Part shown: one piece after another, positions 1-64,000 of the stretch
How positions within the stretch are numbered: the first letter of the stretch is position 1
Layout: every line of letters starts with the position of its first letter
Assembly: GCA_902756345.1 (NCBI GenBank)
Contig: CACVQR010000001.1
Location: forward strand, 62,001-126,000
Direction: 5' to 3'
DNA: 64,000 nucleotides
Origin: Fibrobacter succinogenes
GTDB lineage: Bacteria; Fibrobacterota; Fibrobacteria; Fibrobacterales; Fibrobacteraceae
Position numbers and translations under genes: made by a program
Notes under the pieces: model-generated
Databases searched by the model: none
Told to the model about the DNA's origin: nothing
Seen by the model: the letters and a program-made list of their open reading frames with translations, nothing else

Positions 1-515
1 CTTCCTATCCTTATTCTTCCAGAAGGTGAGGCCGTTTCTAGCTCCTCCGGCAACGAACGCAGCCGCCATTGACGGGACCACGGGGTGACCCAGCCGTTCG
101 TCGTTGTGCGCGATGGACTGATTTGCTGAATGCAACGCAAGGCAGAGACGCTGGCCGAAGAAACGATTCCGTCCACCTCGATTCCGTCGGAACAGATTTT
201 TCCTTCGAAATGCGTCTTGGATTTGCCCTTCGGGCCATAATCGAAATGCACGACATCGCCCACGTTTAAAAGCCCCGCCTTCACAATCTCGTACAAAGCG
301 TTGCTCTTGTCCGTCGTCTTTAAGGACTCCTTTTCCTGCGTCAATTCCAAATCCGGGAAGTCGTAAAGCACCTCGCCCTTGCCGTTCATGTATTTCTCGA
401 TATGCTGAATCTGCACATCGACCTTCTGCATCGACGCCCATTCCTCAAGGTCGCTCGGGGAATAGTCTATCGGCAAAGAGACAAGTTTCCCTGTAGTTGT
501 ACACAACTTTATCAT
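1..515 (-). CDS. RAMA-domain protein, partial at window edge, probable frameshift
   Basis: Not contained in the window: translation starts at an ATG (515-513) sharing a base with the helicase stop codon (TAATG), so it is translationally coupled, and stays open to base 1. Residues about 70-140 resemble the RAMA domain (restriction enzyme and adenine methylase associated): a segment LYEIVKAGLLNVGDVV, then a beta-rich stretch, then ALRCIQQ and TNGWVT. RAMA domains are thought to read DNA or modification state. Near base 80-100 the homology changes frame: the other frame (codon at 69) encodes SMAAAFVAGGARNGLTFW, which closely matches the DUF4357 end of the GIY-YIG protein at 3246-3899. This suggests recombination with, or duplication of, the DUF4357 tail plus a frameshift. 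Only the first 170 or so residues are visible, so function and integrity are uncertain. Confidence 0.55.
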   Translation of the reverse strand, partial: MIKLCTTTGKLVSLPIDYSPSDLEEWASMQKVDVQIQHIEKYMNGKGEVLYDFPDLELTQEKESLKTTDKSNALYEIVKAGLLNVGDVVHFDYGPKGKSKTHFEGKICSDGIEVDGIVSSASVSALRCIQQISPSRTTTNGWVTPWSRQWRLRSLPEELETASPSGRIRIG

Positions 516-3226
516 TAAGAAAGATTCCTTGTAAAGGTACACTTTTGGTATTCGCGTCTATAATTACTACAGCCGATAAACATTCCATACGGACCTTTTT
601 TCTTTTCTAAATGACCGCCGCACTTGGGGCAAATCCAGCCTTCGGCCTTAATATCATTTTCGTAACGACTTGAAATTTCTTCATAGAAGCAAGATTCTTC
701 CGCAGAGTTTGAGGGAGGAACGAAAATCACTTTTTTCTTCGCCCGCGTCATTGCCACATAAAAGAGGCGTCGTTCTTCGGCATAAGGGAATTCTTCTGGA
801 TTTTCGGAAAAGAGTTTCATCACGGGAGCATCCTCAATTTTACTTGGGAAGCCTTTCCGGCCGTTTTTATTGTTCAAAATAAAAACATAATCCGCTTGCA
901 AACCTTTTGACGCATGAACTGTCATAAAGTTGATAAACAAATCCTCACGACCGGCATATTTGTATTCGCCATTTTTTCCTATCGGAACCAAATTTTTCAA
1001 ATAATTTTTCATCATCTTTTCATCATCTTTGTAACGACCAAGGAAAAGCACCTTGCTGTTTCGCGGCAATTCATTCAATCTCCACTCCCATAAACCTTTA
1101 CCTAAAACAAAGTCATTATCCTTTGATGGTGTTTTCAGTTGTTTCTTAATCTGAGACGGATTTTCCATGACAAAACTACCACTCGCCTCAATAAGTCGTT
1201 TCGGGAATCGATAGGTTGTTTCAATTTTTCCAATTTCCGTAGGCCCCCAATATTTTTCAAAATTGAGGATATAACTCACATCGCTCCCAGCAAATCGGTA
1301 AATACTTTGCCAATCATCACCAACACAGAACAACTTGTAATCCGATGAATCACGCAAAGCCTTTAGCAAGTTAAATCGAGGCTTCGATATATCCTGATAT
1401 TCATCAACTATCACAACCTTATATGGATTGGTATATTTGCCCTCACGAGCATATTGAGCAGCGTTATTAATCATATCGCTAAAATCGATATAGTTCTTTT
1501 CAGAAAGCATTTTCAAATATGCGGTATATATCGGTTCAAATAAACGCAGAATATCATCATTCTCTCGTCGTTCCAGAATACTAGCAGTTGAATAATTAAT
1601 TCGTTTTAAATCTTCAACAGAATAGACATTCGCTTTGGCTTGGGTAAGCATAGCCCCCAAAAGAGACGCGATTCTTTGAAAAACGAAATTTTTGTCATAA
1701 TCATTCTGCATACTCGCCCACATATCTTCTGCAGAACGAGGCTTGAGAATCACACCTTGATTAACAAGTCTTTTGGACAGTTCATCTAAAAGAGTATCTT
1801 CAAATTTTTCATAGGCAAAGCATTCGACAAGTTTGGTATTATGCTCTTTGTGGATTCTTCGCTTCCACCTCATTCCTTCCGAATAAAGCTGACTTGCCGT
1901 TTTTCCATTCTTACCTAAAAACGCATCAGAAACTCTACCTTGCCTATTGATTCCAAAGTATTCTATATATACGTCGTATTCAGGCAAATAAAAATCGGGC
2001 TGATACTGGCGAAACTCTTCGGTAGCTGTCGAAAAATGATACGGTCGTTCATATTCAAAAACAACCTGGTTTTGCCATAGAAAATTGGCAATATCCATTT
2101 CACCATAGCTTTTGACGGAGATTCCATTGATTGTTTTTGGGGGATTTTCCTCTATATATCTGTCATACTCCTCCACATTTTTAAAATCGTCCATACTTTT
2201 AGACTTAGATTTATTGTATAGCAAATATTCGACCAACAATTTTAAGTACTCTGGATTTTTTATTTCTTCCTTTAGTTGATCCCAAACAAATTTACTCATG
2301 TCCTGAAATACAGCCCTTTTCCCCTCCAGTTTTCCAAGAACCTTATCGTAACCTAGAGAATGGAAAGTGCATGCAGTTATCGGAACATCGATATTTTCCT
2401 TCAATTGTCGATTCATATCTGCAGCAGACTTTTTTGTAAAAGACAATATCATGATTTCTTCGGGTTTGCAAAGATTTTTCTTGAGCAAATATTTCACTTT
2501 TCCCACAATAGTCGTCGTTTTCCCGGTTCCCGCCCCAGCAATTACAAGTTGATTATGAGCATCCTTGACTACACAATCTAACTGTTGATCGTCTAACGGG
2601 AAGCCCTTTATATTTCCAATTATCTGTTTTGCCTCAACTTTCCGAACAGACAAAACATGTTCATTGTGGGATTTCATCTTCTGCGGCAAAGTATCAAGTA
2701 ACGAAAAGAACCGTTCCCATGACTTTTTATACGCACTATAACAAAAAGCCTTTGAATATTTATTTGGAGCGTGATATCGAAGCAAGTTTATATTTTCTTG
2801 ACAGTTCTTTTTCCAAGTCGAAACAGTCTCGTCAGAAACATATTCAGAAGTATTTGAAAAAATATAAAGCAAACTTGCGAGACTCTCTTCTACTTTAGAC
2901 AATAATGGATAGCATTCTTCATTTTGACGAAGGCAATCAACTTGCTCACAAACTCGATCCCATTCTTGAATAAACACGCACGCAGAAGATGAAAACAATT
3001 GAAAGCTAGGGCTTTTCCTGAGTTTTCGGATGGAAGCGCTCAAAACACCGTTATGTAATGATTCGTATTTATCACACCAAGCCTGATACGATTGCCATGA
3101 TTCACCACAAACCTTGCTTTCTGAAAGAGCATTATCAATCGATTTAATCAATGTACAGCACTCTCGCTCCCTTTCGGCAGCAAGGGTCCTACGGCGTTCG
3201 AAAAATCTTTTGATAAAGGAGAACAT
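515..3226 (-). CDS. UvrD/Rep-family superfamily 1 helicase (helicase IV-like) with C-terminal zinc ribbon
   Basis: A 903-residue SF1A DNA helicase, expected to translocate 3'-5' on single-stranded DNA using ATP. Visible motifs: Walker A GAGTGKTTT near residue 230, the Walker B/motif II variant VDEYQD near 602, a motif V-like TVHASKGLQADYV near 770 and motif VI RRLFYVAMTRAKKK near 820. Between the helicase halves (about 390-470) lies an insert with QPDFYLPEYDVYIEYFG, resembling the PD-(D/E)XK-like insertion of helicase IV relatives. The last 40 residues carry CPKCGG and a later C...C pair, a topoisomerase-type zinc ribbon. The start lies 19 bp downstream of the GIY-YIG gene, and the stop overlaps the next start, so it sits inside the six-gene operon. 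UvrD-type helicases are common in anti-phage loci; a housekeeping repair role is possible but fits the location less well. Confidence 0.85.
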   Translation of the reverse strand: MFSFIKRFFERRRTLAAERERECCTLIKSIDNALSESKVCGESWQSYQAWCDKYESLHNGVLSASIRKLRKSPSFQLFSSSACVFIQEWDRVCEQVDCLRQNEECYPLLSKVEESLASLLYIFSNTSEYVSDETVSTWKKNCQENINLLRYHAPNKYSKAFCYSAYKKSWERFFSLLDTLPQKMKSHNEHVLSVRKVEAKQIIGNIKGFPLDDQQLDCVVKDAHNQLVIAGAGTGKTTTIVGKVKYLLKKNLCKPEEIMILSFTKKSAADMNRQLKENIDVPITACTFHSLGYDKVLGKLEGKRAVFQDMSKFVWDQLKEEIKNPEYLKLLVEYLLYNKSKSKSMDDFKNVEEYDRYIEENPPKTINGISVKSYGEMDIANFLWQNQVVFEYERPYHFSTATEEFRQYQPDFYLPEYDVYIEYFGINRQGRVSDAFLGKNGKTASQLYSEGMRWKRRIHKEHNTKLVECFAYEKFEDTLLDELSKRLVNQGVILKPRSAEDMWASMQNDYDKNFVFQRIASLLGAMLTQAKANVYSVEDLKRINYSTASILERRENDDILRLFEPIYTAYLKMLSEKNYIDFSDMINNAAQYAREGKYTNPYKVVIVDEYQDISKPRFNLLKALRDSSDYKLFCVGDDWQSIYRFAGSDVSYILNFEKYWGPTEIGKIETTYRFPKRLIEASGSFVMENPSQIKKQLKTPSKDNDFVLGKGLWEWRLNELPRNSKVLFLGRYKDDEKMMKNYLKNLVPIGKNGEYKYAGREDLFINFMTVHASKGLQADYVFILNNKNGRKGFPSKIEDAPVMKLFSENPEEFPYAEERRLFYVAMTRAKKKVIFVPPSNSAEESCFYEEISSRYENDIKAEGWICPKCGGHLEKKKGPYGMFIGCSNYRREYQKCTFTRNLS

Positions 3227-3245
3227 AATTGAATAAAACGACTAA

Positions 3246-3899
3246 TTATTTAATCAAATCCTTCATAGTTTTCCCTTCTTTATTCTTCCAAAAAGAGAAT
3301 CCGCTGCGAGCACCACCCGCAACCAATGCGGCCGCCATAGAAGGAGAAGAACATTCGAGATCTTTGGAAAGTATGCCACCTTTTGACAATTTCAAGGATT
3401 CGCGGATTTTACGCCATCCCGGAGGATTAATTCCATCATAGTTTTGAGCAAGAATACTTTTGGCACACAAGATATATTTATCCCCAACCATTTTTAAGAC
3501 AGCAACAACATTTCCGTTTTTATCATTATGAAAATATTGTCCATCAAGACCTTCTTGATTCGCCATTTCAGCCTGTTCAAATGAATCTTTCTTCTCCTGC
3601 TCAGGGAAAATTTGCTTTCCCTCAAAAGAACTAAGCAAGCGAATCACCAAGTCTTTATTTAAGGCAAATAATTCGGTATTTCCAACTTGACTTTTGCTGA
3701 ATATTTCATGCAGCAAAGTTTCCTTTTCATCGTAATCATCAACTTCAATAGCAAAGCAGCGTTTTAAAGCAGCTACATTTGAATAGCCATTACTTTCTAA
3801 ATAATACATTCTGCGTTCAAATTGGTCTGAACCAGTCTTGCCAATTTTTATCAGCCCAGAAACCGCTGTAGTCATAATATAAATGATGCCTTTGGACAT
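3246..3899 (-). CDS. GIY-YIG nuclease-like protein with C-terminal DUF4357
   Basis: 217 residues. The N-terminal 90 residues fit the GIY-YIG/T5orf172 (Mug113-like) fold: a first strand GIIYIMTT, then LIKIGKTG, followed by R at about 29 (ERRMYYL) and a conserved ETLLHEIF helix with the candidate metal-binding glutamate. The end, from about 105, is a DUF4357 module (SMAAALVAGGARSGFSFW). The family cuts or binds DNA; the combination with DUF4357 is frequent in restriction-like loci. It lies 16 bp after the HD/ATPase gene and 19 bp before the helicase gene. Base composition is visibly AT-rich, like the two genes upstream and unlike most of the window, which suggests recent acquisition. The same C-terminal module recurs as a fragment at the window start. 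Confidence 0.75.
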   Translation of the reverse strand: MSKGIIYIMTTAVSGLIKIGKTGSDQFERRMYYLESNGYSNVAALKRCFAIEVDDYDEKETLLHEIFSKSQVGNTELFALNKDLVIRLLSSFEGKQIFPEQEKKDSFEQAEMANQEGLDGQYFHNDKNGNVVAVLKMVGDKYILCAKSILAQNYDGINPPGWRKIRESLKLSKGGILSKDLECSSPSMAAALVAGGARSGFSFWKNKEGKTMKDLIK

Positions 3900-3915
3900 A
3901 TAACATCTCTCTTTT

Positions 3916-6465
3916 TTATTTTTTCACCATCAAAACCATTTCGCAAATTACAATCAAATCATCACCACCACATTTTCCAATCACTCTTTGTATTATTTTT
4001 TCATCGTCAGAGCGCTCTATTTCAACATTTTCTTCTCCCCAGCACGAATTAAACGCCTTTTGAATTAATGAACAAGTCATGTTGTAAGGTTCTTTTGGAA
4101 AATTTTCATCATTATCATTAGAAATGATGCTTCTAAAACCTGAACTACAAATAAAAAGGTTGTCTAAATATTCCATTGACTCATTTCTGTTTTCTGAGGC
4201 ACGATATATCTCATCCATATCTACAACAAAGATTTCTTTCATTTGTTTTTGTTTTATTACATCAAGAACTTCATTATAATTAATGGTGTTGCCCTGATTG
4301 AACGTAATAGCAAGGCCCTTTGTATCAACACCAAATTCGCAAATATACATAGGTATATCCATACGTAAATCATCTTTTTCCCACGACTTATCAGCATCTA
4401 ATAAAACAACCTGCTCGGAAACCCATTTGGCAAAATCTTCTTCAGAAATATTTGGCATGCCAGAAGTTCTTGCCGCAACGGAACAATTACCAAAAATTAT
4501 TCCGGCAAATCCATAGGTGTTCGTTACTTTTAAACCTCCTGCAACCAAGTGTCCTTTTAAAACAGAATCCAAAAGTCCTCGACCAACACAACGTCCTTTT
4601 CCATCTTTTAAAAATGTCACCCTCTTTGCTATTTTTTCAGCATAAATGTTTATATCTACTCTTTGTGGAAGCCAATGGCACTTTCTGCAATATTTTTTTA
4701 CAAAATCAACATTTGAAATATATTTCCATTCATTTGCTTTCAATAACTCATTTCCGTTAAAAAAGACATTATAACCTATTCCACAACACAAACTAAAGAT
4801 TTGGCTTTCTAATGAAAAAATATCGTTAGAATATTTTTCTGAAGGGCACCATCTATGGTTGATTATACTTTCTTTTATCGACTCCAAATCATTTACCCAT
4901 ATTTTTATTTTTGTTCCAGATTTCTTTCTTCGCTCTGAGATTTCAGCTTTCCTCAGCAGCGGTCTTGAACTAGCGCCATAATAAAACTCAAGAATTCTTG
5001 TATCAGCAACACTATCTCCTGACCGAAGTGTAGTAACAGAAACCTTTTCTCCCCACATGAAAACAGAGAAAAAGCCTATTCCAAAATGCCCTGTTGAACA
5101 AAAATCTGTTGACTCTAAGCTAGGAATTTCCTTACGCATCAATTCTGACCCCCAAAAAGATGAGCCAAAATCGAGAAATGGTCCCGTCAGGACTTTTTGT
5201 GACATTCCTATTCCATTGTCTTCAACTTCGATGAAACTACCATTTTCGTCAGAATTAAAGCGAATGTCTATTCGTCCTTCACTTTCTTCCATTTCACCTA
5301 ATTTACATTTCGCTTGTATTGCATCGGATGCATTTTGAATGAGCTCTCTTAATGGAATTATCGATGTATTCCCATACAGAGCCTTACCACCCAAAGAATT
5401 TATTAGACCAGATACATTTGACACTCGTATTTTAGAATCAATAGGAAGCCATCCCTCCGTTTTTATTGATTTTGATAAGGATTCTGGAGAATCAATGTTT
5501 TTCACACAAAAAACGCCTAATGAATTGATTCCTCTATTAGTAAAAAGCGAATCAACAGCCAAAAGTTCCTGATTAATCATTTTTAAAATGTCATAACATA
5601 ACCACCAGCTCTCTCGTTCGCCAACAGAAAAAGAGGAAGAATTAAATTCTAGTCTATGATTTTCTGCTATAGGTTTTCTCAATTTTGAATGAAAAGTCCA
5701 ATGTTGTTTAGAATAATCACTCAATTTTTTCGAAGCCATAAGTATTAATGGGGCTCTATTAGAATATATGTGAATAGCATCAGCAATTCTTAGAATACCT
5801 GCTAATTTTATGACATCAATAGTCCACTCTGCAGGCATGGAACCCAATGCTCCAATTTTTTTAGTAGGGAAAATAGAATCAATTTCATTTATTGAAATTC
5901 CATGACTATATGCAATTTGCCCAATTATTTCTCCATAACCTACTCTTAACTCATCATCTTTAATAACATAAACGCGGTTCGAGTCCTTATCGAAAGCATG
6001 GAAAGGTAGTTTTTGAGCATTTTCAGGATGTTTTTGCCTCAAAGTTTCTAAATCGGCTTTATTTTTTGCTTCCTCAATTTCGAAGCCATTCTTTGTGTAA
6101 TGAGCAAAAGAATCCTTCCATATGACATCACTTTCAAGAGTCGTCCTATTACCATAAGCGATATAACTCATTCCTAGATCATGAAATAAAAAAGAACAAC
6201 CAAGAACAAACCCTTCTGCAGGATTTAATTCAATTGATGACTGACTGAGAATTATATCAGCAGTTCCCCAAAGTTCATCAATATGAGAAATATCATGAAG
6301 AGTATATTCAGAGAATATACTTGATATTCCATTGGCTAAGAACTCAACATTTTTACGAATACTTTCGTATTCATTCCTCAAAGTGTCAATATTATCTTTA
6401 TAAGAACCATCTTCTTTCCCAAGAGTTTGTTTCCACAATTTTGATTCATGATAATTAAAAGACAT
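3916..6465 (-). CDS. HD-domain plus Hsp90-type (HATPase_c) ATPase protein
   Basis: 849 residues with two recognisable parts. Residues about 45-240 look like an HD phosphohydrolase fold: HDISHIDEL near 57, LFHDLGMSY near 92 and a late RIADAIHIYSNRAP helix. Residues about 360-530 form a GHKL (Hsp90/MutL/histidine-kinase) ATPase: N-box LRELIQNASDAIQ, G1 box VEDNGIGMS and G2 box GHFGIGFFSVFMW. There is no kinase dimerisation domain, so this is not a sensor kinase. The C-terminal 300 residues are unassigned. An HD fold joined to an Hsp90-like ATPase suggests ATP-gated nucleotide or nucleic-acid hydrolysis, but that is inference. The gene is AT-rich and lies 50 bp after the MBL-fold gene and 16 bp before the GIY-YIG gene in the same operon. 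I do not know a named defence family with exactly this neighbour set. Confidence 0.75.
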   Translation of the reverse strand: MSFNYHESKLWKQTLGKEDGSYKDNIDTLRNEYESIRKNVEFLANGISSIFSEYTLHDISHIDELWGTADIILSQSSIELNPAEGFVLGCSFLFHDLGMSYIAYGNRTTLESDVIWKDSFAHYTKNGFEIEEAKNKADLETLRQKHPENAQKLPFHAFDKDSNRVYVIKDDELRVGYGEIIGQIAYSHGISINEIDSIFPTKKIGALGSMPAEWTIDVIKLAGILRIADAIHIYSNRAPLILMASKKLSDYSKQHWTFHSKLRKPIAENHRLEFNSSSFSVGERESWWLCYDILKMINQELLAVDSLFTNRGINSLGVFCVKNIDSPESLSKSIKTEGWLPIDSKIRVSNVSGLINSLGGKALYGNTSIIPLRELIQNASDAIQAKCKLGEMEESEGRIDIRFNSDENGSFIEVEDNGIGMSQKVLTGPFLDFGSSFWGSELMRKEIPSLESTDFCSTGHFGIGFFSVFMWGEKVSVTTLRSGDSVADTRILEFYYGASSRPLLRKAEISERRKKSGTKIKIWVNDLESIKESIINHRWCPSEKYSNDIFSLESQIFSLCCGIGYNVFFNGNELLKANEWKYISNVDFVKKYCRKCHWLPQRVDINIYAEKIAKRVTFLKDGKGRCVGRGLLDSVLKGHLVAGGLKVTNTYGFAGIIFGNCSVAARTSGMPNISEEDFAKWVSEQVVLLDADKSWEKDDLRMDIPMYICEFGVDTKGLAITFNQGNTINYNEVLDVIKQKQMKEIFVVDMDEIYRASENRNESMEYLDNLFICSSGFRSIISNDNDENFPKEPYNMTCSLIQKAFNSCWGEENVEIERSDDEKIIQRVIGKCGGDDLIVICEMVLMVKK

Positions 6466-6515
6466 AAAAATTAACCTCTCTTCATCATTAAAATTTCAAA
6501 AAAAATTTTTTTCAT

Positions 6516-7703
6516 TTATAAAGTAATCCTCTTCTTTGGGGAAACTATATTATATCCATGATTAGGATATATCCATTTGGAACTGGAATAATTCCAATCA
6601 GTACAAATAATGTCATTTGCATAATTGGGTGGGGTTTGTTGAGTCAGCAATTGGCAATACCTTACATCAGGGCCATCATAATTGTATGGCGATGGACCGC
6701 ACGAATGCACAATCTTTGATGCGGTACAATTACTTTTAGGCATCTTCGCACCGAATCGTGAACCATGATGAGCAGATTTCATCAATTTGAATTTCTGATT
6801 AACAAGATGTTTCATCGCTATTTTACCAATAGGGCCAGAATGCAAATCACTAAAAAATAGAGCTTCCTCATCTATTTTAAAAACAATGCTATGGTCATCA
6901 ATATTTCTTTGCATTTTTAATCGACAAAAGTTAGAAAAAAGACGAAGAATAAGATAATCTACATTTTCTAAATCAAATGGTTCAATTTGATTCAACTCTT
7001 CCATTATTGAAGGTAATAAATTTGGCGGATTTTCATGTTTTCCATCAGTATAAATAGACGACAAAATATCATATATTTTTTTAAACCGTTTTTCAAAAAT
7101 ATTTCGTTGAGAATCATTTAAAAATTCATTCATAAAAACATCTAAAAAATTGAAATATAAATCAATTACTCCATCAATATTCCGAGATCCACTTATATAG
7201 TAACAACGAGGAGGCCAAAGAATCTTCTCTTGATAATTTTTATGTGGCAACAAGGCATTTTCTTCAACCCCTAAAAGCCACTTAGATAAATCAGCCATTA
7301 ATGGAGCCATCTTTATCCAATCAATTATTTTTTGATTTGTTGTCCGACGTGTTGGAAAAATATAAAGATGTAGAAGTCCTAATCGCAAATAAAACGCATG
7401 CAAGCTTTTTATTGTTGAAAAGTCAAGCCAAGGAATATAGGATATGCTAAAAAATTTTTTTGCGTTTAATCTCGTGAGCATATACTCAAAACCAGAATAA
7501 TGATCTAAATGCGGATGAGTCAGCATAGCCTCTAGCGAATAATCCCCACAATTTTTTTGAAATTTTACTAAAAAAGAAGCCAATTTTTGAACATACTTCT
7601 GTGAAGTTGGCGAAAGAGTCCCAAAATCTCTAACAAGTCCTCTATCACCAAAATCAATAAATATAGCGTCACCATGTTGAACATTAAAAAATGTCGTTTT
7701 CAA
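6516..7703 (-). CDS. ComEC/Rec2-like metallo-beta-lactamase-fold hydrolase (stand-alone)
   Basis: 395 residues, no signal peptide and no membrane segments, hence cytosolic. The fold is shown by FFNVQHGDAIFIDFG at the N terminus, the zinc-binding motif THPHLDHYSG near residue 62, FSDLHSG near 283 and SAHHGSRFG near 307. The nearest relatives by pattern are the MBL domains of ComEC-type proteins, which hydrolyse nucleic acids or phosphodiesters. A central region (about 110-260) without obvious motifs separates the two halves. It starts 27 bp after the stop of the restriction-modification gene and precedes the HD/ATPase gene by 50 bp. It has strongly AT-rich codon use. Stand-alone ComEC-like MBL proteins beside ATPases recur in accessory loci, so an effector nuclease role is plausible but unproven. 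Confidence 0.75.
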   Translation of the reverse strand: MKTTFFNVQHGDAIFIDFGDRGLVRDFGTLSPTSQKYVQKLASFLVKFQKNCGDYSLEAMLTHPHLDHYSGFEYMLTRLNAKKFFSISYIPWLDFSTIKSLHAFYLRLGLLHLYIFPTRRTTNQKIIDWIKMAPLMADLSKWLLGVEENALLPHKNYQEKILWPPRCYYISGSRNIDGVIDLYFNFLDVFMNEFLNDSQRNIFEKRFKKIYDILSSIYTDGKHENPPNLLPSIMEELNQIEPFDLENVDYLILRLFSNFCRLKMQRNIDDHSIVFKIDEEALFFSDLHSGPIGKIAMKHLVNQKFKLMKSAHHGSRFGAKMPKSNCTASKIVHSCGPSPYNYDGPDVRYCQLLTQQTPPNYANDIICTDWNYSSSKWIYPNHGYNIVSPKKRITL

Positions 7704-7730
7704 AACATGCTCTCCTAAAAAGATGATTCT

Positions 7731-10700
7731 TCACCTTTTCTCCACGGCTTCAATCTCCTCGGTATCGGTGATGCCATAGAGTTGATAGACGAGGGTGTTG
7801 ACTTGCGTTTCGAGGTCGGCGATTCGCGTTTGAATCGCTTCGGACGGTCCTTCGGCAGGCTCAGGAACCTGAGTTTTGTTGCTGTTCACCAATTCCTTTT
7901 TCAGGCGAATAATTTCGTCAGCGAGGGTGGCGAGTTTTTGCAGTAGTTCCGCATTGTCTAGGGGGATGCGGAGGTTTTCGAAGTAGGCTTTGCGGATTTC
8001 ACGAGTGCCGCCCATGAGTTCGGGGCAGTTGTACCATATCCAGAGTTTGACGAGGTTCGAATTGAATATGGCGAGGAGGGCTTTTAGTAGGTTATAGCCA
8101 CAGGGAGAGGAGATTCCCGCCTTCGCGGGAATGACATCGCTGGTTGTTTCTGCATTGGATTGCTTCGCTTCGCTCGCAATGACGTTTTCCGTTCCCTTTG
8201 GCAAATTCTGCGAATTGTCCTTTTCCGTAATGATAAAAGATTTGTCGTTGCCGAAAGAGCCGGTTTCGTCGTAGGTGAACGGGAATACCGATGTCATGTT
8301 CGGGTACATGATTTTCGGTTTGGCAAATTCTTCCAAATAGGCGCAATTACGCAAATTATATGGCGTATCGCCTTTGTCTCCACGTTTAATCAATTTATCT
8401 ATAAATTGGTCAAGATGCCTTTTGATTGCAGGGTATTCGTCTATGTTAATCGGCGCAATGTTCTTTTCTTTAATTCCGTTATGCGGATTGATTAGATACT
8501 GATCGCTTTCCGTTACCCATGCGTTAATATCTCGGCCACGAAGCAGGGGCTTTATGAGTTCTTCGCTCTTGGGGTCTTCGGCAATGAGTTTTTCTCTCGT
8601 CTTTCCGTCAATAAAGAATGCGTCGTTGAAGCCGGTTTTGATGCCGTAATTAATTGTAATCGGCATATCTTTCAGAGGCGTGCCGACGTTCATTTTCTGC
8701 AATACGGAATCGTGGAGTTTGTTGCGGATGCTCCATTCGCTTGCTCCGAAATTTTCTGTCGGGAACTCGAATGTCGCAGCCTTGACTTCTTTTTCAAATT
8801 CACCGTGATAGTTCTTGCTGTTCAGCGAGCACGCCAAAACAGGCATCTTGTCGCCGGACTTTTGCGATACGAATATGCACACGTAAATGGTCGCATCAGC
8901 AAAGAATTGGACATCGCCAAAATTGAGAATTTTCTTGAGTGAGGTCTGGCTCATGAATTGTCGCAGTTCCTTGCCGTAATCCACGAGCATCCACTTGTTC
9001 GGCATGATGAACGAGAAATATCCGTTCTTTTTCAGCAGGCTGTAGGCACGTTCCACAAAGAGGCAATAAAGGTCTGCGGACTTGTTGTAGCAACTGTAAT
9101 CCCGTTTGCTGTAAACGTCACTCATCTCGCCCATGCTCTGGAGTTGCACATACGGCGGGTTTCCGATGATGGCGTCGAAGCCTGTAAAGCGGCCTTCGTC
9201 GTCGAGGATTTCCGGGAATTCGAACATCCATTCGAGCGAATTGGAAAAGTTGATGGTATCGCCCGCCGTGCCCTTGTATTCCTCGAACATTTCAATCTGC
9301 CCGTCTTCAACCATTCGGCTCTTGAGCGACGCAATCTTGTGCCGGAGCATCATCTTGGAACTCTGCGACTTGCCAGTTTTGTATTCCTGCACAAGTTGTC
9401 TGTATTCAATAAGGCTATTCTTGAGGCTATCCCGTTTGCGGTCGGCTCGTTCATCACGAGTAAGATAGTCCGCAATCAAGCGCCCGTTCTGCACGGGGTA
9501 TTTGCTCAGCAGCGAATCGCCGACTTTGATATTGATGTCGATGTTCGGGAGGGTCTGAAGTTGTTTGTAGCCGCTTTCCTTGGTGTAGTAGGCGTTCTTC
9601 AAAAGTTCAATCCAAAGACGCAAACGGCAGATGTTCACGCTGTTGGGGTTCAGGTCAACGCCAAAAAGGCAATTCTCGATAATGCGGCGTTTTTCGTTGA
9701 ACAAAGCTTCTTGATACCGCTGGCTTTCTTCGTTGCCGGGCTTGTATTCAAACGGTTCGCCCTCGTCATCAACAACAGAAAGTTCATCGTTATCTACTTT
9801 CAAAATCAGGTCGCGGCGTTTGATGCGTTTGCCGTCCGCATCGCACAAAATGTTCAATTCCGATTTGATTGCAAGCAGGCGATTAAGGGCCGACACCAAG
9901 AAATGCCCAGAGCCCACGGCAACATCGGCAACGCGGATGTCATCTACAATTTGATTCGCTTCTGAAATATCTTCAATCTTGTCCGAGACATCTTCCAAAT
10001 TTTCGCATTTCCAGGACTTTTTCTCGTTGAACTTCTGCACCACCGTCCGTTCCAGCACATCGCGAGCCATGTAGTCGGTGATGAACCCCGGTGTAAAGAA
10101 ACTGCCGTCTTTGTAGCCGTTGATTTTTTCGAAAATGAGTCCGAGAACCGACGCGTTGATGAGCGTCTTGCTCGTAGAGGTCACGCCGCCTTGGGCATCG
10201 CTTGCAAAGTTGTACGCATCGAGGAACTTGAAGATGTAATCCAGATTCGGGAGCGTGCCTTTTGCGCGTTTGCCGCGTTCGTCCTTCAGAACAGTCTTGT
10301 TGAAAATTTCAAGATCATTGTCCAAGAGATTCCCGATCATCAGTTTCGATTCATCTTCCGTGGGTTCGAAAAGAGAGCTGTTCAGATAGGGAACATTCGG
10401 ATATTTAGCTTTTACATCTGCGTCACGGTCATCAACCTTTTTCCCAAGAACTTTAAAAAAGAAAATATTGAGTTCATCAAAACCCTTAATTTTGTCCGAA
10501 CTCATGAACCGGTAGGATGCATCACCCTTTTGATACATGAGGATCTGAGATTCTACCAACTTAAGAAATAATAGGCGATTTATCCATGTGATACAGAGGC
10601 GAAGTGCGGTTTCTTCACATTTATTTTCATCGGGTTCCTTGATTTCTAACTGATAAATAGCACTTTCAAGGAGGCTTCCCTTGTCGCGATTTGCGGGCTT

Positions 10701-11636
10701 CTTTCGTTGAATGACTTTCTTTCCGCCTTTGTCTTCTTTTACTTCTTCGAGGCCGATGATGTGCAAAAGTTCCGCATAAAAGTTGCGGTCGAGACTGTTG
10801 CTGTCGTTTGCGAAAGGCTTCGCGAGGAGGGTTTCCGGGGAGAGGAATTTGTAAAGAGGGAGGAGCGGTGTGGAATGTGAAATGTGGGATGTAGAATATG
10901 CATTGTCATTCTGGAAGCCTGCAGGACTGATAGAATCCATGGACCCTATCGCCTTCGGCTCCAGGGTGACATGTGACTTTTTTAGTTCTGGGGCAAGCGT
11001 CCGCATTGCATCTGCAAGGCTGAAATGCACGACGTTGATATCGCAGGAGGCGAGGAAGTCGTCAATGGCGGGTTTCGCGATTTCGTTGTAGAAATCGGAT
11101 GTCTTATTGCCGCTCATCTGATTCGCCTTGAATTTCAAGAACTGATCGTATATCGGTTTCGTCTTGTTCCCAAAATAGCGAATAAAGTCTTTTACGTCAA
11201 AGAAGTACCATTCGTCAAAATTCGTGATGGCGAGCCACTTGATTTCGTGATTGCCCGAATGCACGTATTCCAGCATAAAGTAATAGACGAGTTCCTGCAA
11301 CGATTTTACGTTCGGATGCTCCGCCGAAAACATTTCTGCCGCATTCGTCGGCGACTTCGCTTCGATAATCACTGCCGGCTTTGCACTTGCCGTGTTCCCG
11401 TTAAAAATTGCAAGGTCTATCGGGCGGTTGACCTGCACCGAATAATCGGGTTCAAAAATCTTGCGTAAAAAGTTCCAGATTTCGCCCTTGTGGTATTCTT
11501 CGTCCTGTGCTACATTCCGCTTGCAGTAAAGATTCTTGAGCGAAAGCTTGAAATCCTCCATCTTTTCGACGGGAACAGGGAGCTTGAAAAACGCGGAATT
11601 GACGGACTTTTTAGGCGAAATGAACTTGATTGACAT
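7731..11636 (-). CDS. Type IIG restriction-modification enzyme (Eco57I-like N6-adenine methylase with nuclease domain)
   Basis: About 1301 residues using the ATG at 11636 (MSIKFISPKK); the open frame extends 78 codons further up but that part is repeat-derived sequence. N terminus: a PD-(D/E)XK-like nuclease core RPIDLAIF then VIIEAKSPT at about 73-97. Middle: SAM-binding motif AVGSGHF near 570 and catalytic NPPY near 827, the signature of N6-adenine methylases. C terminus: a TaqI/Eco57I-like specificity region and a terminal coiled coil. One polypeptide should therefore both methylate and cleave DNA. It heads the minus-strand operon, 27 bp before the MBL gene. Oddity: three different dispersed repeats are present inside the frame (around residues 221-244, 1150-1176 and 1251-1262), adding short peptides such as VTLEPKAIGS, VIPAKAGIS and VPEPAEGPSEA without breaking it. 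Confidence 0.85.
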   Translation of the reverse strand: MSIKFISPKKSVNSAFFKLPVPVEKMEDFKLSLKNLYCKRNVAQDEEYHKGEIWNFLRKIFEPDYSVQVNRPIDLAIFNGNTASAKPAVIIEAKSPTNAAEMFSAEHPNVKSLQELVYYFMLEYVHSGNHEIKWLAITNFDEWYFFDVKDFIRYFGNKTKPIYDQFLKFKANQMSGNKTSDFYNEIAKPAIDDFLASCDINVVHFSLADAMRTLAPELKKSHVTLEPKAIGSMDSISPAGFQNDNAYSTSHISHSTPLLPLYKFLSPETLLAKPFANDSNSLDRNFYAELLHIIGLEEVKEDKGGKKVIQRKKPANRDKGSLLESAIYQLEIKEPDENKCEETALRLCITWINRLLFLKLVESQILMYQKGDASYRFMSSDKIKGFDELNIFFFKVLGKKVDDRDADVKAKYPNVPYLNSSLFEPTEDESKLMIGNLLDNDLEIFNKTVLKDERGKRAKGTLPNLDYIFKFLDAYNFASDAQGGVTSTSKTLINASVLGLIFEKINGYKDGSFFTPGFITDYMARDVLERTVVQKFNEKKSWKCENLEDVSDKIEDISEANQIVDDIRVADVAVGSGHFLVSALNRLLAIKSELNILCDADGKRIKRRDLILKVDNDELSVVDDEGEPFEYKPGNEESQRYQEALFNEKRRIIENCLFGVDLNPNSVNICRLRLWIELLKNAYYTKESGYKQLQTLPNIDINIKVGDSLLSKYPVQNGRLIADYLTRDERADRKRDSLKNSLIEYRQLVQEYKTGKSQSSKMMLRHKIASLKSRMVEDGQIEMFEEYKGTAGDTINFSNSLEWMFEFPEILDDEGRFTGFDAIIGNPPYVQLQSMGEMSDVYSKRDYSCYNKSADLYCLFVERAYSLLKKNGYFSFIMPNKWMLVDYGKELRQFMSQTSLKKILNFGDVQFFADATIYVCIFVSQKSGDKMPVLACSLNSKNYHGEFEKEVKAATFEFPTENFGASEWSIRNKLHDSVLQKMNVGTPLKDMPITINYGIKTGFNDAFFIDGKTREKLIAEDPKSEELIKPLLRGRDINAWVTESDQYLINPHNGIKEKNIAPINIDEYPAIKRHLDQFIDKLIKRGDKGDTPYNLRNCAYLEEFAKPKIMYPNMTSVFPFTYDETGSFGNDKSFIITEKDNSQNLPKGTENVIASEAKQSNAETTSDVIPAKAGISSPCGYNLLKALLAIFNSNLVKLWIWYNCPELMGGTREIRKAYFENLRIPLDNAELLQKLATLADEIIRLKKELVNSNKTQVPEPAEGPSEAIQTRIADLETQVNTLVYQLYGITDTEEIEAVEKR
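7851..7881 (-). repeat. PEPAEG-type dispersed repeat inside the RM gene
   Basis: GGTTCCTGAGCCTGCCGAAG on the minus strand, translated in frame as VPEPAEG. This short palindromic sequence (CCTGAGCCTGCCGAAGG) is of the kind scattered through intergenic regions of several Bacteroidota-related genomes; here it lies in the region encoding the C-terminal linker. Confidence 0.6.
8109..8184 (-). repeat. Composite REP-like repeat inside the RM gene
   Basis: Two adjacent palindromic units: GTCATTGCGAGCGAAGCGAA (8165-8184) and GTCATTCCCGCGAAGGCGGG (8116-8135). Both belong to repeat classes that are widespread in bacterial intergenic DNA and translate to peptides such as ASEAKQS and VIPAKAGIS. Here they sit in frame in the C-terminal specificity region of the RM enzyme. 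Confidence 0.7.
10904..10972 (-). repeat. Imperfect inverted-repeat element inside the RM gene
   Basis: Bounded by TGTCATTCTGGA and TCCAGGGTGACA, nearly inverted copies of each other, with GACCCTATCGCCTTCGGCTC near the right end. The same right half (about 35 bp) recurs at 11771-11806 upstream of the gene. It is read in frame and contributes the peptide HVTLEPKAIGS between the nuclease and methylase domains. Confidence 0.7.
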
Positions 11637-11860
11637 ACAACGGAAATATACCTTTTTAGAAGACAAAAGATGGCAATCCCATAGTTTTAAGGGCAAATCC
11701 CGTTTTTGTGAGGCATTTCCCGTCGGGGCGTTGCGGGGTGTCCCCGCTAGAAGGGGTAGCGAAAGACTTGCCCTGGACCCTATCGCCTTTGGCTCCAGGG
11801 TGACATAAGGGCAAGGCTGTAGCGAGGGGGAAACCTCCCCCTCAAAAAAAACGCGCGGAC
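11637..11860. other. Intergenic region upstream of the RM operon
   Basis: No gene of its own. It holds a half-copy of the dispersed repeat (CCCTGGACCC to CCAGGGTGACAT at 11771-11806) and a G/C-rich dyad at 11824-11843 (GAGGGGG...CCCCCTC). A TATATT hexamer (minus strand) lies within 20 bp of the RM start, too close for a normal leader, so the RM promoter is not confidently located. Confidence 0.5.
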
Positions 11861-11863
11861 CTA

Positions 11864-11892
11864 TTGACAAACTGGATTTTTGAATCTATATT
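11864..11892 (+). promoter_or_regulatory. Sigma70-type promoter of the ORF6N gene
   Basis: TTGACA at 11864-11869, a 17-bp spacer, and TATATT at 11887-11892, about 60 bp upstream of the ATG at 11952. The -35 box and spacing match the consensus, and the -10 differs at one base. Confidence 0.75.
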
Positions 11893-11951
11893 TAGTGCAC
11901 AAGTGTGTAGTCTTTGGTATTTTTTCCGCTTGTATGCCAGAGGAGTTGACG

Positions 11952-12567
11952 ATGAAGAAAGATGTTGCGGCCAGTGCGGCCGAGGCTGTTGCGCCGAAAA
12001 AGCCCGAATTTTCCCTGATAGACGAGGATTTGCTCAAGTCACGGATATATACCATCCGCGGGGTAAAGGTCATGCTCGATGCCGATTTGGCGGAAATTTA
12101 CGGGTATTCGACCAAGGCTTTCAATCAGCAGGTCAAGAATAATATCGAGCGTTTTGCGGAGGATTTCCGTTTCCAACTGTCCAAAAAGGAAGTTGAAGAA
12201 TTGCGGTCAAAAAATTTGACCGCAATTACCAGTGTAAATGACGCAGAAATTTTGCGGTGCAAAAATTGCACCACAAACATTAGCACAATGAGCCGCTCCA
12301 ATCCCTTCGTTTTTACAGAACAGGGCATTTATATGCTTATGACTGTGTTGAAAGGCGATTTGGCAGTACAACAGAGTATGGCCCTCATCCGTCTTTTCAA
12401 GCAGATGAAGGACTACATTGCGGCAGAGAACGCGCCGGATGTTTCTGCGGGGATGGTCGCCTTGGCGACGCAACGATGCCGGCAACAAGATCACGACCAT
12501 CATGCAACTGGAGGATATCGCCGGGTATCGCACACTGTTCGAAAGGTTGTTGCGAGAGGGGGAATAA
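11952..12567 (+). pseudogene. ORF6N-domain (KilA-N-type) DNA-binding protein, frameshifted near its end
   Basis: ATG at 11952 is preceded by AGGAG at 11940-11944 and the promoter at 11864-11892. Residues about 20-115 form an ORF6N domain: IYTIRGVKVMLDADLAEIYG, then a long conserved stretch ending MSRSNPFVFTEQGIYML. This domain occurs in phage and mobile-element regulators and binds DNA. After about 12470 the frame changes quality: the original frame runs on into codons antisense to the DUF1349 gene, whereas another frame gives RNDAGNKITTIMQLEDIAGY and a stop at 12565-12567. That shorter ending looks like a genuine C terminus, so one indel near 12,470 has probably damaged the gene. The DNA-binding part is intact and may still work. 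Confidence 0.65.
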
Positions 12568-12613
12568 GGGCGCGCATCCATACACTACCCAAGGGGGCAT
12601 TTTCGAATTACGT

Positions 12614-13219
12614 TTACGCATCCGGTTGTTGGCCGTCGTGCGCTTTCCATGCGCATTCCGTCACCTGCATATCCGTAAATCGAGCCGTGAAGCTGGAATT
12701 TTCCGGGCTGCATGCATATATGCCAAACCGAATTTTTCCGGCTCCTTCGAGCATGTGGCAAATCCGCATTTGAGAATACTGCACCCCGTCTCGAGAACAT
12801 TCTATGCAGTAGTCATCTTCGCGCCTGCTGAGCCTATACCACATGGATTTTACATCTGCAGGAATCGCAGTCGTCGCCCAGTCTGAATACCCGCGGTTTG
12901 TCACGACGGAACCCAGGTGCTGGAATTTTTCATTCTCATATTCGACCGACGCCTTGAGCCAATTTTCCGAATCCAGATACAGCGCCACCCCGCACTGGTC
13001 GAAGCGATGACGACTTTCGGAAAAATCGGTTTTGGCGACAAAGGAAAAGAACTTTTCTTCTGCTTCCATCTGCAGAACCGGAGCGTTATCGTTTCTGAAA
13101 TGATAGTAGGTCCTTTGCCAAAGGTCCGTATGCGGGGCGGTCACAATTTCGACGCATTCTTGATTGATGCTGTAGTTCCGGGGTTCCCTGACCCATTTCA
13201 TTTTAGAAATATCAAACAT
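12614..13219 (-). CDS. DUF1349 family protein (concanavalin-like fold)
   Basis: 201 residues, no signal peptide. The pattern fits DUF1349: WVREP near the N terminus, the TDLWQRTYYHF segment, FDQCGVALYLDSENWLKASVEYE in the middle and a MWYRLSRREDDYCIE strand pair. The family has a lectin/glucanase-like beta sandwich and is sometimes labelled regulation of enolase 1, with no firm biochemical role. It is convergent with the ORF6N gene. The start could also be the MKW codon at 13201. No partner gene is evident, so it is probably monocistronic. Confidence 0.75.
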   Translation of the reverse strand: MFDISKMKWVREPRNYSINQECVEIVTAPHTDLWQRTYYHFRNDNAPVLQMEAEEKFFSFVAKTDFSESRHRFDQCGVALYLDSENWLKASVEYENEKFQHLGSVVTNRGYSDWATTAIPADVKSMWYRLSRREDDYCIECSRDGVQYSQMRICHMLEGAGKIRFGIYACSPENSSFTARFTDMQVTECAWKAHDGQQPDA

Positions 13220-13439
13220 TTCTGTAGCCTTTGAATTTGTCCCTATCCGAATTTATTCCAACATTTTTCCAAGTTCATACCTAATCCACTGCGATATGCT
13301 TTGTTGCTATAATCTATAAAAACAGCTAGAGATTGCCAAGTCATCTCGCCAAGCGCCAAGACATTCTATATTTATCAAAAAATGGATTCCCTCCCTGACG
13401 GTCGAGGATAACAACAAACAAACCTGCAACGAGTTTATT

Positions 13440-13685
13440 ATGGAAGAGACTTTCAAAACCAGAGGCGTTTGCGCGACGACGATCCAGTTTACGCGCGACG
13501 GAGACAAAATCAGAAATATCCGCTTTACGGGCGGATGCAACGGGAACTTGAAGGCAATCGCGAAGCTCTGCGAAGGCATGAGTGCCGAAGATATTGCGGC
13601 AAAGCTCTTGGGCAACACCTGCGGCGGGAAGCCCACATCGTGCGCCGACCAGCTCGCCCGCGCCGTCCTCGGGAAAGAAGCGTAA
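13440..13685 (+). CDS. TSCPD domain protein (TIGR03905-like, four-cysteine)
   Basis: 81 residues, close to the usual length of this small family. Features: C at residue 11 in RGVCATTIQF, GGCNGNLKAI near 32, and a final NTCGGKPTSCADQLA; four conserved cysteines suggest metal binding. The TSCPD fold is otherwise found at the C terminus of some ribonucleotide reductases; stand-alone members have no proven function. The ATG follows GCAACGAGTTTATT with no strong Shine-Dalgarno. A TATATT hexamer at 13367-13372 may be its -10 box. The 220 bp upstream otherwise shows nothing clear. Confidence 0.8.
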   Translation: MEETFKTRGVCATTIQFTRDGDKIRNIRFTGGCNGNLKAIAKLCEGMSAEDIAAKLLGNTCGGKPTSCADQLARAVLGKEA

Positions 13686-13715
13686 TATCTTAATTATACG
13701 GGCAGTCCGTTTACT

Positions 13716-15047
13716 TTATTTGACAACAATCTGCCTTGTTTCGGCAAAGCCCTGCCCAGAAATTCTAAGGAGGAGTGTTCCGCGCGGCAGGTGGCCGAGG
13801 TTGATTGTAGTCGAAGCGCCTACATCGAGGGTTTCGAGCAAGTGGCCCATTATGTCGAATATCTGCAAGTTCGCACTGGGCACGCTTGCAAGAGTGACGC
13901 TCAATTCGTTGTTCATATAGCTTACGCCAAACGCATTTTGTACAACAGAAATTGCGGTCGTGTGTTCGCTTGAAGAACTTTCGGCAGCTTCACTACTACT
14001 AGACTCCGCGGCGCTGCTGCTTGATGCTACAGAAGACGAACTTGGGGAAACTTCGCTGCTGCTAGAGACAGAGCTAGAAGAATAATCGGGATTTGCCGAA
14101 ATGTTGACGGAGGCTTTAGCTTCGGCGTTATTGTCGTTGCCTTGTGCGGTTACGGTTATGTTCAGCACACGGTCACCAACATCTTGAGGAACGGTTCCCG
14201 TGATAATGACGAGATCCTTTTCTTTATCCTGATTGACTTCGAAGCCTTCGAGAATCCCGTCAACGGTCGCGTTCTGCATGTGGGCATACCTGAACACGAT
14301 CGGTTTGATCGCGTCGCCAGCAACGACATCTTGCGTTTCGTTTTCGATAGCGACTAATGTCGTTGTGAACTTTTTGTGTTTGACAGAAATTGTGCCGTTA
14401 AAGACGATGGAATCTTTTTCCGTAATGTAGACTGCTAGTCTATAATTAAAATCGCCATCGGGATGGTCCTGGCCCGTGGCACCCGAAATTGTAATTATAG
14501 CAGATTCGTCGTCTATTTTTGCCGAAATTCCCTCAGGCACGCCAGAAAGATTTGCTTTAAGCAATTCTGTATAACCGAACACAATGGGTTCAATCTCATC
14601 GCTTGCGGTAACTGTTTGGTCAAGGCTTCCGCTGACATGCTCCACTTGTTCATTTAACGGGGTGACGTTTATACCGGTTGTGATTTGCAGGTATTCATGG
14701 GCATAATTCCCAGCTGCGGTAAATGACATTTCGTATTCGTGCTCGGGGGTGTTAGCCGGAATGCGACCGGATATGGTGCACTCGGCTTTACTGCTTGGCA
14801 GTGTGCCGCAATCCAGTTTTAGTCCCAGCGTCTTGACCGTTGTATTTACCGGGTAATTGATATAAAAATCATAAACTCGATTGAGTTCCGTAATTTCGTA
14901 AACGACAGGTTCGATGAAGTCTCCCGCTTTTACCGTCTGCACCGACTTTCCACTGATGAGCCTATGGCTTATGTGAGTATTGAATTGGGCTATGGCGGTT
15001 TGCGTCATAGCCAATAGGGCAATTATGGAAACAATAATCTTATGCAT
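13716..15047 (-). CDS. Secreted beta-rich protein with Ser-rich linker and T9SS-like sorting tail
   Basis: 443 residues from the ATG at 15047, chosen because it gives a clean signal peptide (MHKIIVSIIALLAMTQTAIA, cleavage about residue 20) after GGAGAAG. Residues 25-330 contain three or four repeated segments of about 95 residues built around VKAGDFIEPVVYEITEL, VTASDEIEPIVFGYTEL and VVAGDAIKPIVFRYAHM, each likely one immunoglobulin-like domain. A poly-serine linker with alternating S/E follows (about 330-370). The last 75 residues (LQIFDIMGHLLETLDV ... GTLLLRISG ... RQIVVK) resemble type IX secretion sorting domains. Role: probable cell-surface or adhesion protein; no catalytic motif seen. 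It lies 64 bp downstream of Fic on the same strand but looks independent. Confidence 0.75.
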   Translation of the reverse strand: MHKIIVSIIALLAMTQTAIAQFNTHISHRLISGKSVQTVKAGDFIEPVVYEITELNRVYDFYINYPVNTTVKTLGLKLDCGTLPSSKAECTISGRIPANTPEHEYEMSFTAAGNYAHEYLQITTGINVTPLNEQVEHVSGSLDQTVTASDEIEPIVFGYTELLKANLSGVPEGISAKIDDESAIITISGATGQDHPDGDFNYRLAVYITEKDSIVFNGTISVKHKKFTTTLVAIENETQDVVAGDAIKPIVFRYAHMQNATVDGILEGFEVNQDKEKDLVIITGTVPQDVGDRVLNITVTAQGNDNNAEAKASVNISANPDYSSSSVSSSSEVSPSSSSVASSSSAAESSSSEAAESSSSEHTTAISVVQNAFGVSYMNNELSVTLASVPSANLQIFDIMGHLLETLDVGASTTINLGHLPRGTLLLRISGQGFAETRQIVVK

Positions 15048-15110
15048 AATCAGGCTTACTTCTCCCCTTTTTGCACACAATATAGTTATTTTGCACAGAA
15101 TAGAAGCGAA

Positions 15111-16076
15111 TTACCCGACCAAATAATACCCACCGTTCTTCCGGGCTCCCCTAAATTCAATCTTACCCGATTCGGTCAAAGTTTGTAAATGGCGCTGCGT
15201 TGTTCGCAGGGACAGGTTGAGCATCGAGGCCAATGCAGGTGTGTTGATTCCGGGGTTCACCCGGATTTCGGATAGGATTCGTTCGGAGAGGTTTTCACCT
15301 GTTTCGCGGTGGCGTACGGCACCTTTTTTCGGTTTAAGGTTGTTCCGCAGCAGTCGCAACAGGTCCGCCTGCGTCGCAACTACGCAATCGGCGATAAAGC
15401 CCACAAAAACCTTGTCATCGATGTGCGCCGTCTCTAGGGCCGACACGTATTCCATGCGCCTAATGGCAGGAATCAGCGCGATGGTGTACTCGCCGCGAAG
15501 CAGCGCAAGGTTCATCAGCAATCGCGCCACGCGTCCATTGCCATCGACAAAGGGATGAATGAACACGAACTTTTTGTGAACCTGCGCGGCGAATTCCACG
15601 GGATTCATCCTGGATTCGTTCTTGTTGAACCACGCGACGAACTTCTTCATCTCGGCTCGAATTTTCAAGTGCGGCGTAACGGGGTAACGGCTCCCGCTAA
15701 TTACGACGGGCACCTTGCGATAAATACCGGCCTTGTCCGCATCTATCTGCTGGTAAAACAGCCGATGCAGCATCAGTATATCCGATTCTTCGAGAGTCTT
15801 GTTTTTTGCGAGTTTGTGAATATGATCGTACGCCTTGGCATGCCCAACGGCTTCGTACACGTCTCGCAGAGGTTTCCCGTTGATGGTGAGCCCATCCTCG
15901 ATGACGACCTTGGTCTCGGTTTCGGTGAGGCTATTGCCTTCGAGGGCGTTACTCGTGTAAGTGAGTCCCACGCGGTAGAATTCCCGCAGGGACTTGAGCG
16001 TATCCTTGGGAATCGGGCGGAACGACAGAAGTTCCTTATTGTTATCGGCAGCAATTTTCAAATACGGTGAAATCAT
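15111..16076 (-). CDS. Fic family protein with own inhibitory motif and C-terminal winged helix
   Basis: 321 residues. The Fic core motif HPFVDGNGRVAR is intact near residue 173, so transfer of AMP (or another nucleotide part) to a protein hydroxyl is expected. The N-terminal SNALEGN (about 42-48) fits the inhibitory helix [S/T]xxxE[G/N], giving an autoinhibited class II-type Fic. The C terminus (about 255-321, ILSEIRVNPGINTPALASML then TTQRHLQTL) is a winged-helix DNA-binding domain, so the protein can probably regulate its own gene. The promoter region carries four copies of a 12-bp repeat immediately upstream. No antitoxin-like partner is next to it. Target protein unknown. Confidence 0.9.
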   Translation of the reverse strand: MISPYLKIAADNNKELLSFRPIPKDTLKSLREFYRVGLTYTSNALEGNSLTETETKVVIEDGLTINGKPLRDVYEAVGHAKAYDHIHKLAKNKTLEESDILMLHRLFYQQIDADKAGIYRKVPVVISGSRYPVTPHLKIRAEMKKFVAWFNKNESRMNPVEFAAQVHKKFVFIHPFVDGNGRVARLLMNLALLRGEYTIALIPAIRRMEYVSALETAHIDDKVFVGFIADCVVATQADLLRLLRNNLKPKKGAVRHRETGENLSERILSEIRVNPGINTPALASMLNLSLRTTQRHLQTLTESGKIEFRGARKNGGYYLVG

Positions 16077-16110
16077 CGAAAAACCTCGATTTATACACCT
16101 AATATATAAT

Positions 16111-16197
16111 TTTATACCGCCATAATCAACAGTTTAAACCGCCATACAGCAATTTATACCGCCATTTTTAGCACAATTTACAGATTTATACCGCCAA
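16111..16197. promoter_or_regulatory. Iterated operator-like repeats upstream of fic
   Basis: TTTATACCGCCA(T) occurs at 16111, 16153 and 16185, with a one-base variant TTTAAACCGCCAT at 16133. Copies are spaced 22, 20 and 32 bp, all in the same orientation, ending about 35 bp before the fic start. Spacing near two helical turns and proximity to a gene encoding a winged helix suggest an autoregulatory operator array. Confidence 0.7.
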
Positions 16198-16240
16198 AAT
16201 GAATTTTTAGAGACTCTTCCGTTTCTTGAATACGACGATT

Positions 16241-16507
16241 TCAGCGCCAGCGCTTGAGCGTCGGGAAGTACTTGCGTAGCTCCGCCTTATATTCTTCGCG
16301 AGTAAGGCTCTTGCCGGTGTTCTTGTTGAATTCATCGACGAACTGCGAGCAGAATTCGACCATCTGTTCCATGTTGAAGTCGCCCGTGAATGCGCCGTCC
16401 TTGTAGCAGTAGATGCAGTATTCTTCATTCTTGCTGCCGTCGGCGTTAGTGCCCAAAATTTCCGGCGTGAGCGGCATTCCGCAGCTTTGACAGAATTTCA
16501 TTTCCAT
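16241..16507 (-). CDS. Small zinc-ribbon protein (zinc ribbon, 88 aa)
   Basis: 88 residues. The N terminus MKFCQSCGMPL and a second pair YCIYCYKDG give a four-cysteine zinc ribbon (residues 5-36), followed by a helical region ending LRKYFPTLKRW. This is a known family of putative zinc-ribbon proteins of unknown role, often near GyrI-like or transcription-regulator genes. A GGAGAA Shine-Dalgarno lies just upstream of the start. It follows the GyrI-like gene by 11 bp, so they are probably co-transcribed. A second, nearly identical copy is fused to gspE remnants at 21770-22032, which shows local duplication. Confidence 0.8.
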   Translation of the reverse strand: MEMKFCQSCGMPLTPEILGTNADGSKNEEYCIYCYKDGAFTGDFNMEQMVEFCSQFVDEFNKNTGKSLTREEYKAELRKYFPTLKRWR

Positions 16508-16518
16508 AAGTTCTCCTT

Positions 16519-17151
16519 TTATTTCTTTTTTATCGGGTGGCGGATGACTGTTTTCAACTTTTCCGGGGCGACTTTGCGCGCGTCGGAGAGGTAAATCTCG
16601 TGATGACGCCTCGTGTCCGAGATGTCATTTTCGTAACCGTTGTCAGCGATAAACTTGTCCATTGCAGCGATTGACGCGGGTTCGTCGTCGTACGAGCCGG
16701 AATGCATGCACTGCACACAAAGCCCTTCTTCGATTTCTAGAAATTCGACTTTCGAAAAGTCCATTTTCTTTTTGCGGGTCGCCTCGTCAACAGCCCAATC
16801 AAAATCGGCTTTGGTAACAAAGTCTGGCAATCTGATAACAGAAATCCATTGAAAGTTTTCCTTGTGGCCGTAATCGATTCCGTCAACATCGTCCTGCCAC
16901 CAGAATCCTTCAAGCGGAGGCACCACGTAATCAAAGTAACCTTCGATTTTATGGTCGCCTTTCTTGCTCATCTTAATCGTATAAGCGATTCCGTACAAAA
17001 GTTCGATAGACTTTTTGTATTCGCCATCTTCTACATTCGGATTGCCCTTGCCACGCACCGCGATGTAATTCATCTTCGGGACGGTGACGATTTCCGGCTT
17101 GCTCTTCGGCATGTAGAATTCCTTATACTCTTTCTTGAAATCAAAAGGCAT
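16519..17151 (-). CDS. GyrI-like small-molecule-binding domain protein
   Basis: 210 residues. MPFDFKKEYKEFY then PEIVTVPKMNYIAVRGKGNPN is the typical start of the stand-alone GyrI-like family; WISVIRLPDFVT and the late segment HHEIYLSDARKVAPEKLKTVIRHP match its C-terminal half. The fold is that of the ligand-binding half of AraC/MerR-type regulators, but no helix-turn-helix is present, so it probably binds or modifies a small molecule rather than DNA. It is sandwiched between the broken VOC gene (2 bp upstream) and the zinc-ribbon gene (11 bp downstream), forming a small stress-type operon. Confidence 0.85.
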   Translation of the reverse strand: MPFDFKKEYKEFYMPKSKPEIVTVPKMNYIAVRGKGNPNVEDGEYKKSIELLYGIAYTIKMSKKGDHKIEGYFDYVVPPLEGFWWQDDVDGIDYGHKENFQWISVIRLPDFVTKADFDWAVDEATRKKKMDFSKVEFLEIEEGLCVQCMHSGSYDDEPASIAAMDKFIADNGYENDISDTRRHHEIYLSDARKVAPEKLKTVIRHPIKKK

Positions 17152-17153
17152 GA

Positions 17154-17460
17154 TTACTCCTTGACGAACGACCCGATTTCCACCAGATTCCCTTCAGGAT
17201 CGGCGATGTAGCAAGTACGTTGCCCCCACGGCTCCGTAGTCGGCGGCATGATGCATTTTGCTCCTGCGGCGGTGACTTTGGCATACGCCTTATCCACTTC
17301 AGTGTAGTTGGCAACACCCAATGCAATTTCAAAATGCCCGTTGACGCCTTTGCAGTAAGCGTACTTCTGGCTTGTCATTTTTTCAAAATCAGATTTTCGG
17401 AACAAAGCGGACCATCGTCGCCATATCATCGACAAAAATTCCAAAGCCTTCTAGTTTCAT
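17154..17460 (-). pseudogene. VOC/glyoxalase-family gene with internal deletion and frameshift
   Basis: A good start exists at 17460: GGAGACTTTGCA precedes ATG, and translation gives MKLEGFGIFVDDMATMVRF, the normal first strand and helix of a VOC protein. Directly after this the frame runs into a stop, while the neighbouring frame resumes with RKSDFEKMTSQKYAYCKG and continues to GNLVEIGSFVKE, the normal second half. The stretch expected between them (roughly 20-30 residues with the first metal-ligand region) is missing. A deletion of several tens of bases with a frameshift is the simplest reading. The rest of the operon (GyrI-like, zinc ribbon) is intact. Confidence 0.7.
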
Positions 17461-17506
17461 TGCAAAGTCTCCTTATATTATATGCACAAATGTACACTAT
17501 TTAAGA

Positions 17507-17592
17507 AGCTCTGTCAAGCCTTTCCGTATTGCTGCGTTAAAAATCTTTATTGGCTGTAAATTGGCTGCGGTTTCTTGGCGGGCTCTGTCAAG
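17507..17592. repeat. Short repeat copy bounded by GCTCTGTCAAG
   Basis: An 85-bp stretch from GCTCTGTCAAG (17508) to GGCTCTGTCAAG (17581-17592) is almost identical to 22053-22137. It lies between the VOC pseudogene and the FISUMP lipoprotein gene. It lacks the inverted right end seen in the second copy, so it looks like a partial MITE-like element or a recombination scar. Confidence 0.7.
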
Positions 17593-17597
17593 ACTTT

Positions 17598-19628
17598 TTA
17601 TTTTTTTACACAGCGCACCGGGAGGAATGTCTGGTCGATAAATTCCTCCGGGAATCCATCGGGAGTGGGTGCCCAGTCTGATTCTGGATACAGACTAATC
17701 CATTGCATATTCGCATACCAATCAGGTTGATGACCGGCCCAAATTTTTACTGATTCATCCCATGATTTTGTTATCGTGGCGACAAGACGTCCGATTTCTT
17801 CGTTCGTCTCGTTCATCCAAAGGAGCGCAAGTTCCCCTTGCCAAGACGAATAGGGCATATCGGTGTCGACAATTCTTCCGTTCAGTATAAAGCTCAATCC
17901 GTGGATATCCGGTTCACCGTTAAGCCAAGAAATGAGTTTAATAGCATCATTCATTGTCGCGAATGCGAGTATATCGTTAGAATCCGGGAGATTCCAGCCT
18001 TCGGGGCATACATCGTTTGCAACTCTGGCGCTGTAGTACCGCCCGACATTCTTGCAGCTGTCCGCAAGGCATCGGGTTTCTTTTGCCAGCACGCTGTCGG
18101 GGAATCCAGCATACTTCATGTTCTCCGCAATCCACGTGCGGCCCTTGAACTCGACGGTATGGTAAACATAGTTGTCGCGCGGGTCCGTAAAGTTTCCGTA
18201 ATTGACTTCGGGATTGAAGTAGTATTCGGCTGGGTATTCCACGTGCCATTCGGAGGTGGTTCGCCATGTCTTGTCATAGCAGATGTAATCGGTGTATCCT
18301 ACTTTCACGCGTTTGTTATCCGTGTCGCAGGGCAAATTGTAAAATTCCGTCCACTTCTCGTCGTGGCAAATGTAGTACAGATTCGAATCCGAGGGACTCT
18401 GGAGCGTTTTTCCTTCGCTATCGCACACATCCATCGACGTTTCGATATCAAGAATGCTTGCGTAATCCCAGCCCTCGTCCATGCAAGGCGCGACCCATTG
18501 CTGGCCGTACTCAACGTAGAAGTCGCTGTAATAGCCAGACGGCAAGGGGGATTTGTCGAAGTAGTTGTCGTTATGCCTGCAGAATTGCTCCTTGCGACAC
18601 ACGTAGACTCTAGCCGAATCATTCGGGCTCGTGTACAGTTCACCATGCTTGTCACAGGGCACATCGAAGGTTTCCGCATCAACAGTCTCTGCAACGTACC
18701 AGCCTGAGTCGAGGCTACATACAAACGATAAGCTGACGGGACCGCCCCCATAGAAGATATACTTGCCTTCCTTGTCGCAGGGCACATCAAAGGTCTCCCT
18801 TCCTATCGCAGTGGCGTGACCCCAGCCCGTTTCCTTGCATGTGATGAGTTTTTCATCGGAATTGTACTTTGCCTTGAATGTTTTACCGATGTTGATGCTG
18901 TCGCACACGGGCAGGTCATAACATTTAGCATCGACAATCCTGACCATCTCTAACGGGACGACCAAGGAAAGTTTGCAGTACATGGATCGGTACAGGGAGG
19001 ATTCGTAAAGGTAATGTTCGGGGAAAACCCCCTCTGTGTAAATGTCACGGATGTGGTCAGCGTCGGCATCAAAATTGCAGTAGTGTTCCTTCGAAAGGGA
19101 ACCGGTTTCCGTGAAGGTTTTCTCGACACTCTCGTAAAAGTCTACGTAGACCGTACCGCCGAAGACATAGTTAAGGAGGTTGCTGACGAGTTTTAACCGG
19201 AAGGGGTTTTCGCGGAGATACGAGTCGATTCCGAGCGCCGTAAACAGTTCCGCCTGTGCGACGCTGTCCGCTTGTTCTTGAGTGAGCCCCGTCGCCATGA
19301 GCTTTTCAATGCGACCCGAAATGAACCGGCCGAGCGTGATGGAGTTCTCGAGAGCCTCGGAAGCCTCCACACTGTCGGGGCAGGAGAACACTGCGCCCCA
19401 ACCTCTGCCGTCGAATATGAGGCTGTCGGCGTTGAAAGAGCGCTCTATATGGCCGAAACTGCTTGACGAAACTTCAGCCTCACTCGACGAAATTTCGTCA
19501 AAGTTCGAGGAGCTACTGTATTGTGCGAGCGTATTCTCGTCTTCGGTAGTGCCTGCAACCTTGTCCGAACAGGAACAGGCTAAAAATCCGATGAAATATG
19601 CGAGGAATAAGAATTTTATCTTACTCAT
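17598..19628 (-). CDS. FISUMP-domain lipoprotein with cysteine-rich repeats
   Basis: 676 residues. Signal peptide MSKIKFLFLAYFIGFLACSC with a lipobox-like FLAC/CSC, then a Ser-rich stretch (about 40-60), consistent with an outer-surface lipoprotein. Residues about 235-460 contain four or five repeats of roughly 45 residues with ETFDVPCDKEGKY, ETFDVPCDKHGEL and SMDVCDSEGKTL, each with paired cysteines. The C terminus is a FISUMP domain: DPRDNYVYHTVEFKGRTWIA, ENMKYAG, CPEGWNLPDSNDI and a final FLPVRCVKK. FISUMP domains are a paralogous Fibrobacter family, probably carbohydrate- or surface-related, of unproven function. Its start overlaps the end of the upstream TIGR02147 gene by 8 bp, so expression is likely coupled to it. 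Confidence 0.8.
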   Translation of the reverse strand: MSKIKFLFLAYFIGFLACSCSDKVAGTTEDENTLAQYSSSSNFDEISSSEAEVSSSSFGHIERSFNADSLIFDGRGWGAVFSCPDSVEASEALENSITLGRFISGRIEKLMATGLTQEQADSVAQAELFTALGIDSYLRENPFRLKLVSNLLNYVFGGTVYVDFYESVEKTFTETGSLSKEHYCNFDADADHIRDIYTEGVFPEHYLYESSLYRSMYCKLSLVVPLEMVRIVDAKCYDLPVCDSINIGKTFKAKYNSDEKLITCKETGWGHATAIGRETFDVPCDKEGKYIFYGGGPVSLSFVCSLDSGWYVAETVDAETFDVPCDKHGELYTSPNDSARVYVCRKEQFCRHNDNYFDKSPLPSGYYSDFYVEYGQQWVAPCMDEGWDYASILDIETSMDVCDSEGKTLQSPSDSNLYYICHDEKWTEFYNLPCDTDNKRVKVGYTDYICYDKTWRTTSEWHVEYPAEYYFNPEVNYGNFTDPRDNYVYHTVEFKGRTWIAENMKYAGFPDSVLAKETRCLADSCKNVGRYYSARVANDVCPEGWNLPDSNDILAFATMNDAIKLISWLNGEPDIHGLSFILNGRIVDTDMPYSSWQGELALLWMNETNEEIGRLVATITKSWDESVKIWAGHQPDWYANMQWISLYPESDWAPTPDGFPEEFIDQTFLPVRCVKK

Positions 19629-20472
19629 TGCTGGTCTCCTTTTTTTTACCCCGAGTGCTTACTTTGTCCGTAAGCGGAAAAAGTTGCAGATTCAAGCGGT
19701 ACACCTGATTGATGTTCTGGCATTCGCGGGCGATATCTATCACCTTCTTGCGGCAGGCGTTTATCTCCTCGACAATCCGCGCGTAGGCAACCTCGTCGAT
19801 GCCCATGGTGACGCCGGAATAGTTACGTTCCTCGATCCCGTCCGTGTCGATAGCCTGTACCCCGAGTTTTGCCATTTCACGGTTCATGGAGCGAATGGCG
19901 AGCGGGATAGCCTCTTTCGAGCCTTTCACGGATTTTTCCGTCTGCTCGTAGGTTCCCTTACCCGTTTTCAAGAGGAAACCCGCCTTCACCAAGAACTGCA
20001 AGACCTCGTGCACGTCTAGCATGGTGGTCTTGTTCCTGATGTGCGCAGCGATTTCACCCGGATCCGCCTTCGGCATGATTGGAGCGAGTTCGCGCACTAT
20101 GGGGCAGGCCGGATTCTCATAGTAGCGGAACGCATCAGCGTCCACGACGCGCACCTTGATGAGCCTTGCCTCCCGCTCGAGTTCACGAAGTATAGCCTCC
20201 TTCTCCGCGGCATCTTTTGCACTTTCAAATTTAACGAGCAACCCGAAATAGGTGTAGTCGAACCCCTCTAACCCCATGGCTCTTGAGACTTTCGCTATTC
20301 CGGGTTTGCTCAGTCTCGATTTCCCTTCGCAAACTAGCTTGAGGTATGTCGGCGAGACAAATCCGGCAAGGCTTGCAAACTGTCGCCAAGTAAAGTACGA
20401 CACACGCTTGCGCTCTTCATAAAAGTCACGCATGTAGGCGCGGTAGTCATTATACTCGGTTATGGGTTTCAT
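19621..20472 (-). CDS. TIGR02147 family protein (putative regulator of the adjacent lipoprotein gene)
   Basis: About 283 residues from the ATG at 20472 (MKPITEYNDYRAYMRDFYEE), chosen because paralogs begin exactly this way; an upstream in-frame ATG at 20529 would add a spurious hydrophobic leader. The family hallmark is at the N terminus: ITEYNDYRAYMRDFYEERKR followed by FTWRQFASLAGFVSPTYLK, a helix-turn-helix-like segment. The C terminus ends with YRLNLQLFPLTDKV, also conserved among the four copies here. No membrane segment. It overlaps the FISUMP lipoprotein gene. The regulatory role is inference from the HTH-like region and gene pairing. A TATATTTG box lies close upstream. Confidence 0.8.
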   Translation of the reverse strand: MKPITEYNDYRAYMRDFYEERKRVSYFTWRQFASLAGFVSPTYLKLVCEGKSRLSKPGIAKVSRAMGLEGFDYTYFGLLVKFESAKDAAEKEAILRELEREARLIKVRVVDADAFRYYENPACPIVRELAPIMPKADPGEIAAHIRNKTTMLDVHEVLQFLVKAGFLLKTGKGTYEQTEKSVKGSKEAIPLAIRSMNREMAKLGVQAIDTDGIEERNYSGVTMGIDEVAYARIVEEINACRKKVIDIARECQNINQVYRLNLQLFPLTDKVSTRGKKKETSNE

Positions 20473-20585
20473 ATTTCCAAATATAATACAAAACAAGCCA
20501 AAAACAAGTAAAAAAGACAACTTTTTCAATTTTTTAATATTTTCTCAAAATATGATACAAGAGCGTATTATAAGCGCACCATATC

Positions 20586-20617
20586 AAAAAAAAAGGCCGC
20601 CGAAGCGACCTTTTTTT
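20586..20617 (-). terminator. Bidirectional intrinsic terminator
   Basis: AAAGGCCGC-CGAA-GCGACCTTT stem with nine A on one side and seven T on the other; it follows the gspE remnant on the minus strand. Confidence 0.8.
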
Positions 20618-20633
20618 AGACTCTGATAAACTA

Positions 20634-21545
20634 CTAGTCGTCGGCGGCGGAGGCGCCCACGGCCTGTTCGAGCGTGGTATGACCATCCAGAGCCTTCTGG
20701 ATGCCGTCCATGCGCAGCGTAATCATGCCGCATTCCTTCATGGCGGCGCGCTTGATTACGTCGCCCGAAGAACGCTTGATGATGAGGTTACGCACCGTCT
20801 CGTTCGGCACCAGGAACTCGTAAATACCGCAACGGCCCTTGTAACCGGAGCCGTCGCACTTTTCGCAACCGCGGCCGTGGTAGAACTGCTTTTCCGGAGA
20901 CAGGTGGAGTTCGCCGCGCATAGCCTGCGAAATTTCCACCGGTTCCTTGCAGTACTTACAGATGCGGCGCACAAGGCGCTGGGCGAGCACGCCCTTGATA
21001 GCGGTAGACACAAGGAAGGGTTCCAGGCCCATTTCGAGCAAACGCGGGAAGGCACCGGCAGCATCGTTTGTATGCAACGTACTGAAGACCAAGTGACCCG
21101 TCAAGGCAGCTTCGATAGCCATGGACGATGTCTCCTAGTCACGCATTTCACCGATCATGATGACGTCCGGGTCCTGACGGAGCAGGGCGCGGATGCCCGC
21201 GGCGAAGGTAAAGCCCGCCGCATTGTTAATTTGCCCCTGGTTCACGCCGTCAATATTCAATTCGACCGGGTCTTCCATGGTAGAAATATTGATCGTACTG
21301 TCAAGAATTTCACGAATAGAGGCGTAAAGCGTGGTAGACTTACCGGAACCCGTCGGACCGGTCACGAGCACAATGCCGTTAGGAGCGTTAATGGCGTCGA
21401 TGAACTGTTTGAGGACGCGCGGGTCGAAACCCATGTCCTTCAGCGGGAACTGACCCGAGTTCGGGTCCAAGATACGCATAACGATTTTTTTCGCAAACAC
21501 CGCGTTTACGGAGCGAAATCGGAAAAGAGCTCACACGAAGGTCGA
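20634..21545 (-). pseudogene. GspE/PilB-type secretion ATPase remnant, split by a nonsense codon
   Basis: Two adjacent frames on one line carry the C-terminal half of a type II secretion/type IV pilus ATPase. Bases 21135-21500 encode IVMRILDPNSGQFPLKDMGF, Walker A TGPTGSGKSTT and ISTMEDPVEL, ending in GEMRD then TAG; translation resumes in the same frame with [20 protein letters not shown] (20634-21122), the normal continuation, including four zinc-ligand-like cysteines (CKYC, CEKC) and a proper C terminus. Intact relatives read RD-L/x-ET here, so a single substitution made the TAG. Upstream, a frameshift near a seven-A tract (about 21486) separates it from DLRVSSFP, and the N-terminal half is missing. 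No other secretion genes are nearby. Confidence 0.8.
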
Positions 21546-22032
21546 CTTCGGAGCCCAGCTTTTCGACCTGATTGCCCCAGTAGCTTGCGTTGTCGTCTAA
21601 AAGCTTGACGCTGTTGCCGTTGATCTTGTATTCCTGATTGATGAACGAGCCCTGCAGAACAAAGAGGTTGTCGATGGTCGGCATGTCCTTGATGCCCAGC
21701 GCATTGACCTCTTCGATATACTTCTGCTTCATGGGCGAATTTGCATGCGGGAGCTCGGCGTCACTCGATTTCCAGCGTTTGAGCGTCGGGAAATACTTGC
21801 GGAGTTCAACCTTGTATTCTTCGCGGGTCAGGCTCTTGCCCGTGTTCTTGTTGAACTCGTCCACGAACTTGGAATAGAATTCTATCATCTGATCCATCGT
21901 GAAGTCACCGGTAAAGGCGCCATCCTTGTAGCAGTAGATGCAGTATTCGTCGCTCTTGCTGCCGTCGGCGTTCGTACCGAGGACTTCCGGCGAAAGCGGC
22001 ATCCCACAGTTCTGACAAAATTTCATTTCCAT
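21546..22032 (-). CDS. Second zinc-ribbon copy fused to unrecognised and gspE-derived sequence
   Basis: From the ATG at 22032, preceded by the same GGAGAACTT as the first copy, residues 1-88 duplicate the zinc-ribbon protein at 16241-16507 (about nine in ten residues identical, cysteines kept: CQNCGMPL and YCIYCYKDG). Instead of stopping after LKRW, it continues in frame as SSDAELPHANSPMKQKYIEE and a segment around NGNSVKLLDDNASYWGNQ that I do not recognise, then SEVDLRVSSFP from a GspE-type ATPase, and runs to a stop at 21388 in the wrong frame for the ATPase. The junction at about 21768 marks a recombination point. The zinc ribbon may still be made, with an extended tail. Confidence 0.6.
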
Positions 22033-22051
22033 AAGTTCTCCTTTTTTGCTT

Positions 22052-22304
22052 GGCTCTGTCAAGCCTTTCCGTATTGCTGCGTTAAAAATCTTTATTGGCT
22101 GTAAATTGGCTGCAGTTTCTTGGCGGGCTCTGTCAAGCCTGGCCGTATGTTTGCGAACCTGCTACGGTTATGCTGCGGCGGTCAAAATGTCCAAAATAGC
22201 CTAAAAACAGCATTTCCGAGGTGAATTTGCAGGTTTCGATGGGCTGACGGATTGGGAAAGTTTTGCTAACCCAGGGTTGGCGTATAAAATGACTTGACAG
22301 AGCC
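22052..22304. mobile_element. MITE-like element with 12-bp terminal inverted repeats
   Basis: GGCTCTGTCAAG at 22052-22063 and its exact inverse CTTGACAGAGCC at 22293-22304 bound a 253-bp non-coding segment, with an extra direct copy at 22126-22137. The first 85 bp recur at 17507-17592. No transposase is inside, which fits a miniature element mobilised in trans by an insertion sequence with such ends; the family was not identified. Confidence 0.6.
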
Positions 22305-22354
22305 ATTTAAGAAACTTTGTCAAGGCCTTTTTGCACTATTTTCGTCAATTAACC

Positions 22355-23125
22355 TTACTGAAGGCCGAAAACTTGGTCTTCAAATTTGAAATACGTGAAG
22401 TTTCGTAATGTGTCAGGAATATTGATTTGGTGCAGGCTAAAACAGTCGCATTCCTCCGCCGAACGAACTTCGGCAAGAGTCGCAGACAACGTGTCACCAG
22501 AAAGTTCATACGACAAATCGGCATCAATGGAACAATAATCAATTTTCCAGAATTCTATCGAGAGGATCTTGCCACCATAATCCATCAACTTGGCATTTCT
22601 AACACCATCCGAAAAACCCATTTTCAGTAAATCTAGTAACGACAGACATTCTTCAGTCCGAATGGATGAGACCTTCTGATTTGCCTCGGCCGCTTTGATA
22701 GAATCCCTGTTGACTCGAACGGGCGGCACGCAGGTGATGGTGATGATGCTTGGCGGAGGGCACACGCCTTCCGCGGACTTATGAACTCTCTCCTTGCCGT
22801 CTTCTATGTAGATCGTATCCGGACAACAGGCTCCGGGATTATAATTATTTCCATCGTACCAGGAACTACTTGAAGGCAAGAAGACTTTCGACGAAGATGA
22901 TTTCAGAGATTCACTTGACTGCGGAATGGCATCTTCACTTGACGCAGGAACTGCACTTGACGTGGGAACAGAGCCTTCACTTGACGAAAGTGTTGAGTCG
23001 GGCGTCGTCACTTCGGAATCCTCGCGGGTAACCGAAGGAGCGCTGGAGTTGTCATCAGAGCAAGCCGAAAAGAGTGCTGCAAGGCAGAATAACGCCCCGA
23101 TTGCCGTCAATATTTTCTTCTTCAT
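22355..23125 (-). CDS. Ser-rich lipoprotein of unknown function
   Basis: 256 residues from the ATG at 23125, preceded by GAGGAAGGGGAAC. Signal peptide MKKKILTAIGALFCLAALFS and a lipobox FSAC give a lipoprotein. Residues about 35-90 are rich in S and acidic or P residues in short repeats such as SSSEG and VPASS, a typical Fibrobacter surface linker. The C-terminal 160 residues contain paired cysteines (ACC, CDC, CVPP) and DYCSIDADLSYELSGDTLSA, without a family I know. The region resembles neither FISUMP nor the QKGPF group. Its end lies 51 bp beyond the right end of the MITE-like element. A surface role is inferred only from the linker and anchor. Confidence 0.65.
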   Translation of the reverse strand: MKKKILTAIGALFCLAALFSACSDDNSSAPSVTREDSEVTTPDSTLSSSEGSVPTSSAVPASSEDAIPQSSESLKSSSSKVFLPSSSSWYDGNNYNPGACCPDTIYIEDGKERVHKSAEGVCPPPSIITITCVPPVRVNRDSIKAAEANQKVSSIRTEECLSLLDLLKMGFSDGVRNAKLMDYGGKILSIEFWKIDYCSIDADLSYELSGDTLSATLAEVRSAEECDCFSLHQINIPDTLRNFTYFKFEDQVFGLQ

Positions 23126-23293
23126 GTTCCCCTTCCTCCTCAATGGGCATATTCCTAATATATATTTTTTTACTCTGAGTCGTAATCTTTTTATTGCTTT
23201 AATACGGCTTACTGTCTAGCGGTTCTGTGCAGCCCCATTCTTGTGCGATTCGTTCAAAGTTCTTTTTGACAATGCGCTTGAAAATGAGGTTGG

Positions 23294-23827
23294 TTAATAT
23301 AATCTATATTTCCAGTTTTTTTCAACATTTATCCTTAATGTTGTTGATTGACCCGATGGAAATTTAAACGTAACCAAATCATCTATGTCGTCTTCATCTA
23401 CAATGTAATGACATTCATAAATTTTTTCTTGAATTTCACGAGGCTCATAATATGGGCAACCCCGATGGTAAGAGTAAATTGTATCGCACGGGGAATAACG
23501 ATGCATTTTCGCTTCCTGATCACCTAGATAAACAACAGCACATTGATCATCAGGTTCCACTTCATAAGTCAATTCAATTATATCCGAATGAAATAAAGGT
23601 ATTATCGGGACAATAATCCCTGCCAATAAGAAATACTCATTTCCACTAATTCGAATATTCAAAGAGTCTACCGGATTTTCTTGTACTAGGTATTCTTCTA
23701 CGTCTCTTTTTGAAGATGAACTTTCTTTTTCGTAGGTAGATAAAGAATATGTCGTAAAACGGCCAAGCGAAGAACATCCCAGCAATAAAAGACATAACGC
23801 CAATAGAATTCTATGCTTTTTCGTCAT
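23294..23827 (-). CDS. Small lipoprotein of unknown function
   Basis: 177 residues from MTKKHRILLALCLLLLGCSS (ATG at 23827; another ATG two codons upstream is possible). LLLGC is a clear lipobox, so the protein should be lipidated and membrane-attached. A second hydrophobic stretch, YFLLAGIIVPIIPLF, near residue 65 may be a membrane or buried segment. The rest (DDQCAVVYLGDQEAKMHRY, CPYYEPREIQEKIYECHY) contains two cysteine pairs. No family recognised. The gene is AT-rich and divergent from the lipoprotein gene at 23915, with 87 bp between them. Confidence 0.65.
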   Translation of the reverse strand: MTKKHRILLALCLLLLGCSSLGRFTTYSLSTYEKESSSSKRDVEEYLVQENPVDSLNIRISGNEYFLLAGIIVPIIPLFHSDIIELTYEVEPDDQCAVVYLGDQEAKMHRYSPCDTIYSYHRGCPYYEPREIQEKIYECHYIVDEDDIDDLVTFKFPSGQSTTLRINVEKNWKYRLY

Positions 23828-23914
23828 CAACAATTCCTAAGCCTATGTGCTACCATATCTAGAAAATTTTGGATAGTGGTAATAATGCTATAAAAATAAT
23901 CTAAATTTGTATTC

Positions 23915-24589
23915 ATGACAAAATATTTTTCTTTATTATTACTTGTCCTGAGCGCCTTGTGTTTACAGGGGTGTCCCTACATCGCTCACGATCAGTCAGA
24001 TGCACCGGAACAGGTAACTGCCGAAGATGTCCAAGGATGCTATTATAGCGAAATCATTAACGAGGACACCTACATAGATAAAAAACTCCCTAATGTAGAA
24101 GGCGAGCGTCCTGCTCAGGGACGTGAAAAACGTTACGACAAGATTCTTTGTAAGGAAATCTGCTTTGAAGGCGATAGTGCAACAGTCGTTGTACGCGGCT
24201 TCGCTTTGACTTACGATACCACGGGTCAATTTGTCGAGGACACCATCCCTTACACCCTTAGGGGCGAAACGATATCTTATAGAGACGATATGGAAGTTCA
24301 CACGATATGGGAATCGGACGAAACGGTTTATAGGGAAGCATTCCCGGTGTCTTATTTGGAACCGAAAATAGATGGTATTTTCCACACAAACATTACGACC
24401 CACTTCCCTATCGGCACGAACACGGACAAACCGTTGTATTATACAGGAAGTTTTAAATTCTTCGCTTCTTCAGCACTCAGTGAAGGAGTATTTTCGAAAG
24501 ACGGAGCTTTTAGGAAAATATCCGTTACGCATTATGATTCCAAAGAGGAATTTTCTACAAAAGGATGGGATGTATGCAAAGGATTTTAA
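23915..24589 (+). CDS. Lipoprotein of unknown function
   Basis: 224 residues. MTKYFSLLLLVLSALCLQGC is a signal peptide with lipobox LQGC (modified cysteine at residue 20). The mature part begins with acidic linker sequence, then AEDVQGCYYSEIINEDTYID, which resembles the start of small calycin/lipocalin-like lipoproteins that test a value and report a formatted field, but I cannot assign a family. The segment DTTGQFVEDTIPYTLRGETI suggests a beta-barrel-like sandwich. Its 3' end overlaps the beta-barrel gene, which points to a two-gene operon on the plus strand. Confidence 0.65.
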   Translation: MTKYFSLLLLVLSALCLQGCPYIAHDQSDAPEQVTAEDVQGCYYSEIINEDTYIDKKLPNVEGERPAQGREKRYDKILCKEICFEGDSATVVVRGFALTYDTTGQFVEDTIPYTLRGETISYRDDMEVHTIWESDETVYREAFPVSYLEPKIDGIFHTNITTHFPIGTNTDKPLYYTGSFKFFASSALSEGVFSKDGAFRKISVTHYDSKEEFSTKGWDVCKGF

Positions 24590-25152
24590 CACTCGTCCTT
24601 TTTGTTTGCGGCTTTGCTAGCGCAGCCTTCCTAGATATTGACATCAAGGATAGCCGCCTCCAAACCGAGAATTCTGTTTATAAGCCCGGTGGAATACTAG
24701 GCTTCGCCGCTGAATTCGGCGTGTTCAACGAGCCGGAAAATATGGTGGACTACACTCTTGCCGTAGGTGTCAGCCGTTTCGGTTATTCCCATTCCGATGG
24801 CGACGTGAGCGTGTCTGCATGGGATATTTATATCAAGCCATTCGTTTGGTCCGTGACGATAAAGCGGATTATGTTTGAAACCTATGTTGGATTTGGATAC
24901 GTTTTCTCAATGAATAATTTTAATTCCGCGCTTGTTGATGACATGGAAGAAGACTCTGGTATACACCATGGTGACTTTAAGTACGGTTATCGACTGGGAT
25001 ACCGCATAACAGACCAATTGCAGGTTTCAGTGGCTGCCAATTATCAGGTTTTGATTTGTGATTGGCATGCTAATCCGGGCGGAGACGACACCATGATTAC
25101 AGGCGGTTTGGGACTCAATTTCCAGTGGAATATCCCCTGGATTCCGTTCTAG
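24574..25152 (+). CDS. Outer-membrane beta-barrel-like protein
   Basis: 192 residues from MQRILTLVLFVCGFASAAFL (ATG at 24574; an ATG three codons upstream is possible). A signal peptide is cleaved near ASA. The rest alternates hydrophobic and polar residues in strands with paired glycines: YKPGGILGFAAEFGVF, YTLAVGVSRFGYSHSDGD, FETYVGFGYVFSMNNF, YGYRLGYRITDQLQVSVAAN and a final GGLGLNFQWNIPWIPF ending in F, as outer-membrane barrels usually do. It overlaps the preceding lipoprotein gene by 16 bp. Likely a small eight-strand barrel; function unknown. Confidence 0.65.
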   Translation: MQRILTLVLFVCGFASAAFLDIDIKDSRLQTENSVYKPGGILGFAAEFGVFNEPENMVDYTLAVGVSRFGYSHSDGDVSVSAWDIYIKPFVWSVTIKRIMFETYVGFGYVFSMNNFNSALVDDMEEDSGIHHGDFKYGYRLGYRITDQLQVSVAANYQVLICDWHANPGGDDTMITGGLGLNFQWNIPWIPF

Positions 25153-25154
25153 AT

Positions 25155-25326
25155 TTACAGCGCCTTCACAAGCGGTTCTAGGGTGTCGAGATTCACGACC
25201 TTCGAATACAAGAGCTTCATCATGATTCGATGTTTCAGGCTGAGCTTGCTGTAATCGATAGCACCACGAAGGTGGAAGATTTTGCTTTCGTCGTAATGCG
25301 ATGCAGGAACCTGCTTTTTGAGGCTT
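25155..25326 (-). pseudogene. C-terminal remnant of a flavodoxin-domain protein
   Basis: The minus frame ending at TAA 25155-25157 encodes KQVPASHYDESKIFHLRGAI and then DYSKLSLKHRIMMKLLYSKV before a short tail, the usual C terminus of the flavodoxin/HemG-like family. Upstream it meets stops (TGA, TAA at about 25327-25332) just where the ACT-domain gene ends, so at least the N-terminal two thirds is gone. It is a fragment with no start of its own. Confidence 0.6.
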
Positions 25327-25328
25327 TA

Positions 25329-25694
25329 TCACACCACGTCATATCCCGCATCAGACAAGACTTTCAGCGCTTTCTCGAAATTTTCGGCTTTCACAAGGAT
25401 ATAATCCGTATTGAATGTGGATACTGCAAAAATACCAATGTTATTTTCTGCGAGAATAGCTGATAGCTTTGAAAGAATGCCGATAAGAGAAAAATCAAGT
25501 ACACCCTGAATACGGAATCCTCGCCATCCATCATCTCGTTCAATAGTATTTTGGGGTACATCATCTGTTTTGCATACGAGGGATATTTCTTCGTCGGTCT
25601 TGCCAATGAAATAAAAACCCTTACCCGTATCGACATCACTAACGTCCGCTACTTTACAGACTGTTAGTTTGTGATCCAATTTCTTTAGTTTCAT
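25329..25694 (-). CDS. ACT-domain-containing protein
   Basis: About 121 residues from MKLKKLDHKLTVCKVADVSD (ATG 25694, chosen because this matches how such proteins usually begin; an ATG four codons upstream is also open). The last 65 residues, FRIQGVLDFSLIGILSKLSA then GIFAVSTFNTDYILVKAENF, form an ACT domain of the type found in amino-acid-binding regulators; the first 60 residues carry a related N-terminal half. Small stand-alone proteins of this kind are thought to bind an amino acid. Its stop touches the end of the flavodoxin remnant. It lies 37 bp downstream of rseP. Confidence 0.8.
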   Translation of the reverse strand: MKLKKLDHKLTVCKVADVSDVDTGKGFYFIGKTDEEISLVCKTDDVPQNTIERDDGWRGFRIQGVLDFSLIGILSKLSAILAENNIGIFAVSTFNTDYILVKAENFEKALKVLSDAGYDVV

Positions 25695-25730
25695 AAAGTA
25701 AGACACAAGCCCGAACTTGATAAGGCCACC

Positions 25731-27110
25731 TTATTTCAAGAAAAGCGAGAGCTTGCCGAAGTCTAGAATCGTGATAAACACGAAGAAGCTGATGAAGAAG
25801 GCGGCAGCCACATTCTGAATGACCGTCTGCGTCTTGGTGGAAAGCGGCTTGCCACGCAGTTTTTCGATACCGAGGAACATCAAGAGGCCACCGTCGGTAA
25901 TCGCGAGCGGGAGCAGGTTCATCACGCCCAGGTTAATGCTGATAAGAGCTAGAAGCATCAGGAAATCCTGGAAGCCGCTCATCCACACATTGCCCATCAC
26001 GGCGACAATCGAGACCGGGCCGGAGAAGGCGTCTACCTTGACATGGCCTTGGAACATGCGCTTGAAATAGCGGAAGATGCTCGTTGTCATTTTCCAGCTG
26101 GTCGCACAAGTTTTCGTGAAGGCTTCGACAGGGCCGCGGCGCACAATCTTCGTTTCGCGGAAGAGCACATAGCCCATCTGGATGCCGACCATGTAGCGCT
26201 TGTAATCTTCGTTGTAAACCGGCGTGAGCGAATTGGTAAGCGTATCGCCGTTGCGAATAACGGTGATGTTCACGGGTTCGCCCTTGCTGCCGTCGATAAT
26301 GCGCACCACTTCTTCGTAGCGGGAAATATGTTCGCCGTTAATTTCAAAGATGGTATCGCCCACGGCAAGGCCCGCCTTTTCGGCTGCAGAGCCCGCTACA
26401 GGAGGCAAGCGAACAATCACTCGGTTACGCGGGTAAATGCCAATGTCGCCAATTCCCATCGCAATTTCGGAGCTGGTAGAATCTTGCGCCGGAATCACTA
26501 GTTCTTCGGGCACGACCGTAATCGTTAGCGGTTCGCCGCCACGGTGCACGGTAAGCGGGACGCTCGCCCCAAGGCTTACGCCAATCTGCTCGCGGAAATC
26601 GTCCCAGCCCTGAGTAGGCTTGCCATTGATTTCGGTAATGGTATCACCGGGTTCAATACCTGCGGCAAGCGCCGGAGAATCCTTCGCCACAAAACCAACA
26701 ATCAAGTCGTTTGTCGCCGGCTCTTCGACGCCGACCATGTAAAGAATCATCAACAAGATAAAGGCAAACACGATATTGATGAACGGGCCCGCAAATGCGA
26801 TCGACGCGCGAGCGCCAACCGATTTTGCCACAAAATCACGTTCGTCCGGGACCTGACCTTCCTTAAGCGTATCCGGGTTTTCGCCCGCCATGGCCACGTA
26901 ACCGCCAAAGGGAATTGCCGAAATGCAGTACTCCGTTTCGCCGTGACGGTAACGAATCAATTTTTTGCCGAAACCGACGCTGAACGTATTGACCTTGACA
27001 TTATTCCACTTGGCCACCAAGAAGTGGCCGAGTTCGTGAATGGTCACCAAGAAGCTCAGGCCCAACAGGCCGAGCACAAACATCAAAACATTACTGAAAA
27101 TCGATTCCAT
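25731..27110 (-). CDS. rseP: RseP-like site-2 protease (intramembrane zinc metalloprotease)
   Basis: 459 residues, the usual length. The zinc site HELGH is in the first membrane segment (SFLVTIHELGHFLVAKW, residue about 25), with later conserved elements FGGYVAMAGENPD, FAGPFINIVFAFILLMILYM and NLGVMNLLPLAITDGG replacing the usual NLLPIPxLDG. Two PDZ domains lie between: GDTITEINGKPTQGWDDF (about 155-200) and VAVGDTIFEINGEHISRYEE (about 245-300). It sits in the inner membrane and cleaves transmembrane regulators or signal-peptide remnants. In many bacteria rseP is next to dxr; here dxr is 8.6 kb upstream on the same strand with a cellulase cluster between them. Confidence 0.92.
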   Translation of the reverse strand: MESIFSNVLMFVLGLLGLSFLVTIHELGHFLVAKWNNVKVNTFSVGFGKKLIRYRHGETEYCISAIPFGGYVAMAGENPDTLKEGQVPDERDFVAKSVGARASIAFAGPFINIVFAFILLMILYMVGVEEPATNDLIVGFVAKDSPALAAGIEPGDTITEINGKPTQGWDDFREQIGVSLGASVPLTVHRGGEPLTITVVPEELVIPAQDSTSSEIAMGIGDIGIYPRNRVIVRLPPVAGSAAEKAGLAVGDTIFEINGEHISRYEEVVRIIDGSKGEPVNITVIRNGDTLTNSLTPVYNEDYKRYMVGIQMGYVLFRETKIVRRGPVEAFTKTCATSWKMTTSIFRYFKRMFQGHVKVDAFSGPVSIVAVMGNVWMSGFQDFLMLLALISINLGVMNLLPLAITDGGLLMFLGIEKLRGKPLSTKTQTVIQNVAAAFFISFFVFITILDFGKLSLFLK

Positions 27111-27124
27111 CGCAAGCCAATATA

Positions 27125-27162
27125 GAAAAATGCCGCCACCAACTTTCGCTAGTGCGGCATTT
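27125..27162 (-). terminator. Intrinsic terminator after the first GH9 gene
   Basis: On the minus strand ATGCCGC ... GCGGCAT is followed by TTTTTC, directly downstream of the GH9 stop at 27191. Confidence 0.7.
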
Positions 27163-27190
27163 AGGAGTACGAGTGTTGTAAAATCGCCGA

Positions 27191-29176
27191 TTAACGGATG
27201 CTGTTGCCGAGAAGATCAAAGCGCTTGCCGTTCTTTTCGACATAGAGCTTATGACCATTTTGGCGAAGGCGCGGAGCAGCCTTGTTTTGCATGCTGGCGG
27301 GCAAAGTTTCGTGAATAGCTGTAGTCATGGAGCTACTCGAAACCCACGGATTCCATTGCGACGAACTCGAAGCGAGCGATTCCGAAGAGCTGGATGCCGG
27401 AGCGACAGAAGAGCTTGAAGCCACCTGAGAACTAGACGAAACTGCCGAGGAGCTCGATGAAGATACAGTAGACTTTCTTGCAACACCATTGGCGGCAAAC
27501 GAGGGAGCATAACCGGCGTTCAGAGCTTCAAGAGCGCCAGCAAGGTAAGCAAGAGGTGCATTCCAGTTGATAGCGACTTCGTTCGTTGCGTAGCTGCAAC
27601 GTTGGTCGGTATAAGCGGTCGCCGCATTGCCAGTTCTGTAATCGGCACACTTCCATTCGGCAGCAGAGCCAACGTCTTCGCCACCGGGCTGCGGGCCACC
27701 CACAAGCATACCCGGAATCGGATCTTCTACGTTGTCCGAAGTACTCGGGCGGTGGTGCGGCATCTTGGGAGACTTCGTGCCGTAACCTGTAACAAATGAC
27801 ATGTCAAGCGGATTCTTGCCGAGCAAGTAATCAAGCACCTTGAGCGCTGCGGTGTAATACTTTTCGTCGCCGGTGAGGTAATAGGCATGCAAAAGCCATA
27901 CGCCCTGATTGGAGGCCACGGCGTTGGAGCCCCACACAAAGTCATCTTTCGCCATCACCACGCCAAAGCCCGACTTGGTACGGTTCACGAAACCATCTGC
28001 AGTGCCCAAGATTTTCTGTTTGGCTTCGTTTGCATCGCCAAACACAGATGCATGCGTCGCCTTGCCATAAGTGGCAACGCCCGAAAGATCGCCCCAGTAC
28101 GACACATATTCCGAAGAGCCATTCTGCTTGTAAGAATTATCGCCCGTGGTAATGGCAAGTTCCGTGCCGGCAAAAAGTTTTTCGTCTGCCGCGTTGTTGC
28201 CTTCGTACGCACCCGTCGCCACATCGGAGGGGTTTGCGGTAAAGTGGTAGCTCATATTCGAAGAGCCCCAGCTATAAGCCTTCTTGGCTGCATCAAGGCA
28301 CTTGGCGGCGTAATTGGAATCAAACGGCTTGTACACGCGCGCAGCAACCGCCATCACACCGGCAAAGTCAAGTGCGGCTTCGGCACTCTTACCGATAACA
28401 TAAAGTTTTGCATTGTCTTGCGCAGGCATCACATCGCCAGGGAAAGCAAGAGAGGTTAGCTTATGATAAACGCTACCGTCATTGGCCTGCATGGTAAGCA
28501 TCCAGTCCAAATTGTACTTGATTTCGGCGAGCAAATCCGGCAAAGTTCCATCGGCAGGAATATTCCACTTGGCCGTCTTGAAAAATTCCGGGAAGTGTTC
28601 GTAAAGCGAAAGGAGCGTGTAGGTGGTAATGCCCGAATTCACGATATAGCGTCCGTAGTCGCCGGCATCGTACCAGCCCTTGCTCGAATTGATAGTGCCC
28701 GAAGCGCCCGTAGAATTATGAAGTTCGACAGTCGCATTCGTATGGCCTGCAGCACGAGCCCACTTGCCCGCGTATGCACTTTCGAGAGCCATAGAGGCGC
28801 GCTGGTAATAGAACCACTTGATAGCAGCCTTGTAAACGTCGGCAAAGGTATTGTTCTTGACCACCAGATCTTGGCGAAGTGTCTGGCCGCCCACCTTAAT
28901 GCTGTACTTGCCCTCGGCGGTCAATTTTGAAATATCGACCAGCTGTACATTCTGGCCGCTTGCATCCCAGAACGAGGCGGCGCCAGGCGTTACCGTAAGC
29001 ACAGTCTTGCCAGAGGCATCCTGGATTTCAACATTGCCAGAGGCTCCGACAAGCGAAAATTCCTTGGGATCGGAAGGGCGGAAACCCACCTGGTTAATGT
29101 AAGCGTTAGCGGCAAAGGCCGAAGACGCCAAAACAGACGCAGAAACTGCGACTAAAGCAAAAAATTTGTATTCCAC
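27191..29176 (-). CDS. Secreted GH9 endoglucanase with Ser-rich linker and basic C-terminal module
   Basis: 661 residues. Signal peptide to about residue 22 (ASSAFA-AN). Residues 24-105 form the N-terminal immunoglobulin-like domain typical of this GH9 group (AYINQVGFRPSDPKEFSLVG). The catalytic domain spans about 110-565: DAGDYGRYIV near 175 with the catalytic base aspartates, a MPHHRPS histidine motif near 470 and the general acid in ATNEVAINWNAP near 545. A serine-rich linker (about 575-625) leads to a short basic end, HKLYVEKNGKRFDLLG, known from Fibrobacter cellulases. It should cut internal beta-1,4 links in cellulose outside the cell. It is a close paralog of the GH9 at 32413 and ends the minus-strand cellulase cluster. 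Confidence 0.93.
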   Translation of the reverse strand: MEYKFFALVAVSASVLASSAFAANAYINQVGFRPSDPKEFSLVGASGNVEIQDASGKTVLTVTPGAASFWDASGQNVQLVDISKLTAEGKYSIKVGGQTLRQDLVVKNNTFADVYKAAIKWFYYQRASMALESAYAGKWARAAGHTNATVELHNSTGASGTINSSKGWYDAGDYGRYIVNSGITTYTLLSLYEHFPEFFKTAKWNIPADGTLPDLLAEIKYNLDWMLTMQANDGSVYHKLTSLAFPGDVMPAQDNAKLYVIGKSAEAALDFAGVMAVAARVYKPFDSNYAAKCLDAAKKAYSWGSSNMSYHFTANPSDVATGAYEGNNAADEKLFAGTELAITTGDNSYKQNGSSEYVSYWGDLSGVATYGKATHASVFGDANEAKQKILGTADGFVNRTKSGFGVVMAKDDFVWGSNAVASNQGVWLLHAYYLTGDEKYYTAALKVLDYLLGKNPLDMSFVTGYGTKSPKMPHHRPSTSDNVEDPIPGMLVGGPQPGGEDVGSAAEWKCADYRTGNAATAYTDQRCSYATNEVAINWNAPLAYLAGALEALNAGYAPSFAANGVARKSTVSSSSSSAVSSSSQVASSSSVAPASSSSESLASSSSQWNPWVSSSSMTTAIHETLPASMQNKAAPRLRQNGHKLYVEKNGKRFDLLGNSIR

Positions 29177-29234
29177 AACATCCCTCTCTTTCGAGAAAAC
29201 GCGTCACCAACGCGCGTGCAAGAGTAATATAAAG

Positions 29235-29277
29235 AAAAAAGCCTGCAAACGGTCCTACAAAAGCGCGTTTACAGGCA
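29235..29277 (-). terminator. Intrinsic terminator after the GH51-like gene
   Basis: Minus strand GCCTGTAAACG ... CGTTTGCAGGC followed by TTTTTT. Confidence 0.85.
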
Positions 29278-29324
29278 ACAATGTATCAATTGTATCGGGC
29301 AATATTCCTAACCCGAGGATTCAA

Positions 29325-32273
29325 TTATCTCAACCGGCGGAGGCCGCGGGGCATCGGCACCTCTTCACCCTCTTCGCCGAGCAGGTAGATGTTGTCGAGG
29401 CTAATGTAGCCCGTGCCGCTATGGCGAGCGCGCCAAGAGAAATTCTTGATTTGCTTCGGGTCGAGTTGCGGAATGGTCTTACCCCAGCCTTCCTGTTTCA
29501 TATTTTCCCAGATGAGCGTGTCACGCATCCAGGAACCGCGAGTGTTCTTGAGGCGGATCATGAATTCATCGTAATCCTTGACCTGTTCGCTTGCGATTTG
29601 CACTTCGAAATAGCCATCGGGATTGCTATGGTTCGTGGCGTAGTCGAACACGATACCCACGGAATTGTGAACTTCTTCGGGAATCACGTAGTAGGCGCCC
29701 GCAAAGTTCGGCCAGCCCTGCGTAGGCGGCTGCTCAATCATAAAGTCGTGGCGGATAAAGCCACCGTGCGGAGGCGCTCCGTTAAAGACCTTTGCACCGA
29801 TAGTCGTTGCGTTGTCGCCGTTAGCGACCGGGAACCAGTCGACTGCATCGAGGCCGTTATCAAAGTTCTGCATCACGTGCGTGGTACGGTAAGCGCCACG
29901 AACGCGGAACGGAATCCTGAGCACCGAGAGCTTGCCACCCAAGCCCTGAACCGTCACCTGGATTTCGCGAGCAGCAGGATACACATCTTCGGGAATCGGG
30001 ATTTGCACATGGAAACTTTCGATAGAAGCGTTCCACTTGCCGTCATCGGGAACGGCGTTCTGCAAGACCATACCGCGCTTGCCCCAATTGCCAACCGTCA
30101 CGGCGCCGTTTGTAAGCTGACCATTTTCCTGAATTGCCGTCACGAACAAGTCAATGGTATCGCCTGCCATCAGGACCTTTTTTTCGAGAGAGGCTGCCAA
30201 GAACTTCGGCTTCGCGGCCTGCGCCTTGGTCGCTTCGCTCAAGCCCACCACCTTCGGATTGACTTGCACGACGGCAAGTCCAAACGGCGGCACCGTAATG
30301 TCCTTGCTCTTGCTCGGGTTAATGCGGCGACCGCTCGGGCCCATTTTCGGGTACGGATACGCCTTCTGCGTAGTGCCCACCCACTTGAACTGATCTTCGC
30401 CAAAGATTTCGACCTGTGTACGCACTAGGTCGCCCTTGCCGACTTCTTTAGAATTGCCCTTGACGCTTGCGCGGTCAATCTGCACCACCTGCGGGGCATC
30501 ACTCAAGTTCACGATCATCACACGGGCTGAATCACCTTTGCCGATTGCGTAGGCTTCAATATCGGGGCTCGTCGATTCTACAGGCAACACCGCATAACCA
30601 TTTTCAAGGAAATCCATGTAGGTCATGTAAATGCCGTAGTATTCCGCCGTCGGCTCCAGAGACTTCCAATAATTCCAGGAGCCTTCTTTAAGGAGTGCGG
30701 TCATGCTGATTGTACCCCAAGTGTCATCGGGGCCTTTGAACAAGTTACCGAAAGCGTCCCACGGGAGCACTTGCAGGCGGTTGCCAAAGCGCATGGCATG
30801 CTGAGCAAAGATGCTTGCCACGGCAGCGGCCTGCGGATAATCCATCAGCAGGCTAAAGCCCTGCACGCAGGTACTGAATTCCGAGAGGAATACGCCGCGT
30901 TCACCTTCGAGGTGGCGTTTCATCCACACATTGAGCGTATCCATATTCGGGCCCACATCGAGCATGGCCTTGAGCATATCGGCAGGCTTCGGTTCGTTGG
31001 GCGTCCAGTACGGGTAATTGTGCAAGTCCACCACGTCGAGGTAACGCTTGCCGTCTTTCTTTTCGGCCTCGCCCACGATGCGCAGGAATTCTTCCATCCA
31101 GTACTTGCCATCGAGCAAGCCGGCGCCCTTCTGCAGCATTTTATGCGTGCTGAACAGCGGGCCATGCAGAACGATTGTCGAATCGACAGCCTTCATGGCG
31201 CGGGCGTATTCCAGGAATCGTGCGGCGTAATGCCTTGCCGAAATCGGGCCGGATTCTTCCCATTCGCCGTCGAGTTCGTTGCCGATTTGCCACTGCTTAA
31301 TGTTGTAGCCTTTTACTTTATTTGCATAACGCACCCAGGCGGCAGCTTCTTTCGAAGTTCCGGTTCCCGCATTCACGCAGATAACGGCTTTTGCGTTCGG
31401 AAGCGTCTGGATGTACTTCATGAATTCTTCAAAATCCCACTTGATGTCGGTCCAATCGGTGCGGGCCTTGTCGCCATTGCGGGTAGACATCGCGTAGAAC
31501 TTGTAGTTGTTACCGCCGAGCAAGTCGGTTTCGCCGCTATAAAGTTTCATCTCGCGAATCTGCACGCCCTTGCTAGGCAAATCAGCAGTCTTGAAGCGAA
31601 TGGCCACATAGCGGCTGCGGAATTTAGACTTGTACTTGGTGGTCGCGCCATTCACCTTGACCACTTTTTCAAGTTTCAGCTTGTTTTCGAGCGCCTGGTG
31701 CACGCCCGGATATTCAGCGTAATCTTCGGTCCAGTAGGCAATTTCAAAAGCCTTCGGGCGCAGTGTTCCCCAATCGATTTCCAACGAATCGACATTCACC
31801 TTTTCCGGAAATTCCACTACGACCCAAGGCGGATCGACAGGGTCCAAAATTTCGCCCCACCACATGGTTTCCATATTGCCGTCGGCCAGGTGACTGCGAC
31901 GCACAAAGCCGTAGTTGTCCTTGGTGGTGCCGCGGTAAATCGTTTCGCCCAAGAAACCGCGCGCCCACTTGGTTTCGTCGGCGGTCCAGAGGCCAGTGCT
32001 ATCGTAGCTACCGATACCATTCCAGTGGTAATCATTGGAAAGGCTGCCATTCGGGAATCTAAACAGCGTGTAACCGCCATCGACCAAAGCAGAGGTCATG
32101 TCGTAATAACGGCTCGGCGGATTCCAAATCGCGAGGTCCGCAGACATCATGTTTTCTTTATTGATGACGACACCCGGATGCAAGTCATCGACCTTGATGA
32201 CATTCTGGGCGGCAAAAGCGGAAGCACAAAGCGAAAGCCCCGCTGCGGCAGCAAATACAAAATGATTTTTCAT
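29325..32273 (-). CDS. Secreted GH51-like glycoside hydrolase with discoidin insert and CBM11-like tail
   Basis: 982 residues, signal peptide ending ASAFA (about 21). The barrel is interrupted at about 120-250 by a discoidin (F5/8 type C)-like beta domain (NMETMWWGEI ... YVAIRFKTADLPSKGVQIRE). The acid/base residue is probably in QWQIGNELDGEW (about 330) and the nucleophile in VFLSEFSTC (about 462), an arrangement of clan GH-A; the GNELDG pattern is closest to GH51 (GH44 is the alternative). After a beta-sandwich, residues about 810-975 (VMQNFDNGLDAVDWFP ... SGTGYISLDNIYLLGE) resemble CBM11. F. succinogenes has a known GH51 endoglucanase with such a module, which fits. Substrate: cellulose or hemicellulose. 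It lies between two GH9 genes. Confidence 0.75.
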   Translation of the reverse strand: MKNHFVFAAAAGLSLCASAFAAQNVIKVDDLHPGVVINKENMMSADLAIWNPPSRYYDMTSALVDGGYTLFRFPNGSLSNDYHWNGIGSYDSTGLWTADETKWARGFLGETIYRGTTKDNYGFVRRSHLADGNMETMWWGEILDPVDPPWVVVEFPEKVNVDSLEIDWGTLRPKAFEIAYWTEDYAEYPGVHQALENKLKLEKVVKVNGATTKYKSKFRSRYVAIRFKTADLPSKGVQIREMKLYSGETDLLGGNNYKFYAMSTRNGDKARTDWTDIKWDFEEFMKYIQTLPNAKAVICVNAGTGTSKEAAAWVRYANKVKGYNIKQWQIGNELDGEWEESGPISARHYAARFLEYARAMKAVDSTIVLHGPLFSTHKMLQKGAGLLDGKYWMEEFLRIVGEAEKKDGKRYLDVVDLHNYPYWTPNEPKPADMLKAMLDVGPNMDTLNVWMKRHLEGERGVFLSEFSTCVQGFSLLMDYPQAAAVASIFAQHAMRFGNRLQVLPWDAFGNLFKGPDDTWGTISMTALLKEGSWNYWKSLEPTAEYYGIYMTYMDFLENGYAVLPVESTSPDIEAYAIGKGDSARVMIVNLSDAPQVVQIDRASVKGNSKEVGKGDLVRTQVEIFGEDQFKWVGTTQKAYPYPKMGPSGRRINPSKSKDITVPPFGLAVVQVNPKVVGLSEATKAQAAKPKFLAASLEKKVLMAGDTIDLFVTAIQENGQLTNGAVTVGNWGKRGMVLQNAVPDDGKWNASIESFHVQIPIPEDVYPAAREIQVTVQGLGGKLSVLRIPFRVRGAYRTTHVMQNFDNGLDAVDWFPVANGDNATTIGAKVFNGAPPHGGFIRHDFMIEQPPTQGWPNFAGAYYVIPEEVHNSVGIVFDYATNHSNPDGYFEVQIASEQVKDYDEFMIRLKNTRGSWMRDTLIWENMKQEGWGKTIPQLDPKQIKNFSWRARHSGTGYISLDNIYLLGEEGEEVPMPRGLRRLR

Positions 32274-32284
32274 AAAAACCTCAA

Positions 32285-32330
32285 AACAAATATAGTAGGA
32301 AGTTAGAAGTAGGAAGTAGGAAGTAGGAAG
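32285..32330. repeat. Tandem AAGTAGG short repeat
   Basis: Between the GH51-like and GH9 genes, six near-perfect tandem copies of a 7-bp unit (AAGTAGG/GAAGTTA). A matching block of CTACTG/CTACC repeats occurs at 32388-32416. Confidence 0.7.
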
Positions 32331-32363
32331 AAAAAGGAAATGCCCCTGAACAAGTCAGGGGCA
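32330..32363 (-). terminator. Terminator hairpin after the second GH9 gene
   Basis: TGCCCCTGA-ACAAG-TCAGGGGCA stem, followed on the minus strand by TTTCCTTTTTC; the T tract is imperfect. Confidence 0.65.
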
Positions 32364-32412
32364 AACCATTCAAATTCGGCGCGGTATCTGTCTACTGCCT
32401 ACCGTCTACTGT

Positions 32413-34248
32413 CTACTTAACCTGATGACCCTTCAGGTTGAAGCGCTTGCCGTTCTTTTCGACATAGAGCTTCTGGTCAACAAAGCGGAGCTGCGGGCCC
32501 TGCTTCACGTGAGCCTTGCGAGCGACAGCGGGCTTGATAGCATCGGTACTGCGAGCGACACCGTCCACAGCAAAGCTAGGAGCATAACCGTGGTTGATTG
32601 CTTCGATAGCGCCAGCGAGGTATGCAAACGGGGCATTCCAGTTGATAGCCACTTCGTTCGAAGCGTAGCTGCAATTGTTGTCGACATAAGAGGTTGCCGG
32701 GAATCCGGTTCTATAGTCCTTGCATTCCCAAGTTTCGGAACCGATGTCTTCGCCACCGGGCTGCGGGCCACCCACAATCATTCCCGGAATCGGAGCGGTC
32801 ACCTTGTCAGAGGTACTCGGACGGTGGTGCGGTTTCTTGGCGGACTTTGTACCAAAACCAGTCAAGAAAGACATGTCGAGCGGGTTCTTTCCAAGCAGGT
32901 AATCCAGTACCTTGACGGCAGCCTGGTAATACTTGGCTTCGCCAGTCAGGTAGTAGGCGTGCAACAGCCATACGCCCTGGTTGCCAGCAACAGCGTTAGA
33001 GCCCCACACAAAGTCGTTCTTAGCCATCACGACACCGAAGCCCTTAGTGCTACGATTTGCAAAGTCATCGGCTGTCTTGAGCAAGCTATCCTTTGCAGCC
33101 TGAGCTTCGGCACCGAATTCGGTAGCGTGTGTAGCCTGGCCATAAGTTGCAAGGCCTCCGACATCAGCCCAGCTCGGAACGTTTGCGGAAGCCTTGCTCG
33201 GCTTGTAAGTTGCATCGCCGGTAGACACGAAGAGTTCCGTGCCGGCAAACATCTTTTCGTCTTCGAGCCAGTTGTCGCCATATTCACCCGTAGCCACATC
33301 GGACGGGTTCTTGAAGGCCTTGTTGGAATTCTGCGCACCCCAGGCATAAGCCTTCTTGGCAGCTTCGAGGCACTTACTAGCATAAGTTGCATCGAACGGC
33401 TTGTACACACGGGCGGCTACAGCCATCACTGCGGCAAAGTCAAATGTGGCAGCAGTACCCTTGCCGATTACGTAAATCGGATCGATATCGTCTGCCGGCA
33501 TCACGTCACCCGGGAATCCGAGAGAAGTCAGCTTATGGTAAACGCCACCATCAGAGGCCTGCATGGTAAGCATCCAGTCCAAGTTGTACTTGATTTCGGC
33601 GAGCAAGTCCGGGAGAGTTCCGTCAGCCGGAATGTTCCACTTGAGCGTCTTGAAATATTCCGGGAAATGTTCGTACAACGAAAGGAGCGTATAAGTGGTA
33701 ATGCCCGAGTTCACAATGTAGCGACCGTAGTCACCGGCATCGTACCAGCCCTTGGACGAATTGATGGAACCGGATTCACCTGTAGAATTGTGGAGCTGCA
33801 CGCTTGCATTGGTATGGCCTGCAGCACGCTTCCACTGACCGGCGTAAGATTCTTCCAAAGCCATGGATGCACGCTGGTAGTAATACCACTTCAAAGAAGC
33901 CTTGGTGACATCTTCATAAGTGTTAGCGGCAATCTCGAGATCCTTACGAAGTTCCTGACCACCCACCTTAATGGAATAGGTGCCCGGAGTGTTCAAGTCC
34001 GAGATATCGACCAACTGGACATTCTGACCGCTGGGTTCCCAATTCGATGCAGCCGACGGTGTCGCCGTCAAAACGGTCGTTCCGTTTGCATCTACAATTT
34101 CAACATTGCCACTCCCGTCGACCAGAGCAAATTCCTTTGCGTCGCCCACACGGTAACCAATTTGGTTGATATATGCTGTAGCAGCAGAAGCTGCCGTCGT
34201 AAGAGAAAGTACGACAGCCGCATACTGTTTTAAGCCAAATTTCAACAT
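32413..34248 (-). CDS. Secreted GH9 endoglucanase with basic C-terminal module
   Basis: 611 residues from the ATG at 34248, preceded by AAGGAG. Signal peptide to ASA (about 24), then the immunoglobulin-like domain and GH9 catalytic domain as in its paralog at 27191: DAGDYGRYIV, KKPHHRPS and ASNEVAINWNAP are all present, so catalysis should be intact. It lacks the serine-rich linker; instead a short linker leads straight to KLYVEKNGKRFNLKGHQVK, the same basic module. Product: endoglucanase on cellulose. The two GH9 proteins match along almost their whole length, which points to gene duplication within this cluster. A GTATATTTGTAG -10-like element lies about 30-40 bp upstream. Confidence 0.93.
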   Translation of the reverse strand: MLKFGLKQYAAVVLSLTTAASAATAYINQIGYRVGDAKEFALVDGSGNVEIVDANGTTVLTATPSAASNWEPSGQNVQLVDISDLNTPGTYSIKVGGQELRKDLEIAANTYEDVTKASLKWYYYQRASMALEESYAGQWKRAAGHTNASVQLHNSTGESGSINSSKGWYDAGDYGRYIVNSGITTYTLLSLYEHFPEYFKTLKWNIPADGTLPDLLAEIKYNLDWMLTMQASDGGVYHKLTSLGFPGDVMPADDIDPIYVIGKGTAATFDFAAVMAVAARVYKPFDATYASKCLEAAKKAYAWGAQNSNKAFKNPSDVATGEYGDNWLEDEKMFAGTELFVSTGDATYKPSKASANVPSWADVGGLATYGQATHATEFGAEAQAAKDSLLKTADDFANRSTKGFGVVMAKNDFVWGSNAVAGNQGVWLLHAYYLTGEAKYYQAAVKVLDYLLGKNPLDMSFLTGFGTKSAKKPHHRPSTSDKVTAPIPGMIVGGPQPGGEDIGSETWECKDYRTGFPATSYVDNNCSYASNEVAINWNAPFAYLAGAIEAINHGYAPSFAVDGVARSTDAIKPAVARKAHVKQGPQLRFVDQKLYVEKNGKRFNLKGHQVK

Positions 34249-34290
34249 CTCGGACTCCTTAATGATTATTATGTAACTACAAATATACCC

Positions 34291-34320
34291 CAAAAAAAGC
34301 GCAAGAGAGTTCTCTTACGC
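34291..34320 (-). terminator. Intrinsic terminator after the esterase gene
   Basis: Minus strand GCGTAAGAGAACTCTCTTGC stem followed by seven T. Confidence 0.85.
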
Positions 34321-34350
34321 CAGAAATTGGACACAAGTGTACCCATTGTG

Positions 34351-35619
34351 TTATTTTTTCGCAAATTTGAGCCTTTTTTGTATTCCAGACGGGAATGTCA
34401 CAACAACGGCATACGTCCCGGAAGGCAGCCAAGACAGGTCCAGGGTGCCGCGGAAGTCGCCACGCCAGGCAACCGAGCCGTTCATGGAGACGATTGCGCA
34501 ATGGTATTCGCCGCCATTCCCGAAGGCCACCAGCTTGTTACCGACCAAGCCGACATGAGCCAGCAGTTTCCAGTTCGAAGGCAGACGAGTCTGCATGGAA
34601 TCGTTATCCAAAGTATCGGTAACCGAGGTATCCGTTACGGAGGTATCTACCTTCGCCGTATCCAAAGGTTTGACAATCTGCGATTTTGCTTCACGAGCCG
34701 TATTGAAGAAACTGATCATTTTGTTCAAGTTTTCGTCGACATACATTTCGTTGCCACCATGGGTTCCTCCCGACACCGAAACAAGTTCCGTCACGACATT
34801 ATGCTTTTTCAGAGAATCATAAAGTTCCTGGCTTTGTTCCTTGTTTACAATTTGGTCCGAAGTTCCATGGAACAAAATGACCGGGGGGTCATCTTCGCTG
34901 GCATAGTACGGCGAACTGGCTACCATCCACTTATCCTTGTTGCCTTCGCGCTCGGCACCGATGAAGGCGCCTTCGTAAGTTCCGCTGCCCATGAAATTAT
35001 TGATAGGATTCATGGTGTAAATATCGGTCGGAGGAGACCACAGCGACGCCGCATCGATACAGCTACTGAACTTGGTGAACTCCCCCAGGGAGCCCACCAA
35101 GTCCACCGTTACGGAACCGGACTTGCCTTCTTTCAAGCCACAGGTTGTAGCGACCAAACTGGAGAGATGTCCGCCCGACGAAAATCCGGACATGGCGATA
35201 AACGACGTATCGATTTTGTATTTCGCTGCATTACCGCGAATAAAGCGCACTACGGCCTTAAGATCATGCAACTGCGCTGGGTAAATGGCATCGCTTGCAG
35301 AACGGTGATTCGGAGTCACAAGCGCGTATCCGGCCTTCAATAGTGCCGAGCCGATTGTATTCAAGTCCGCAGAGCCCTTCATATTATTCATGCTCCAGGC
35401 GCTCCCGTAGGTGTGGATTACCACCGGATAAGCATCCTTCGTTTCTTTGGGCAGGTAGATATCCATGTTGTGGAATCTCATGCCGTCGCCCGCATAGTTC
35501 ACGTCAGCGAACTTCTCGGAATACTCCATCTTGTCGTTACCCGACTGTTGTCCCCCAAAGCCCTGCGCAAACGCTGCAACTGCGACAGCGAGGCATGAAG
35601 CCGCTATAATTTTGTTCAT
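34351..35619 (-). CDS. Secreted alpha/beta-hydrolase esterase with sorting tail
   Basis: 422 residues from the ATG at 35619 (MNKIIAASCLAVAVAAFAQG), a signal peptide cleaved at AFA. The catalytic nucleophile motif is SGFSSGGHL (GxSxG, about residue 160), with an oxyanion-like HTYGSAWSMN near 85 and a late HGTSDQIV region carrying the aspartate and a THGGNEM histidine. This matches carbohydrate-esterase-like lipases such as acetyl xylan or feruloyl esterases; the exact acyl group cannot be read. After about residue 330 a Thr/Ser-Asp linker (DTSVTDTSVTD) and a C-terminal beta domain ending LPSGTYAVVVTFPSGIQKR resemble a T9SS sorting domain. Its place beside the cellulases suggests hemicellulose side-chain removal. 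Confidence 0.8.
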   Translation of the reverse strand: MNKIIAASCLAVAVAAFAQGFGGQQSGNDKMEYSEKFADVNYAGDGMRFHNMDIYLPKETKDAYPVVIHTYGSAWSMNNMKGSADLNTIGSALLKAGYALVTPNHRSASDAIYPAQLHDLKAVVRFIRGNAAKYKIDTSFIAMSGFSSGGHLSSLVATTCGLKEGKSGSVTVDLVGSLGEFTKFSSCIDAASLWSPPTDIYTMNPINNFMGSGTYEGAFIGAEREGNKDKWMVASSPYYASEDDPPVILFHGTSDQIVNKEQSQELYDSLKKHNVVTELVSVSGGTHGGNEMYVDENLNKMISFFNTAREAKSQIVKPLDTAKVDTSVTDTSVTDTLDNDSMQTRLPSNWKLLAHVGLVGNKLVAFGNGGEYHCAIVSMNGSVAWRGDFRGTLDLSWLPSGTYAVVVTFPSGIQKRLKFAKK

Positions 35620-35668
35620 ACTCAATCCTTTTCCAAACAGGCAAAACGCCCATAAAATAATATAAACC

Positions 35669-35696
35669 AAAAAAGTCGCCCCATTCCGGAGCGACT
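35669..35696 (-). terminator. Intrinsic terminator after dxr
   Basis: AGTCGC ... GCGACT stem followed on the minus strand by TTTTTT. Confidence 0.85.
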
Positions 35697-35723
35697 CAAA
35701 ATTCTGTTGTACAAGATTACAAC

Positions 35724-36872
35724 TTACTTAATCAGGTCAAGCGTCAGGCGACGGGCTTCGGCGTCGGCTTCGAGCACCTGGTCGAGCGTCAGGTGACCGG
35801 TCACGTTCGGGGCACCGGCCATAATCGTTTCCACATGGCGCGGAATGTCGGTAAACTTGAGGTTACCCTTGAGGAAAGCATCCACCAGCACTTCGTTCGC
35901 GGCATTCATCATGGCAGGCACGATACCGCCGCGGCGGCCCGCTTCAAATGCCAAGGCAAGGCAGCGGAACTTGTTGAAGTCCGGTTCAAAGAAGGTCAGC
36001 TTCGCAAGCGTCGGCAGATCAATGCGCTTGGTATCGAGCGGCAGACGGTCGGGCCACGTGAGCGCCACCTGAATCGGGATGCGCATGTCAGGAGCGCCGA
36101 GCTGAGCCATGAGGGAACCGTCGCGGAACTGCACCAGCGAATGCACCATGGACTGCGGGTGAACCACCACCTTGATCTGGTCGTATGGAATGTGGAACAA
36201 GAAGTGAGCTTCCAAAACTTCGAGACCCTTGTTCATCATGGAAGCAGAGTCGATGGTAATCTTCTTGCCCATGCTCCACACCGGGTGATTCAAGGCATCG
36301 GCCACGGTGATGTTTTCAAACTTTTCAACGGGCCATTCGCGGAACGGGCCACCGGATGCCGTAATTTCGAGGAATTCCACTTCGTGTTCGCGCTTGCCAC
36401 CTTCGAGGCACTGGAAAATGGCGCTGTGTTCGGAGTCAATCGGCGTGATGAAGGACTTCGGATTTTCGGCAAGCTTGTCCCAAATGACGGGGCCTGCCAT
36501 GACCATTGTTTCTTTGTTTGCAAGAGCCACATGCTTGCCGTGTTCAATAGCAGTAATCGTCGGGAGGCAACCTACGGCACCCATCAACGAGTTGATGATG
36601 ATATCGGCCTTCGGGTCAGCGGCGAGTTCGCACAGGCCTTCCATACCGGCGAGCACCTTCATACCGATTTCTTTTTCAAGTTCCTTCGCAGCATTCGGAT
36701 CGAACATGCACACGCGTTCGACCTTGTACTTGCGCACGATTTCGGCAACTTTGGCCACACTGCTGTTGGCGGCAACGGCGTAAAGATTGAAGATATCGGA
36801 ATGCTGATGAATGACATCGACGCTAGAAGTACCGATAGAACCGGTCGCACCGAGAAGAACTACGTTTTTCAT
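35724..36872 (-). CDS. dxr: 1-deoxy-D-xylulose-5-phosphate reductoisomerase
   Basis: 382 residues, the normal length. The NADPH site LLGATGSIGTSS is at the N terminus, VALANKETMVMAG follows, then the metal- and substrate-binding PIDSEHSAIFQCLEGG, ITASGGPFR and the HPVWSMGKKITIDSASMMNK segment, with GAPDMRIPIQVALTWP near the end. It converts DXP to MEP in the non-mevalonate isoprenoid pathway and is cytosolic. In many bacteria dxr is followed closely by rseP; here four fibre-degradation genes separate them on the same strand. A hypothetical gene starts 56 bp away, divergently. Confidence 0.96.
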   Translation of the reverse strand: MKNVVLLGATGSIGTSSVDVIHQHSDIFNLYAVAANSSVAKVAEIVRKYKVERVCMFDPNAAKELEKEIGMKVLAGMEGLCELAADPKADIIINSLMGAVGCLPTITAIEHGKHVALANKETMVMAGPVIWDKLAENPKSFITPIDSEHSAIFQCLEGGKREHEVEFLEITASGGPFREWPVEKFENITVADALNHPVWSMGKKITIDSASMMNKGLEVLEAHFLFHIPYDQIKVVVHPQSMVHSLVQFRDGSLMAQLGAPDMRIPIQVALTWPDRLPLDTKRIDLPTLAKLTFFEPDFNKFRCLALAFEAGRRGGIVPAMMNAANEVLVDAFLKGNLKFTDIPRHVETIMAGAPNVTGHLTLDQVLEADAEARRLTLDLIK

Positions 36873-36927
36873 TTTGAAGCCTCTTTTTTATACAGCTAAA
36901 AAGATAAAAAATATCTATAATTTAAAC

Positions 36928-37398
36928 ATGCTCGCAAACGAAGTTAACGCCCTGATTAAAAAGCTCTCCCCGTTCATGGAAGAGGATTCGGAAATTTTCC
37001 GCGAGCTTATGACATTTTTTGGGCAAGGTTCCAAGATTGACGTTCACCACGGCGACCTCTCTAAATTCCTGGGGCACAAGCGCCTTTACCGCGTGATTCG
37101 TCTGAAAGGCGAAAGCTACAAAGACTGCGTTTACCAGCTGGTGGACAACTATCCAGAATCAATGGAAGCGCTCGGAATGCTGCGCTATTACAAGGCACCC
37201 ACAGGCCCCGTGCGCTGGGAAGAGGTAGAAGCCGCCGAAATTGCCATCGGCAAGGAACTCACCATGGCCACCTACGGTTGGATGCCGGATGCATGGACTT
37301 TGTTCGAAAAGGAGCCGCAGGGTGATGAAGGCGGCGAGCACACTAACGCGGGCGAGCACGAACTCGTCGCGATTCTTGCGTTTGATTTAGGAGAATAG
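36928..37398 (+). CDS. Conserved-looking protein of unknown function
   Basis: 156 residues from the ATG at 36928 (MLANEVNALIKKLSPFMEED), chosen because an upstream frame runs into the dxr promoter without sense. No signal or membrane segment. Helical N terminus, then RLYRVIRLKGESYKDCVYQL and YKAPTGPVRWEEVEAAEIAI, which do not match a family I know. It is divergent from dxr, so the 56-bp gap must hold two promoters. The C terminus is acidic and ends at 37398, just before a set of palindromes. Confidence 0.6.
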   Translation: MLANEVNALIKKLSPFMEEDSEIFRELMTFFGQGSKIDVHHGDLSKFLGHKRLYRVIRLKGESYKDCVYQLVDNYPESMEALGMLRYYKAPTGPVRWEEVEAAEIAIGKELTMATYGWMPDAWTLFEKEPQGDEGGEHTNAGEHELVAILAFDLGE

Positions 37399-37423
37399 AT
37401 CCTGCTCCTTCGAACCTATATGA

Positions 37424-37498
37424 GACTAGACTCTTCAGAGTCTTAGTCGAATTATCCTCTATGGGGATAACTCAACTAAGTCAACAAGTTGACTAGTT
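37424..37498. repeat. Three consecutive perfect or near-perfect palindromes
   Basis: P1 37424-37448 (GACTAGACTCT-TC-AGAGTCTTAGTC), P2 37452-37470 (TTATCC...GGGATAA), P3 37474-37498 (AACTAAGTCAAC-AA-GTTGACTAGTT). They sit between convergent genes and could form consecutive hairpins in either transcript. Confidence 0.75.
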
Positions 37499-37506
37499 TC
37501 GTATAT

Positions 37507-37545
37507 CGACTTCGGCGCTACGCGCCTCCGCTCAGGATGACACGT
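37507..37545. repeat. REP-like element
   Basis: TCGACTTCGGCGCTACGCGC-CTCCGCTCAGGATGACA, of the class scattered between genes in Fibrobacter and other genomes, immediately after the three palindromes and before the PBP4-like gene end. Confidence 0.6.
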
Positions 37546-37549
37546 TGAA

Positions 37550-39685
37550 TTATTGTTTCAGGAATTCGAACAGCGTAATTCCCGGAAGCTTGCCCTTGCG
37601 GCTCGCCAGGTAGTCTTTCAGCGAAAGTTCAACCACGTGCTTTTTCCACGCAGCATGGCGCAGCTTCGGAAGTTCACCGTTGCGGAAAATCACGAAGCCC
37701 GTATGCGTCGCATCCAAGTCATTTGCACTTGCGACAAAGGCAACCCCCGTCACCATCAGAGGGCCGGCATAAGGTTTTGAAGCCATTTCTACCGCACGAT
37801 TGTAAGGCAAGTAGCGCAAGTCCATCGGAGCATCCGGAGTTTCGTACTTGATCTTTTTCGCCTTGAAGAAATTCTGCTTGGGCATCGTGCGTTTTACGAC
37901 CGTATCGCCCGGCACCTGCATCACGCGAGCAAACTTGCTATCGCTCACCCAGTCGGCCAGCAGGTAATGTTTGCGGTTCACGTAACCGATTTTACCGCCC
38001 TTGTAGCGGATCTTTTGGAGCATATTGAAGATTTCGTTTTCGTTCGGCGACAAGGCCATCGCAAGAACATGTTCCAAATACGTCACGCAGTCGACCGAAT
38101 CCATGTACACCAGCGGTTTGTTTTCGATAGAATCCAGATAGCTTTCGCCCATGGGGCCAAGTTTGTATGGGGTTCCCTTCATGAGGCGGGAGAAATATTC
38201 GAGCCTTGCGGTAAGTCCTGCCACATTTTGAGCACCGAGCCACATCTGTTTCATTTTCATGAACGAAGCGTAACTGTCATTTGCACGATAAACGAGACGG
38301 GTCCACAAAGTATCGAGCGCATCTTTGAGTTGCGCGTCAGGATTCTTGCCCGTTTCGTTCAAGTACATGGCCACCGCAAGGGTATCGCCATCGAGCGTAT
38401 AAATGTAGCCTACCAGGCCGTGGACTTCGCCGATAAAGCCAGTCTTGAATCGAGTGAGCCAGGGGTACGGCAAATCAAGCATGCGCTTGCCGCCGGTACC
38501 GATTCCGGGGCCCGCAAAACTGTTGATGTAGTAGCTACCCTTGGGGTGGCGCGCCATCTTGGCAAGCAACTTGGTCTCGGTAGAAGGCTTTACCTTGTTC
38601 TTGGGCGAAAGTCCGCAACCGTCCCAGACTTCGAAGTCGGTAGAATCAATTCCCATTTCGGCAAGGAATTTCATTTCCATCGCGCGGCCGCTTTCAACAC
38701 TTCCGACACCTGTTTTTTGGGCGCCCAAATTGCGGAAGATCGTTTCGGCATGCAAGTTCTGGCTGCGCTGATTGATTTCATCGAGAATGCTCAAGAAAGG
38801 TGCCGCCGAATATGTATAAGAGGCAATCTGGATTCCCTCCTGCACATTGGGCTGCTCCTTGAAGGCAATTCCGCGTTCCTTGAGAGCGTGAATGAAGGCG
38901 GCCTTAAAGTACGCAATCGGGTTACGCACCGGGAGCACCAGCTGACTGGAATCCACGCCGATACCGATGGCGCCACCTATCGTGATTTCGGGCTTTGCAG
39001 AATCGAGCGCCCAAGTCCACTTGCGCTTTTTACCCGGAACCGTCACCATTTCATTTTTCAAAACGACATAGCCAACGTCAGGCACCACTTCGGCACGGGC
39101 CAGCTCGCCCACCTTTGTGCCCGGCTTAAAGCGAATCATAGTGCAGTTGTCGTTAAATCCGAGCGGAGCAATTTCGGCACCGTACCACGCATCATAAAAA
39201 TTCTTGCGCCAGTGTTCAGCGCGCCACGGCCCCTTGTAATAGCTGGAATCCAAATTAATCTTGCCCGAAACGGAATCTATGCCCAAGGCATGAATGGAAT
39301 CGGCCATTGCATACAGCATGTGGAACGGGTCTGCGTAATAGCGGCCCGAAAAATTCGGATCGCCCGCACCGCGGACATTGATAGAGCCGACAAAAGTCTT
39401 TTTGCGCACGCTACCGTTCAGAGAAACTTCGGTCTTGGGCGCGTAATCGAGCGGCAAGTAGTGAACCGCCGCCGCAGTCGTCAAAGTCTTGAGCGTACTT
39501 GCAGGCGTGAACTTTTCATCTCCGCGAATGTTACCGATTTCGTTACCGGTTTTTACCGAGCGAACCGAAAGTCCGTAGCGGGCACCAGGCACCACCGAAT
39601 CCACGTACACCTGGAATGAATCCAATTGAAAATTGGCAAGAGCGACAGTTGTAAAGAATCCAATTAAGGCAAAAATATTTCGCAT
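37550..39685 (-). CDS. PBP4-type D-alanyl-D-alanine carboxypeptidase fused to DUF1460 (NlpC/P60-like)
   Basis: 711 residues from the ATG at 39685, 4 bp after the stop of the solute-binding gene; signal peptide to about residue 18. First domain (about 25-450): peptidase S13, with nucleophile motif STLK near 63, SQN (RSQNLHAETIF) and KTG (RFKTGFIGEV). It should trim or cleave D-Ala-D-Ala cross-links in the periplasm. Second domain (about 470-705): DUF1460, an NlpC/P60-like amidase fold with candidate catalytic cysteine in DSVDCVTYLEH and histidine in RKHYLLADW. Both activities act on cell-wall peptides. A fused pair is unusual; the two are normally separate proteins. A 3-gene run with the anchored solute-binding protein and aroA lies upstream. 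Confidence 0.85.
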   Translation of the reverse strand: MRNIFALIGFFTTVALANFQLDSFQVYVDSVVPGARYGLSVRSVKTGNEIGNIRGDEKFTPASTLKTLTTAAAVHYLPLDYAPKTEVSLNGSVRKKTFVGSINVRGAGDPNFSGRYYADPFHMLYAMADSIHALGIDSVSGKINLDSSYYKGPWRAEHWRKNFYDAWYGAEIAPLGFNDNCTMIRFKPGTKVGELARAEVVPDVGYVVLKNEMVTVPGKKRKWTWALDSAKPEITIGGAIGIGVDSSQLVLPVRNPIAYFKAAFIHALKERGIAFKEQPNVQEGIQIASYTYSAAPFLSILDEINQRSQNLHAETIFRNLGAQKTGVGSVESGRAMEMKFLAEMGIDSTDFEVWDGCGLSPKNKVKPSTETKLLAKMARHPKGSYYINSFAGPGIGTGGKRMLDLPYPWLTRFKTGFIGEVHGLVGYIYTLDGDTLAVAMYLNETGKNPDAQLKDALDTLWTRLVYRANDSYASFMKMKQMWLGAQNVAGLTARLEYFSRLMKGTPYKLGPMGESYLDSIENKPLVYMDSVDCVTYLEHVLAMALSPNENEIFNMLQKIRYKGGKIGYVNRKHYLLADWVSDSKFARVMQVPGDTVVKRTMPKQNFFKAKKIKYETPDAPMDLRYLPYNRAVEMASKPYAGPLMVTGVAFVASANDLDATHTGFVIFRNGELPKLRHAAWKKHVVELSLKDYLASRKGKLPGITLFEFLKQ

Positions 39686-39689
39686 AATT

Positions 39690-41261
39690 CTAGCGCTTGC
39701 GGAACCGACGAATAGAGAACACCAACAATAGCACGACCGCAACAGCACCCAAAGAAATCACCACAATAAGCCGCAAGCTAAATTCAGGCTGCACGCTGAC
39801 TGAACCGAAACCCTTTTCGTACTTGGTTTCTTCGACCGGGGTTTCCAAAGCCGCAAGAATACGGCGCTTTACAGCGGATTCCGTTTCGGGGTCTTTGTAC
39901 CCCAAAATGCCATTGATTTTCTGGTGAGCTTCAAACACGTGACTTGCAATTTCTTCGTTCACGGAAGAATCTTGCTTGAGCAATGTACTCGCAATGGCAG
40001 ACACCATGCTGTTCACCGTCATTTCGATTTCGCTCCATTCCGGAATGTTCTGGCTACTACGGCCATGATTTTCAAGGCCGTCAATCAAATGATTGTAGCG
40101 AGGATCCTGCATCCAGATTCGAATCAAGCTCTTGTCGGGCGGAATGAAGCCGCACTGTCTAGAATAGAAATCGATATTGTCTGCACGGAGCATGAACAGA
40201 AACAAGTCGCGGGCCTTTGCATGCTTAATCGGGTTGCTGTTCTTCGGGAGCGTCAAATGGCTTCCGCCCACAAACGAGAAATTGCCGTACGGGCCCTTGG
40301 GACCGGTCACCGTAATCAAGCCGTCTTTGGCGAGCGGGCTATCTCTCAAGCCGCCCATTTCCGTGTCGAATTCAATTTTGCGGATCAATTCGGACGTACC
40401 AAAAATCATCAACTGTTCGGAACGCACAAAGCGGTCTGCACTCTGGGCCGAATTTTCCTTGAGGTTGTACGGCGATACGTCATGGTCGCGCAACAATTTC
40501 AAATAAAAACAAAGTCCCACCAGCGTCAATGGGTCTGCTAGGGCACTGCGGTAACCGCTATCGACTTCTGCAACGAAGTCACCGCCGTAATTCCAGAGGA
40601 ACGGAGACATCTGCTGATAGCCCGTCCAGTCGTCCTTCACGCCAAATTCAAACGGCACCACCTCAACATCTTGCCGGTTAGTCACCTTGGCTTCCGAAAT
40701 GGCCCGGAGCACGCCAAAGAACTGCGGGTAAGTTTCGATTTCGGAATCATGCAGCCCCAGTTCCAACCAAATGCGTTCGTTCGCGAAGAATCCACGAATG
40801 TCGAGGAACCACGGAATCGAGTACACCAAAGTATCGCGACCGATATGGCCAGATTTCATGGCCTCCGGATAAAAGCGACTTGTATCGACAGCGTCTAACA
40901 ATTCTGTGACAGGGTTAATCATGCCCGCCTTGGCAAAATACGGCACCCAGCTCGAGCCCAGCTGCAACACATCCGGAAAATCGGTCCCCGGGCCAGCTTC
41001 GGTTACCAAGACCTTGTTGAGTTCGGCGAAGGCGACTCCCCAATCCACGAATCGGATCTTGACCGGAGTTCCGCTTTGGCGCGTGTACTTTTTCATGAGT
41101 TTCTGGAGAGCGGCACCAGCATTGATATCCTGGTCCATCACCCAAAGCACAAGCGTATCGGGAGGTGTCGGCATGGCCTTCAGTTCCGGCATAGCATGAG
41201 CAATCCCGCACAAGGCGAGTGTCATCACAAATAAAGCTATGCCGCAAATACGCTTCTTCAT
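39690..41261 (-). CDS. Extracellular solute-binding protein with a C-terminal membrane anchor
   Basis: 523 residues. Signal peptide to about 23 (GIAHA). The body matches type 1 ABC-transporter solute-binding proteins for sugars or similar: LVLWVMDQDINAGAALQKLM, FPDVLQLGSSWVPYFAKAGM, SIPWFLDIRGFFANE and GPYGNFSFVGGSHLTLPKNS. Unusually it ends with a hydrophobic helix (LRLIVVISLGAVAVVLLLVF) followed by RRFRKR, so it is anchored to the inner membrane facing the periplasm. No permease or ATPase genes are close. It lies 34 bp downstream of aroA and 4 bp upstream of the PBP4-like gene; a sensory role is possible but not shown. Confidence 0.75.
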   Translation of the reverse strand: MKKRICGIALFVMTLALCGIAHAMPELKAMPTPPDTLVLWVMDQDINAGAALQKLMKKYTRQSGTPVKIRFVDWGVAFAELNKVLVTEAGPGTDFPDVLQLGSSWVPYFAKAGMINPVTELLDAVDTSRFYPEAMKSGHIGRDTLVYSIPWFLDIRGFFANERIWLELGLHDSEIETYPQFFGVLRAISEAKVTNRQDVEVVPFEFGVKDDWTGYQQMSPFLWNYGGDFVAEVDSGYRSALADPLTLVGLCFYLKLLRDHDVSPYNLKENSAQSADRFVRSEQLMIFGTSELIRKIEFDTEMGGLRDSPLAKDGLITVTGPKGPYGNFSFVGGSHLTLPKNSNPIKHAKARDLFLFMLRADNIDFYSRQCGFIPPDKSLIRIWMQDPRYNHLIDGLENHGRSSQNIPEWSEIEMTVNSMVSAIASTLLKQDSSVNEEIASHVFEAHQKINGILGYKDPETESAVKRRILAALETPVEETKYEKGFGSVSVQPEFSLRLIVVISLGAVAVVLLLVFSIRRFRKR

Positions 41262-41295
41262 GGTTTTCTCTAAAATACTAATTCACCGTTGTCAG

Positions 41296-42633
41296 CTAGT
41301 GGGCAATTCTCAAAAAATCTTCAAAGTAACGCGGATACGTCTTGTTTATGCAAGCCGGGTCCATAATCTTGATCGGAACACCGCCCAAGGCGACCAAACT
41401 AAAGCACATGGCCATGCGGTGGTCGTTGTAGGTTTCGATTGTTGCAGGTTGCAAGTGTTCCGGAGGCGTAATCGTAATGGAATCGGTCGTTTCGCGGACT
41501 TCGGCGCCCACCTTGCGCAGTTCAGCCGCCATGGCCGCAATACGGTCCGTTTCCTTGACACGCCAGCTGGCAATGCCCGTAATGGTCATGGGGGCGTCGG
41601 CGAACAGGGCGAGCACCGCAACCGTCATGGCCGCATCGGGAATCTCGATTGCGTTGAATTCGCCCAGGCTCTTGAGCTTGCCACCCGTGCCAGAGCATTC
41701 TGTCCAGTCGGGACCCATGGTAATGTTTGCGCCCATTTTCTTGAGCACGTCGACAAAAGCGATATCGCCCTGACGGCAATCGCTACCCACACCGAGCACG
41801 CGCACCTTGCCGCCAGCAATGGCGGCGGCAGCCAGCGGATAGCTGGCCGAGCTTGCATCACCTTCGACCATGTAGTCGCCCGGGGTCTTGTACACGCCCT
41901 TGGGCACATAAAATTCCTTCAGATCGGCATGTTTGACTTCGATACCGAACTGTTTCATGACATCGAGCGTCAAGAGAATATACGGAGCCGAAATCAACTC
42001 GCCTTCCACATGAATGTGGAGCGGGGATTCTGCATAGGGGGCACAAATCAAAAGCGCCGTGAGGTACTGGCTAGAGATGTTCCCGCGGACAGAGACCGAG
42101 CCGCCCTTTAAACCGCGGGCGTTAATACATACCGGCGGGAAGCCTTCGGTTTCCATGTAGTCGATGTCGGCACCAAGCGAGCGAAGCGCTTCGACCAAGT
42201 CGCGAATCGGGCGTTCCTTCATGCGTTCTTCGCCGCTCAAGTGGAACACGCCGCGACCGAGAGCCAAGGCCGCACACAAAGAGCGCATGGCCGTGCCCGC
42301 ATTGCCCAGATAGAGACCTGCCACGTAGTTGTCGTTTTCCATCAGGACCGACGGAGCATCGATAGGAGCCCCGTTGCCTTCAATTACGGCTTCGGTAAAG
42401 TCGTCGGTCATCTCGGCCTTGACCCCGAGCGCCTTCAAGGCCTCGCCCATGTAGCGCGTATCGTCGCTTTTCAACAAGTTATGCAAACGGGTAGTACCTT
42501 CGGCCAGAGCAGACACCAAGAGCACTCGATTGGTAATGCTTTTGGAACCCGGCACGCGAAGTTCTCCGTTATAAGACGACAAAGCAGGAATCTGAATATG
42601 ACTAGGGCGAATAAAGGGTGTATCCATGCTCAT
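41296..42633 (-). CDS. aroA: 3-phosphoshikimate 1-carboxyvinyltransferase (EPSP synthase)
   Basis: 445 residues, the usual length. N-terminal PGSKSITNRVLL holds the phosphoenolpyruvate/shikimate-binding lysine and serine, LGNAGTAMRSL follows, with GNISSQYLTALLI, EGDASSASYPLAA and TDRIAAMAAELRKVGAEV, and the final YNDHRMAMCFSLVALGG. It transfers the enolpyruvyl group of PEP to shikimate-3-phosphate in aromatic amino-acid synthesis; cytosolic. A second ATG two codons downstream is an alternative start. Divergent from the thioesterase gene with 44 bp between. Confidence 0.96.
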   Translation of the reverse strand: MSMDTPFIRPSHIQIPALSSYNGELRVPGSKSITNRVLLVSALAEGTTRLHNLLKSDDTRYMGEALKALGVKAEMTDDFTEAVIEGNGAPIDAPSVLMENDNYVAGLYLGNAGTAMRSLCAALALGRGVFHLSGEERMKERPIRDLVEALRSLGADIDYMETEGFPPVCINARGLKGGSVSVRGNISSQYLTALLICAPYAESPLHIHVEGELISAPYILLTLDVMKQFGIEVKHADLKEFYVPKGVYKTPGDYMVEGDASSASYPLAAAAIAGGKVRVLGVGSDCRQGDIAFVDVLKKMGANITMGPDWTECSGTGGKLKSLGEFNAIEIPDAAMTVAVLALFADAPMTITGIASWRVKETDRIAAMAAELRKVGAEVRETTDSITITPPEHLQPATIETYNDHRMAMCFSLVALGGVPIKIMDPACINKTYPRYFEDFLRIAH

Positions 42634-42677
42634 AAATTTATAAATTAAATAAGCTATTAGACTTTATGGAGCATTAA

Positions 42678-43439
42678 ATGATGAGCGAAATCACAGAACT
42701 CAAATTCACCGTACGCTTTTCGGACTGCGACGAATATGGCAGACTCAAGCTTTCGCGCCTGTTCCAGTTTATGGAAGAGGCCGCCATCGCTGACGCCGAA
42801 CGCGGCGGATTTGGCCTGTGGCGTATGATCAAGGCCGGCTACACCTCGGCCATTACGCGCATGAAGGTCCGCATCAATCACACTCCGCTTATGGGCGAAG
42901 ACCTTCGCGTTTCCACCTGGATCAAGGAAATCTACAAAGACAAGGTAGTCCTCAAAGACTACGCCGTTGTCGATAGCCAAGGTCGCGCCTTGGCCGAAGG
43001 CACTTCTTCTTGGATTCTGGTGAACTTGAAGACCGGCTTTGCAGAACCGCCGTCAAACAGTCCGTACCCCTTCCCCATCCAGCTTGAAAAGAGCGCCATG
43101 CCCGAAATGCTCTCGGTTTTGCCCATGGGTGAAGACCCGCAATTAGTTTATACAGAACATGCCCGCAATAGCGACTTGGACTTAAACCACCATGTAAACC
43201 ATTGCCGCTACGTGGAATGGATTCTCGACTGCCTGAGCAAAGAAGAAATCAAGGAACGCGGCATCCGCTCGCTGCAGCTGAACTTTGTAAACCAGGTGCC
43301 GCTCGGTGCGAACGTAAACATTATCCGCTTCAAGGATACGAACCATCACGTCGTATTCTTCGGCATGAACGCCGACATGGAAAAGAGCCCCACCACCAAC
43401 CGCTGCCACTTTCAGGCCCGCGTAGGTTTCAGGGAATAA
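42678..43439 (+). CDS. Acyl-ACP thioesterase (FatA/FatB-like)
   Basis: 253 residues, two hotdog domains in the pattern of the bacterial acyl-ACP thioesterase family. Clear pieces are FTVRFSDCDEYGRLKLSRLFQ with the first hotdog, WIKEIYKDKVVLKDYAVVD, and the second hotdog with ARNSDLDLNHHVNHCRYVEW holding the catalytic asparagine/histidine. It releases fatty acids from acyl carrier protein. The start could be either of the first two methionines. The 44-bp gap to aroA is divergent; it is convergent with the gene at 43464. Confidence 0.9.
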   Translation: MMSEITELKFTVRFSDCDEYGRLKLSRLFQFMEEAAIADAERGGFGLWRMIKAGYTSAITRMKVRINHTPLMGEDLRVSTWIKEIYKDKVVLKDYAVVDSQGRALAEGTSSWILVNLKTGFAEPPSNSPYPFPIQLEKSAMPEMLSVLPMGEDPQLVYTEHARNSDLDLNHHVNHCRYVEWILDCLSKEEIKERGIRSLQLNFVNQVPLGANVNIIRFKDTNHHVVFFGMNADMEKSPTTNRCHFQARVGFRE

Positions 43440-43463
43440 TTCCAGGGAACAACAAGCCCTAAT

Positions 43464-44303
43464 TCAAAGCAAATACTGCATAGCAATCTTTTCGATTCTC
43501 GTTGCATCCAGCGGGATTTCTGAAGATTCCATCGACACGATCAAGTTTTTTCCTAGGAAATACCCGTTGCCTTCAAAACAAGTCACCTTCCACGCCACCT
43601 GCGAAGAATAATCCGCATCATCCATCATTCCAAAATGTTCCCACACGAATTCCTGCCGCAAGCGAACATTTAAGCAAGTAAAATCAGGATATATCGTCAT
43701 CGTATTACGAGACGTTCCCTTTTTATGCCTAATGGCCAAGGGACATTCATACTTGTAAGGGATTTTCAGTCTATACAATGTATCCGCAATCATTGCCTCG
43801 GATTTCGAGCGCACCCGTTCGCCGCGAAGAGTCATAATTTCAGGGACATCATCCTCAATTTTTTTGCCCTCATATACACCGGCAAGCCATTGCGCAATAT
43901 AAGTTTCATCTGACTCATATACAGGCGTCACCAGTTTCTGACGGCCTTCGTGCATACAAGCGTACAGGTTTTCCAAATTCTGCAGTCGGAAACGATTCAA
44001 AAAGGAATCAATTAAAAGCCGCCACTTTTTCAATTCGGGCAAGGCTTTCTGGTCATATTCTTTTTGAGCAAGGGCTTTCGCCCGCCCAATTTCATTTACC
44101 GGAATATACTTTCCATGTACAGTTGTTCCCTTTGTTACATGAAACCACTGAACTTGATTTTTTCTTCTTGAAAGGCGAAGGCGACCCGCCGGAGCTTTCT
44201 TCAAAGCTTTTTCCTTTGCAGAAATCAACGATTGAAGTTGGTCCGCTGCCGTTTGAAGCACCGGCAGAACATTTGCGACACTCAAAATTTCATTCATTTG
44301 CAT
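43464..44303 (-). CDS. PD-(D/E)XK-nuclease-like protein of unknown function
   Basis: 279 residues, AGAGGAAA before the ATG at 44303. Residues 1-100 are helical, with a coiled-coil-like AKEKALKKAPAGRLRL region. From about 165, RVRSKSEAMIADTLYRLKIP, then YKYECPLAI and TIYPDFTCLNVRLRQEFVWE, follow the order E/helix, strand, D-strand, (E/Q)xK of PD-(D/E)XK nucleases; the last motif is EFVWEHFG, without the canonical lysine, so activity may be lost. No close relative recognised. The upstream region contains a four-unit hairpin array (44339-44634), possibly regulating it. Confidence 0.6.
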   Translation of the reverse strand: MQMNEILSVANVLPVLQTAADQLQSLISAKEKALKKAPAGRLRLSRRKNQVQWFHVTKGTTVHGKYIPVNEIGRAKALAQKEYDQKALPELKKWRLLIDSFLNRFRLQNLENLYACMHEGRQKLVTPVYESDETYIAQWLAGVYEGKKIEDDVPEIMTLRGERVRSKSEAMIADTLYRLKIPYKYECPLAIRHKKGTSRNTMTIYPDFTCLNVRLRQEFVWEHFGMMDDADYSSQVAWKVTCFEGNGYFLGKNLIVSMESSEIPLDATRIEKIAMQYLL

Positions 44304-44338
44304 TTTCCTCTTTGAAATTACGAATCTATGGGGGGTGA

Positions 44339-44634
44339 ATACAGGCTAAATGAGCCACAAAGAGACATTTAACCTGTACAAATCCACGATTTCAAACAAA
44401 TTCACGCTCTTTTTCCCGACGGCGTACAGGCCACGCAAGCGCAAACCACTCATTTAACCTGTACGCCAAGGCATTTTTAAGACATTTCATCCATTCTCCT
44501 TGCAATTTGTACAGGCCAAACAAACATTTTTCTTCTCTTTGGCCTGTACGCAGCCTCCTTTTTTACAACAACACCCCTCCCTAAGCGCGATTTGTACAGG
44601 CTAAAGAAACATTTCACATCTCTTTGGCCTGTAC
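44339..44634. repeat. Array of four imperfect palindromes with about 85-bp period
   Basis: The 377-bp intergenic gap contains no gene but four hairpin units of about 41 bp: 44339-44380, 44423-44464, 44509-44549 and 44594-44634. Arms are GTACAGGC(C/T)AAA and its inverse TTTGGCCTGTAC (or ATTTAACCTGTAC in units 1-2), with a 17-22-bp loop. Unit starts are 84, 86 and 85 bp apart; spacers of about 43 bp differ. Spacer lengths and hairpin structure do not fit CRISPR. Confidence 0.8.
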
Positions 44635-44680
44635 AACCACCATTTCGCCTTCATTTTACCACCATTTCGCCCTCTAGAGC

Positions 44681-45628
44681 CTACTTCTCCGGAACAAGAC
44701 CGACTCCTGGCCACATTTCAAAGCCGAAACTCCCGTGCAGGTCGGTGCGGTAGATTGCAGCAGAATCGCCCGCGACAAGCCGGAGCTTGTTGACCACCTC
44801 GTCTTTGGGGTGGCCGTAGCGGTTGTTTTTACCGACCCCGATGCCTGCGTACCTGGGGGCCACCCGCGCGAGGAACAGAAGCCCGCTACTGCCCGCGGAA
44901 CCATGGTGCCCGACTTGCAGTAAGTCTGCAGACAAGTCGCGCGAGAGTTCCATCAAGCGGTTTTCGCCCGCGGTATCCAGGTCGCCTGTAAGCAAGAATG
45001 CGCTTTCACGCCCCGCCTGCGAACCGACCATAGAGCCCATGAGGACCACACTCGCCCGATTTTCGCCAAAGCGCCCGTAGCTTACAGGCCACAGGCATTC
45101 GAGCCTTAGCCCCTCGGCAAAGTACACCGTGTCGCCGCGTTCAAGCGTATCTACCGGAATCTTGTGCCGCCGCGCCACCTTAAAGACGCTATCGCTCACA
45201 AAGCCCACCGCGGTGTCCAGCCCCACCAAGAGGCGCCCGACCTTGAGCCGCCCCGACTCGATTGCCGCGCCCATTTCCATAAACCCACCGCCGTGGTCCC
45301 GGTGAAAATGGCTCACCAGCACCCAGTCGAGCGACTTGACGCCCCTCGACGCAAGCGTATCAGCAAGCCCCACCGAATCGGGCCCGGAATCGTACAGGGC
45401 GTATCGCCCCTCATGCTCCAGGAGCACCGCGAGCCCCTGCCCCACATCCAAAAACGTGATTCGCACCGGCACCGGCTCGCCGTCCCAGCCGCTGTCATAA
45501 GTGCAGCCCGACAGCAGCATGCCAAAAAACACGCTCCAAAGCGCCGCACAGAACAGCACCCACAAATAAATCCACCGATTCGCGTTTTGACGCACAGGAT
45601 TTCTAGAAACGAGCATTTTATCGAACAT
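44681..45628 (-). CDS. ComEC-like metallo-beta-lactamase-fold lipoprotein
   Basis: 315 residues from the ATG at 45628 (MFDKMLVSRNPVRQN); the longer frame above it would run through non-coding sequence. A hydrophobic segment with a lipobox-like LLSGCTYD (about residue 43) should place it on the cell surface or periplasm side. The rest is the MBL domain of ComEC proteins: FLDVGQGLAVLLEHEGRYAL, VLVSHFHRDHGGGFMEMG near 100 and LQVGHHGSAGSSGLLFL near 235. No ComEC channel domain is present. The motifs are those of active zinc hydrolases, probably on phosphodiester bonds or nucleic acid. Stop at 44681; the array follows. Confidence 0.8.
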   Translation of the reverse strand: MFDKMLVSRNPVRQNANRWIYLWVLFCAALWSVFFGMLLSGCTYDSGWDGEPVPVRITFLDVGQGLAVLLEHEGRYALYDSGPDSVGLADTLASRGVKSLDWVLVSHFHRDHGGGFMEMGAAIESGRLKVGRLLVGLDTAVGFVSDSVFKVARRHKIPVDTLERGDTVYFAEGLRLECLWPVSYGRFGENRASVVLMGSMVGSQAGRESAFLLTGDLDTAGENRLMELSRDLSADLLQVGHHGSAGSSGLLFLARVAPRYAGIGVGKNNRYGHPKDEVVNKLRLVAGDSAAIYRTDLHGSFGFEMWPGVGLVPEK

Positions 45629-45758
45629 ACGACGACATCCTTTTTTGGAAAAGCCTCTCTTTCCTATACGCCAAAATCGGCAAAACTGTCTGATTTTACC
45701 CCCAAAAATGAAAAAGACGGCAAACTTTACTATATTTACCCTTAAACCGAGGTTTTTT

Positions 45759-46124
45759 ATGCAATTACCCAAGTACAAAAAGAAAAAGCGTATCAAGCTG
45801 AAAGTCTGTCAGGAACCCGGCTGCGGCCGCGAATTCTGGGGCCACCCGATCGCCAAGTACTGCGAATTGCACCGCGACATCAAGCAGCGCCAGAAGCAGA
45901 AGAAGGACGTGGACAACATCGAGTCCAAGAACATCATCTTCCGCCACAACTACACGGAATCCATGGACCTCACCTTCAAGTGCTGCCTCGAAGGCTGCAA
46001 CGAGATGTTCACTATCCGCGTGTTCCCGAAGCAGTACATTTACCCCCGTTTCTGCGAAGAACACCGCAACGATTTCAAGCGCGCAAACTACCTGCGTATC
46101 ATTTCCAAGCTGAAAAACGACTAA
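45759..46124 (+). CDS. Cysteine-rich (zinc-finger-like) small protein
   Basis: 121 residues from MQLPKYKKKKRIKLKVCQEP (ATG at 45759; the frame extends upstream into sequence of the divergent gene). Two similar halves each carry Cys/His groups: CQEPGCGREFWG then KYCELHRD, and later CCLEGCNEM then RFCEEHRND, a repeated treble-clef-like zinc-binding pattern. Lysine-rich N terminus suggests nucleic-acid contact. No family name known. Followed by a clear terminator at 46155-46184 and then tRNA-His, so it ends a plus-strand unit. Confidence 0.65.
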   Translation: MQLPKYKKKKRIKLKVCQEPGCGREFWGHPIAKYCELHRDIKQRQKQKKDVDNIESKNIIFRHNYTESMDLTFKCCLEGCNEMFTIRVFPKQYIYPRFCEEHRNDFKRANYLRIISKLKND

Positions 46125-46154
46125 AAATCGGGCTTTTTCGTAAAAAATTGGACC

Positions 46155-46184
46155 GCCACCCTTGAAAATCGGGGTGGCTTTTTT
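46155..46184 (+). terminator. Intrinsic terminator after the zinc-finger-like gene
   Basis: GCCACCC-TTGAAAATC-GGGGTGGC followed by TTTTTT. Confidence 0.85.
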
Positions 46185-46204
46185 ATATTTGGGCTCACAA
46201 TCAT

Positions 46205-46279
46205 GGTGGGTGTAGCTCAATTGGTTAGAGTCCCAGATTGTGATTCTGGATGTTGTCGGTTCGAGTCCGGTCACCCACC
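46205..46279 (+). tRNA. tRNA-His (GTG)
   Basis: Complete cloverleaf: acceptor GTGGGTG (46206-46212) pairing with CACCCAC (46272-46278), a D arm, anticodon stem CCAGA/TCTGG with loop TTGTGAT and anticodon GTG at 46240-46242, and the T arm GTCGGTTCGAGTCCGGT. The extra G at 46205 opposite C at 46279 is the G-1:C73 pair typical of histidine tRNA. CCA is not encoded in the DNA. A terminator follows. Confidence 0.95.
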
Positions 46280-46285
46280 CTTAAA

Positions 46286-46320
46286 AAACCTCGCTAGTTT
46301 CCTAGCGAGGTTCTTTTTTT
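46286..46320 (+). terminator. Intrinsic terminator after tRNA-His
   Basis: AACCTCGCTAG-TTTC-CTAGCGAGGTT followed by CTTTTTTT. A near-copy occurs at 52104-52133. Confidence 0.9.
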
Positions 46321-46340
46321 AGTGAGGAGACAAAAGAGCT

Positions 46341-47903
46341 TTAGTCGTCTTCTTTTTTGGACGGATTGTAGGGTATATCAAGCGCATTGAGCTTGATGGG
46401 GAACTGTATAAGAACAGTATGTACTTCAACATCCGGAGCCACCCCAACAGTATATCGAATCATATATCCTGCAACAGCTCTAATCTTATCCGAATCATAC
46501 TCGTATGCTTCCCCTACACACATCGTGTCTAGCCAGACTTCATAATGAACGTTCGGATATCGAGGATCGTCCCATTCATCGCCATCCCATATTCTAGCAT
46601 CATTCCTCACTTTGGAACCCCCAAAACGATCTATGTCATACATAGTACTTTTGTCATCAAAATTATATTCTGCTTTAAAGGCATCTAGATCCATCAAGTA
46701 TTCTTCTAAATTCGATTCTTCATCTTCTCGATCAATTCCTTTGCAACATCCTTTATCCAAGGTTTCAGGAGTATTTTCTTCTAGAACATAATGGTAAACA
46801 AGGTCATGAAGTTCGTGCCATTCCTTCGGATGGGAAGACTCCTTTGAAGATTCCTCATTTTCTGGGTTGGAGAATTTTTCGCCAAATGATTCTACATATT
46901 TTTCGAACTCGGGAACCGTTTCTACGTTTTTCCACCCGGCCACATTTTTGCGAATCGTTTCCAGTTGACCGTTTGCCTTGGCTGATTTAGCCCAGTTGGC
47001 AATTTTGGTTTTCATTTCGTTATCCCACTCACCCGTTTTAGCATAAGAATCCCCCAACGAGTCTATGCTATAAGTAAGATAAGCTTTCTTGTCTAAATTG
47101 GTCTGTGCCGACAAGAGCACACTTGCAGCCAAAAGTGCTGCGTTGCCATCTCCAGGCTTAAGGATATCCAAATCAGCAAAATCACCGACATCGTCTTTAA
47201 TATCAAACAGCGCAAGGATCTCCTTTTTCGCCAGAGCCCTTGCTTCTGCCACAGGCATTTTCTTTTCTTCCACAAGATACATTATGCGGTCGTATTCAAG
47301 CTGCGTAAACACGTTAATATTCACGGTGCTACGTTTTTCCAAATTAACAAAGGCGTGTAGTCGAATGTCTTTGTTCGACTTTTTCCCAGTATGTTCATCT
47401 AGATAATTGCCCCACACACTGATTTCAATACATGGAGAAATCGTGTTGAGATTTTCAAGATTATACACTCCATTTTCCACACTACCTTTATAAACATACC
47501 CATTGCTTGTTATTCTTAACGTTTTGCAATTAAGTTCCCTGTATTCGACTACAGATTCAACGAACGGGCCTTTCTGCGCTACGCCAGTTAAAGTCATATT
47601 CTTAATTGCATATTCTTCGACACTAGAAGAATCTGCTTTTTCGGAACTCGAAGATTCGATTTTCTCGTTCTTTTCAGAGCTCGAGGACTTCGCCTTTTTA
47701 TCTTTGCTTGCAACCGAAGACGAAGAAACTCCTTCGTCACTATCGGAATCTTCCTCTTCGAGGGATTTCTCCGTATCGCCCCCGGCAACACTGCTGCTTT
47801 CGCTGGAGCAGCCCGTTACCACCAGAGACGTGCAGAGGTACATTGCCGAAACAGACAACAGGCCCGCGCCAAGAACTTCATACCATTTGTTTTTCTTTTT
47901 CAT
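46341..47903 (-). CDS. QKGPF-family lipoprotein without FISUMP domain
   Basis: 520 residues from the ATG at 47903 (MKKKNKWYEVLGAGLLSVSA), preceded by AGAAGGGAAA. Lipobox-like VVTGCSS (about residue 32). A Ser/Glu/Lys linker (about 35-105) is followed by the conserved domain starting LTGVAQKGPFVESVVEYREL, then TVNINVFTQLEYDRIMYLVE, EARALAKKEILALFDI and GDGNAALLAASVLL, all shared with the three lipoproteins at 48124, 52162 and 55509. After the shared part a unique C terminus holds a Cys pair (KGCCKGID). It has the same upstream promoter elements as two of the TIGR02147 genes although no regulator gene lies before it. Function unknown; probably surface-exposed. Confidence 0.75.
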   Translation of the reverse strand: MKKKNKWYEVLGAGLLSVSAMYLCTSLVVTGCSSESSSVAGGDTEKSLEEEDSDSDEGVSSSSVASKDKKAKSSSSEKNEKIESSSSEKADSSSVEEYAIKNMTLTGVAQKGPFVESVVEYRELNCKTLRITSNGYVYKGSVENGVYNLENLNTISPCIEISVWGNYLDEHTGKKSNKDIRLHAFVNLEKRSTVNINVFTQLEYDRIMYLVEEKKMPVAEARALAKKEILALFDIKDDVGDFADLDILKPGDGNAALLAASVLLSAQTNLDKKAYLTYSIDSLGDSYAKTGEWDNEMKTKIANWAKSAKANGQLETIRKNVAGWKNVETVPEFEKYVESFGEKFSNPENEESSKESSHPKEWHELHDLVYHYVLEENTPETLDKGCCKGIDREDEESNLEEYLMDLDAFKAEYNFDDKSTMYDIDRFGGSKVRNDARIWDGDEWDDPRYPNVHYEVWLDTMCVGEAYEYDSDKIRAVAGYMIRYTVGVAPDVEVHTVLIQFPIKLNALDIPYNPSKKEDD

Positions 47904-47943
47904 TTTCCCTTCTTTGTTGGAGTGTTTTTCACATCCCTCACAC

Positions 47944-48071
47944 CTACAAATATAGGTAGATTTCATGCCATTGGAACACAAAATTAGCGTTTTTCTTCAA
48001 ATTTTACAGTTTTTATAGAAATTGCTAAAAATTTAATAAACTAGAATACAACGTAAGTATTCCAGGAATAC
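47944..48071 (-). promoter_or_regulatory. Conserved promoter/upstream element of the lipoprotein family
   Basis: CTATATTTGTAG (minus strand) at 47944-47955; exactly 18 bp further upstream CGCTAATTTTGTGTTC at 47974-47989; further up a half-site GTTGTATTC (48044-48052) and the perfect palindrome GTATTCCAGGAATAC (48057-48071). The same elements in the same order and spacing occur before 50764 and 55256. Confidence 0.7.
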
Positions 48072-48107
48072 AAAAAACCCTGCCATTTCTGGCAGGGCCG
48101 CTTTTTT
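48072..48107 (-). terminator. Intrinsic terminator after the lipoprotein gene at 48124
   Basis: CCCTGCCA-TTTC-TGGCAGGG stem with TTTTTT following on the minus strand. Confidence 0.85.
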
Positions 48108-48123
48108 AGAGAGTGAGGAGAAA

Positions 48124-49911
48124 TTACTTTGTTATGTAGTAGCTGTATACATCCAGAATAAATCCATAACGTATTGTGCGCACACTACTAGTTTCCATTA
48201 TCACTTCCGTCATCGGGTAAGCGACAACCGTATATACAAAATTCTTCAACCTTTTCGAGTAATAGTAAACACGAACCTTATCACCAATCCGAGAGATGTC
48301 CGCATCCACATCCGTATATGAATAGCCCCACAAGAATTCCATCAGGTCATTTCTGCTGTATTCAAAGTTGCGAACGGCTACGTACCCGTAAGTAGTATCC
48401 AGCCATTCCTCTCTAAATCTGGTCAGGCTGTCGGTCGCTTCTTGATCTTCGTCTGCCGCCAACACATAGTTTCTAAGAAGAGTATCCTCATATTCTTTAG
48501 TCGTGTGGCGGATTCTCCAATTGACGACAATGGTATCTTCATCGCAACGAAGGGCCAATCTTTCCACGCTGTTTCCTAACAAGTTTTCCAATTCCCAAGG
48601 AAAGTCTTCATCAGCGCAAGCCGCAGAATCCTTTACAGAAACAGGGTTCGACGGTTCTCGCCTGGTGGACCTTATGGAATCGATCATCCTGTAAATTGCA
48701 GGATCAATCGAATCATAAACCGAGGAATCTCTTTTTACGGAATCCTGTATATCCGTTTTCGAAGTATCCTCTACAAAAGAGCTCGAGGATCTAATCGTAT
48801 CGCGCTCCAGGGAATCCGCCTTCGCGGAACTATCCGCCTTTGCAGAACTAGACAGCACCGTATCGGCAACGGCCCCGCTGCTGCTAGAAGTTACAACGCT
48901 GTCGCGCGAATCCTGCTTACTGCTGCTCGATTGCCTCGTGGAGTCAATCTTAGGCTCGCTTTCGGAACTTGTAATGACGTCGCTGGAAGACGACCCTTCG
49001 ACAGAAGACGAAGATTCATCGCTAGAAGAAGACACTTCTTCGATCGAATCAGCCGGTTCTACAGCGGGAATGTACTTTTCGAATGCGGCCACATTCTCGC
49101 CGTCGTTCATGCTTTCGATATTCTTGCGAATGGAATCAAGCTTGCCGTCTGCGGCGACAGAGGCGGCCCATTCAGCAATTTCGGCCTTGGTCGTAGAATC
49201 TTTCCACTTGCCGCTTTCGGCAAAGGAATCGTCAAACTTGTCGAGGCGCTTTGCAAGTCCGTCCGCATCGGTGTCGCCCTGCATCATGACGCTTACCGCC
49301 AAGAGTGCGGCGTTACCGTCGCCCGACTCAAAGATATTCAGGTTTTCGAATTCTTCAAAGTCGCCCTTGATATCGAAGGCGGCAAGCACTTCGCTTTCGG
49401 CCTGGGTCTTTGCCTTGGCCAAGGACTTGTTCTTTTCTTTCACGAGGTGCATCACGCGTTCGTATGCCAGGTTCGTGAGCAAGTTGACGTTCACGTTATC
49501 GCGATCCTTGAGGTCGGTCAACGCACGCAGCGTCAATTCATTCTTCGTCTTTTTGCCCGAGACTTCGTTCAAGTACTTACCCGAAACTTCAATAACCGCG
49601 CAAGACGCATCGAGAGCAATGCTATCGAAAGCAAAGTCGCCCTTGTCGCTCTTGATCGAACTTTCAAAAAACTGATCCGTAAATTCCAGCGTCTTACAGT
49701 CAACACCGCGCACCGTCACGGCAGTCCCCTTCAAGAACGGGCCCTTCTGGGCAACGCCCTCCACATCGGCCACAAAGCCGGCATCTTCCGAGACGCCGCC
49801 TGCAACGCCCTTGTCATCGGTACTGGAGCATGCAGCAAAGAGCGACATGCCTATAAATGCAGAAGCAAAGACCAAGTTTTTCTTGGTCATCTTGCACAAG
49901 TTATTTTTCAT
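48124..49911 (-). CDS. QKGPF-family lipoprotein with Ser-rich linker
   Basis: 595 residues from the ATG at 49911 (MKNNLCKMTKKNLVFASAFI), preceded by AAGGAGACA; an ATG further up would only add charged residues. Lipobox SLFAACSS (about residue 28). The shared domain begins VEGVAQKGPFLKGTAVTVRG, continues with DNVNVNLLTNLAYERVMHLV and GDGNAALLAVSVMM, and ends near 290. A very long linker of serine with D/E/K blocks (about 295-400) leads to a unique C-terminal domain (DTIVVNWRIRHTTKEYEDTL). It overlaps the upstream TIGR02147 gene by 11 bp. Likely an abundant surface lipoprotein; function unknown. Confidence 0.75.
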   Translation of the reverse strand: MKNNLCKMTKKNLVFASAFIGMSLFAACSSTDDKGVAGGVSEDAGFVADVEGVAQKGPFLKGTAVTVRGVDCKTLEFTDQFFESSIKSDKGDFAFDSIALDASCAVIEVSGKYLNEVSGKKTKNELTLRALTDLKDRDNVNVNLLTNLAYERVMHLVKEKNKSLAKAKTQAESEVLAAFDIKGDFEEFENLNIFESGDGNAALLAVSVMMQGDTDADGLAKRLDKFDDSFAESGKWKDSTTKAEIAEWAASVAADGKLDSIRKNIESMNDGENVAAFEKYIPAVEPADSIEEVSSSSDESSSSVEGSSSSDVITSSESEPKIDSTRQSSSSKQDSRDSVVTSSSSGAVADTVLSSSAKADSSAKADSLERDTIRSSSSFVEDTSKTDIQDSVKRDSSVYDSIDPAIYRMIDSIRSTRREPSNPVSVKDSAACADEDFPWELENLLGNSVERLALRCDEDTIVVNWRIRHTTKEYEDTLLRNYVLAADEDQEATDSLTRFREEWLDTTYGYVAVRNFEYSRNDLMEFLWGYSYTDVDADISRIGDKVRVYYYSKRLKNFVYTVVAYPMTEVIMETSSVRTIRYGFILDVYSYYITK

Positions 49912-50764
49912 TGTCTCCTTCCTTCTTAACTGAAGTCTTGCTTTCTTTTGCCAAAGGTTCACTCAGCGGGAACAGTTGCAAATTCAACCGGTAAACCTGT
50001 TCCGTCTCGTCGTCTTCCGAGGCAATCGCGATAATTCGGCGGCGGCAATCTGCGAGTTCCTTACGAATACGTTCGTAAGATTTACGGGTGAGGCCCATGG
50101 TAAGGCCCGACATGTCGCGTTCCGAAAGCGGTAAATTGATTGCCTTTATCGCGAATTCGCCCATCTGGCGCTGCAAATCGCGGGCAGCCACAGGCACGGC
50201 GTCTACAGAACCCATCGAAATCGCCTTGTCCGTCTGCTGGTAATTTCCGTTTTTGTCTTTTTTCAAGAGCTTTGCCCGCACCAAAAAGTCGAGCGTCTCC
50301 GTGACTTCGGCAGCGGTAATCGCAGGCTTAATCGCATGAGCCATTTCGAGCGGCTTTGCGCCGGGCATGTTTGGCGCGAGTTCTCGCAGCACCACGTTTT
50401 TCCACGATTTAAAATAATTGAACTCTTCGACCCCTAGCACACGCACCTTGTGAGCATTCGCAAGCGCACAGCGTTCCTCGAACGCGGCTCGTTTCGCCTC
50501 GTCCCCCTTCGCATGCGCGTACGAAACCATCAGCACAAAGTACGTGTGTTCAAACCCCACCAACCCCATAGCACTCGCTACGGAACCTGCAGCCCCTACG
50601 CTCAGGTTTTTCTTCCCCTCACAGACATACTTCAGATAAACCGCCGACGAAAACCCCGCGTCTCGCGCAAAGTCTCGCCAGGTAAACGCCGAAGTACGCT
50701 TACGTTCATCGTAATAGTCCTGAATGAACTTGCGGTAATCTGTGTATTCTATAATCTCCTTCAT
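49901..50764 (-). CDS. TIGR02147 family protein paired with the lipoprotein at 48124
   Basis: 287 residues beginning MKEIIEYTDYRKFIQDYYDE, the standard start of the family; FTWRDFARDAGFSSAVYLKY is the helix-turn-helix-like part, the middle VAVRDLQRQMGEFAIKAINL and the end VYRLNLQLFPLSEPLA are conserved among the copies here. No membrane segment. Its last codons overlap the lipoprotein start, so translation is coupled. The upstream region carries the shared promoter elements: CTATATTTGTAA at 50767-50778 and the palindrome GTATTCCTGGAACAC at 50879-50893. The regulatory role is inferred. Confidence 0.8.
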   Translation of the reverse strand: MKEIIEYTDYRKFIQDYYDERKRTSAFTWRDFARDAGFSSAVYLKYVCEGKKNLSVGAAGSVASAMGLVGFEHTYFVLMVSYAHAKGDEAKRAAFEERCALANAHKVRVLGVEEFNYFKSWKNVVLRELAPNMPGAKPLEMAHAIKPAITAAEVTETLDFLVRAKLLKKDKNGNYQQTDKAISMGSVDAVPVAARDLQRQMGEFAIKAINLPLSERDMSGLTMGLTRKSYERIRKELADCRRRIIAIASEDDETEQVYRLNLQLFPLSEPLAKESKTSVKKEGDNEK

Positions 50765-50766
50765 GG

Positions 50767-50893
50767 TTACAAATATAGACTAATTTCATTGTTTGGGAAC
50801 ACAAATTTAACGTTTTTATCCAAATTTTACCATTTATGCAAAATTTTTAAAATTTCAGCATTTTCAAGAACACAACCTGTATTCCTGGAACAC
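50767..50893 (-). promoter_or_regulatory. Conserved promoter/upstream element of a TIGR02147 gene
   Basis: CTATATTTGTAA at 50767-50778, 18 bp, GTTAAATTTGTGTTC at 50797-50811, half-site GTTGTGTTC (50868-50876) and the dyad GTATTCCTGGAACAC at 50879-50893, matching the element before 47903 and 55256. The dyad also lies next to the divergent ATPase promoter. Confidence 0.7.
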
Positions 50894-50908
50894 GGGACCG
50901 CCATCCTA

Positions 50909-50937
50909 TTGACATTTCACTATACTTTTAGTATATT
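50909..50937 (+). promoter_or_regulatory. Sigma70 promoter of the AAA ATPase gene
   Basis: TTGACA at 50909-50914, exactly 17 bp, then TATATT at 50932-50937; 38 bp before the GTG start. Confidence 0.85.
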
Positions 50938-50964
50938 ACTAAAGGTATATTACCAAAAGTATAG
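50920..50964. promoter_or_regulatory. Inverted-repeat operator overlapping the ATPase promoter
   Basis: Left arm CTATACTTTTAGTATAT and right arm with its inverse, ACCAAAAGTATAG, framing two further TACTAAAG/TACC repeats. The dyad covers the -10 box and transcription start, a typical repressor site. Confidence 0.75.
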
Positions 50965-50974
50965 TGAGGTCATC

Positions 50975-52093
50975 GTGAAAAACCCGTTTTTGCTAGAGCC
51001 CTACACATCAAAGGAACTGTTCTGCGACCGCGAACAGGAGCTCAAAGAAATCGTCTCTCTCTTAACGAATGGCTCCAACGTGACACTCATTTCGCCTAGA
51101 CGTTACGGAAAAACAGGCCTAATTTTCAGAACATTTGAAGACCTCCGCGAGAAAAAATGCACCTGCATATATGCAGATATTTTCTCAGCTCAAAACCTAG
51201 ATGATTTTCTCAAGATTCTTTCCGAAGCAATCGTTAATGCCGTAACAAGCGAGTCCATAATAAAAAAATTCTTCAACGCCCTTAAAAACGCAAGGCCCAC
51301 ACTCAGTTACGATCCCATTTCCGGTAGCCCACAGGTTTCGCTTTCATTCCAAACAGACTCACAAAAACATCCTACACTAAAATCCATTTTTGATTTTCTT
51401 GAAAAACAAGAAACGCAAATCATTTTTGCTATTGACGAATTTCAACAAATAAGAGAATTCAAAGAAACAAATACCGAAGCCCTACTGCGGACATACATCC
51501 AACAATTACACCATGTAAAATTCATTTTCTGCGGAAGCAAAAAACATTTAATGGCAGACATGTTTACCAACGCAAAGAAACCTTTTTATGAAAGTTCAAG
51601 AACAATCTATATCAACCGTATAGATGCAGATAAATACAAGGCATTTATTACAGGTCTCTTCAAAAAGGCAGGCAAATCCATTGACGACGACGCCGTCGAT
51701 TTTATCTTGGGTTGGACAAAACGGCACACTTATTACACTCAATTCGTCTGCAACCAGGTTTTTGCGGATTCATCCCAAAGGATTACGTTAGAAGATGTAA
51801 AAAACGTCGCATCCAGAATTCTTCGGTTCGAAACAACAAACTTCATAGAGCGTCGCAATCTGATTACCGAGAAACAGTGGAAATACCTCGTCGCAGTCGC
51901 CAAAGAAGGCGAAGTCAAAAAGCCGACCGCAGCAGATTTCTTGATGAAATACAAAATCGGAAACGCGGCCACCGCAAAGAAAATCCTCACTGCCCTTGTC
52001 GAAAAGGAACTGCTGCTAGAGCAAAGCGACTTAAGCGGGAAAAGCTACAGCGTGTACAACGTATTCATGTCCCGCTGGATGGAATCGCTTTAA
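50975..52093 (+). CDS. AAA ATPase of the ATPase_2 / COG1672 type
   Basis: 372 residues from a GTG at 50975 (GTGAAAAACCCG), preceded by GAGG; the longer upstream frame ignores the promoter and is rejected. NPFLLEPYTSKELFCDREQE is the usual start. Walker A is the variant SPRRYGKTGL near residue 45; Walker B with glutamate is QIIFAIDEFQQI near 155; the C-terminal winged-helix-like region (TEKQWKYLVAVAKEG ... TAKKILTALVEKE) follows. These cytosolic NTPases are typical of mobile or defence-associated DNA, with no firm function. The gene is AT-rich, has its own promoter and operator, and ends in a copy of the tRNA-His terminator hairpin. It interrupts the row of lipoprotein genes, so it is probably acquired. 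Confidence 0.8.
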   Translation: MKNPFLLEPYTSKELFCDREQELKEIVSLLTNGSNVTLISPRRYGKTGLIFRTFEDLREKKCTCIYADIFSAQNLDDFLKILSEAIVNAVTSESIIKKFFNALKNARPTLSYDPISGSPQVSLSFQTDSQKHPTLKSIFDFLEKQETQIIFAIDEFQQIREFKETNTEALLRTYIQQLHHVKFIFCGSKKHLMADMFTNAKKPFYESSRTIYINRIDADKYKAFITGLFKKAGKSIDDDAVDFILGWTKRHTYYTQFVCNQVFADSSQRITLEDVKNVASRILRFETTNFIERRNLITEKQWKYLVAVAKEGEVKKPTAADFLMKYKIGNAATAKKILTALVEKELLLEQSDLSGKSYSVYNVFMSRWMESL

Positions 52094-52103
52094 ACAAGAA
52101 AAA

Positions 52104-52133
52104 CCTCGCTAGTTTTCTAACGAGGCATCTTTT
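52104..52133 (+). terminator. Intrinsic terminator after the ATPase gene
   Basis: CCTCGCTAG-TTTT-CTAACGAGG with ATCTTTTC; close to the tRNA-His terminator at 46286. Confidence 0.7.
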
Positions 52134-52161
52134 CACTCCTAGCGAGGCCCTATTACCTACA

Positions 52162-54402
52162 TTACGATTTTTGCTTATAATAAGTATGAACTTCTATAGA
52201 GTAACCATACCTATAAATTGTCGCCTCGCCCATGATATTCGCATTAGCAATATTCGCTCCAACAAGAACCACAATTACGTACCTCGCCTTAGCGGTTTCC
52301 TTTTCATAATATTCGCGACGAACCTTTGAATCACTTGTCGCCACCTGATTAATAAAGAAAATGTCATTCCCTCCGTTGTAAGTTTGCTGGCTGACTGAAT
52401 CCAATCTCTTGTAGGCAAAACCATTTTCCAAAAGTATGTCCTTGAACGGTTCAAGGCTATCCTTGGCAGCATTCTCTTTTGAAACGGATACATACGTCGA
52501 ATAGTCCCAATTTTTCATTAGAACATCCTCAGAGTCCGTTATATGACGGACACACCAGAATGTCATAAGCGAATCATCATTCCACGATACACGCCGCTTA
52601 TCTGAAACATAATCCTGAATAAAGTCAACTTCTTCCGGTAAGTCCACTTCATATCGCGGGGCATCAAAATCATAGCCATTCCTTTTCCCGCCCTGTCCCT
52701 TGACACAGCGGACGGAAACGGCATGGCTGATATGCGTCATATACACATTGGATCCGGAACCCTTGACGAAATGGATTGTCGAAGGAGTAATCGAAATATA
52801 GCTCAGCCAATCCGTCGTTTCTATCGAGGCCGTCCAGAATTCCGTCGAAGTTCCAAGCCCCGAAAATTCATTGCCATTAAACACGCCCGCAGGGACCACA
52901 TTGAAGCCGAAACGATCCGAGGAATAAGTTTTCTCGAGATAATCGTCCCGGTAATACGCCTGCAAAGCATCCGCGGCGCTTTCGCCTTCGCCATGGGCAT
53001 CGGCATACGCAAACAGCGTGTCCCATTCTGCGTGTTCCGGCACGTGCCAGCCATCGGGGCATATTCCTTCACGGGGATGGAAATCGCTACGGAGCCTGCA
53101 CCCGGAGAAGTTGTCGCCACATCCCCTGTTCGATGTATCCAAGGCAACTTCCCAGTTATAGAGGCGGCCATATTTTTCGCAATTCTTTTCGTCATTTTCG
53201 TAGCAGAGACTGCCTTCGGCGGCATAGTTCAGGTTTTCCGCCATCCATTCCTGCGATCCCAATTTAACAGTTTTGTAAACTTTTCCGTCACGAGTATCCG
53301 TTAACGATCCAAAGACAGGTTCTCCCGAATCGATGGACGAACTGCTAGGCGGATTTTCGGAACTGGACGACGAGTTCGGCGATTCCTCAGAACTGGAGGA
53401 TTTCGCATCATCACCCGGAATGACCCAGCGGCCGTTTTCACAGACAAAGTATTCGTTGTACAGTTTACTGAGCTTGTTCACGTTGCGCTTGGTTTCGTTT
53501 TCGCGCTTCGTATTGCAAACGCCAAGGCCGTAATTGTCCCACCAGAAGTTGGACACATACTTCTCGAACGCAGGCACGGTATCAGCATATTTCCAATCTT
53601 CCACGTTCTTGCGCACCTTCGAAAGCGAGCCCTTCAAATCCACATCGCAGGCCCAGTCCGCGATTGCCGTCTTCGCGTCGGCATCGTCCCAGCTGCCGCC
53701 TTCCGCAAGCGATATGCTGAATTCGCCCATGCGTTCGGTAAGCCCGGCCACGTCAACATCGCTCTGCAAGAGCACGCTTATCGCAAGCAAAGCCGCGTTT
53801 CCGTCGCCCGTCTCGAAGATGTTCAAATCTTCGGATTCCGCGAAGTCGCCCTCGATCCCGAACGTCGCGAGCACTTCCTTTTCGGCCTGTTCCTTCGCTT
53901 CGGCAATAGACTTTTTCTTCTCGGTCACGAGGTACATCACGCGTTCGTATTCCAGGTGCGTGAGCAGGTTGATGTTCACGTGCTTTCTGTCCTTGAGGTC
54001 GGTCAGTGCACGGAGTGTCACCGGAGCTGCGGATTTCTTGCCCGAAATCTCGTCGCGGTAGTAGCCCGAGGCCTCGAGGATCGCGTACTGCGATTCCAGA
54101 TTGATGTCCTTGATGGCAAAGTCGCCCTTGTCGCTCTTGATGGTGCCCTTGAAGCTCTTGCCCGTCTGCTTGAGCGTGATACCGTCAAGTTCCTGCACAG
54201 TCACGGCAGAACCCGTGACGAACGGGCCCTTCTGCGACACGCCCGCAACTTCCCAGTCCGTGACGGCAACAATGCCCGCATCGCCCGAAGCACCGCCCGC
54301 AACGCCATTGTCGTCGGAACCCGTGTCCGAACAGCCCCAGAACATAGCCCCCATCGCGAGGCTCCCTATAATTCGATTCATTTTCATCATCATTTTCCTC
54401 AT
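52162..54402 (-). CDS. QKGPF-family lipoprotein with C-terminal FISUMP domain
   Basis: 746 residues using the ATGA overlap with the TIGR02147 stop at 54399; an ATG at 54387 or 54381 is also reasonable. Lipobox AMFWGCSD (about 24). The shared domain starts VAGVSQKGPFVTGSAVTVQE and includes HVNINLLTHLEYERVMYLVT and GDGNAALLAISVLLQ. A short Ser-rich linker is followed by a FISUMP domain (about 370-600): DTRDGKVYKTVKLGSQEWMA, CPDGWHVPEHAEWDTLF, then FGFNVVPAGVF and EFWTASIETTDW, ending SVRCVKGQGG. FISUMP occurs only in Fibrobacter and relatives. The C-terminal 130 residues are unrecognised. Coupled to its regulator-like partner. Confidence 0.8.
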   Translation of the reverse strand: MRKMMMKMNRIIGSLAMGAMFWGCSDTGSDDNGVAGGASGDAGIVAVTDWEVAGVSQKGPFVTGSAVTVQELDGITLKQTGKSFKGTIKSDKGDFAIKDINLESQYAILEASGYYRDEISGKKSAAPVTLRALTDLKDRKHVNINLLTHLEYERVMYLVTEKKKSIAEAKEQAEKEVLATFGIEGDFAESEDLNIFETGDGNAALLAISVLLQSDVDVAGLTERMGEFSISLAEGGSWDDADAKTAIADWACDVDLKGSLSKVRKNVEDWKYADTVPAFEKYVSNFWWDNYGLGVCNTKRENETKRNVNKLSKLYNEYFVCENGRWVIPGDDAKSSSSEESPNSSSSSENPPSSSSIDSGEPVFGSLTDTRDGKVYKTVKLGSQEWMAENLNYAAEGSLCYENDEKNCEKYGRLYNWEVALDTSNRGCGDNFSGCRLRSDFHPREGICPDGWHVPEHAEWDTLFAYADAHGEGESAADALQAYYRDDYLEKTYSSDRFGFNVVPAGVFNGNEFSGLGTSTEFWTASIETTDWLSYISITPSTIHFVKGSGSNVYMTHISHAVSVRCVKGQGGKRNGYDFDAPRYEVDLPEEVDFIQDYVSDKRRVSWNDDSLMTFWCVRHITDSEDVLMKNWDYSTYVSVSKENAAKDSLEPFKDILLENGFAYKRLDSVSQQTYNGGNDIFFINQVATSDSKVRREYYEKETAKARYVIVVLVGANIANANIMGEATIYRYGYSIEVHTYYKQKS

Positions 54403-55256
54403 CTTCTCTGCCCCTTTTTTAAAACGGTTTCCTTTTCGGTTTTCAAATGTTCACTCAACGGGAACAACTGCACGTTCAGGCGGTAGACCTGTTCCGTTTC
54501 GTCTTCCTCCGTCGCAATCGCCACCACGCGACGGTAATAATCTTCAGTCTCTTTCTTGATGCGTTCGTACGCGCGGCGCGTAAGGCCAAGCGTGTACCCC
54601 GACATCATGCGTTCCGAAATCGGCAAGTCGATTGCTTTGACGGCAAACTCCCCCATCTGGCGCTGCAAATCGCGAGCGGCCAGCGGCACGGCCTCCACAG
54701 GCGCCATTTTAATCGTCTTGTCCGTTTGCTGGTAGTTTCCACTCCTGTCCTTCTTCAGGAGCTTCGCCTTCACCAAAAAATCGAGCGTCTCGGAAACTTC
54801 CGCCGCCGAAATCTTCTGTTTGCAGGCACGGGCTATTTCGAGCGGTTTTGCACCGGGCATGTGCGGCGCCAACTCACGGATTACGGAATTTTTCCAGGAC
54901 TTGAAATACTTGAATTCTTCGTCACCCAGCACACGCACCTTGTGAGCATTCGCCAGCGCACAACGCTCCTCGAACGCAGCCTTTTTAGCCTCGTTGCTCT
55001 TTGCATGCGCATAAGATACCATCAAGACAAAGTATTCGTACTCGAAACCGACAAGCCCCATGGCATTTGCCACCGAGCCCGCCGAGCCGACGCTCAGATT
55101 CTTTTTTCCTTCGCAGACGTACTTCAAGTAGACATCTGACGAAAAGCCCGCCTTCTGGGCGAACGCATGCCAAGAAAAAGCAGAGCAGCGTTTTCGTTCA
55201 TCGTAGTAGTCCTGAATGAACTTACGATAATCAGTGTATTCTATGATCTCCTTCAT
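54399..55256 (-). CDS. TIGR02147 family protein paired with the lipoprotein at 52162
   Basis: 285 residues, very similar to the copy at 49901 through the N terminus (KEIIEYTDYRKFIQDYYDE), FSWHAFAQKAGFSSDVYLKY and the C terminus YRLNVQLFPLSEHL. Stop and next start overlap as ATGA, the tightest coupling of the four pairs. Upstream lie CTATATTTGTAG at 55259-55270 and ATATTCTAGGAACAT at 55372-55386, matching the other family promoters. Its closest relatives are its neighbours, so the pair probably arose by local duplication together with the lipoprotein gene. Confidence 0.8.
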   Translation of the reverse strand: MKEIIEYTDYRKFIQDYYDERKRCSAFSWHAFAQKAGFSSDVYLKYVCEGKKNLSVGSAGSVANAMGLVGFEYEYFVLMVSYAHAKSNEAKKAAFEERCALANAHKVRVLGDEEFKYFKSWKNSVIRELAPHMPGAKPLEIARACKQKISAAEVSETLDFLVKAKLLKKDRSGNYQQTDKTIKMAPVEAVPLAARDLQRQMGEFAVKAIDLPISERMMSGYTLGLTRRAYERIKKETEDYYRRVVAIATEEDETEQVYRLNVQLFPLSEHLKTEKETVLKKGQRR

Positions 55257-55258
55257 GA

Positions 55259-55386
55259 CTACAAATATAGATTCATTTGGTCTAAATAGAACATAAAATT
55301 AGCGTTTATAGCCAAATTTTACCAATTTCTATTAAATTCACAAAAATTAAGTATTTTTAGAACATGATTTCATATTCTAGGAACAT
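55259..55386 (-). promoter_or_regulatory. Conserved promoter/upstream element of a TIGR02147 gene
   Basis: CTATATTTGTAG at 55259-55270, 18 bp, CGCTAATTTTATGTTC at 55289-55304, and the dyad ATATTCTAGGAACAT at 55372-55386. The element order and the 18-bp distance match the other two. Confidence 0.65.
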
Positions 55387-55398
55387 GCCCTAGAACAC

Positions 55399-55430
55399 AA
55401 AAAAAATCCTGCAGATCATTCCGCAGGATT
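55399..55430 (-). terminator. Intrinsic terminator after the lipoprotein gene at 55509
   Basis: AATCCTGC ... GCAGGATT stem; eight T follow on the minus strand. Confidence 0.85.
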
Positions 55431-55508
55431 CTTCCCTAACCTTCCCTCAGCCCGAACACTCCCGGGTCCAAATTTTGAGGGAATCAAATGTGTTTCACTT
55501 TGTCTGTC

Positions 55509-57254
55509 CTAGTTCTTCACGCAACGCACGTAAGCTTCTTTTAGCGGTTCTTCTTCAACACGATAATCGTAGGGAGAGACTTCCACATAATAGTCACCTA
55601 TCGGCGTCGGAGTAAGATAACTTTCAATTTCTTCGCGTTCTTCTTCATCCTTAGCGACATCAAGCATCAGTTGATAGAAAGCCGCCTCATCTTCGTCAAT
55701 CTCTCTCATATGGTAAGAACCTTGCTTGTAAGAATGGTAATAGACTTCCAAGTACACCGTATCCACCGGCATAAGGTTAAAATCAAACTTGTTGTAGTAC
55801 ACGCCAATCAAATCTTTTCCAAAGGCGGCATCTATATCGGAAGTTCTCCAGTTTTCGTTAAGCAAGTTTTTAACGTCGCCGACATAATCCACCAAGGCTC
55901 TCCAATCCTCGGTACTGGACACATGCCAACCTTCAGGACAGACTCCCTGGTGAGTCTCACCGATCAAGCTGTCGTCAACGACATCCGTCATGTACTTGTC
56001 ATCAAGTTGCATGGCTTCCGTCCAAGTATAGAGACCATCAGATTCATACTTGAGTTCTTCGGCCATCCATTCATACTTTTTCCCTTCGTATTCAAAGCTC
56101 ACGGTCTTGTACTTATGTCCGTCGCGCGGGTCGGTCATAGTTCCCGTTTTGTGATCAACCGGAATCTTGAGAGAATCGATATATCCCTTTGTCTGCAAAT
56201 CCCAATAATACCCATTGCAAAGGAAATAGCCCGATTCAAGATGATCACCGTCAATATCGATAGCCTTATCGAACTTTCTGTATTCGCCCCAAAGGTCGGC
56301 AGTACAGAGTTCAAGGTCCATGTAATTCAGGAACACCAGAATGCCAAAGTCGTATTCGCTTTTCAAGAAACGGATACTGATATCATCCGGATTAGCCTCG
56401 TCCTTTCTCTTGATATCATCTTCGTCTACATCCATCATGTTGCTCCATTCCTTGGCAGAGCTATAGCCTTCGCCAGCAAGGAACTGCATGATCGAATCCG
56501 CGAGAACGCCGTCGTCTGCGAAATCGTTGGCATATCCGTCAATGTATTCTTGCAACTTGGAGCAATCGAGATCATCTACAGCATTATACCAGTCGCGCCA
56601 AGCATTCCATTCCGGCTGCTCGTCGATGATTCGGCTGATATTGTAGAGAGTTCTATCACCATCTGTTGAATTGTAGATATTCAAGTCTTCTGCAGAAGAT
56701 ATATCAATCTTGACACCGAATGCGCCGAGGACTTCCTTTGCAGCCTGTTTCTTGGCTTCGGCGAAAGACTTGCCTTCTTTGACCAAATTCAGGACACGCT
56801 TGTATTCAAAATGAGTCAAGAGGTTGATGTTTACCGTTTCGCGTTTTTCCAAATCAGATACGGCATCGAGACGCATCGGGCAGCTAGATGCCTCACCCGT
56901 GTATTCACGCTCATAGTGCCCCTCTACAGAAAGAAGCGCGTACTGGCTTTCCAAATCGATATTGTCAAACTTGAAATCGCCCTTGTCGCTGACAGTCTTG
57001 GTGGTAAATTCCCTGCCTGTAGGTTCAAAACTTCCGTCTTTCGAAGTTTCCCTAAGGGTCACTTCAGAACCCTTTACAAAAGGACCCTTCTGCGACACGC
57101 CGACAATCTTCTTGTCCGAAATGGCGATAATGCCTTCCGCTTCTTCGCTCGTACCAGCGGACTTCGAGTCCACATTGGAGCATGCCGTGAGCGACGCGCC
57201 CAAAGCAAGCGCCAAGACAAGCCCCGTTTTCTTCTCGTCAAGAAAGTGAATCAT
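55509..57254 (-). CDS. QKGPF-family lipoprotein with degenerate FISUMP domain
   Basis: 581 residues from MIHFLDEKKTGLVLALALGA (ATG 57254), with GGAG before it, just one base after the regulator stop. Lipobox-like SLTACSN (about 26). Shared domain: IVGVSQKGPFVKGSEVTLRE, SQYALLSVEGHYER, TVNINLLTHFEYKRVLNLVK; the GDGNAALLA motif of the others is here STDGDRTLYNI, so the domain is diverging. The FISUMP region runs from DPRDGHKYKTVSFEYEGKKY through CPEGWHVSSTEDW, shorter than usual and ending YVRCVKN. Otherwise as in its paralogs. Function unknown. Confidence 0.75.
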   Translation of the reverse strand: MIHFLDEKKTGLVLALALGASLTACSNVDSKSAGTSEEAEGIIAISDKKIVGVSQKGPFVKGSEVTLRETSKDGSFEPTGREFTTKTVSDKGDFKFDNIDLESQYALLSVEGHYEREYTGEASSCPMRLDAVSDLEKRETVNINLLTHFEYKRVLNLVKEGKSFAEAKKQAAKEVLGAFGVKIDISSAEDLNIYNSTDGDRTLYNISRIIDEQPEWNAWRDWYNAVDDLDCSKLQEYIDGYANDFADDGVLADSIMQFLAGEGYSSAKEWSNMMDVDEDDIKRKDEANPDDISIRFLKSEYDFGILVFLNYMDLELCTADLWGEYRKFDKAIDIDGDHLESGYFLCNGYYWDLQTKGYIDSLKIPVDHKTGTMTDPRDGHKYKTVSFEYEGKKYEWMAEELKYESDGLYTWTEAMQLDDKYMTDVVDDSLIGETHQGVCPEGWHVSSTEDWRALVDYVGDVKNLLNENWRTSDIDAAFGKDLIGVYYNKFDFNLMPVDTVYLEVYYHSYKQGSYHMREIDEDEAAFYQLMLDVAKDEEEREEIESYLTPTPIGDYYVEVSPYDYRVEEEPLKEAYVRCVKN

Positions 57255-57255
57255 T

Positions 57256-58110
57256 TCAAGCTCCTTTACCCAAATCAGTCGGGTCACAATTTAAATTTTC
57301 AGATAGCGGGAAAAGCTGCATGTTCAAGCGGCAAACTTTTTCCACCTTTTTGTCAGCCGAGACAATCGACACAATGCGTTTGCGGCACTCCGTGAGTTCC
57401 TCGATGACCTTCTCGTAGCTTTCGGCAGTCATGCCCATGGTAACGCCGCTAAAGTGGCGCTCCGAAATAGGCAACTTGTCCAAAGCCTCGAGCGCGAATT
57501 CGCCCATCTGGCGCAGCAACGAATGCACCGCCACCGAGACAACCTTCAGGCGCCCCGTGGTGAGAGAACGATTCGTCTGCTGGTAATGGCCCTTCGCATC
57601 CACAGTCAAGAATCCCGCATTCAAAAGGAAACGCAAACTGTTGCTCACGTCGGCAGCCGATATAGGCAGCCTGCAAGCCTTCGCGATTTCGTGCGGTTTT
57701 GCGCCCGGCATGGCAACCGCCAGCTCACGGACGACAGAATGCTTCCAGGTTTCGTAGAACGTGTACATTTCACTGCCGAGAATTTTCACATGGTGTGCCG
57801 AACTCAATGCTTCCATTTCTTCGAAACACTTTTTCTTTTCCCGGTCCGTCTTTGCGCTTTCGTATCGAACCATCAAGACGAAGTAGTCGAACTCAAACCC
57901 CAGCAACCCCATTGCCAAGGCCGTCTTCTTTGCTCCTTCCTCCCGAAGCCTTGTCTTGCCATCGCAAACAAGCTTCAAGTATGAACCCGATGCGAAACCA
58001 GCAATCTTTGCAAACTCGCGCCAGGTAAACGCCGACGTGCGCTTGCGTTCGCGGTAGTAGTCGAGTACGTACTCGCGATAGTCTTTGTATTCAATAACTG
58101 ATTTCATCAT
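57256..58110 (-). CDS. TIGR02147 family protein paired with the lipoprotein at 55509
   Basis: 284 residues (MMKSVIEYKDYREYVLDYYR; the second methionine is also possible). The same layout as the other copies: FTWREFAKIAGFASGSYLKL, a diverged middle, and VCRLNMQLFPLSENLN at the end. The stop lies one base before the lipoprotein ATG. Its upstream region differs: no CGCTAATTTTG/18-bp/CTATATTTG pattern, only AT-rich sequence with ATCTTATAG near the start. This may mean a different regulation for this pair. Confidence 0.78.
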   Translation of the reverse strand: MMKSVIEYKDYREYVLDYYRERKRTSAFTWREFAKIAGFASGSYLKLVCDGKTRLREEGAKKTALAMGLLGFEFDYFVLMVRYESAKTDREKKKCFEEMEALSSAHHVKILGSEMYTFYETWKHSVVRELAVAMPGAKPHEIAKACRLPISAADVSNSLRFLLNAGFLTVDAKGHYQQTNRSLTTGRLKVVSVAVHSLLRQMGEFALEALDKLPISERHFSGVTMGMTAESYEKVIEELTECRKRIVSIVSADKKVEKVCRLNMQLFPLSENLNCDPTDLGKGA

Positions 58111-58253
58111 GACTATAAGATAGATTTATGCGGGCGGCCGTGCAACATTTTCTAAAAAACAAATTTGGCGAAATTTCACAAATTTCAAAGATTTTGAAAA
58201 CAATATGAAAAAATTTTAAATTCATAAAACAAAACAAACAAACTTATAAAACA

Positions 58254-58283
58254 AAAAGGCCCCCGCATCTTGCGAGAGCCTTC
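58254..58283 (-). terminator. Intrinsic terminator after the GLUG-repeat gene
   Basis: AAGGC...GCA-TCT-TGC...GCCTT stem with TTTTTG on the minus strand; internal mismatches. Confidence 0.65.
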
Positions 58284-58306
58284 AATTCTCTTTCAAAGGT
58301 TGCGCT

Positions 58307-61300
58307 TTATTTTTTCAGCAACATCACCTTGTCTGTCACTCTGCCGTTCAGCTGCAGCACGCCGATATAGCGACCACGTGCAATTTCTTCGGCAGCAACG
58401 GTTTCAGAATATTCACCCGCTGCGCGCTTGCCAAGGTCAAACGCCTTCACAATACGGCCTTGCATATCCATGAGCGAGAACTTTACCGCACCCGCGTCAG
58501 GAATTCCGAAGTGGAGAGCCACATGAGCGTCGCGGAACGCAGCACCGAGCGAATGCATCACCACGACATTGCGAACGCGGGCACCCGTCGTTTTTTCAAT
58601 GGTGAGTTCAACGCTGGCTGTCCTGCTCCAGAGCGTATCGCCCACGATAGCAACACCGACTCGGAAATCGACAACATACTCGCCACCAGCATTCTTGCCC
58701 AGTTTTTCAAGCGAATCGAGCAGAGCCTTGCTCGCGGAATCCACTTCAATAACCAAGGCATACGAAGTATCCGCCACGATTGCCCCCTTGAGCAACTCTC
58801 CGACGACATGCTTTGCCGTAATACCGCCCTTGCCGTAATTCAGGCTAACCTTGCCCACATACGGAACATTGGGCATTTCACGTAGCATCGGGTAACTTTC
58901 GCCTTCCTTGATATACCATATCGTATTGAAATTGAAGCCATCGAACGATTCCCGTTTACGCATTTCCGCATCAGAAAGTTCTTTCTTGTCACCGGCATTA
59001 TTCATAGCCGAGCCAACCGCATAAGAAACCAAGACATCGGCTTCATTCCATCCAACAAGGAGCCCCTCAATCGGAGTCGTGTCATTCGAAAAGACTCTCT
59101 TCACTTTTCCTAGCGCGTAGGAATTTCGCACCAAGTTGTAGTTTCCTCCAACAAAGGCTCCCGCCGAATCACCGCCTTCTATATTGCCAAGCGCAAAGCA
59201 TCGGTTGATATCACCATAATTCTCCGCAATAAAGCCGGCCTGAGTCGTCATCTGGTCCCTAAATTTTTCACCCGTGACATACACATTGCCCGTGGCGAAA
59301 CTCCTTGTAATGGTTCCATAATTGAACTCGCCAAATCCAGCTCCTCTAAAGACACTTTCTTCGGCATCAATATATACATCACCTGTTGCATAGCACATAT
59401 CAATTTCGGAACTGCCCCACATATCCAAAATAAAGCCAGATCCATTATGGACAGTTCCACTTGCATGGCAATTTCTTATTCCATTCGTAGATAAATAGCC
59501 TACAAAACCGGCACCATTCGTAACGTCACCTTCAGCATAGCAATCCCAAATCACGGCCGTAGTCGACCCGACAAAACCGCTACCATTTTTGACGTTTCCT
59601 GTCGCATGGCAATCATGGATACGCACATAACTTGTTCCACCAATGAATCCGCCAACAGAGTTTTCATCGGAAAAATTAAGTCCAACCTTGTTGGAGTCAA
59701 ACTCCGTTCCCGTCACATTTCCTGTCGCGTAGGAATACGAAATCGTATCACCCAGATGATCCCTGCCATAGCCTATCAAGCCACCCACAAACTGCCTACC
59801 AGTAACATCTACAGAAGCATGCAAATTCGAAAGATTTCCCGAGTAGTTGTAGCCAAGCAAGCCTCCTACATACTGGTCACCCTCAACACGCCCTGAGACC
59901 CCCAAATTCTTAAGGTCCGTCATGGCATTATACCCAATAAGCCCGCCAACATAGGAGCCCTTCGACACAATATTCACAGAAGCGGAACAAGCTGCCAATT
60001 CCCCATAATTTTTCGAGACAACGCCTCCAGAATACTTTCCACCAATAGTCATCTTGGCATTCACAAGCACATTTTCGATAACAGCTCCTTCATTATTTTG
60101 AATAACGGCGCCGGCGCCACCTTGAAGGCTTGTCACTTCAACATCAACGCGAGCGTTCTTGATGGAGCCCTTATTCAAGAACACCAACCCAGCATTTTCG
60201 CCTTTATAGCTCGATTCAAGCCCAAGAACACTACCTTCAAAAGAACTGTTTTCGATTTTACCGTAATTGTTATAAACGAGGCCAACCGCACTTCCTTCAG
60301 CCTTCAACGAACCTTTAACAGAAACATTCCTTACCAAGCCAAGAGAGCCGATAGCAATCGATGCAAGGTGTTTGGAAGATCCCGTAAAGTCTGTCAGAGT
60401 CAAGCTGTCTATTACAGCAGATTCACCCAATGAATCAACCAAGGCCGTATAGTTTGCATTGTAATCTATGCGAAGACCCTTGATGGAATGACCACCGCCA
60501 TGAATTTTTCCGGTAAACACCCCCGAATCATCCATTTCAAATCTGCCATCGGTTACAATATTTGACGGAACCGACCATACTTTGCAAATCGGCTTGAATC
60601 CGTAGCCCTTACCGTATCGAAGGACCTCATTCTTGGATACAGAAGCATCGATATCATTTTTCAGGCGATACACTGCAGAAAGTTTATACTTTCCAAAACC
60701 GATTGACTTCAGGTCCCCATATGTTTTAATCAAGAACGGATCGCTTTCAGTTCCGGAACCCGCCATACGCAACATTGAAGAATCACGATAGAGATCCGGA
60801 GTAGTCTTAACGCCAATCCATTTCAAATAGGGGTAGCTCGTATCTGCGGCAATTTGCCAAGTGTTTTTGAAATCCCAGTTCTTGTAATTTTCGGGATTGA
60901 CCATCTGTTGCGTTGTGCGAAGATTGCCCGCAGCAGTCACGTTCACGCCCCAGAACAAGCTGTCGTAATACACCGAGGTAAATGTCGAAGCAGAGGCTTC
61001 GCCAGCCAAGCCACCCAATTTAGAAGTGGCCTTGATATCGCCCGCGGCATAAGAATTGCTCACCGCAGCAGACTTTGCCAAGCCGAAAAGACCACCGACA
61101 TCCGACTTGCCCGACACCGTATCCATAGAATAGCAGTCAGAAACTGTAGCCTTATTTATCGAGCCTGCAATACCCCCGACAAACTCATTACCTGCAACAG
61201 AGCCCTTCGATGCGCTATGCGCAATGGAGCCCGAAGTCTTGGAACCGACAATGCTACCTACATAATCATTGGCAGCAATGTTTCCGGCCACGTAGATGCT

Positions 61301-64000
61301 ATCCAAGGTAGCTCCGGCATCTTCACCTGCAATGACACCCACATGGTCCTTTCCGCGAATGTTAACCGATTCCACAACCAAACCCGAAACCTTGGCTGTT
61401 GACGCAAGCGAGCCGAACAAACCGACATTGTCTTCTGATTCGCGGGAAATCCACAAATACGAAATCTTCTTCTTGTTGCCGATAAATACGCCTTTGAAGT
61501 TTTGTATCGGTTCAAAGCCCTTACAGATCGTGCCATCGCCATTGCAGGATTCCCTACGGGAGTCACTCGCATCAATATTTGACGTCAGCATATAGTAAAG
61601 GTCTGTCGTGTATTCATATTTTCCGATATATTTCAAATCATGGTAACTGCTAATCTTATAGGGGCGCATTTCTGTGCCAGCGCCGGCAAGCACATTAACA
61701 GAGCCGTCATCTATAAGCGTTCCCGGCAAAATCGGGTCCATACCCTTGAAGTACGGGTAAGAAACGCCTTCCTGAATATTCCAAACTGATTCAAAGTCAA
61801 ACCCTTCATATGTATTCTTCATCAACATTTCGGCAGTGGTTCTGCCTTCTTCACTAGAATGTCCTGTAATAGTGCTGTCGAAGTAGCAATTCGTCAGCGT
61901 ATTCAAGTGAGGGTACCCCACCAAGCCCTTGACATCGTTTCGACCTTTGAGAAGGCTTGCCGAATACACATTTTTGATAAACGAGAGCGAGCCCGTATAG
62001 TAACCAACGGCCCCACCAACATCTTCAAAACCTTTAACAACATTGACCGAGAACGCATTCGTGATCATTGAACCCGTGGAGCCGATCAAGCCGCCCACTT
62101 CTTCTTCACCCTTCACTTTACCCGTGGTACCTACAATATTGATTTCGCTTCCGCCGGCCTTACCGATTAAGCCGCCCACATTCATTGATCCTTGAATATC
62201 ACCATCAAGCGAGACCACGTTTTCTACAAGGGAATAGTTCACAGCACCAGCCAAGGCGCCAACATACCAATCACCAACTATCTTCATATTCAAAAGCTTT
62301 AAATTTTTAATGACCGCTTTTTCCGCATAGCCGAACAAGCCGGAAAAATCTCGATAGGTACTACCAATCTGCATATTCTTGATGGTGTGATTTTTACCAT
62401 CAAACGAGCCAGAGAACACATGGACACTATCGCCAATGGGTTTAAAATCGGAGCCCAAGCCATTGATATCGGCCGTCAGTTCGTAATTTCCTGCCAACGG
62501 ATAGGCGGGATCATAACCAATCTTCTTAAGTTCATCAAGAGTCGAAATTTCAATCTTATTCGGTACGGCCACGTAACTCGATGTCCCCCAAATGGTATCA
62601 CTACCATTCATCATACCGATTCGGTAACCATAATAAAGAGAATCCTTCGAATCATTCGTCTTTATCCAATCAAGCCATTCGCCCACCAGTTTGCCATTTA
62701 CTTCTAAAAGCGAGGCCACCTTCGGAGACTCTTGCCATTTTGCCACAGCAGTCGGAGTTGCAATCGGAACAAGCGCTTTTGTCACATGCGGAGTGACAGT
62801 CAAATAGGGGAAAGACTTGCCTTCGTCAATACTCCAATAATGGACCAATCCATCTGTTGCTCGATAGCACCAGCCACTATCCAAAACAATTCCATCGCAA
62901 GGGTCCTTTTGGATATATTCATATTCCTTGTAGCCTAGAGTATCCCAACCCGAAAAAGACGAGAAAGTCATCATTTGGGACGTCGTAAGTCCTATGCCGC
63001 CAGCACTCGTGTCGAGCCCCGAAATTTCGGTATCCCAGTAAGAATATTCCGTCTCTCCATAATTATTACCGACAAGGCCTCCAACAGTGATGCCTCCATG
63101 AACAATACTTGCCGTGTAGCTGTTTTCTATATATTCCGAATTTTCACCCACCAAGCCGCCAACAGCACTATCACCTTTTACATTACCTATCGCATAGACA
63201 TTTCTCAGCGTATCATCGTTTGATCCAGCAACACCACCAACATTCCACAATCCTTCTACATTTCCTATAAAATAAGACTGTTCAATTTTGCCAGAATTTT
63301 CACCGACAATTCCACCGATATCAGACTCAAGTTTACCAAGGTGCGAATGCATCAGGTCCATCATCGAAACACACTCTAAAACATAGCCCCTGTCAGATGA
63401 TCCGACGATACCGCCAACGCTCGCCGCTTCGCCAACAATCGTTCCTCTCGAAAAAGCACTCCTAACGAAGCTGGAATTTTCTATGTAGCCAACAATTCCA
63501 CCGATATCATAACCTGTAGCCTTGATATTCACCGAAGCAGAAACACTAAGGATATTTCCATTAGATTGTCCAACAAGCCCACCGACATGCTTATCGCCAA
63601 CGACTTCACCTTGGAACGACGCATTTTTCAGGACCGAGCTCCCATAAATTCTACCAGCAATACCACCCACATTAAGTTGGCCTTGAACAAAGCCGTTAGT
63701 CACATGCACATTTTCAATAGAACCATGAAGCAATGCCACAACACCGCCCACATATCTCGATTGAGAAACGCGTCCCGTTACATTAAGGCGTTCAAATTTC
63801 AGATTAGCAATTTTTCCATCCAAAACCGAAATAAAGCCTATATCGTCTTCGCAAGGAAGCCAAATATTCAAATCGCTAATTGTGTGGTTTCGCCCATCGA
63901 TATTGCCCTTAAAATAAGTGCTGCCAGAGGCATCCTTATTCTTACCGATTGTGATAAAGCCATTGCAGGAGCCCCCATCACACATCTCATGGGCGGAAGC
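58307..64000 (-). CDS. Giant GLUG-repeat surface protein with T9SS sorting domain (partial)
   Basis: At least 1897 residues; open at the window edge so the N terminus and signal peptide are missing. The protein is built of many GLUG-motif repeats of about 25-30 residues (VGGLVGENSGKIEQSYFIGN, VGGLVGYNSG-like segments such as YVGGLIGYNAMTDLKNLGV). Groups of them are separated by blocks starting GTESDPFLIKTYGDLKSIG or GTEMRPYKISSYHDLKYIG, then a DIDAS stretch; at least three such blocks are visible. These repeats form beta-helix or solenoid structures and are known from bacterial adhesins. The last 85 residues (VKFSLMDMQGRIVKAFDLGK ... GRYIGVLQLNGRVTDKVMLLKK) are a T9SS-like C-terminal sorting domain. 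Likely an adhesin exported by type IX secretion; no enzyme motif. Confidence 0.85.
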   Translation of the reverse strand, partial: ASAHEMCDGGSCNGFITIGKNKDASGSTYFKGNIDGRNHTISDLNIWLPCEDDIGFISVLDGKIANLKFERLNVTGRVSQSRYVGGVVALLHGSIENVHVTNGFVQGQLNVGGIAGRIYGSSVLKNASFQGEVVGDKHVGGLVGQSNGNILSVSASVNIKATGYDIGGIVGYIENSSFVRSAFSRGTIVGEAASVGGIVGSSDRGYVLECVSMMDLMHSHLGKLESDIGGIVGENSGKIEQSYFIGNVEGLWNVGGVAGSNDDTLRNVYAIGNVKGDSAVGGLVGENSEYIENSYTASIVHGGITVGGLVGNNYGETEYSYWDTEISGLDTSAGGIGLTTSQMMTFSSFSGWDTLGYKEYEYIQKDPCDGIVLDSGWCYRATDGLVHYWSIDEGKSFPYLTVTPHVTKALVPIATPTAVAKWQESPKVASLLEVNGKLVGEWLDWIKTNDSKDSLYYGYRIGMMNGSDTIWGTSSYVAVPNKIEISTLDELKKIGYDPAYPLAGNYELTADINGLGSDFKPIGDSVHVFSGSFDGKNHTIKNMQIGSTYRDFSGLFGYAEKAVIKNLKLLNMKIVGDWYVGALAGAVNYSLVENVVSLDGDIQGSMNVGGLIGKAGGSEINIVGTTGKVKGEEEVGGLIGSTGSMITNAFSVNVVKGFEDVGGAVGYYTGSLSFIKNVYSASLLKGRNDVKGLVGYPHLNTLTNCYFDSTITGHSSEEGRTTAEMLMKNTYEGFDFESVWNIQEGVSYPYFKGMDPILPGTLIDDGSVNVLAGAGTEMRPYKISSYHDLKYIGKYEYTTDLYYMLTSNIDASDSRRESCNGDGTICKGFEPIQNFKGVFIGNKKKISYLWISRESEDNVGLFGSLASTAKVSGLVVESVNIRGKDHVGVIAGEDAGATLDSIYVAGNIAANDYVGSIVGSKTSGSIAHSASKGSVAGNEFVGGIAGSINKATVSDCYSMDTVSGKSDVGGLFGLAKSAAVSNSYAAGDIKATSKLGGLAGEASASTFTSVYYDSLFWGVNVTAAGNLRTTQQMVNPENYKNWDFKNTWQIAADTSYPYLKWIGVKTTPDLYRDSSMLRMAGSGTESDPFLIKTYGDLKSIGFGKYKLSAVYRLKNDIDASVSKNEVLRYGKGYGFKPICKVWSVPSNIVTDGRFEMDDSGVFTGKIHGGGHSIKGLRIDYNANYTALVDSLGESAVIDSLTLTDFTGSSKHLASIAIGSLGLVRNVSVKGSLKAEGSAVGLVYNNYGKIENSSFEGSVLGLESSYKGENAGLVFLNKGSIKNARVDVEVTSLQGGAGAVIQNNEGAVIENVLVNAKMTIGGKYSGGVVSKNYGELAACSASVNIVSKGSYVGGLIGYNAMTDLKNLGVSGRVEGDQYVGGLLGYNYSGNLSNLHASVDVTGRQFVGGLIGYGRDHLGDTISYSYATGNVTGTEFDSNKVGLNFSDENSVGGFIGGTSYVRIHDCHATGNVKNGSGFVGSTTAVIWDCYAEGDVTNGAGFVGYLSTNGIRNCHASGTVHNGSGFILDMWGSSEIDMCYATGDVYIDAEESVFRGAGFGEFNYGTITRSFATGNVYVTGEKFRDQMTTQAGFIAENYGDINRCFALGNIEGGDSAGAFVGGNYNLVRNSYALGKVKRVFSNDTTPIEGLLVGWNEADVLVSYAVGSAMNNAGDKKELSDAEMRKRESFDGFNFNTIWYIKEGESYPMLREMPNVPYVGKVSLNYGKGGITAKHVVGELLKGAIVADTSYALVIEVDSASKALLDSLEKLGKNAGGEYVVDFRVGVAIVGDTLWSRTASVELTIEKTTGARVRNVVVMHSLGAAFRDAHVALHFGIPDAGAVKFSLMDMQGRIVKAFDLGKRAAGEYSETVAAEEIARGRYIGVLQLNGRVTDKVMLLKK

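Follow-up and report, generated by a model that had tools for sequence, protein, structure and literature searches.

The window analysed here is a 64,000-nucleotide stretch of Fibrobacter succinogenes DNA (contig C1:62001-126000, within the 3.36 Mb genome designated G000). On the minus strand of its positions 1-11870 it carries six adjoining frames, which a preliminary description had read as one six-gene defence operon. The frames and their junctions are as reported there, with gaps of 27, 50, 16 and 19 nt leading from the Type IIG gene through the metallo-beta-lactamase-fold (MBL), HD/Hsp90 and GIY-YIG genes to the UvrD gene, and with a TAATG overlap at the join of the UvrD and RAMA frames. 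The features of the locus are as follows.

7731..11636, minus strand: predicted Type IIG restriction-modification enzyme, proposed hotspot leader (1301 aa; Pfam and PADLOC)
6516..7703, minus strand: cargo 1, MBL protein, an orphan (395 aa; motifs)
3916..6465, minus strand: cargo 2, HD-CE domain fused to an Hsp90-like GHKL ATPase (849 aa; Pfam and structure model)
3246..3899, minus strand: cargo 3, GIY-YIG (T5orf172) protein with C-terminal DUF4357, PDC-S57 (217 aa; PADLOC and Pfam)
515..3226, minus strand: cargo 4, UvrD-type SF1 helicase with an inserted PD-(D/E)XK-like domain and a C4 zinc finger (903 aa; Pfam and conservation)
1..484, minus strand: far-side anchor remnant, RAMA plus DUF4357 (alignment to intact copies; runs a few bases beyond the window edge)
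11880..12773, plus strand: ORF6N-domain gene, divergent from the Type IIG gene (ORF6N 112 bits)

All four cargo frames are intact in G000. They are AT-rich, as had been noted, with GC contents of 0.32 for MBL, 0.34 for HD/Hsp90 and 0.38 for both GIY-YIG and UvrD, compared with 0.47 for the Type IIG gene and for the window, and the lateral transfer proposed for these middle genes holds up. The MBL and HD/Hsp90 genes have the two lowest values among the cargo. Family searches agree with the earlier motif reading for the Type IIG gene, HD-CE plus HATPase, T5orf172/GIY-YIG plus DUF4357, UvrD plus zinc ribbon, and RAMA, and the Pfam and PADLOC matches likewise bear out that the parts are of defence type. 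The genomes compared below under G-numbers carry no annotation; their ORF calls, cargo boundaries and counts of gene direction come from our own scripts, and the cargo ends were set by eye.

Anchor and cargo proteins

The leader protein is predicted from its domain content to be a Type IIG restriction enzyme. It contains DUF7149, DUF7814, an Eco57I-type methylase and a TaqI_C specificity domain (Pfam 260, 215 and 145 bits), and its translation includes an NPPY motif. The Eco57I methylase match of 145 bits and the PADLOC IIG match of 818 bits place an N6-adenine methylase and a nuclease region in one chain. Alignment with relatives sets the start at the conserved ATG at 11636, which is also the end coordinate given in the preliminary description; the stop is at 7731. 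Upstream flanks are unlike between some genomes, so the gene does not sit at one site in all species. Among four plasmid relatives inspected outside Fibrobacter no comparable array was found, and a copy on an Enterococcus plasmid has one small gene behind it. Relatives of the ORF6N gene adjoin the Type IIG gene at most loci. In the window the ORF6N gene (11880-12773) differs from its relatives in the C-terminal part, which continues into sequence antisense to the neighbouring gene; a deletion has probably truncated the ORF6N gene. Two copies of a 36-nt repeat (94% alike) lie at 10937-10972, within the Type IIG coding sequence, and at 11771-11806, a short way upstream of the start codon. In-frame stretches that resemble repeats (e.g. 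VIPAKAGISSP), also at about 8100-8500, interrupt the protein at points of difference from relatives. These are interspersed repeats inserted into the coding sequence.

At the other end of the locus, the six frames exist as described, and five of them stand as genes. The RAMA frame, which is open from 515 leftward, is a damaged remnant and was rejected as a sixth working gene. Intact anchors with both RAMA and DUF4357 are 392-439 aa long in G070, G077 and G128 and 423 aa long in G088. In G000 homology to the anchor begins only at 484, inside the anchor gene and right behind the end of UvrD, leaving the N-terminal part missing. Between its RAMA and DUF4357 parts the remnant also lacks about 337 nt, with a frame shift near position 80; because of this internal deletion the DUF4357 part lies in another frame. 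The RAMA match in G000 is 25 bits, below the Pfam cutoff of 35. Alignment shows the same internal loss in the anchors of G098 and G126. Beyond the remnant and to the left of the window lies an AlbA-like ATP-binding gene (L007 16665-17830) disrupted by a frameshift, followed at some distance by a DinD-like gene.

The MBL protein carries HPHLDH-63, SDLH-285 and HHGS-312, the ComEC-type signature that had been recognized earlier, and has no significant Pfam match. Its assignment to LmuA or 6A-MBL was rejected, the former being a partial match (1e-5, best stretch residues 1-81 only) and the latter falling below the cutoff (14.6 bits against 220). No relatives of this protein were found in the 168 genomes of the phylum, in plasmids or in viral contigs. 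The GIY-YIG protein, with Pfam matches to T5orf172 (32 bits) and DUF4357 (42 bits), matches PADLOC's single-gene candidate PDC-S57 nearly end to end (1.4e-82, residues 1-215 of 217 to model positions 1-224 of 229). The statement that no named system has the full gene set holds; the GIY-YIG gene by itself matches a catalogued candidate. No relatives of it were detected in viral contigs. Its C-terminal 115-120 residues share 41% identity with the corresponding stretch of the anchor protein, which means that the DUF4357 module recurs in the slot, and we speculate that such recurring repeats may seed the exchange of cargo. The cargo of G070 (L071 17051-17161) and of G102 (L079 744-854) also holds brief additional copies of the anchor 3' end; these are 92-95% alike at the protein level, fall outside long ORFs and look like traces of earlier exchanges.

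The UvrD protein matches UvrD-helicase (152 bits) and Zn_ribbon_Top1 (39 bits) in Pfam. Its inserted PD-(D/E)XK-like domain is marked by E376, D411 of the PD411 motif, and E422, residues that at least 90% of 20 sequences share. The protein also has a C4 zinc finger and is presumably a helicase-nuclease. Although it shares a UvrD-type helicase core with Gabija GajB and DNA helicase IV, it differs from both in its inserted nuclease-like domain and zinc finger, and no GajA lies beside it. GajB was rejected, as the match is limited to the helicase core, and so was DNA helicase IV (355 bits against a cutoff of 543). No OLD/GajA-type gene is present among the window genes scanned.

Variable cargo behind the Type IIG stop codon

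The proposal of one six-gene defence system is not supported by the distribution of its genes. A search with each of the five proteins across 168 whole genomes of the phylum placed IIG in 24, UvrD in 18, HD/Hsp90 in three, and MBL and full-length GIY-YIG in one each; the MBL and full-length GIY-YIG proteins occur in G000 only, and five more genomes match the C-terminal half of GIY-YIG. The thorough searches covered genomes of this one phylum, plasmids and viral contigs, and a wider scan of bacterial contigs by short peptide patterns yielded only four HD/Hsp90 relatives. The 16 other HD/Hsp90 loci come from Roseburia, Akkermansia, Zymomonas, Nonomuraea, one further bacterium, two Fibrobacter genomes and nine viral contigs, and none of them (0/16) has MBL, GIY-YIG, UvrD or IIG as a neighbour. 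Nowhere among the loci examined in other genomes do two of the four middle genes stand together, and the MBL/HD-Hsp90/GIY-YIG/UvrD set is absent as a unit from the other genomes searched in the phylum and from the 16 other HD/Hsp90 loci. Because the homologous genes are scattered rather than clustered in the genomes and loci covered, an outcome that the preliminary description had itself named as a refutation, a single conserved operon was rejected.

Alignments of G000 with 14 other genomes (15 loci) reveal that homology ends at the Type IIG stop codon and that different genes follow. In 14 genomes all 88 of the 88 cargo ORFs are oriented with the Type IIG gene. Between the stop and the first cargo gene lie 0-88 nt in 13 of 14 loci and 601 nt in the remaining one, and cargo GC is 0.28-0.37 compared with 0.44-0.48 for the Type IIG gene. 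The far-side anchor, whole or as a piece, is present at seven of the 14. The clearest pair is G000 and G098, whose left flanks are 94% identical over 1.1 kb and right flanks 98% identical over 0.66 kb; since both flanks are common, the chromosomal site is the same, and the two have no common cargo. The same pattern, shared flank and different cargo, is found at 13 further Type IIG loci.

The cargo in relatives is enriched in known defence systems, among them Thoeris, Lamassu, SIR2-HerA, GmrSD and PDC families. For example, G098 carries Thoeris ThsA with several ThsB genes, G118 a ThsB-type gene, and G144 genes similar to Thoeris by eye; G126 has Lamassu LmuA/LmuB with PDC-M62, G070 has PDC-S06, GmrSD and a DdmD-like helicase, G131 has PDC-S06, G097 has SIR2-HerA, G080 has PDC-S49, G067 has PDC-M62A with a Dsr2-like protein, G113 an AbiH-like protein and G077 a PLD nuclease. 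These sequence comparisons suggest that the region is very probably a chromosomal defence hotspot of Fibrobacter relatives and not one system, the four-gene set being its local filling. Two further observations concern genes in these slots. A cargo gene of G080 (L078 1-711), in the same slot as PDC-S49, appears by eye to encode a caspase-like peptidase with a YSGHG motif. In the slots of G070 and G102 (L071, L079), a gene for a 1162-aa DdmD-like helicase is followed by a 741-aa gene without known family.

The hotspot is a previously known kind of locus, and its exchange site in Fibrobacter is newly mapped. The cDHS1 and cDHS2 loci of Pseudomonas aeruginosa are core defence hotspots whose cargo is rich in known and unknown defence genes (PMC10250203), and the Fibrobacter slot resembles them in its fixed flanking genes and variable low-GC cargo. 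It differs from them in that one flank, the Type IIG gene, is itself a defence gene and in that the cargo all runs in one direction and begins right behind the Type IIG stop codon; it is seen in tens of genomes, whereas cDHS1/cDHS2 are seen in thousands.

The HD-CE/Hsp90 protein

The second cargo protein matches HD-CE (PF24391) with 164.5 bits against a cutoff of 27 and HATPase_c_3 with 33 bits. Among 13 sequences the HD residues H57, H61, H95-D96, H188 and D229 are invariant, and so are the GHKL motifs E374, N378, D416-G418-G420 and G459-G462-G464. A first structure model built from five sequences had a pLDDT of 61; with phage relatives added it reached a pLDDT of 79.6 and a pTM of 0.73, and in this form it aligns with Hsp90/TRAP1 across about 490 columns with 14-16% identity. 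The protein thus resembles HtpG, Hsp90 and TRAP1 in its GHKL motifs and in the match of the model to their N-terminal and middle regions, but it has an added N-terminal HD domain, and its identity as an HtpG chaperone was rejected (66 bits against an equivalog cutoff of 371). No model in PADLOC 2.0 represents it, and we found no paper in the literature on the terms HD-CE, PDC-S57 or 6A-MBL themselves. In fusing a GHKL ATPase to an effector-type domain within one defence protein, the GHKL-Shedu protein VcSduA (PMC12137116) is comparable; however, the partner in the HD/Hsp90 protein is an N-terminal HD domain and not a C-terminal PD-(D/E)XK nuclease, and its ATPase part is Hsp90-like.

The relatives of this protein include lone cargo genes of temperate phages. 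In five viral contigs (L094, L096, L097, L100 and L101) the HD/Hsp90 gene lies directly behind a CI-type repressor gene, and in L095 it is one small frame away from such a repressor, with an integrase on the other side; P2-type gpA and CII genes occur in several of these HD/Hsp90 contigs. A defence hotspot between cI and the integrase of P2-related phages has been described by Rousset et al. (PMC9122126), in a paper that does not name HD/Hsp90 or GHKL. The phage HD/Hsp90 relatives occupy the slot beside the CI repressor, although the copy in our window is chromosomal. Downstream of the HD/Hsp90 relative on a Zymomonas plasmid is a TIR-NLR gene. Because of the phage slot beside CI, the defence hotspot described for P2-related phages and the TIR-NLR gene near the Zymomonas relative, the HD/Hsp90 protein is likely a self-contained candidate defence protein. 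We further propose, tentatively, that HD-CE/Hsp90 proteins may form an uncatalogued single-protein phage-defence family that moves alone as phage and chromosomal hotspot cargo, in which a chaperone-like ATPase clamp would sense a phage-made ligand or client and switch an HD phosphohydrolase attacking nucleotides or nucleic acid. From the architecture of the protein we suggest, somewhat more tentatively, that infection is sensed by the Hsp90 part, which in turn would gate the HD part.

Competing readings and meaning of the locus

The cargo could still be read as one rare four- or six-gene system, with the Hsp90-type ATPase as infection sensor and the MBL, GIY-YIG and helicase-nuclease proteins as the effectors that it licenses. 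The tight one-strand spacing, the common low GC and the defence type of every part would fit it. We nevertheless consider this reading very improbable, because no other examined genome has two of the four genes together, HD/Hsp90 stands alone or with other neighbours at 16 other loci, UvrD relatives stand alone or adjoin GmrSD or OLD-type genes, and even unrelated cargo genes in this slot are as a rule packed closely and in one direction. A smaller unit, with the MBL protein as effector under the control of the ATPase and with GIY-YIG and UvrD as unrelated cargo, is unlikely, though less so. The two genes are adjacent with a gap of 50 nt and have the lowest GC of the cargo, and a different defence-type gene, the TIR-NLR gene, is found downstream of the Zymomonas plasmid relative; but no neighbouring frame with an HxHxDH (MBL) motif was found near 15 other HD/Hsp90 loci, and the phage HD/Hsp90 protein is found by itself, with HD catalytic residues of its own.

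The cargo might instead serve general DNA repair or mobile-element housekeeping, its genes having come by drift into a permissive site where they now decay. In favour of this, roles in repair and DNA uptake are also known for UvrD-type helicases and MBL proteins, and on the far side the RAMA anchor and the AlbA-like gene are both frameshifted. Such non-defence cargo appears slightly less probable than the MBL-HD/Hsp90 pair. Against it, relatives carry known defence systems in the same slot, none of the four cargo frames is broken, HD/Hsp90 relatives lie in a described phage defence slot, and the GIY-YIG protein matches a defence candidate model over its full length. The explanation that we favour with considerable confidence is a hotspot with a Type IIG leader and exchangeable cargo, filled in G000 by four independently mobile genes. 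Two points bear on its last part: the tight spacing and shared AT-richness of the four genes also fit a block that arrived together, and the MBL protein is an orphan, so a test of its partners by relatives has G000 as its single case. For the hotspot reading itself, the far-side anchor at only seven of 14 loci and the unlike upstream flanks of some genomes count against it.

In this arrangement the conserved Type IIG gene is the leader, and foreign AT-rich defence-type genes come after its stop in the same direction; at about half of the loci the conserved RAMA-DUF4357 gene, complete or in part, closes the far side. Homologous recombination within the anchor gene on either side would swap the cargo, and read-through from the Type IIG promoter would transcribe it. 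The Type IIG enzyme would methylate self and cut foreign DNA, the UvrD protein would unwind and cut DNA, and the GIY-YIG protein would nick or cut it. The HD/Hsp90 protein may be a self-contained switch in which, on sensing infection, ATP-driven closure of the Hsp90 part controls the HD phosphohydrolase, and the MBL protein may be a separate hydrolase, possibly a nuclease.

A mapped exchange site thus replaces the supposed new six-gene system. The Fibrobacter genes behind the Type IIG stop codon provide a ready list of defence candidates, several of them without a PADLOC name. Among the genes of the locus HD-CE/Hsp90 is the one most worth following, as a self-contained candidate in both the chromosomal slot and a phage slot known for defence genes.

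Follow-up and report, generated by a model that had tools for sequence, protein, structure and literature searches.

The window analysed here, a stretch of 64,000 nucleotides of Fibrobacter succinogenes DNA, harbors on its minus strand a Fic gene preceded by an array of short direct repeats (Table 1; start codons and promoters are predictions throughout). The Fic protein matches the Pfam families Fic (E 1.9e-21) and HTH_24 (E 1.3e-09), the latter in agreement with the C-terminal winged helix (wHTH) that the initial annotation had assigned to it, and its top PDB match is FICD (E 4.2e-35). Ahead of the Fic core, S42-N-A-L-E46-G47 fits a pattern which we take to be the rule for class II inhibitory motifs. 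Among 29 homologs E46 is invariant and S42 nearly so, and most positions of HPFVDGNGR (residues 174-182, fitting HPFx[DE]GN[GK]R) are invariant as well. The protein is class-II-like, with an N-terminal inhibitory helix predicted from the motif. In the structure model the wHTH is composed of helices and a two-stranded wing, and residues 251-260, just before it, are predicted with low confidence.

Table 1. Features of the Fic locus, in window coordinates
Feature	Position	Strand	Basis or remark
Fic gene, 321 residues	15111..16076	-	ATG at 16076-16074; ORF call, Pfam, PDB match
S-N-A-L-E-G, residues 42-47	15936..15953	-	matches class II inhibitory motif [ST]xxxE[GN]
Fic domain, residues 95-192	15501..15794	-	Pfam PF02661; contains HPFVDGNGR
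Linker, residues 247-260, lacking the repeats of relatives	15297..15338	-	sequence and model
C-terminal winged helix (wHTH), residues 261-321	15114..15296	-	HTH_24; model; proposed array reader
Putative operator copy O1, TGGCGGTATAAA	16111..16122	-	inside -35/-10 spacer; conserved
Putative operator copy O2, TGGCGGTTTAAA	16133..16144	-	one mismatch; conserved
Putative operator copy O3, TGGCGGTATAAA	16153..16164	-	conserved
Putative operator copy O4, TGGCGGTATAAA	16185..16196	-	most variable copy among orthologs
Possible degenerate fifth copy, TAGGTGTATAAAT	16089..16101	-	starts 21 bases from O1; suggested by eye, no statistic
Predicted -35 box, TTGATT	16124..16129	-	consensus match; TTG kept among orthologs
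Predicted -10 box, TATATT	16101..16106	-	17-base spacer; consensus match; kept in orthologs

Concerning the neighbourhood, the preceding gene is of Zn_ribbon_2 type and the following one has no Pfam match; no antitoxin gene was found beside fic by Pfam in the flanking genes, and a two-gene Fic/Doc toxin-antitoxin module, considered for this locus, was set aside, neither neighbour being an antitoxin gene by Pfam. The Zn_ribbon_2-type gene occurs twice on the minus strand, at 16241-16507 and 21388-22062, 5 kb apart, and it also stands immediately before fic in several orthologous loci. An Eco57I-like methylase gene (7731-11870, minus strand) and an ORF6N gene (11880-12773, plus strand) lie 3-8 kb from the Fic gene, and the PADLOC SoFic profile matches the Fic protein over most of its length (E 9.4e-27). 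The surroundings could be a defence neighbourhood.

Read in the sense of the gene, four copies of TGGCGGTWTAAA are found 35 to 120 bases before the Fic ATG, on the minus strand, with start-to-start distances of 22, 20 and 32 bases. The initial annotation had placed them at 16111, 16133 (with one mismatch), 16153 and 16185, in one orientation, and as plus-strand coordinates all of these are exact; its description of the copies as near two helical turns apart holds for the gaps of 22 and 20 bases but not for the third, which amounts to about three turns. The motif count alone is not unusual for the window (5 hits at up to two mismatches, with 5.36 expected); what stands out is the clustering, four of the five hits falling within 86 bases. 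Positions 16077-16240 contain 14 near-identical 12-mer pairs, compared with a mean of 0.15 and a maximum of 6 in 2000 first-order Markov simulations, and of the 1065 stretches of 120 bases ranked by this measure across the window, the one at 16081 comes first. Counted over the 120 bases before the start codon (entry L001), there are 13 such pairs, and 0 in the gene's own linker code, where no 12-mer array was found. Throughout the 3.36-Mb genome the exact TTWAWACCGCCA occurs five times, four of them at the array and the fifth as a lone copy within a long ORF whose product resembles an outer-membrane receptor, the array before the Fic gene being the sole cluster of the motif.

The predicted promoter, TTGATT-17-TATATT at 16129-16101, is weak when taken alone, since the scan found 3 promoter-like sites where 1.7 are expected by chance. 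Its spacer is exactly filled by O1 and its -35 box is abutted by O2, and because of this arrangement the array is a putative repressor site before the Fic gene. It should be noted that the second-ranking direct repeat of the window, at 44600-44670, lies between two ORFs and has 7 near-identical 12-mer pairs, with ACCACCATTTCGCC present twice; the window has no wHTH gene of the array family other than Fic.

A Fic homolog is present in 32 of the 111 genomes of the family Fibrobacteraceae. The initial annotation had suggested looking for the repeat before Fic homologs, and the array is indeed kept in 9/9 Fibrobacteraceae copies with upstream DNA (that of the window and eight orthologs of at least about 92% identity, of which L010 has one copy that is more poorly conserved), as well as before a Bacteroidales Fic gene. 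In the nine upstream regions the invariant columns number 39 of 48 within the motif copies, 18 of 38 between them, 2 of 44 upstream of the array and 22 of 34 from the array to the ATG. In the Bacteroidales Fic gene (L053/L073; the protein shows about 60% identity) three copies recur at the same 20/22 spacing, although the spacer sequence differs, and the array ends about 12 bases before the ATG. Copies are also located inside genes: L019, at about 75% identity, has two upstream and another two within the linker that precedes the wHTH, these being in frame, with GGC GGT GTA AAT read as GGVN; L020, equally close, has copies solely in the linker; and the partial genes L021 and L029 show linker copies too.

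A DNA-pattern search for paired motif copies, run over about 85,000 genomes, yielded 30 loci. The copies stand before a Fic gene in 10 of them, within the linker of a wHTH gene of the AlbA_2, LytTR or Fic kind in 9 (L041, L046, L049, L051, L054, L055, L063, L065 and L068) and beside a wHTH ORF in 2 (L057 and L058); the other 9 are unclear or due to chance, such as L050, within a SecA-like ORF, and L040, a simple 13-base repeat. L057, on a Thermoguttaceae contig, shows 14 motif copies, mostly with a 13-base period, beside a small wHTH ORF. In viral contigs the exact TGGCGGTDTAAA pair was found in 2 contigs versus 1 for the reversed control, which gives no sign of wide use there.

Since this first scan was made by DNA pattern, a protein-profile search was run with a profile of the wHTH, A1, covering the window's phylum and those to which a Bacteroides, a Clostridiales and a Zhongshania genome belong; the window's wHTH matches A1 (E 2.9e-26) by construction, as it is one of the profile's 13 sequences. 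In this way 120 further stretches, nearly all around wHTH genes, were added to the survey. From 253 distinct wHTH genes, 192 (full length, with upstream DNA present, pattern-found loci left out) were grouped at 60% wHTH identity into 119 clusters, which are not fully independent. Their N-terminal parts, typed with home-made profiles and a Pfam spot-check on ten, are AlbA_2-type in 84 clusters, Fic-type in 27 and other in 8. For each gene a linker window (120 bases ending just within the wHTH code) and an upstream window (120 bases before the start codon) were considered.

A 12-mer array is present in the linker window of 92 of the 119 clusters, compared with 1.8% of control windows taken from the bodies of the same genes, and in the upstream window of 12. 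The two placements tend to exclude each other, with an upstream array in 8 of the 27 clusters without a linker array versus 4 of the 92 with one (Fisher p = 0.0007); four clusters have both and 19 have neither detected, under a strict cut by which L080 is an example of a gene that actually holds copies both upstream and in the linker. Independent upstream arrays are those of L249 and L280 (GTCGGTGTAAAT), L264, L086, which codes for a LytTR protein (GGCGGATAAA), L080 (AGTAGGGAGAAA) and L165 (GTAGCAAATAAA).

Several further ideas about these arrays were tried. A promoter copy of the gene's own linker motif does not hold as a general rule, the longest substring shared by linker and upstream DNA being mostly at background in 85 genes; L019 (18 bases) and L080 (15 bases) are outliers, and the other long shared substrings (L042, L135, L113 and L097) derive from overlap of the two regions or from mis-called starts. 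When upstream arrays were compared with the array of the nearest wHTH neighbour, L001, L073 and L080 gave 12/12 matches, only 3 of 8 upstream arrays having a close neighbour. An internal start for a separate wHTH protein was dismissed, as no in-frame start was seen by eye between array and wHTH in L019, L020, L029 and L046, and so were mini-ORFs (ATG NNN NNN TAA) formed by the TAAA-class motif, which are lost in the GAAA class and in copies like GTATTT in L249.

Fic genes with and without the wHTH served as a control (78 of 99 Fic ORFs, in 33 clusters). An array is found in 8/8 clusters with the wHTH, four in the linker and four upstream, versus 1/19 classed as lacking it (p 4e-6, six 'maybe' clusters with 0 arrays standing outside the Fisher test). 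L022, counted among the 19, is a rearranged copy that carries the wHTH; once moved, the comparison becomes 8/9 versus 1/18 (p about 3.5e-5, by hand). The sole exception is L399, where the Fic protein ends in another kind of HTH and a tandem 12-base array of ACGCACAAGATA precedes the gene, which suggests that other HTH families may use such arrays too. As judged from these comparisons, the array follows the wHTH and not the Fic domain.

The wHTH and its array are joined to Fic, AlbA_2 and LytTR proteins alike. The initial annotation had held that finding the repeat at unrelated loci would speak against its reading; the repeat does occur beside unrelated enzyme domains, but those loci share the same wHTH family. 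The variety of partners is also what could be expected if the arrays were sites of recombination, moving the wHTH module from one enzyme to another and having no regulatory role, a view that leaves unexplained both the promoter arrays located 1 kb from the wHTH code and the either/or placement, and that we regard as exceedingly improbable.

The linker repeats behave as DNA sequence, since identical 12-mers appear in different frames, 11-base periods occur and codon choice is skewed. When linkers were recoded synonymously by each gene's own codon use, cluster pairs with a common exact repeated 12-mer in the same frame averaged 1.3 (maximum 4 in 100), and 38 are observed; for pairs in different frames the values are 0.02 (maximum 1) and 6. 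The 12-mer AAAGTTCGGTGA, for example, reads FGEK in L257 and SSVK in L323 and L241. The main period is 11 bases in six clusters, passing through all three frames. In 80 representatives, pattern-found loci included, a V, I or L codon before N ends in A in 110 of 133 linker cases versus 62 of 231 elsewhere in the same genes, and with one V/I/L-N/K site taken per gene, in 37 of 65 versus about 19 expected. Another reading is that of ordinary flexible linkers grown by slippage, with the Fic promoter array as a separate coincidence or a decayed copy: tandem growth within a gene is plausible, with a period of 12 in 74 of the 92 clusters, but the sharing of 12-mers across frames and its excess within frame over the recoded mean, the frame-crossing 11-base periods, the A-ending codons, and the preservation of a promoter array in noncoding DNA across phyla all argue against this explanation, which we hold to be highly improbable.

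The linker spacings are 12 bases (74 of 92 clusters), 21 (11), 11 (8) and 33 (3), and never 15. Upstream, where no frame is imposed, they are 11, 12, 20, 21, 22 and 32, with wider gaps, of 24 and 48, at degenerate copies.

By sequence, the linker motifs are of a TAAA class in 45 clusters and of a GAAA class in 38, with 9 clusters of other types. Across 60 wHTH columns and 83 of the 92 clusters (the nine others omitted), and with the classes drawn up post hoc, motif class is most strongly associated with wing column 53 (T/N versus G), a strength matched in 0 of 500 permutations. Recognition-helix column 31 (T versus A/G) has A/G in 24 of 38 GAAA clusters and in 2 of 45 TAAA clusters (p 5e-9; 0 of 500 permutations). 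Within AlbA_2 genes alone, the values for column 53 and column 31 were reached in 0 and 6 of 500 permutations, respectively. The association partly reflects shared descent, because in linker-array genes motif and wHTH adjoin and are inherited together. Upstream arrays, which lie about 1 kb from the wHTH code, offer a small separate check: column 31 is T in six of these genes, all with arrays of the TAA(A) type, and A in one, with an array of the GAAA type; L165 has Y. The motif class varies with residues of the wHTH recognition helix and wing.

These results bear on what could read the array. An operator read by another regulator, with other targets for the Fic wHTH, would be in keeping with the 19 wHTH clusters that have neither array and with L399, where a Fic protein with a different HTH has its own 12-base upstream array; against it, array presence goes with the wHTH in the Fic control, the motif class goes with DNA-contacting wHTH positions, and the genome has no second motif cluster, so that we consider such a regulator unlikely. 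The repeats might also act in RNA, as leader and coding RNA, instead of as double-stranded DNA. All arrays read in wHTH genes share the sense of their gene and those of L249 and L280 stand immediately before the start codon, both of which would suit an RNA element, but spacings of 11-12, 20-22 and 32-33 without any of 15 fit the DNA helix, the window copies lie at and upstream of the predicted -10 box, and the co-varying positions belong to a DNA-binding fold. Action in RNA is, in our judgment, very unlikely.

Comparison shows the array to be a conserved DNA element that travels with the wHTH family and whose class matches residues of the recognition helix and wing; binding by the wHTH itself, repression and joint binding of several molecules are what we infer from it. 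We think it probable that the wHTH recognises the array and acts as a repressor of its own gene, and that, in most relatives, the putative operator lies inside the gene. Self-repression through iterated sites, as proposed in the initial annotation, is by comparison the best-supported reading, in view of the conservation among orthologs, the 8/8 versus 1/19 of the Fic control, the residue co-variation and the position of O1 in the promoter spacer. The array would be an operator of several sites, recognised by the winged helix of the Fic protein itself: the 12-base direct repeats, at intervals of about two or three helical turns along a single face of the DNA, would be occupied by Fic molecules, and these, once bound, would cover the promoter through O1 in the -35/-10 spacer and O2 beside the -35 box, keeping Fic transcription low. 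Several Fic molecules may bind together, since the direct repeats are phased. Such repression might also couple AMP transfer to transcription, as the initial annotation had proposed. In relatives, the array within linker-coding DNA would likewise act as a binding site of the encoded protein, and might do so as a roadblock, by looping to the promoter or by tethering.

A broader proposal, towards which we lean slightly, extends this to a widespread family of Fic, Schlafen-AlbA_2 and LytTR proteins. DNA coding for the disordered linker would be the array of the DNA-binding domain that follows, or the array would be in the promoter; the linker peptide would be a by-product, with any peptide tolerated in any frame provided that the protein so encoded reads the DNA. 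From inside its gene the protein would mark or block that gene, and it might also remain tethered there until the DNA is lost.

Regulators that repress themselves have been described before, as have operators located within genes. FICD/HYPE and BT_2513 (3CUC), which are class II-like, share the Fic core and the inhibitory-helix motif with the window Fic and are among its best Foldseek matches; to our knowledge FICD, unlike the window Fic, has no C-terminal wHTH. Proteins of the SoFic type (PDB 3EQX, deposited as a Fic transcriptional regulator) are less similar to the window Fic than FICD is, in sequence as well as in fold, and we know of no report of an operator array for SoFic. A Fic protein that represses itself is known in CccR of Yersinia pseudotuberculosis, which binds its own promoter and represses its own gene, at a site of two 10-bp inverted repeats 26 bp apart that is bound by a dimer (PMC9755527). 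Like CccR, the window Fic combines a Fic domain with a C-terminal DNA-binding domain (Pfam Fic and HTH_24); unlike the CccR site, the window array consists of at least four direct repeats with spacings of 20, 22 and 32 bases, with no inverted 10-bp pair separated by 26 bp, and relatives of the window Fic carry the array within the gene. NanR of E. coli is a wing-type repressor that acts cooperatively on the tandem direct repeats (GGTATA)3; these repeats are short, tight and bound by dimers, and the protein controls sialic acid metabolism (PMC8012715). NanR is not known to us to have an array in its own coding sequence. SLFN_AlbA_2 / HATPase_c_4 / HTH proteins (COG2865 kind) have the same C-terminal wHTH family and an array in the linker code, and differ from the window Fic in the enzyme domain and in that the array is usually in the gene.

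A literature search, with subscription journals mostly outside its scope, returned no report of arrays of this kind within or upstream of Fic or AlbA_2 genes. The apparent novelty is a family whose linker-coding DNA seems to be kept as the binding array of the next domain, across several phyla and three N-terminal kinds, with the array in the promoter in a minority. If true, the four-residue linker repeats of many Fic and AlbA_2 proteins (GGIN, GVNE, SSEK, FGEK) would be DNA sites and not peptide features, and the target site of an uncharacterised regulator could be read from its own gene. The arrays also offer a bench-testable link of Fic and Schlafen-type enzymes to the control of their genes.

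The genome of the window has a second gene with a wHTH of the array family, in G000:C12:32958-33195 (L148, L334), with the variant TGGCGGATTAAA in the linker code and GGLN/GGLS repeats. In L194, an AlbA_2-type gene with a GTCGGTGTAAAT linker array and, right behind it, a Fic gene whose wHTH is related form a tandem of two family members.
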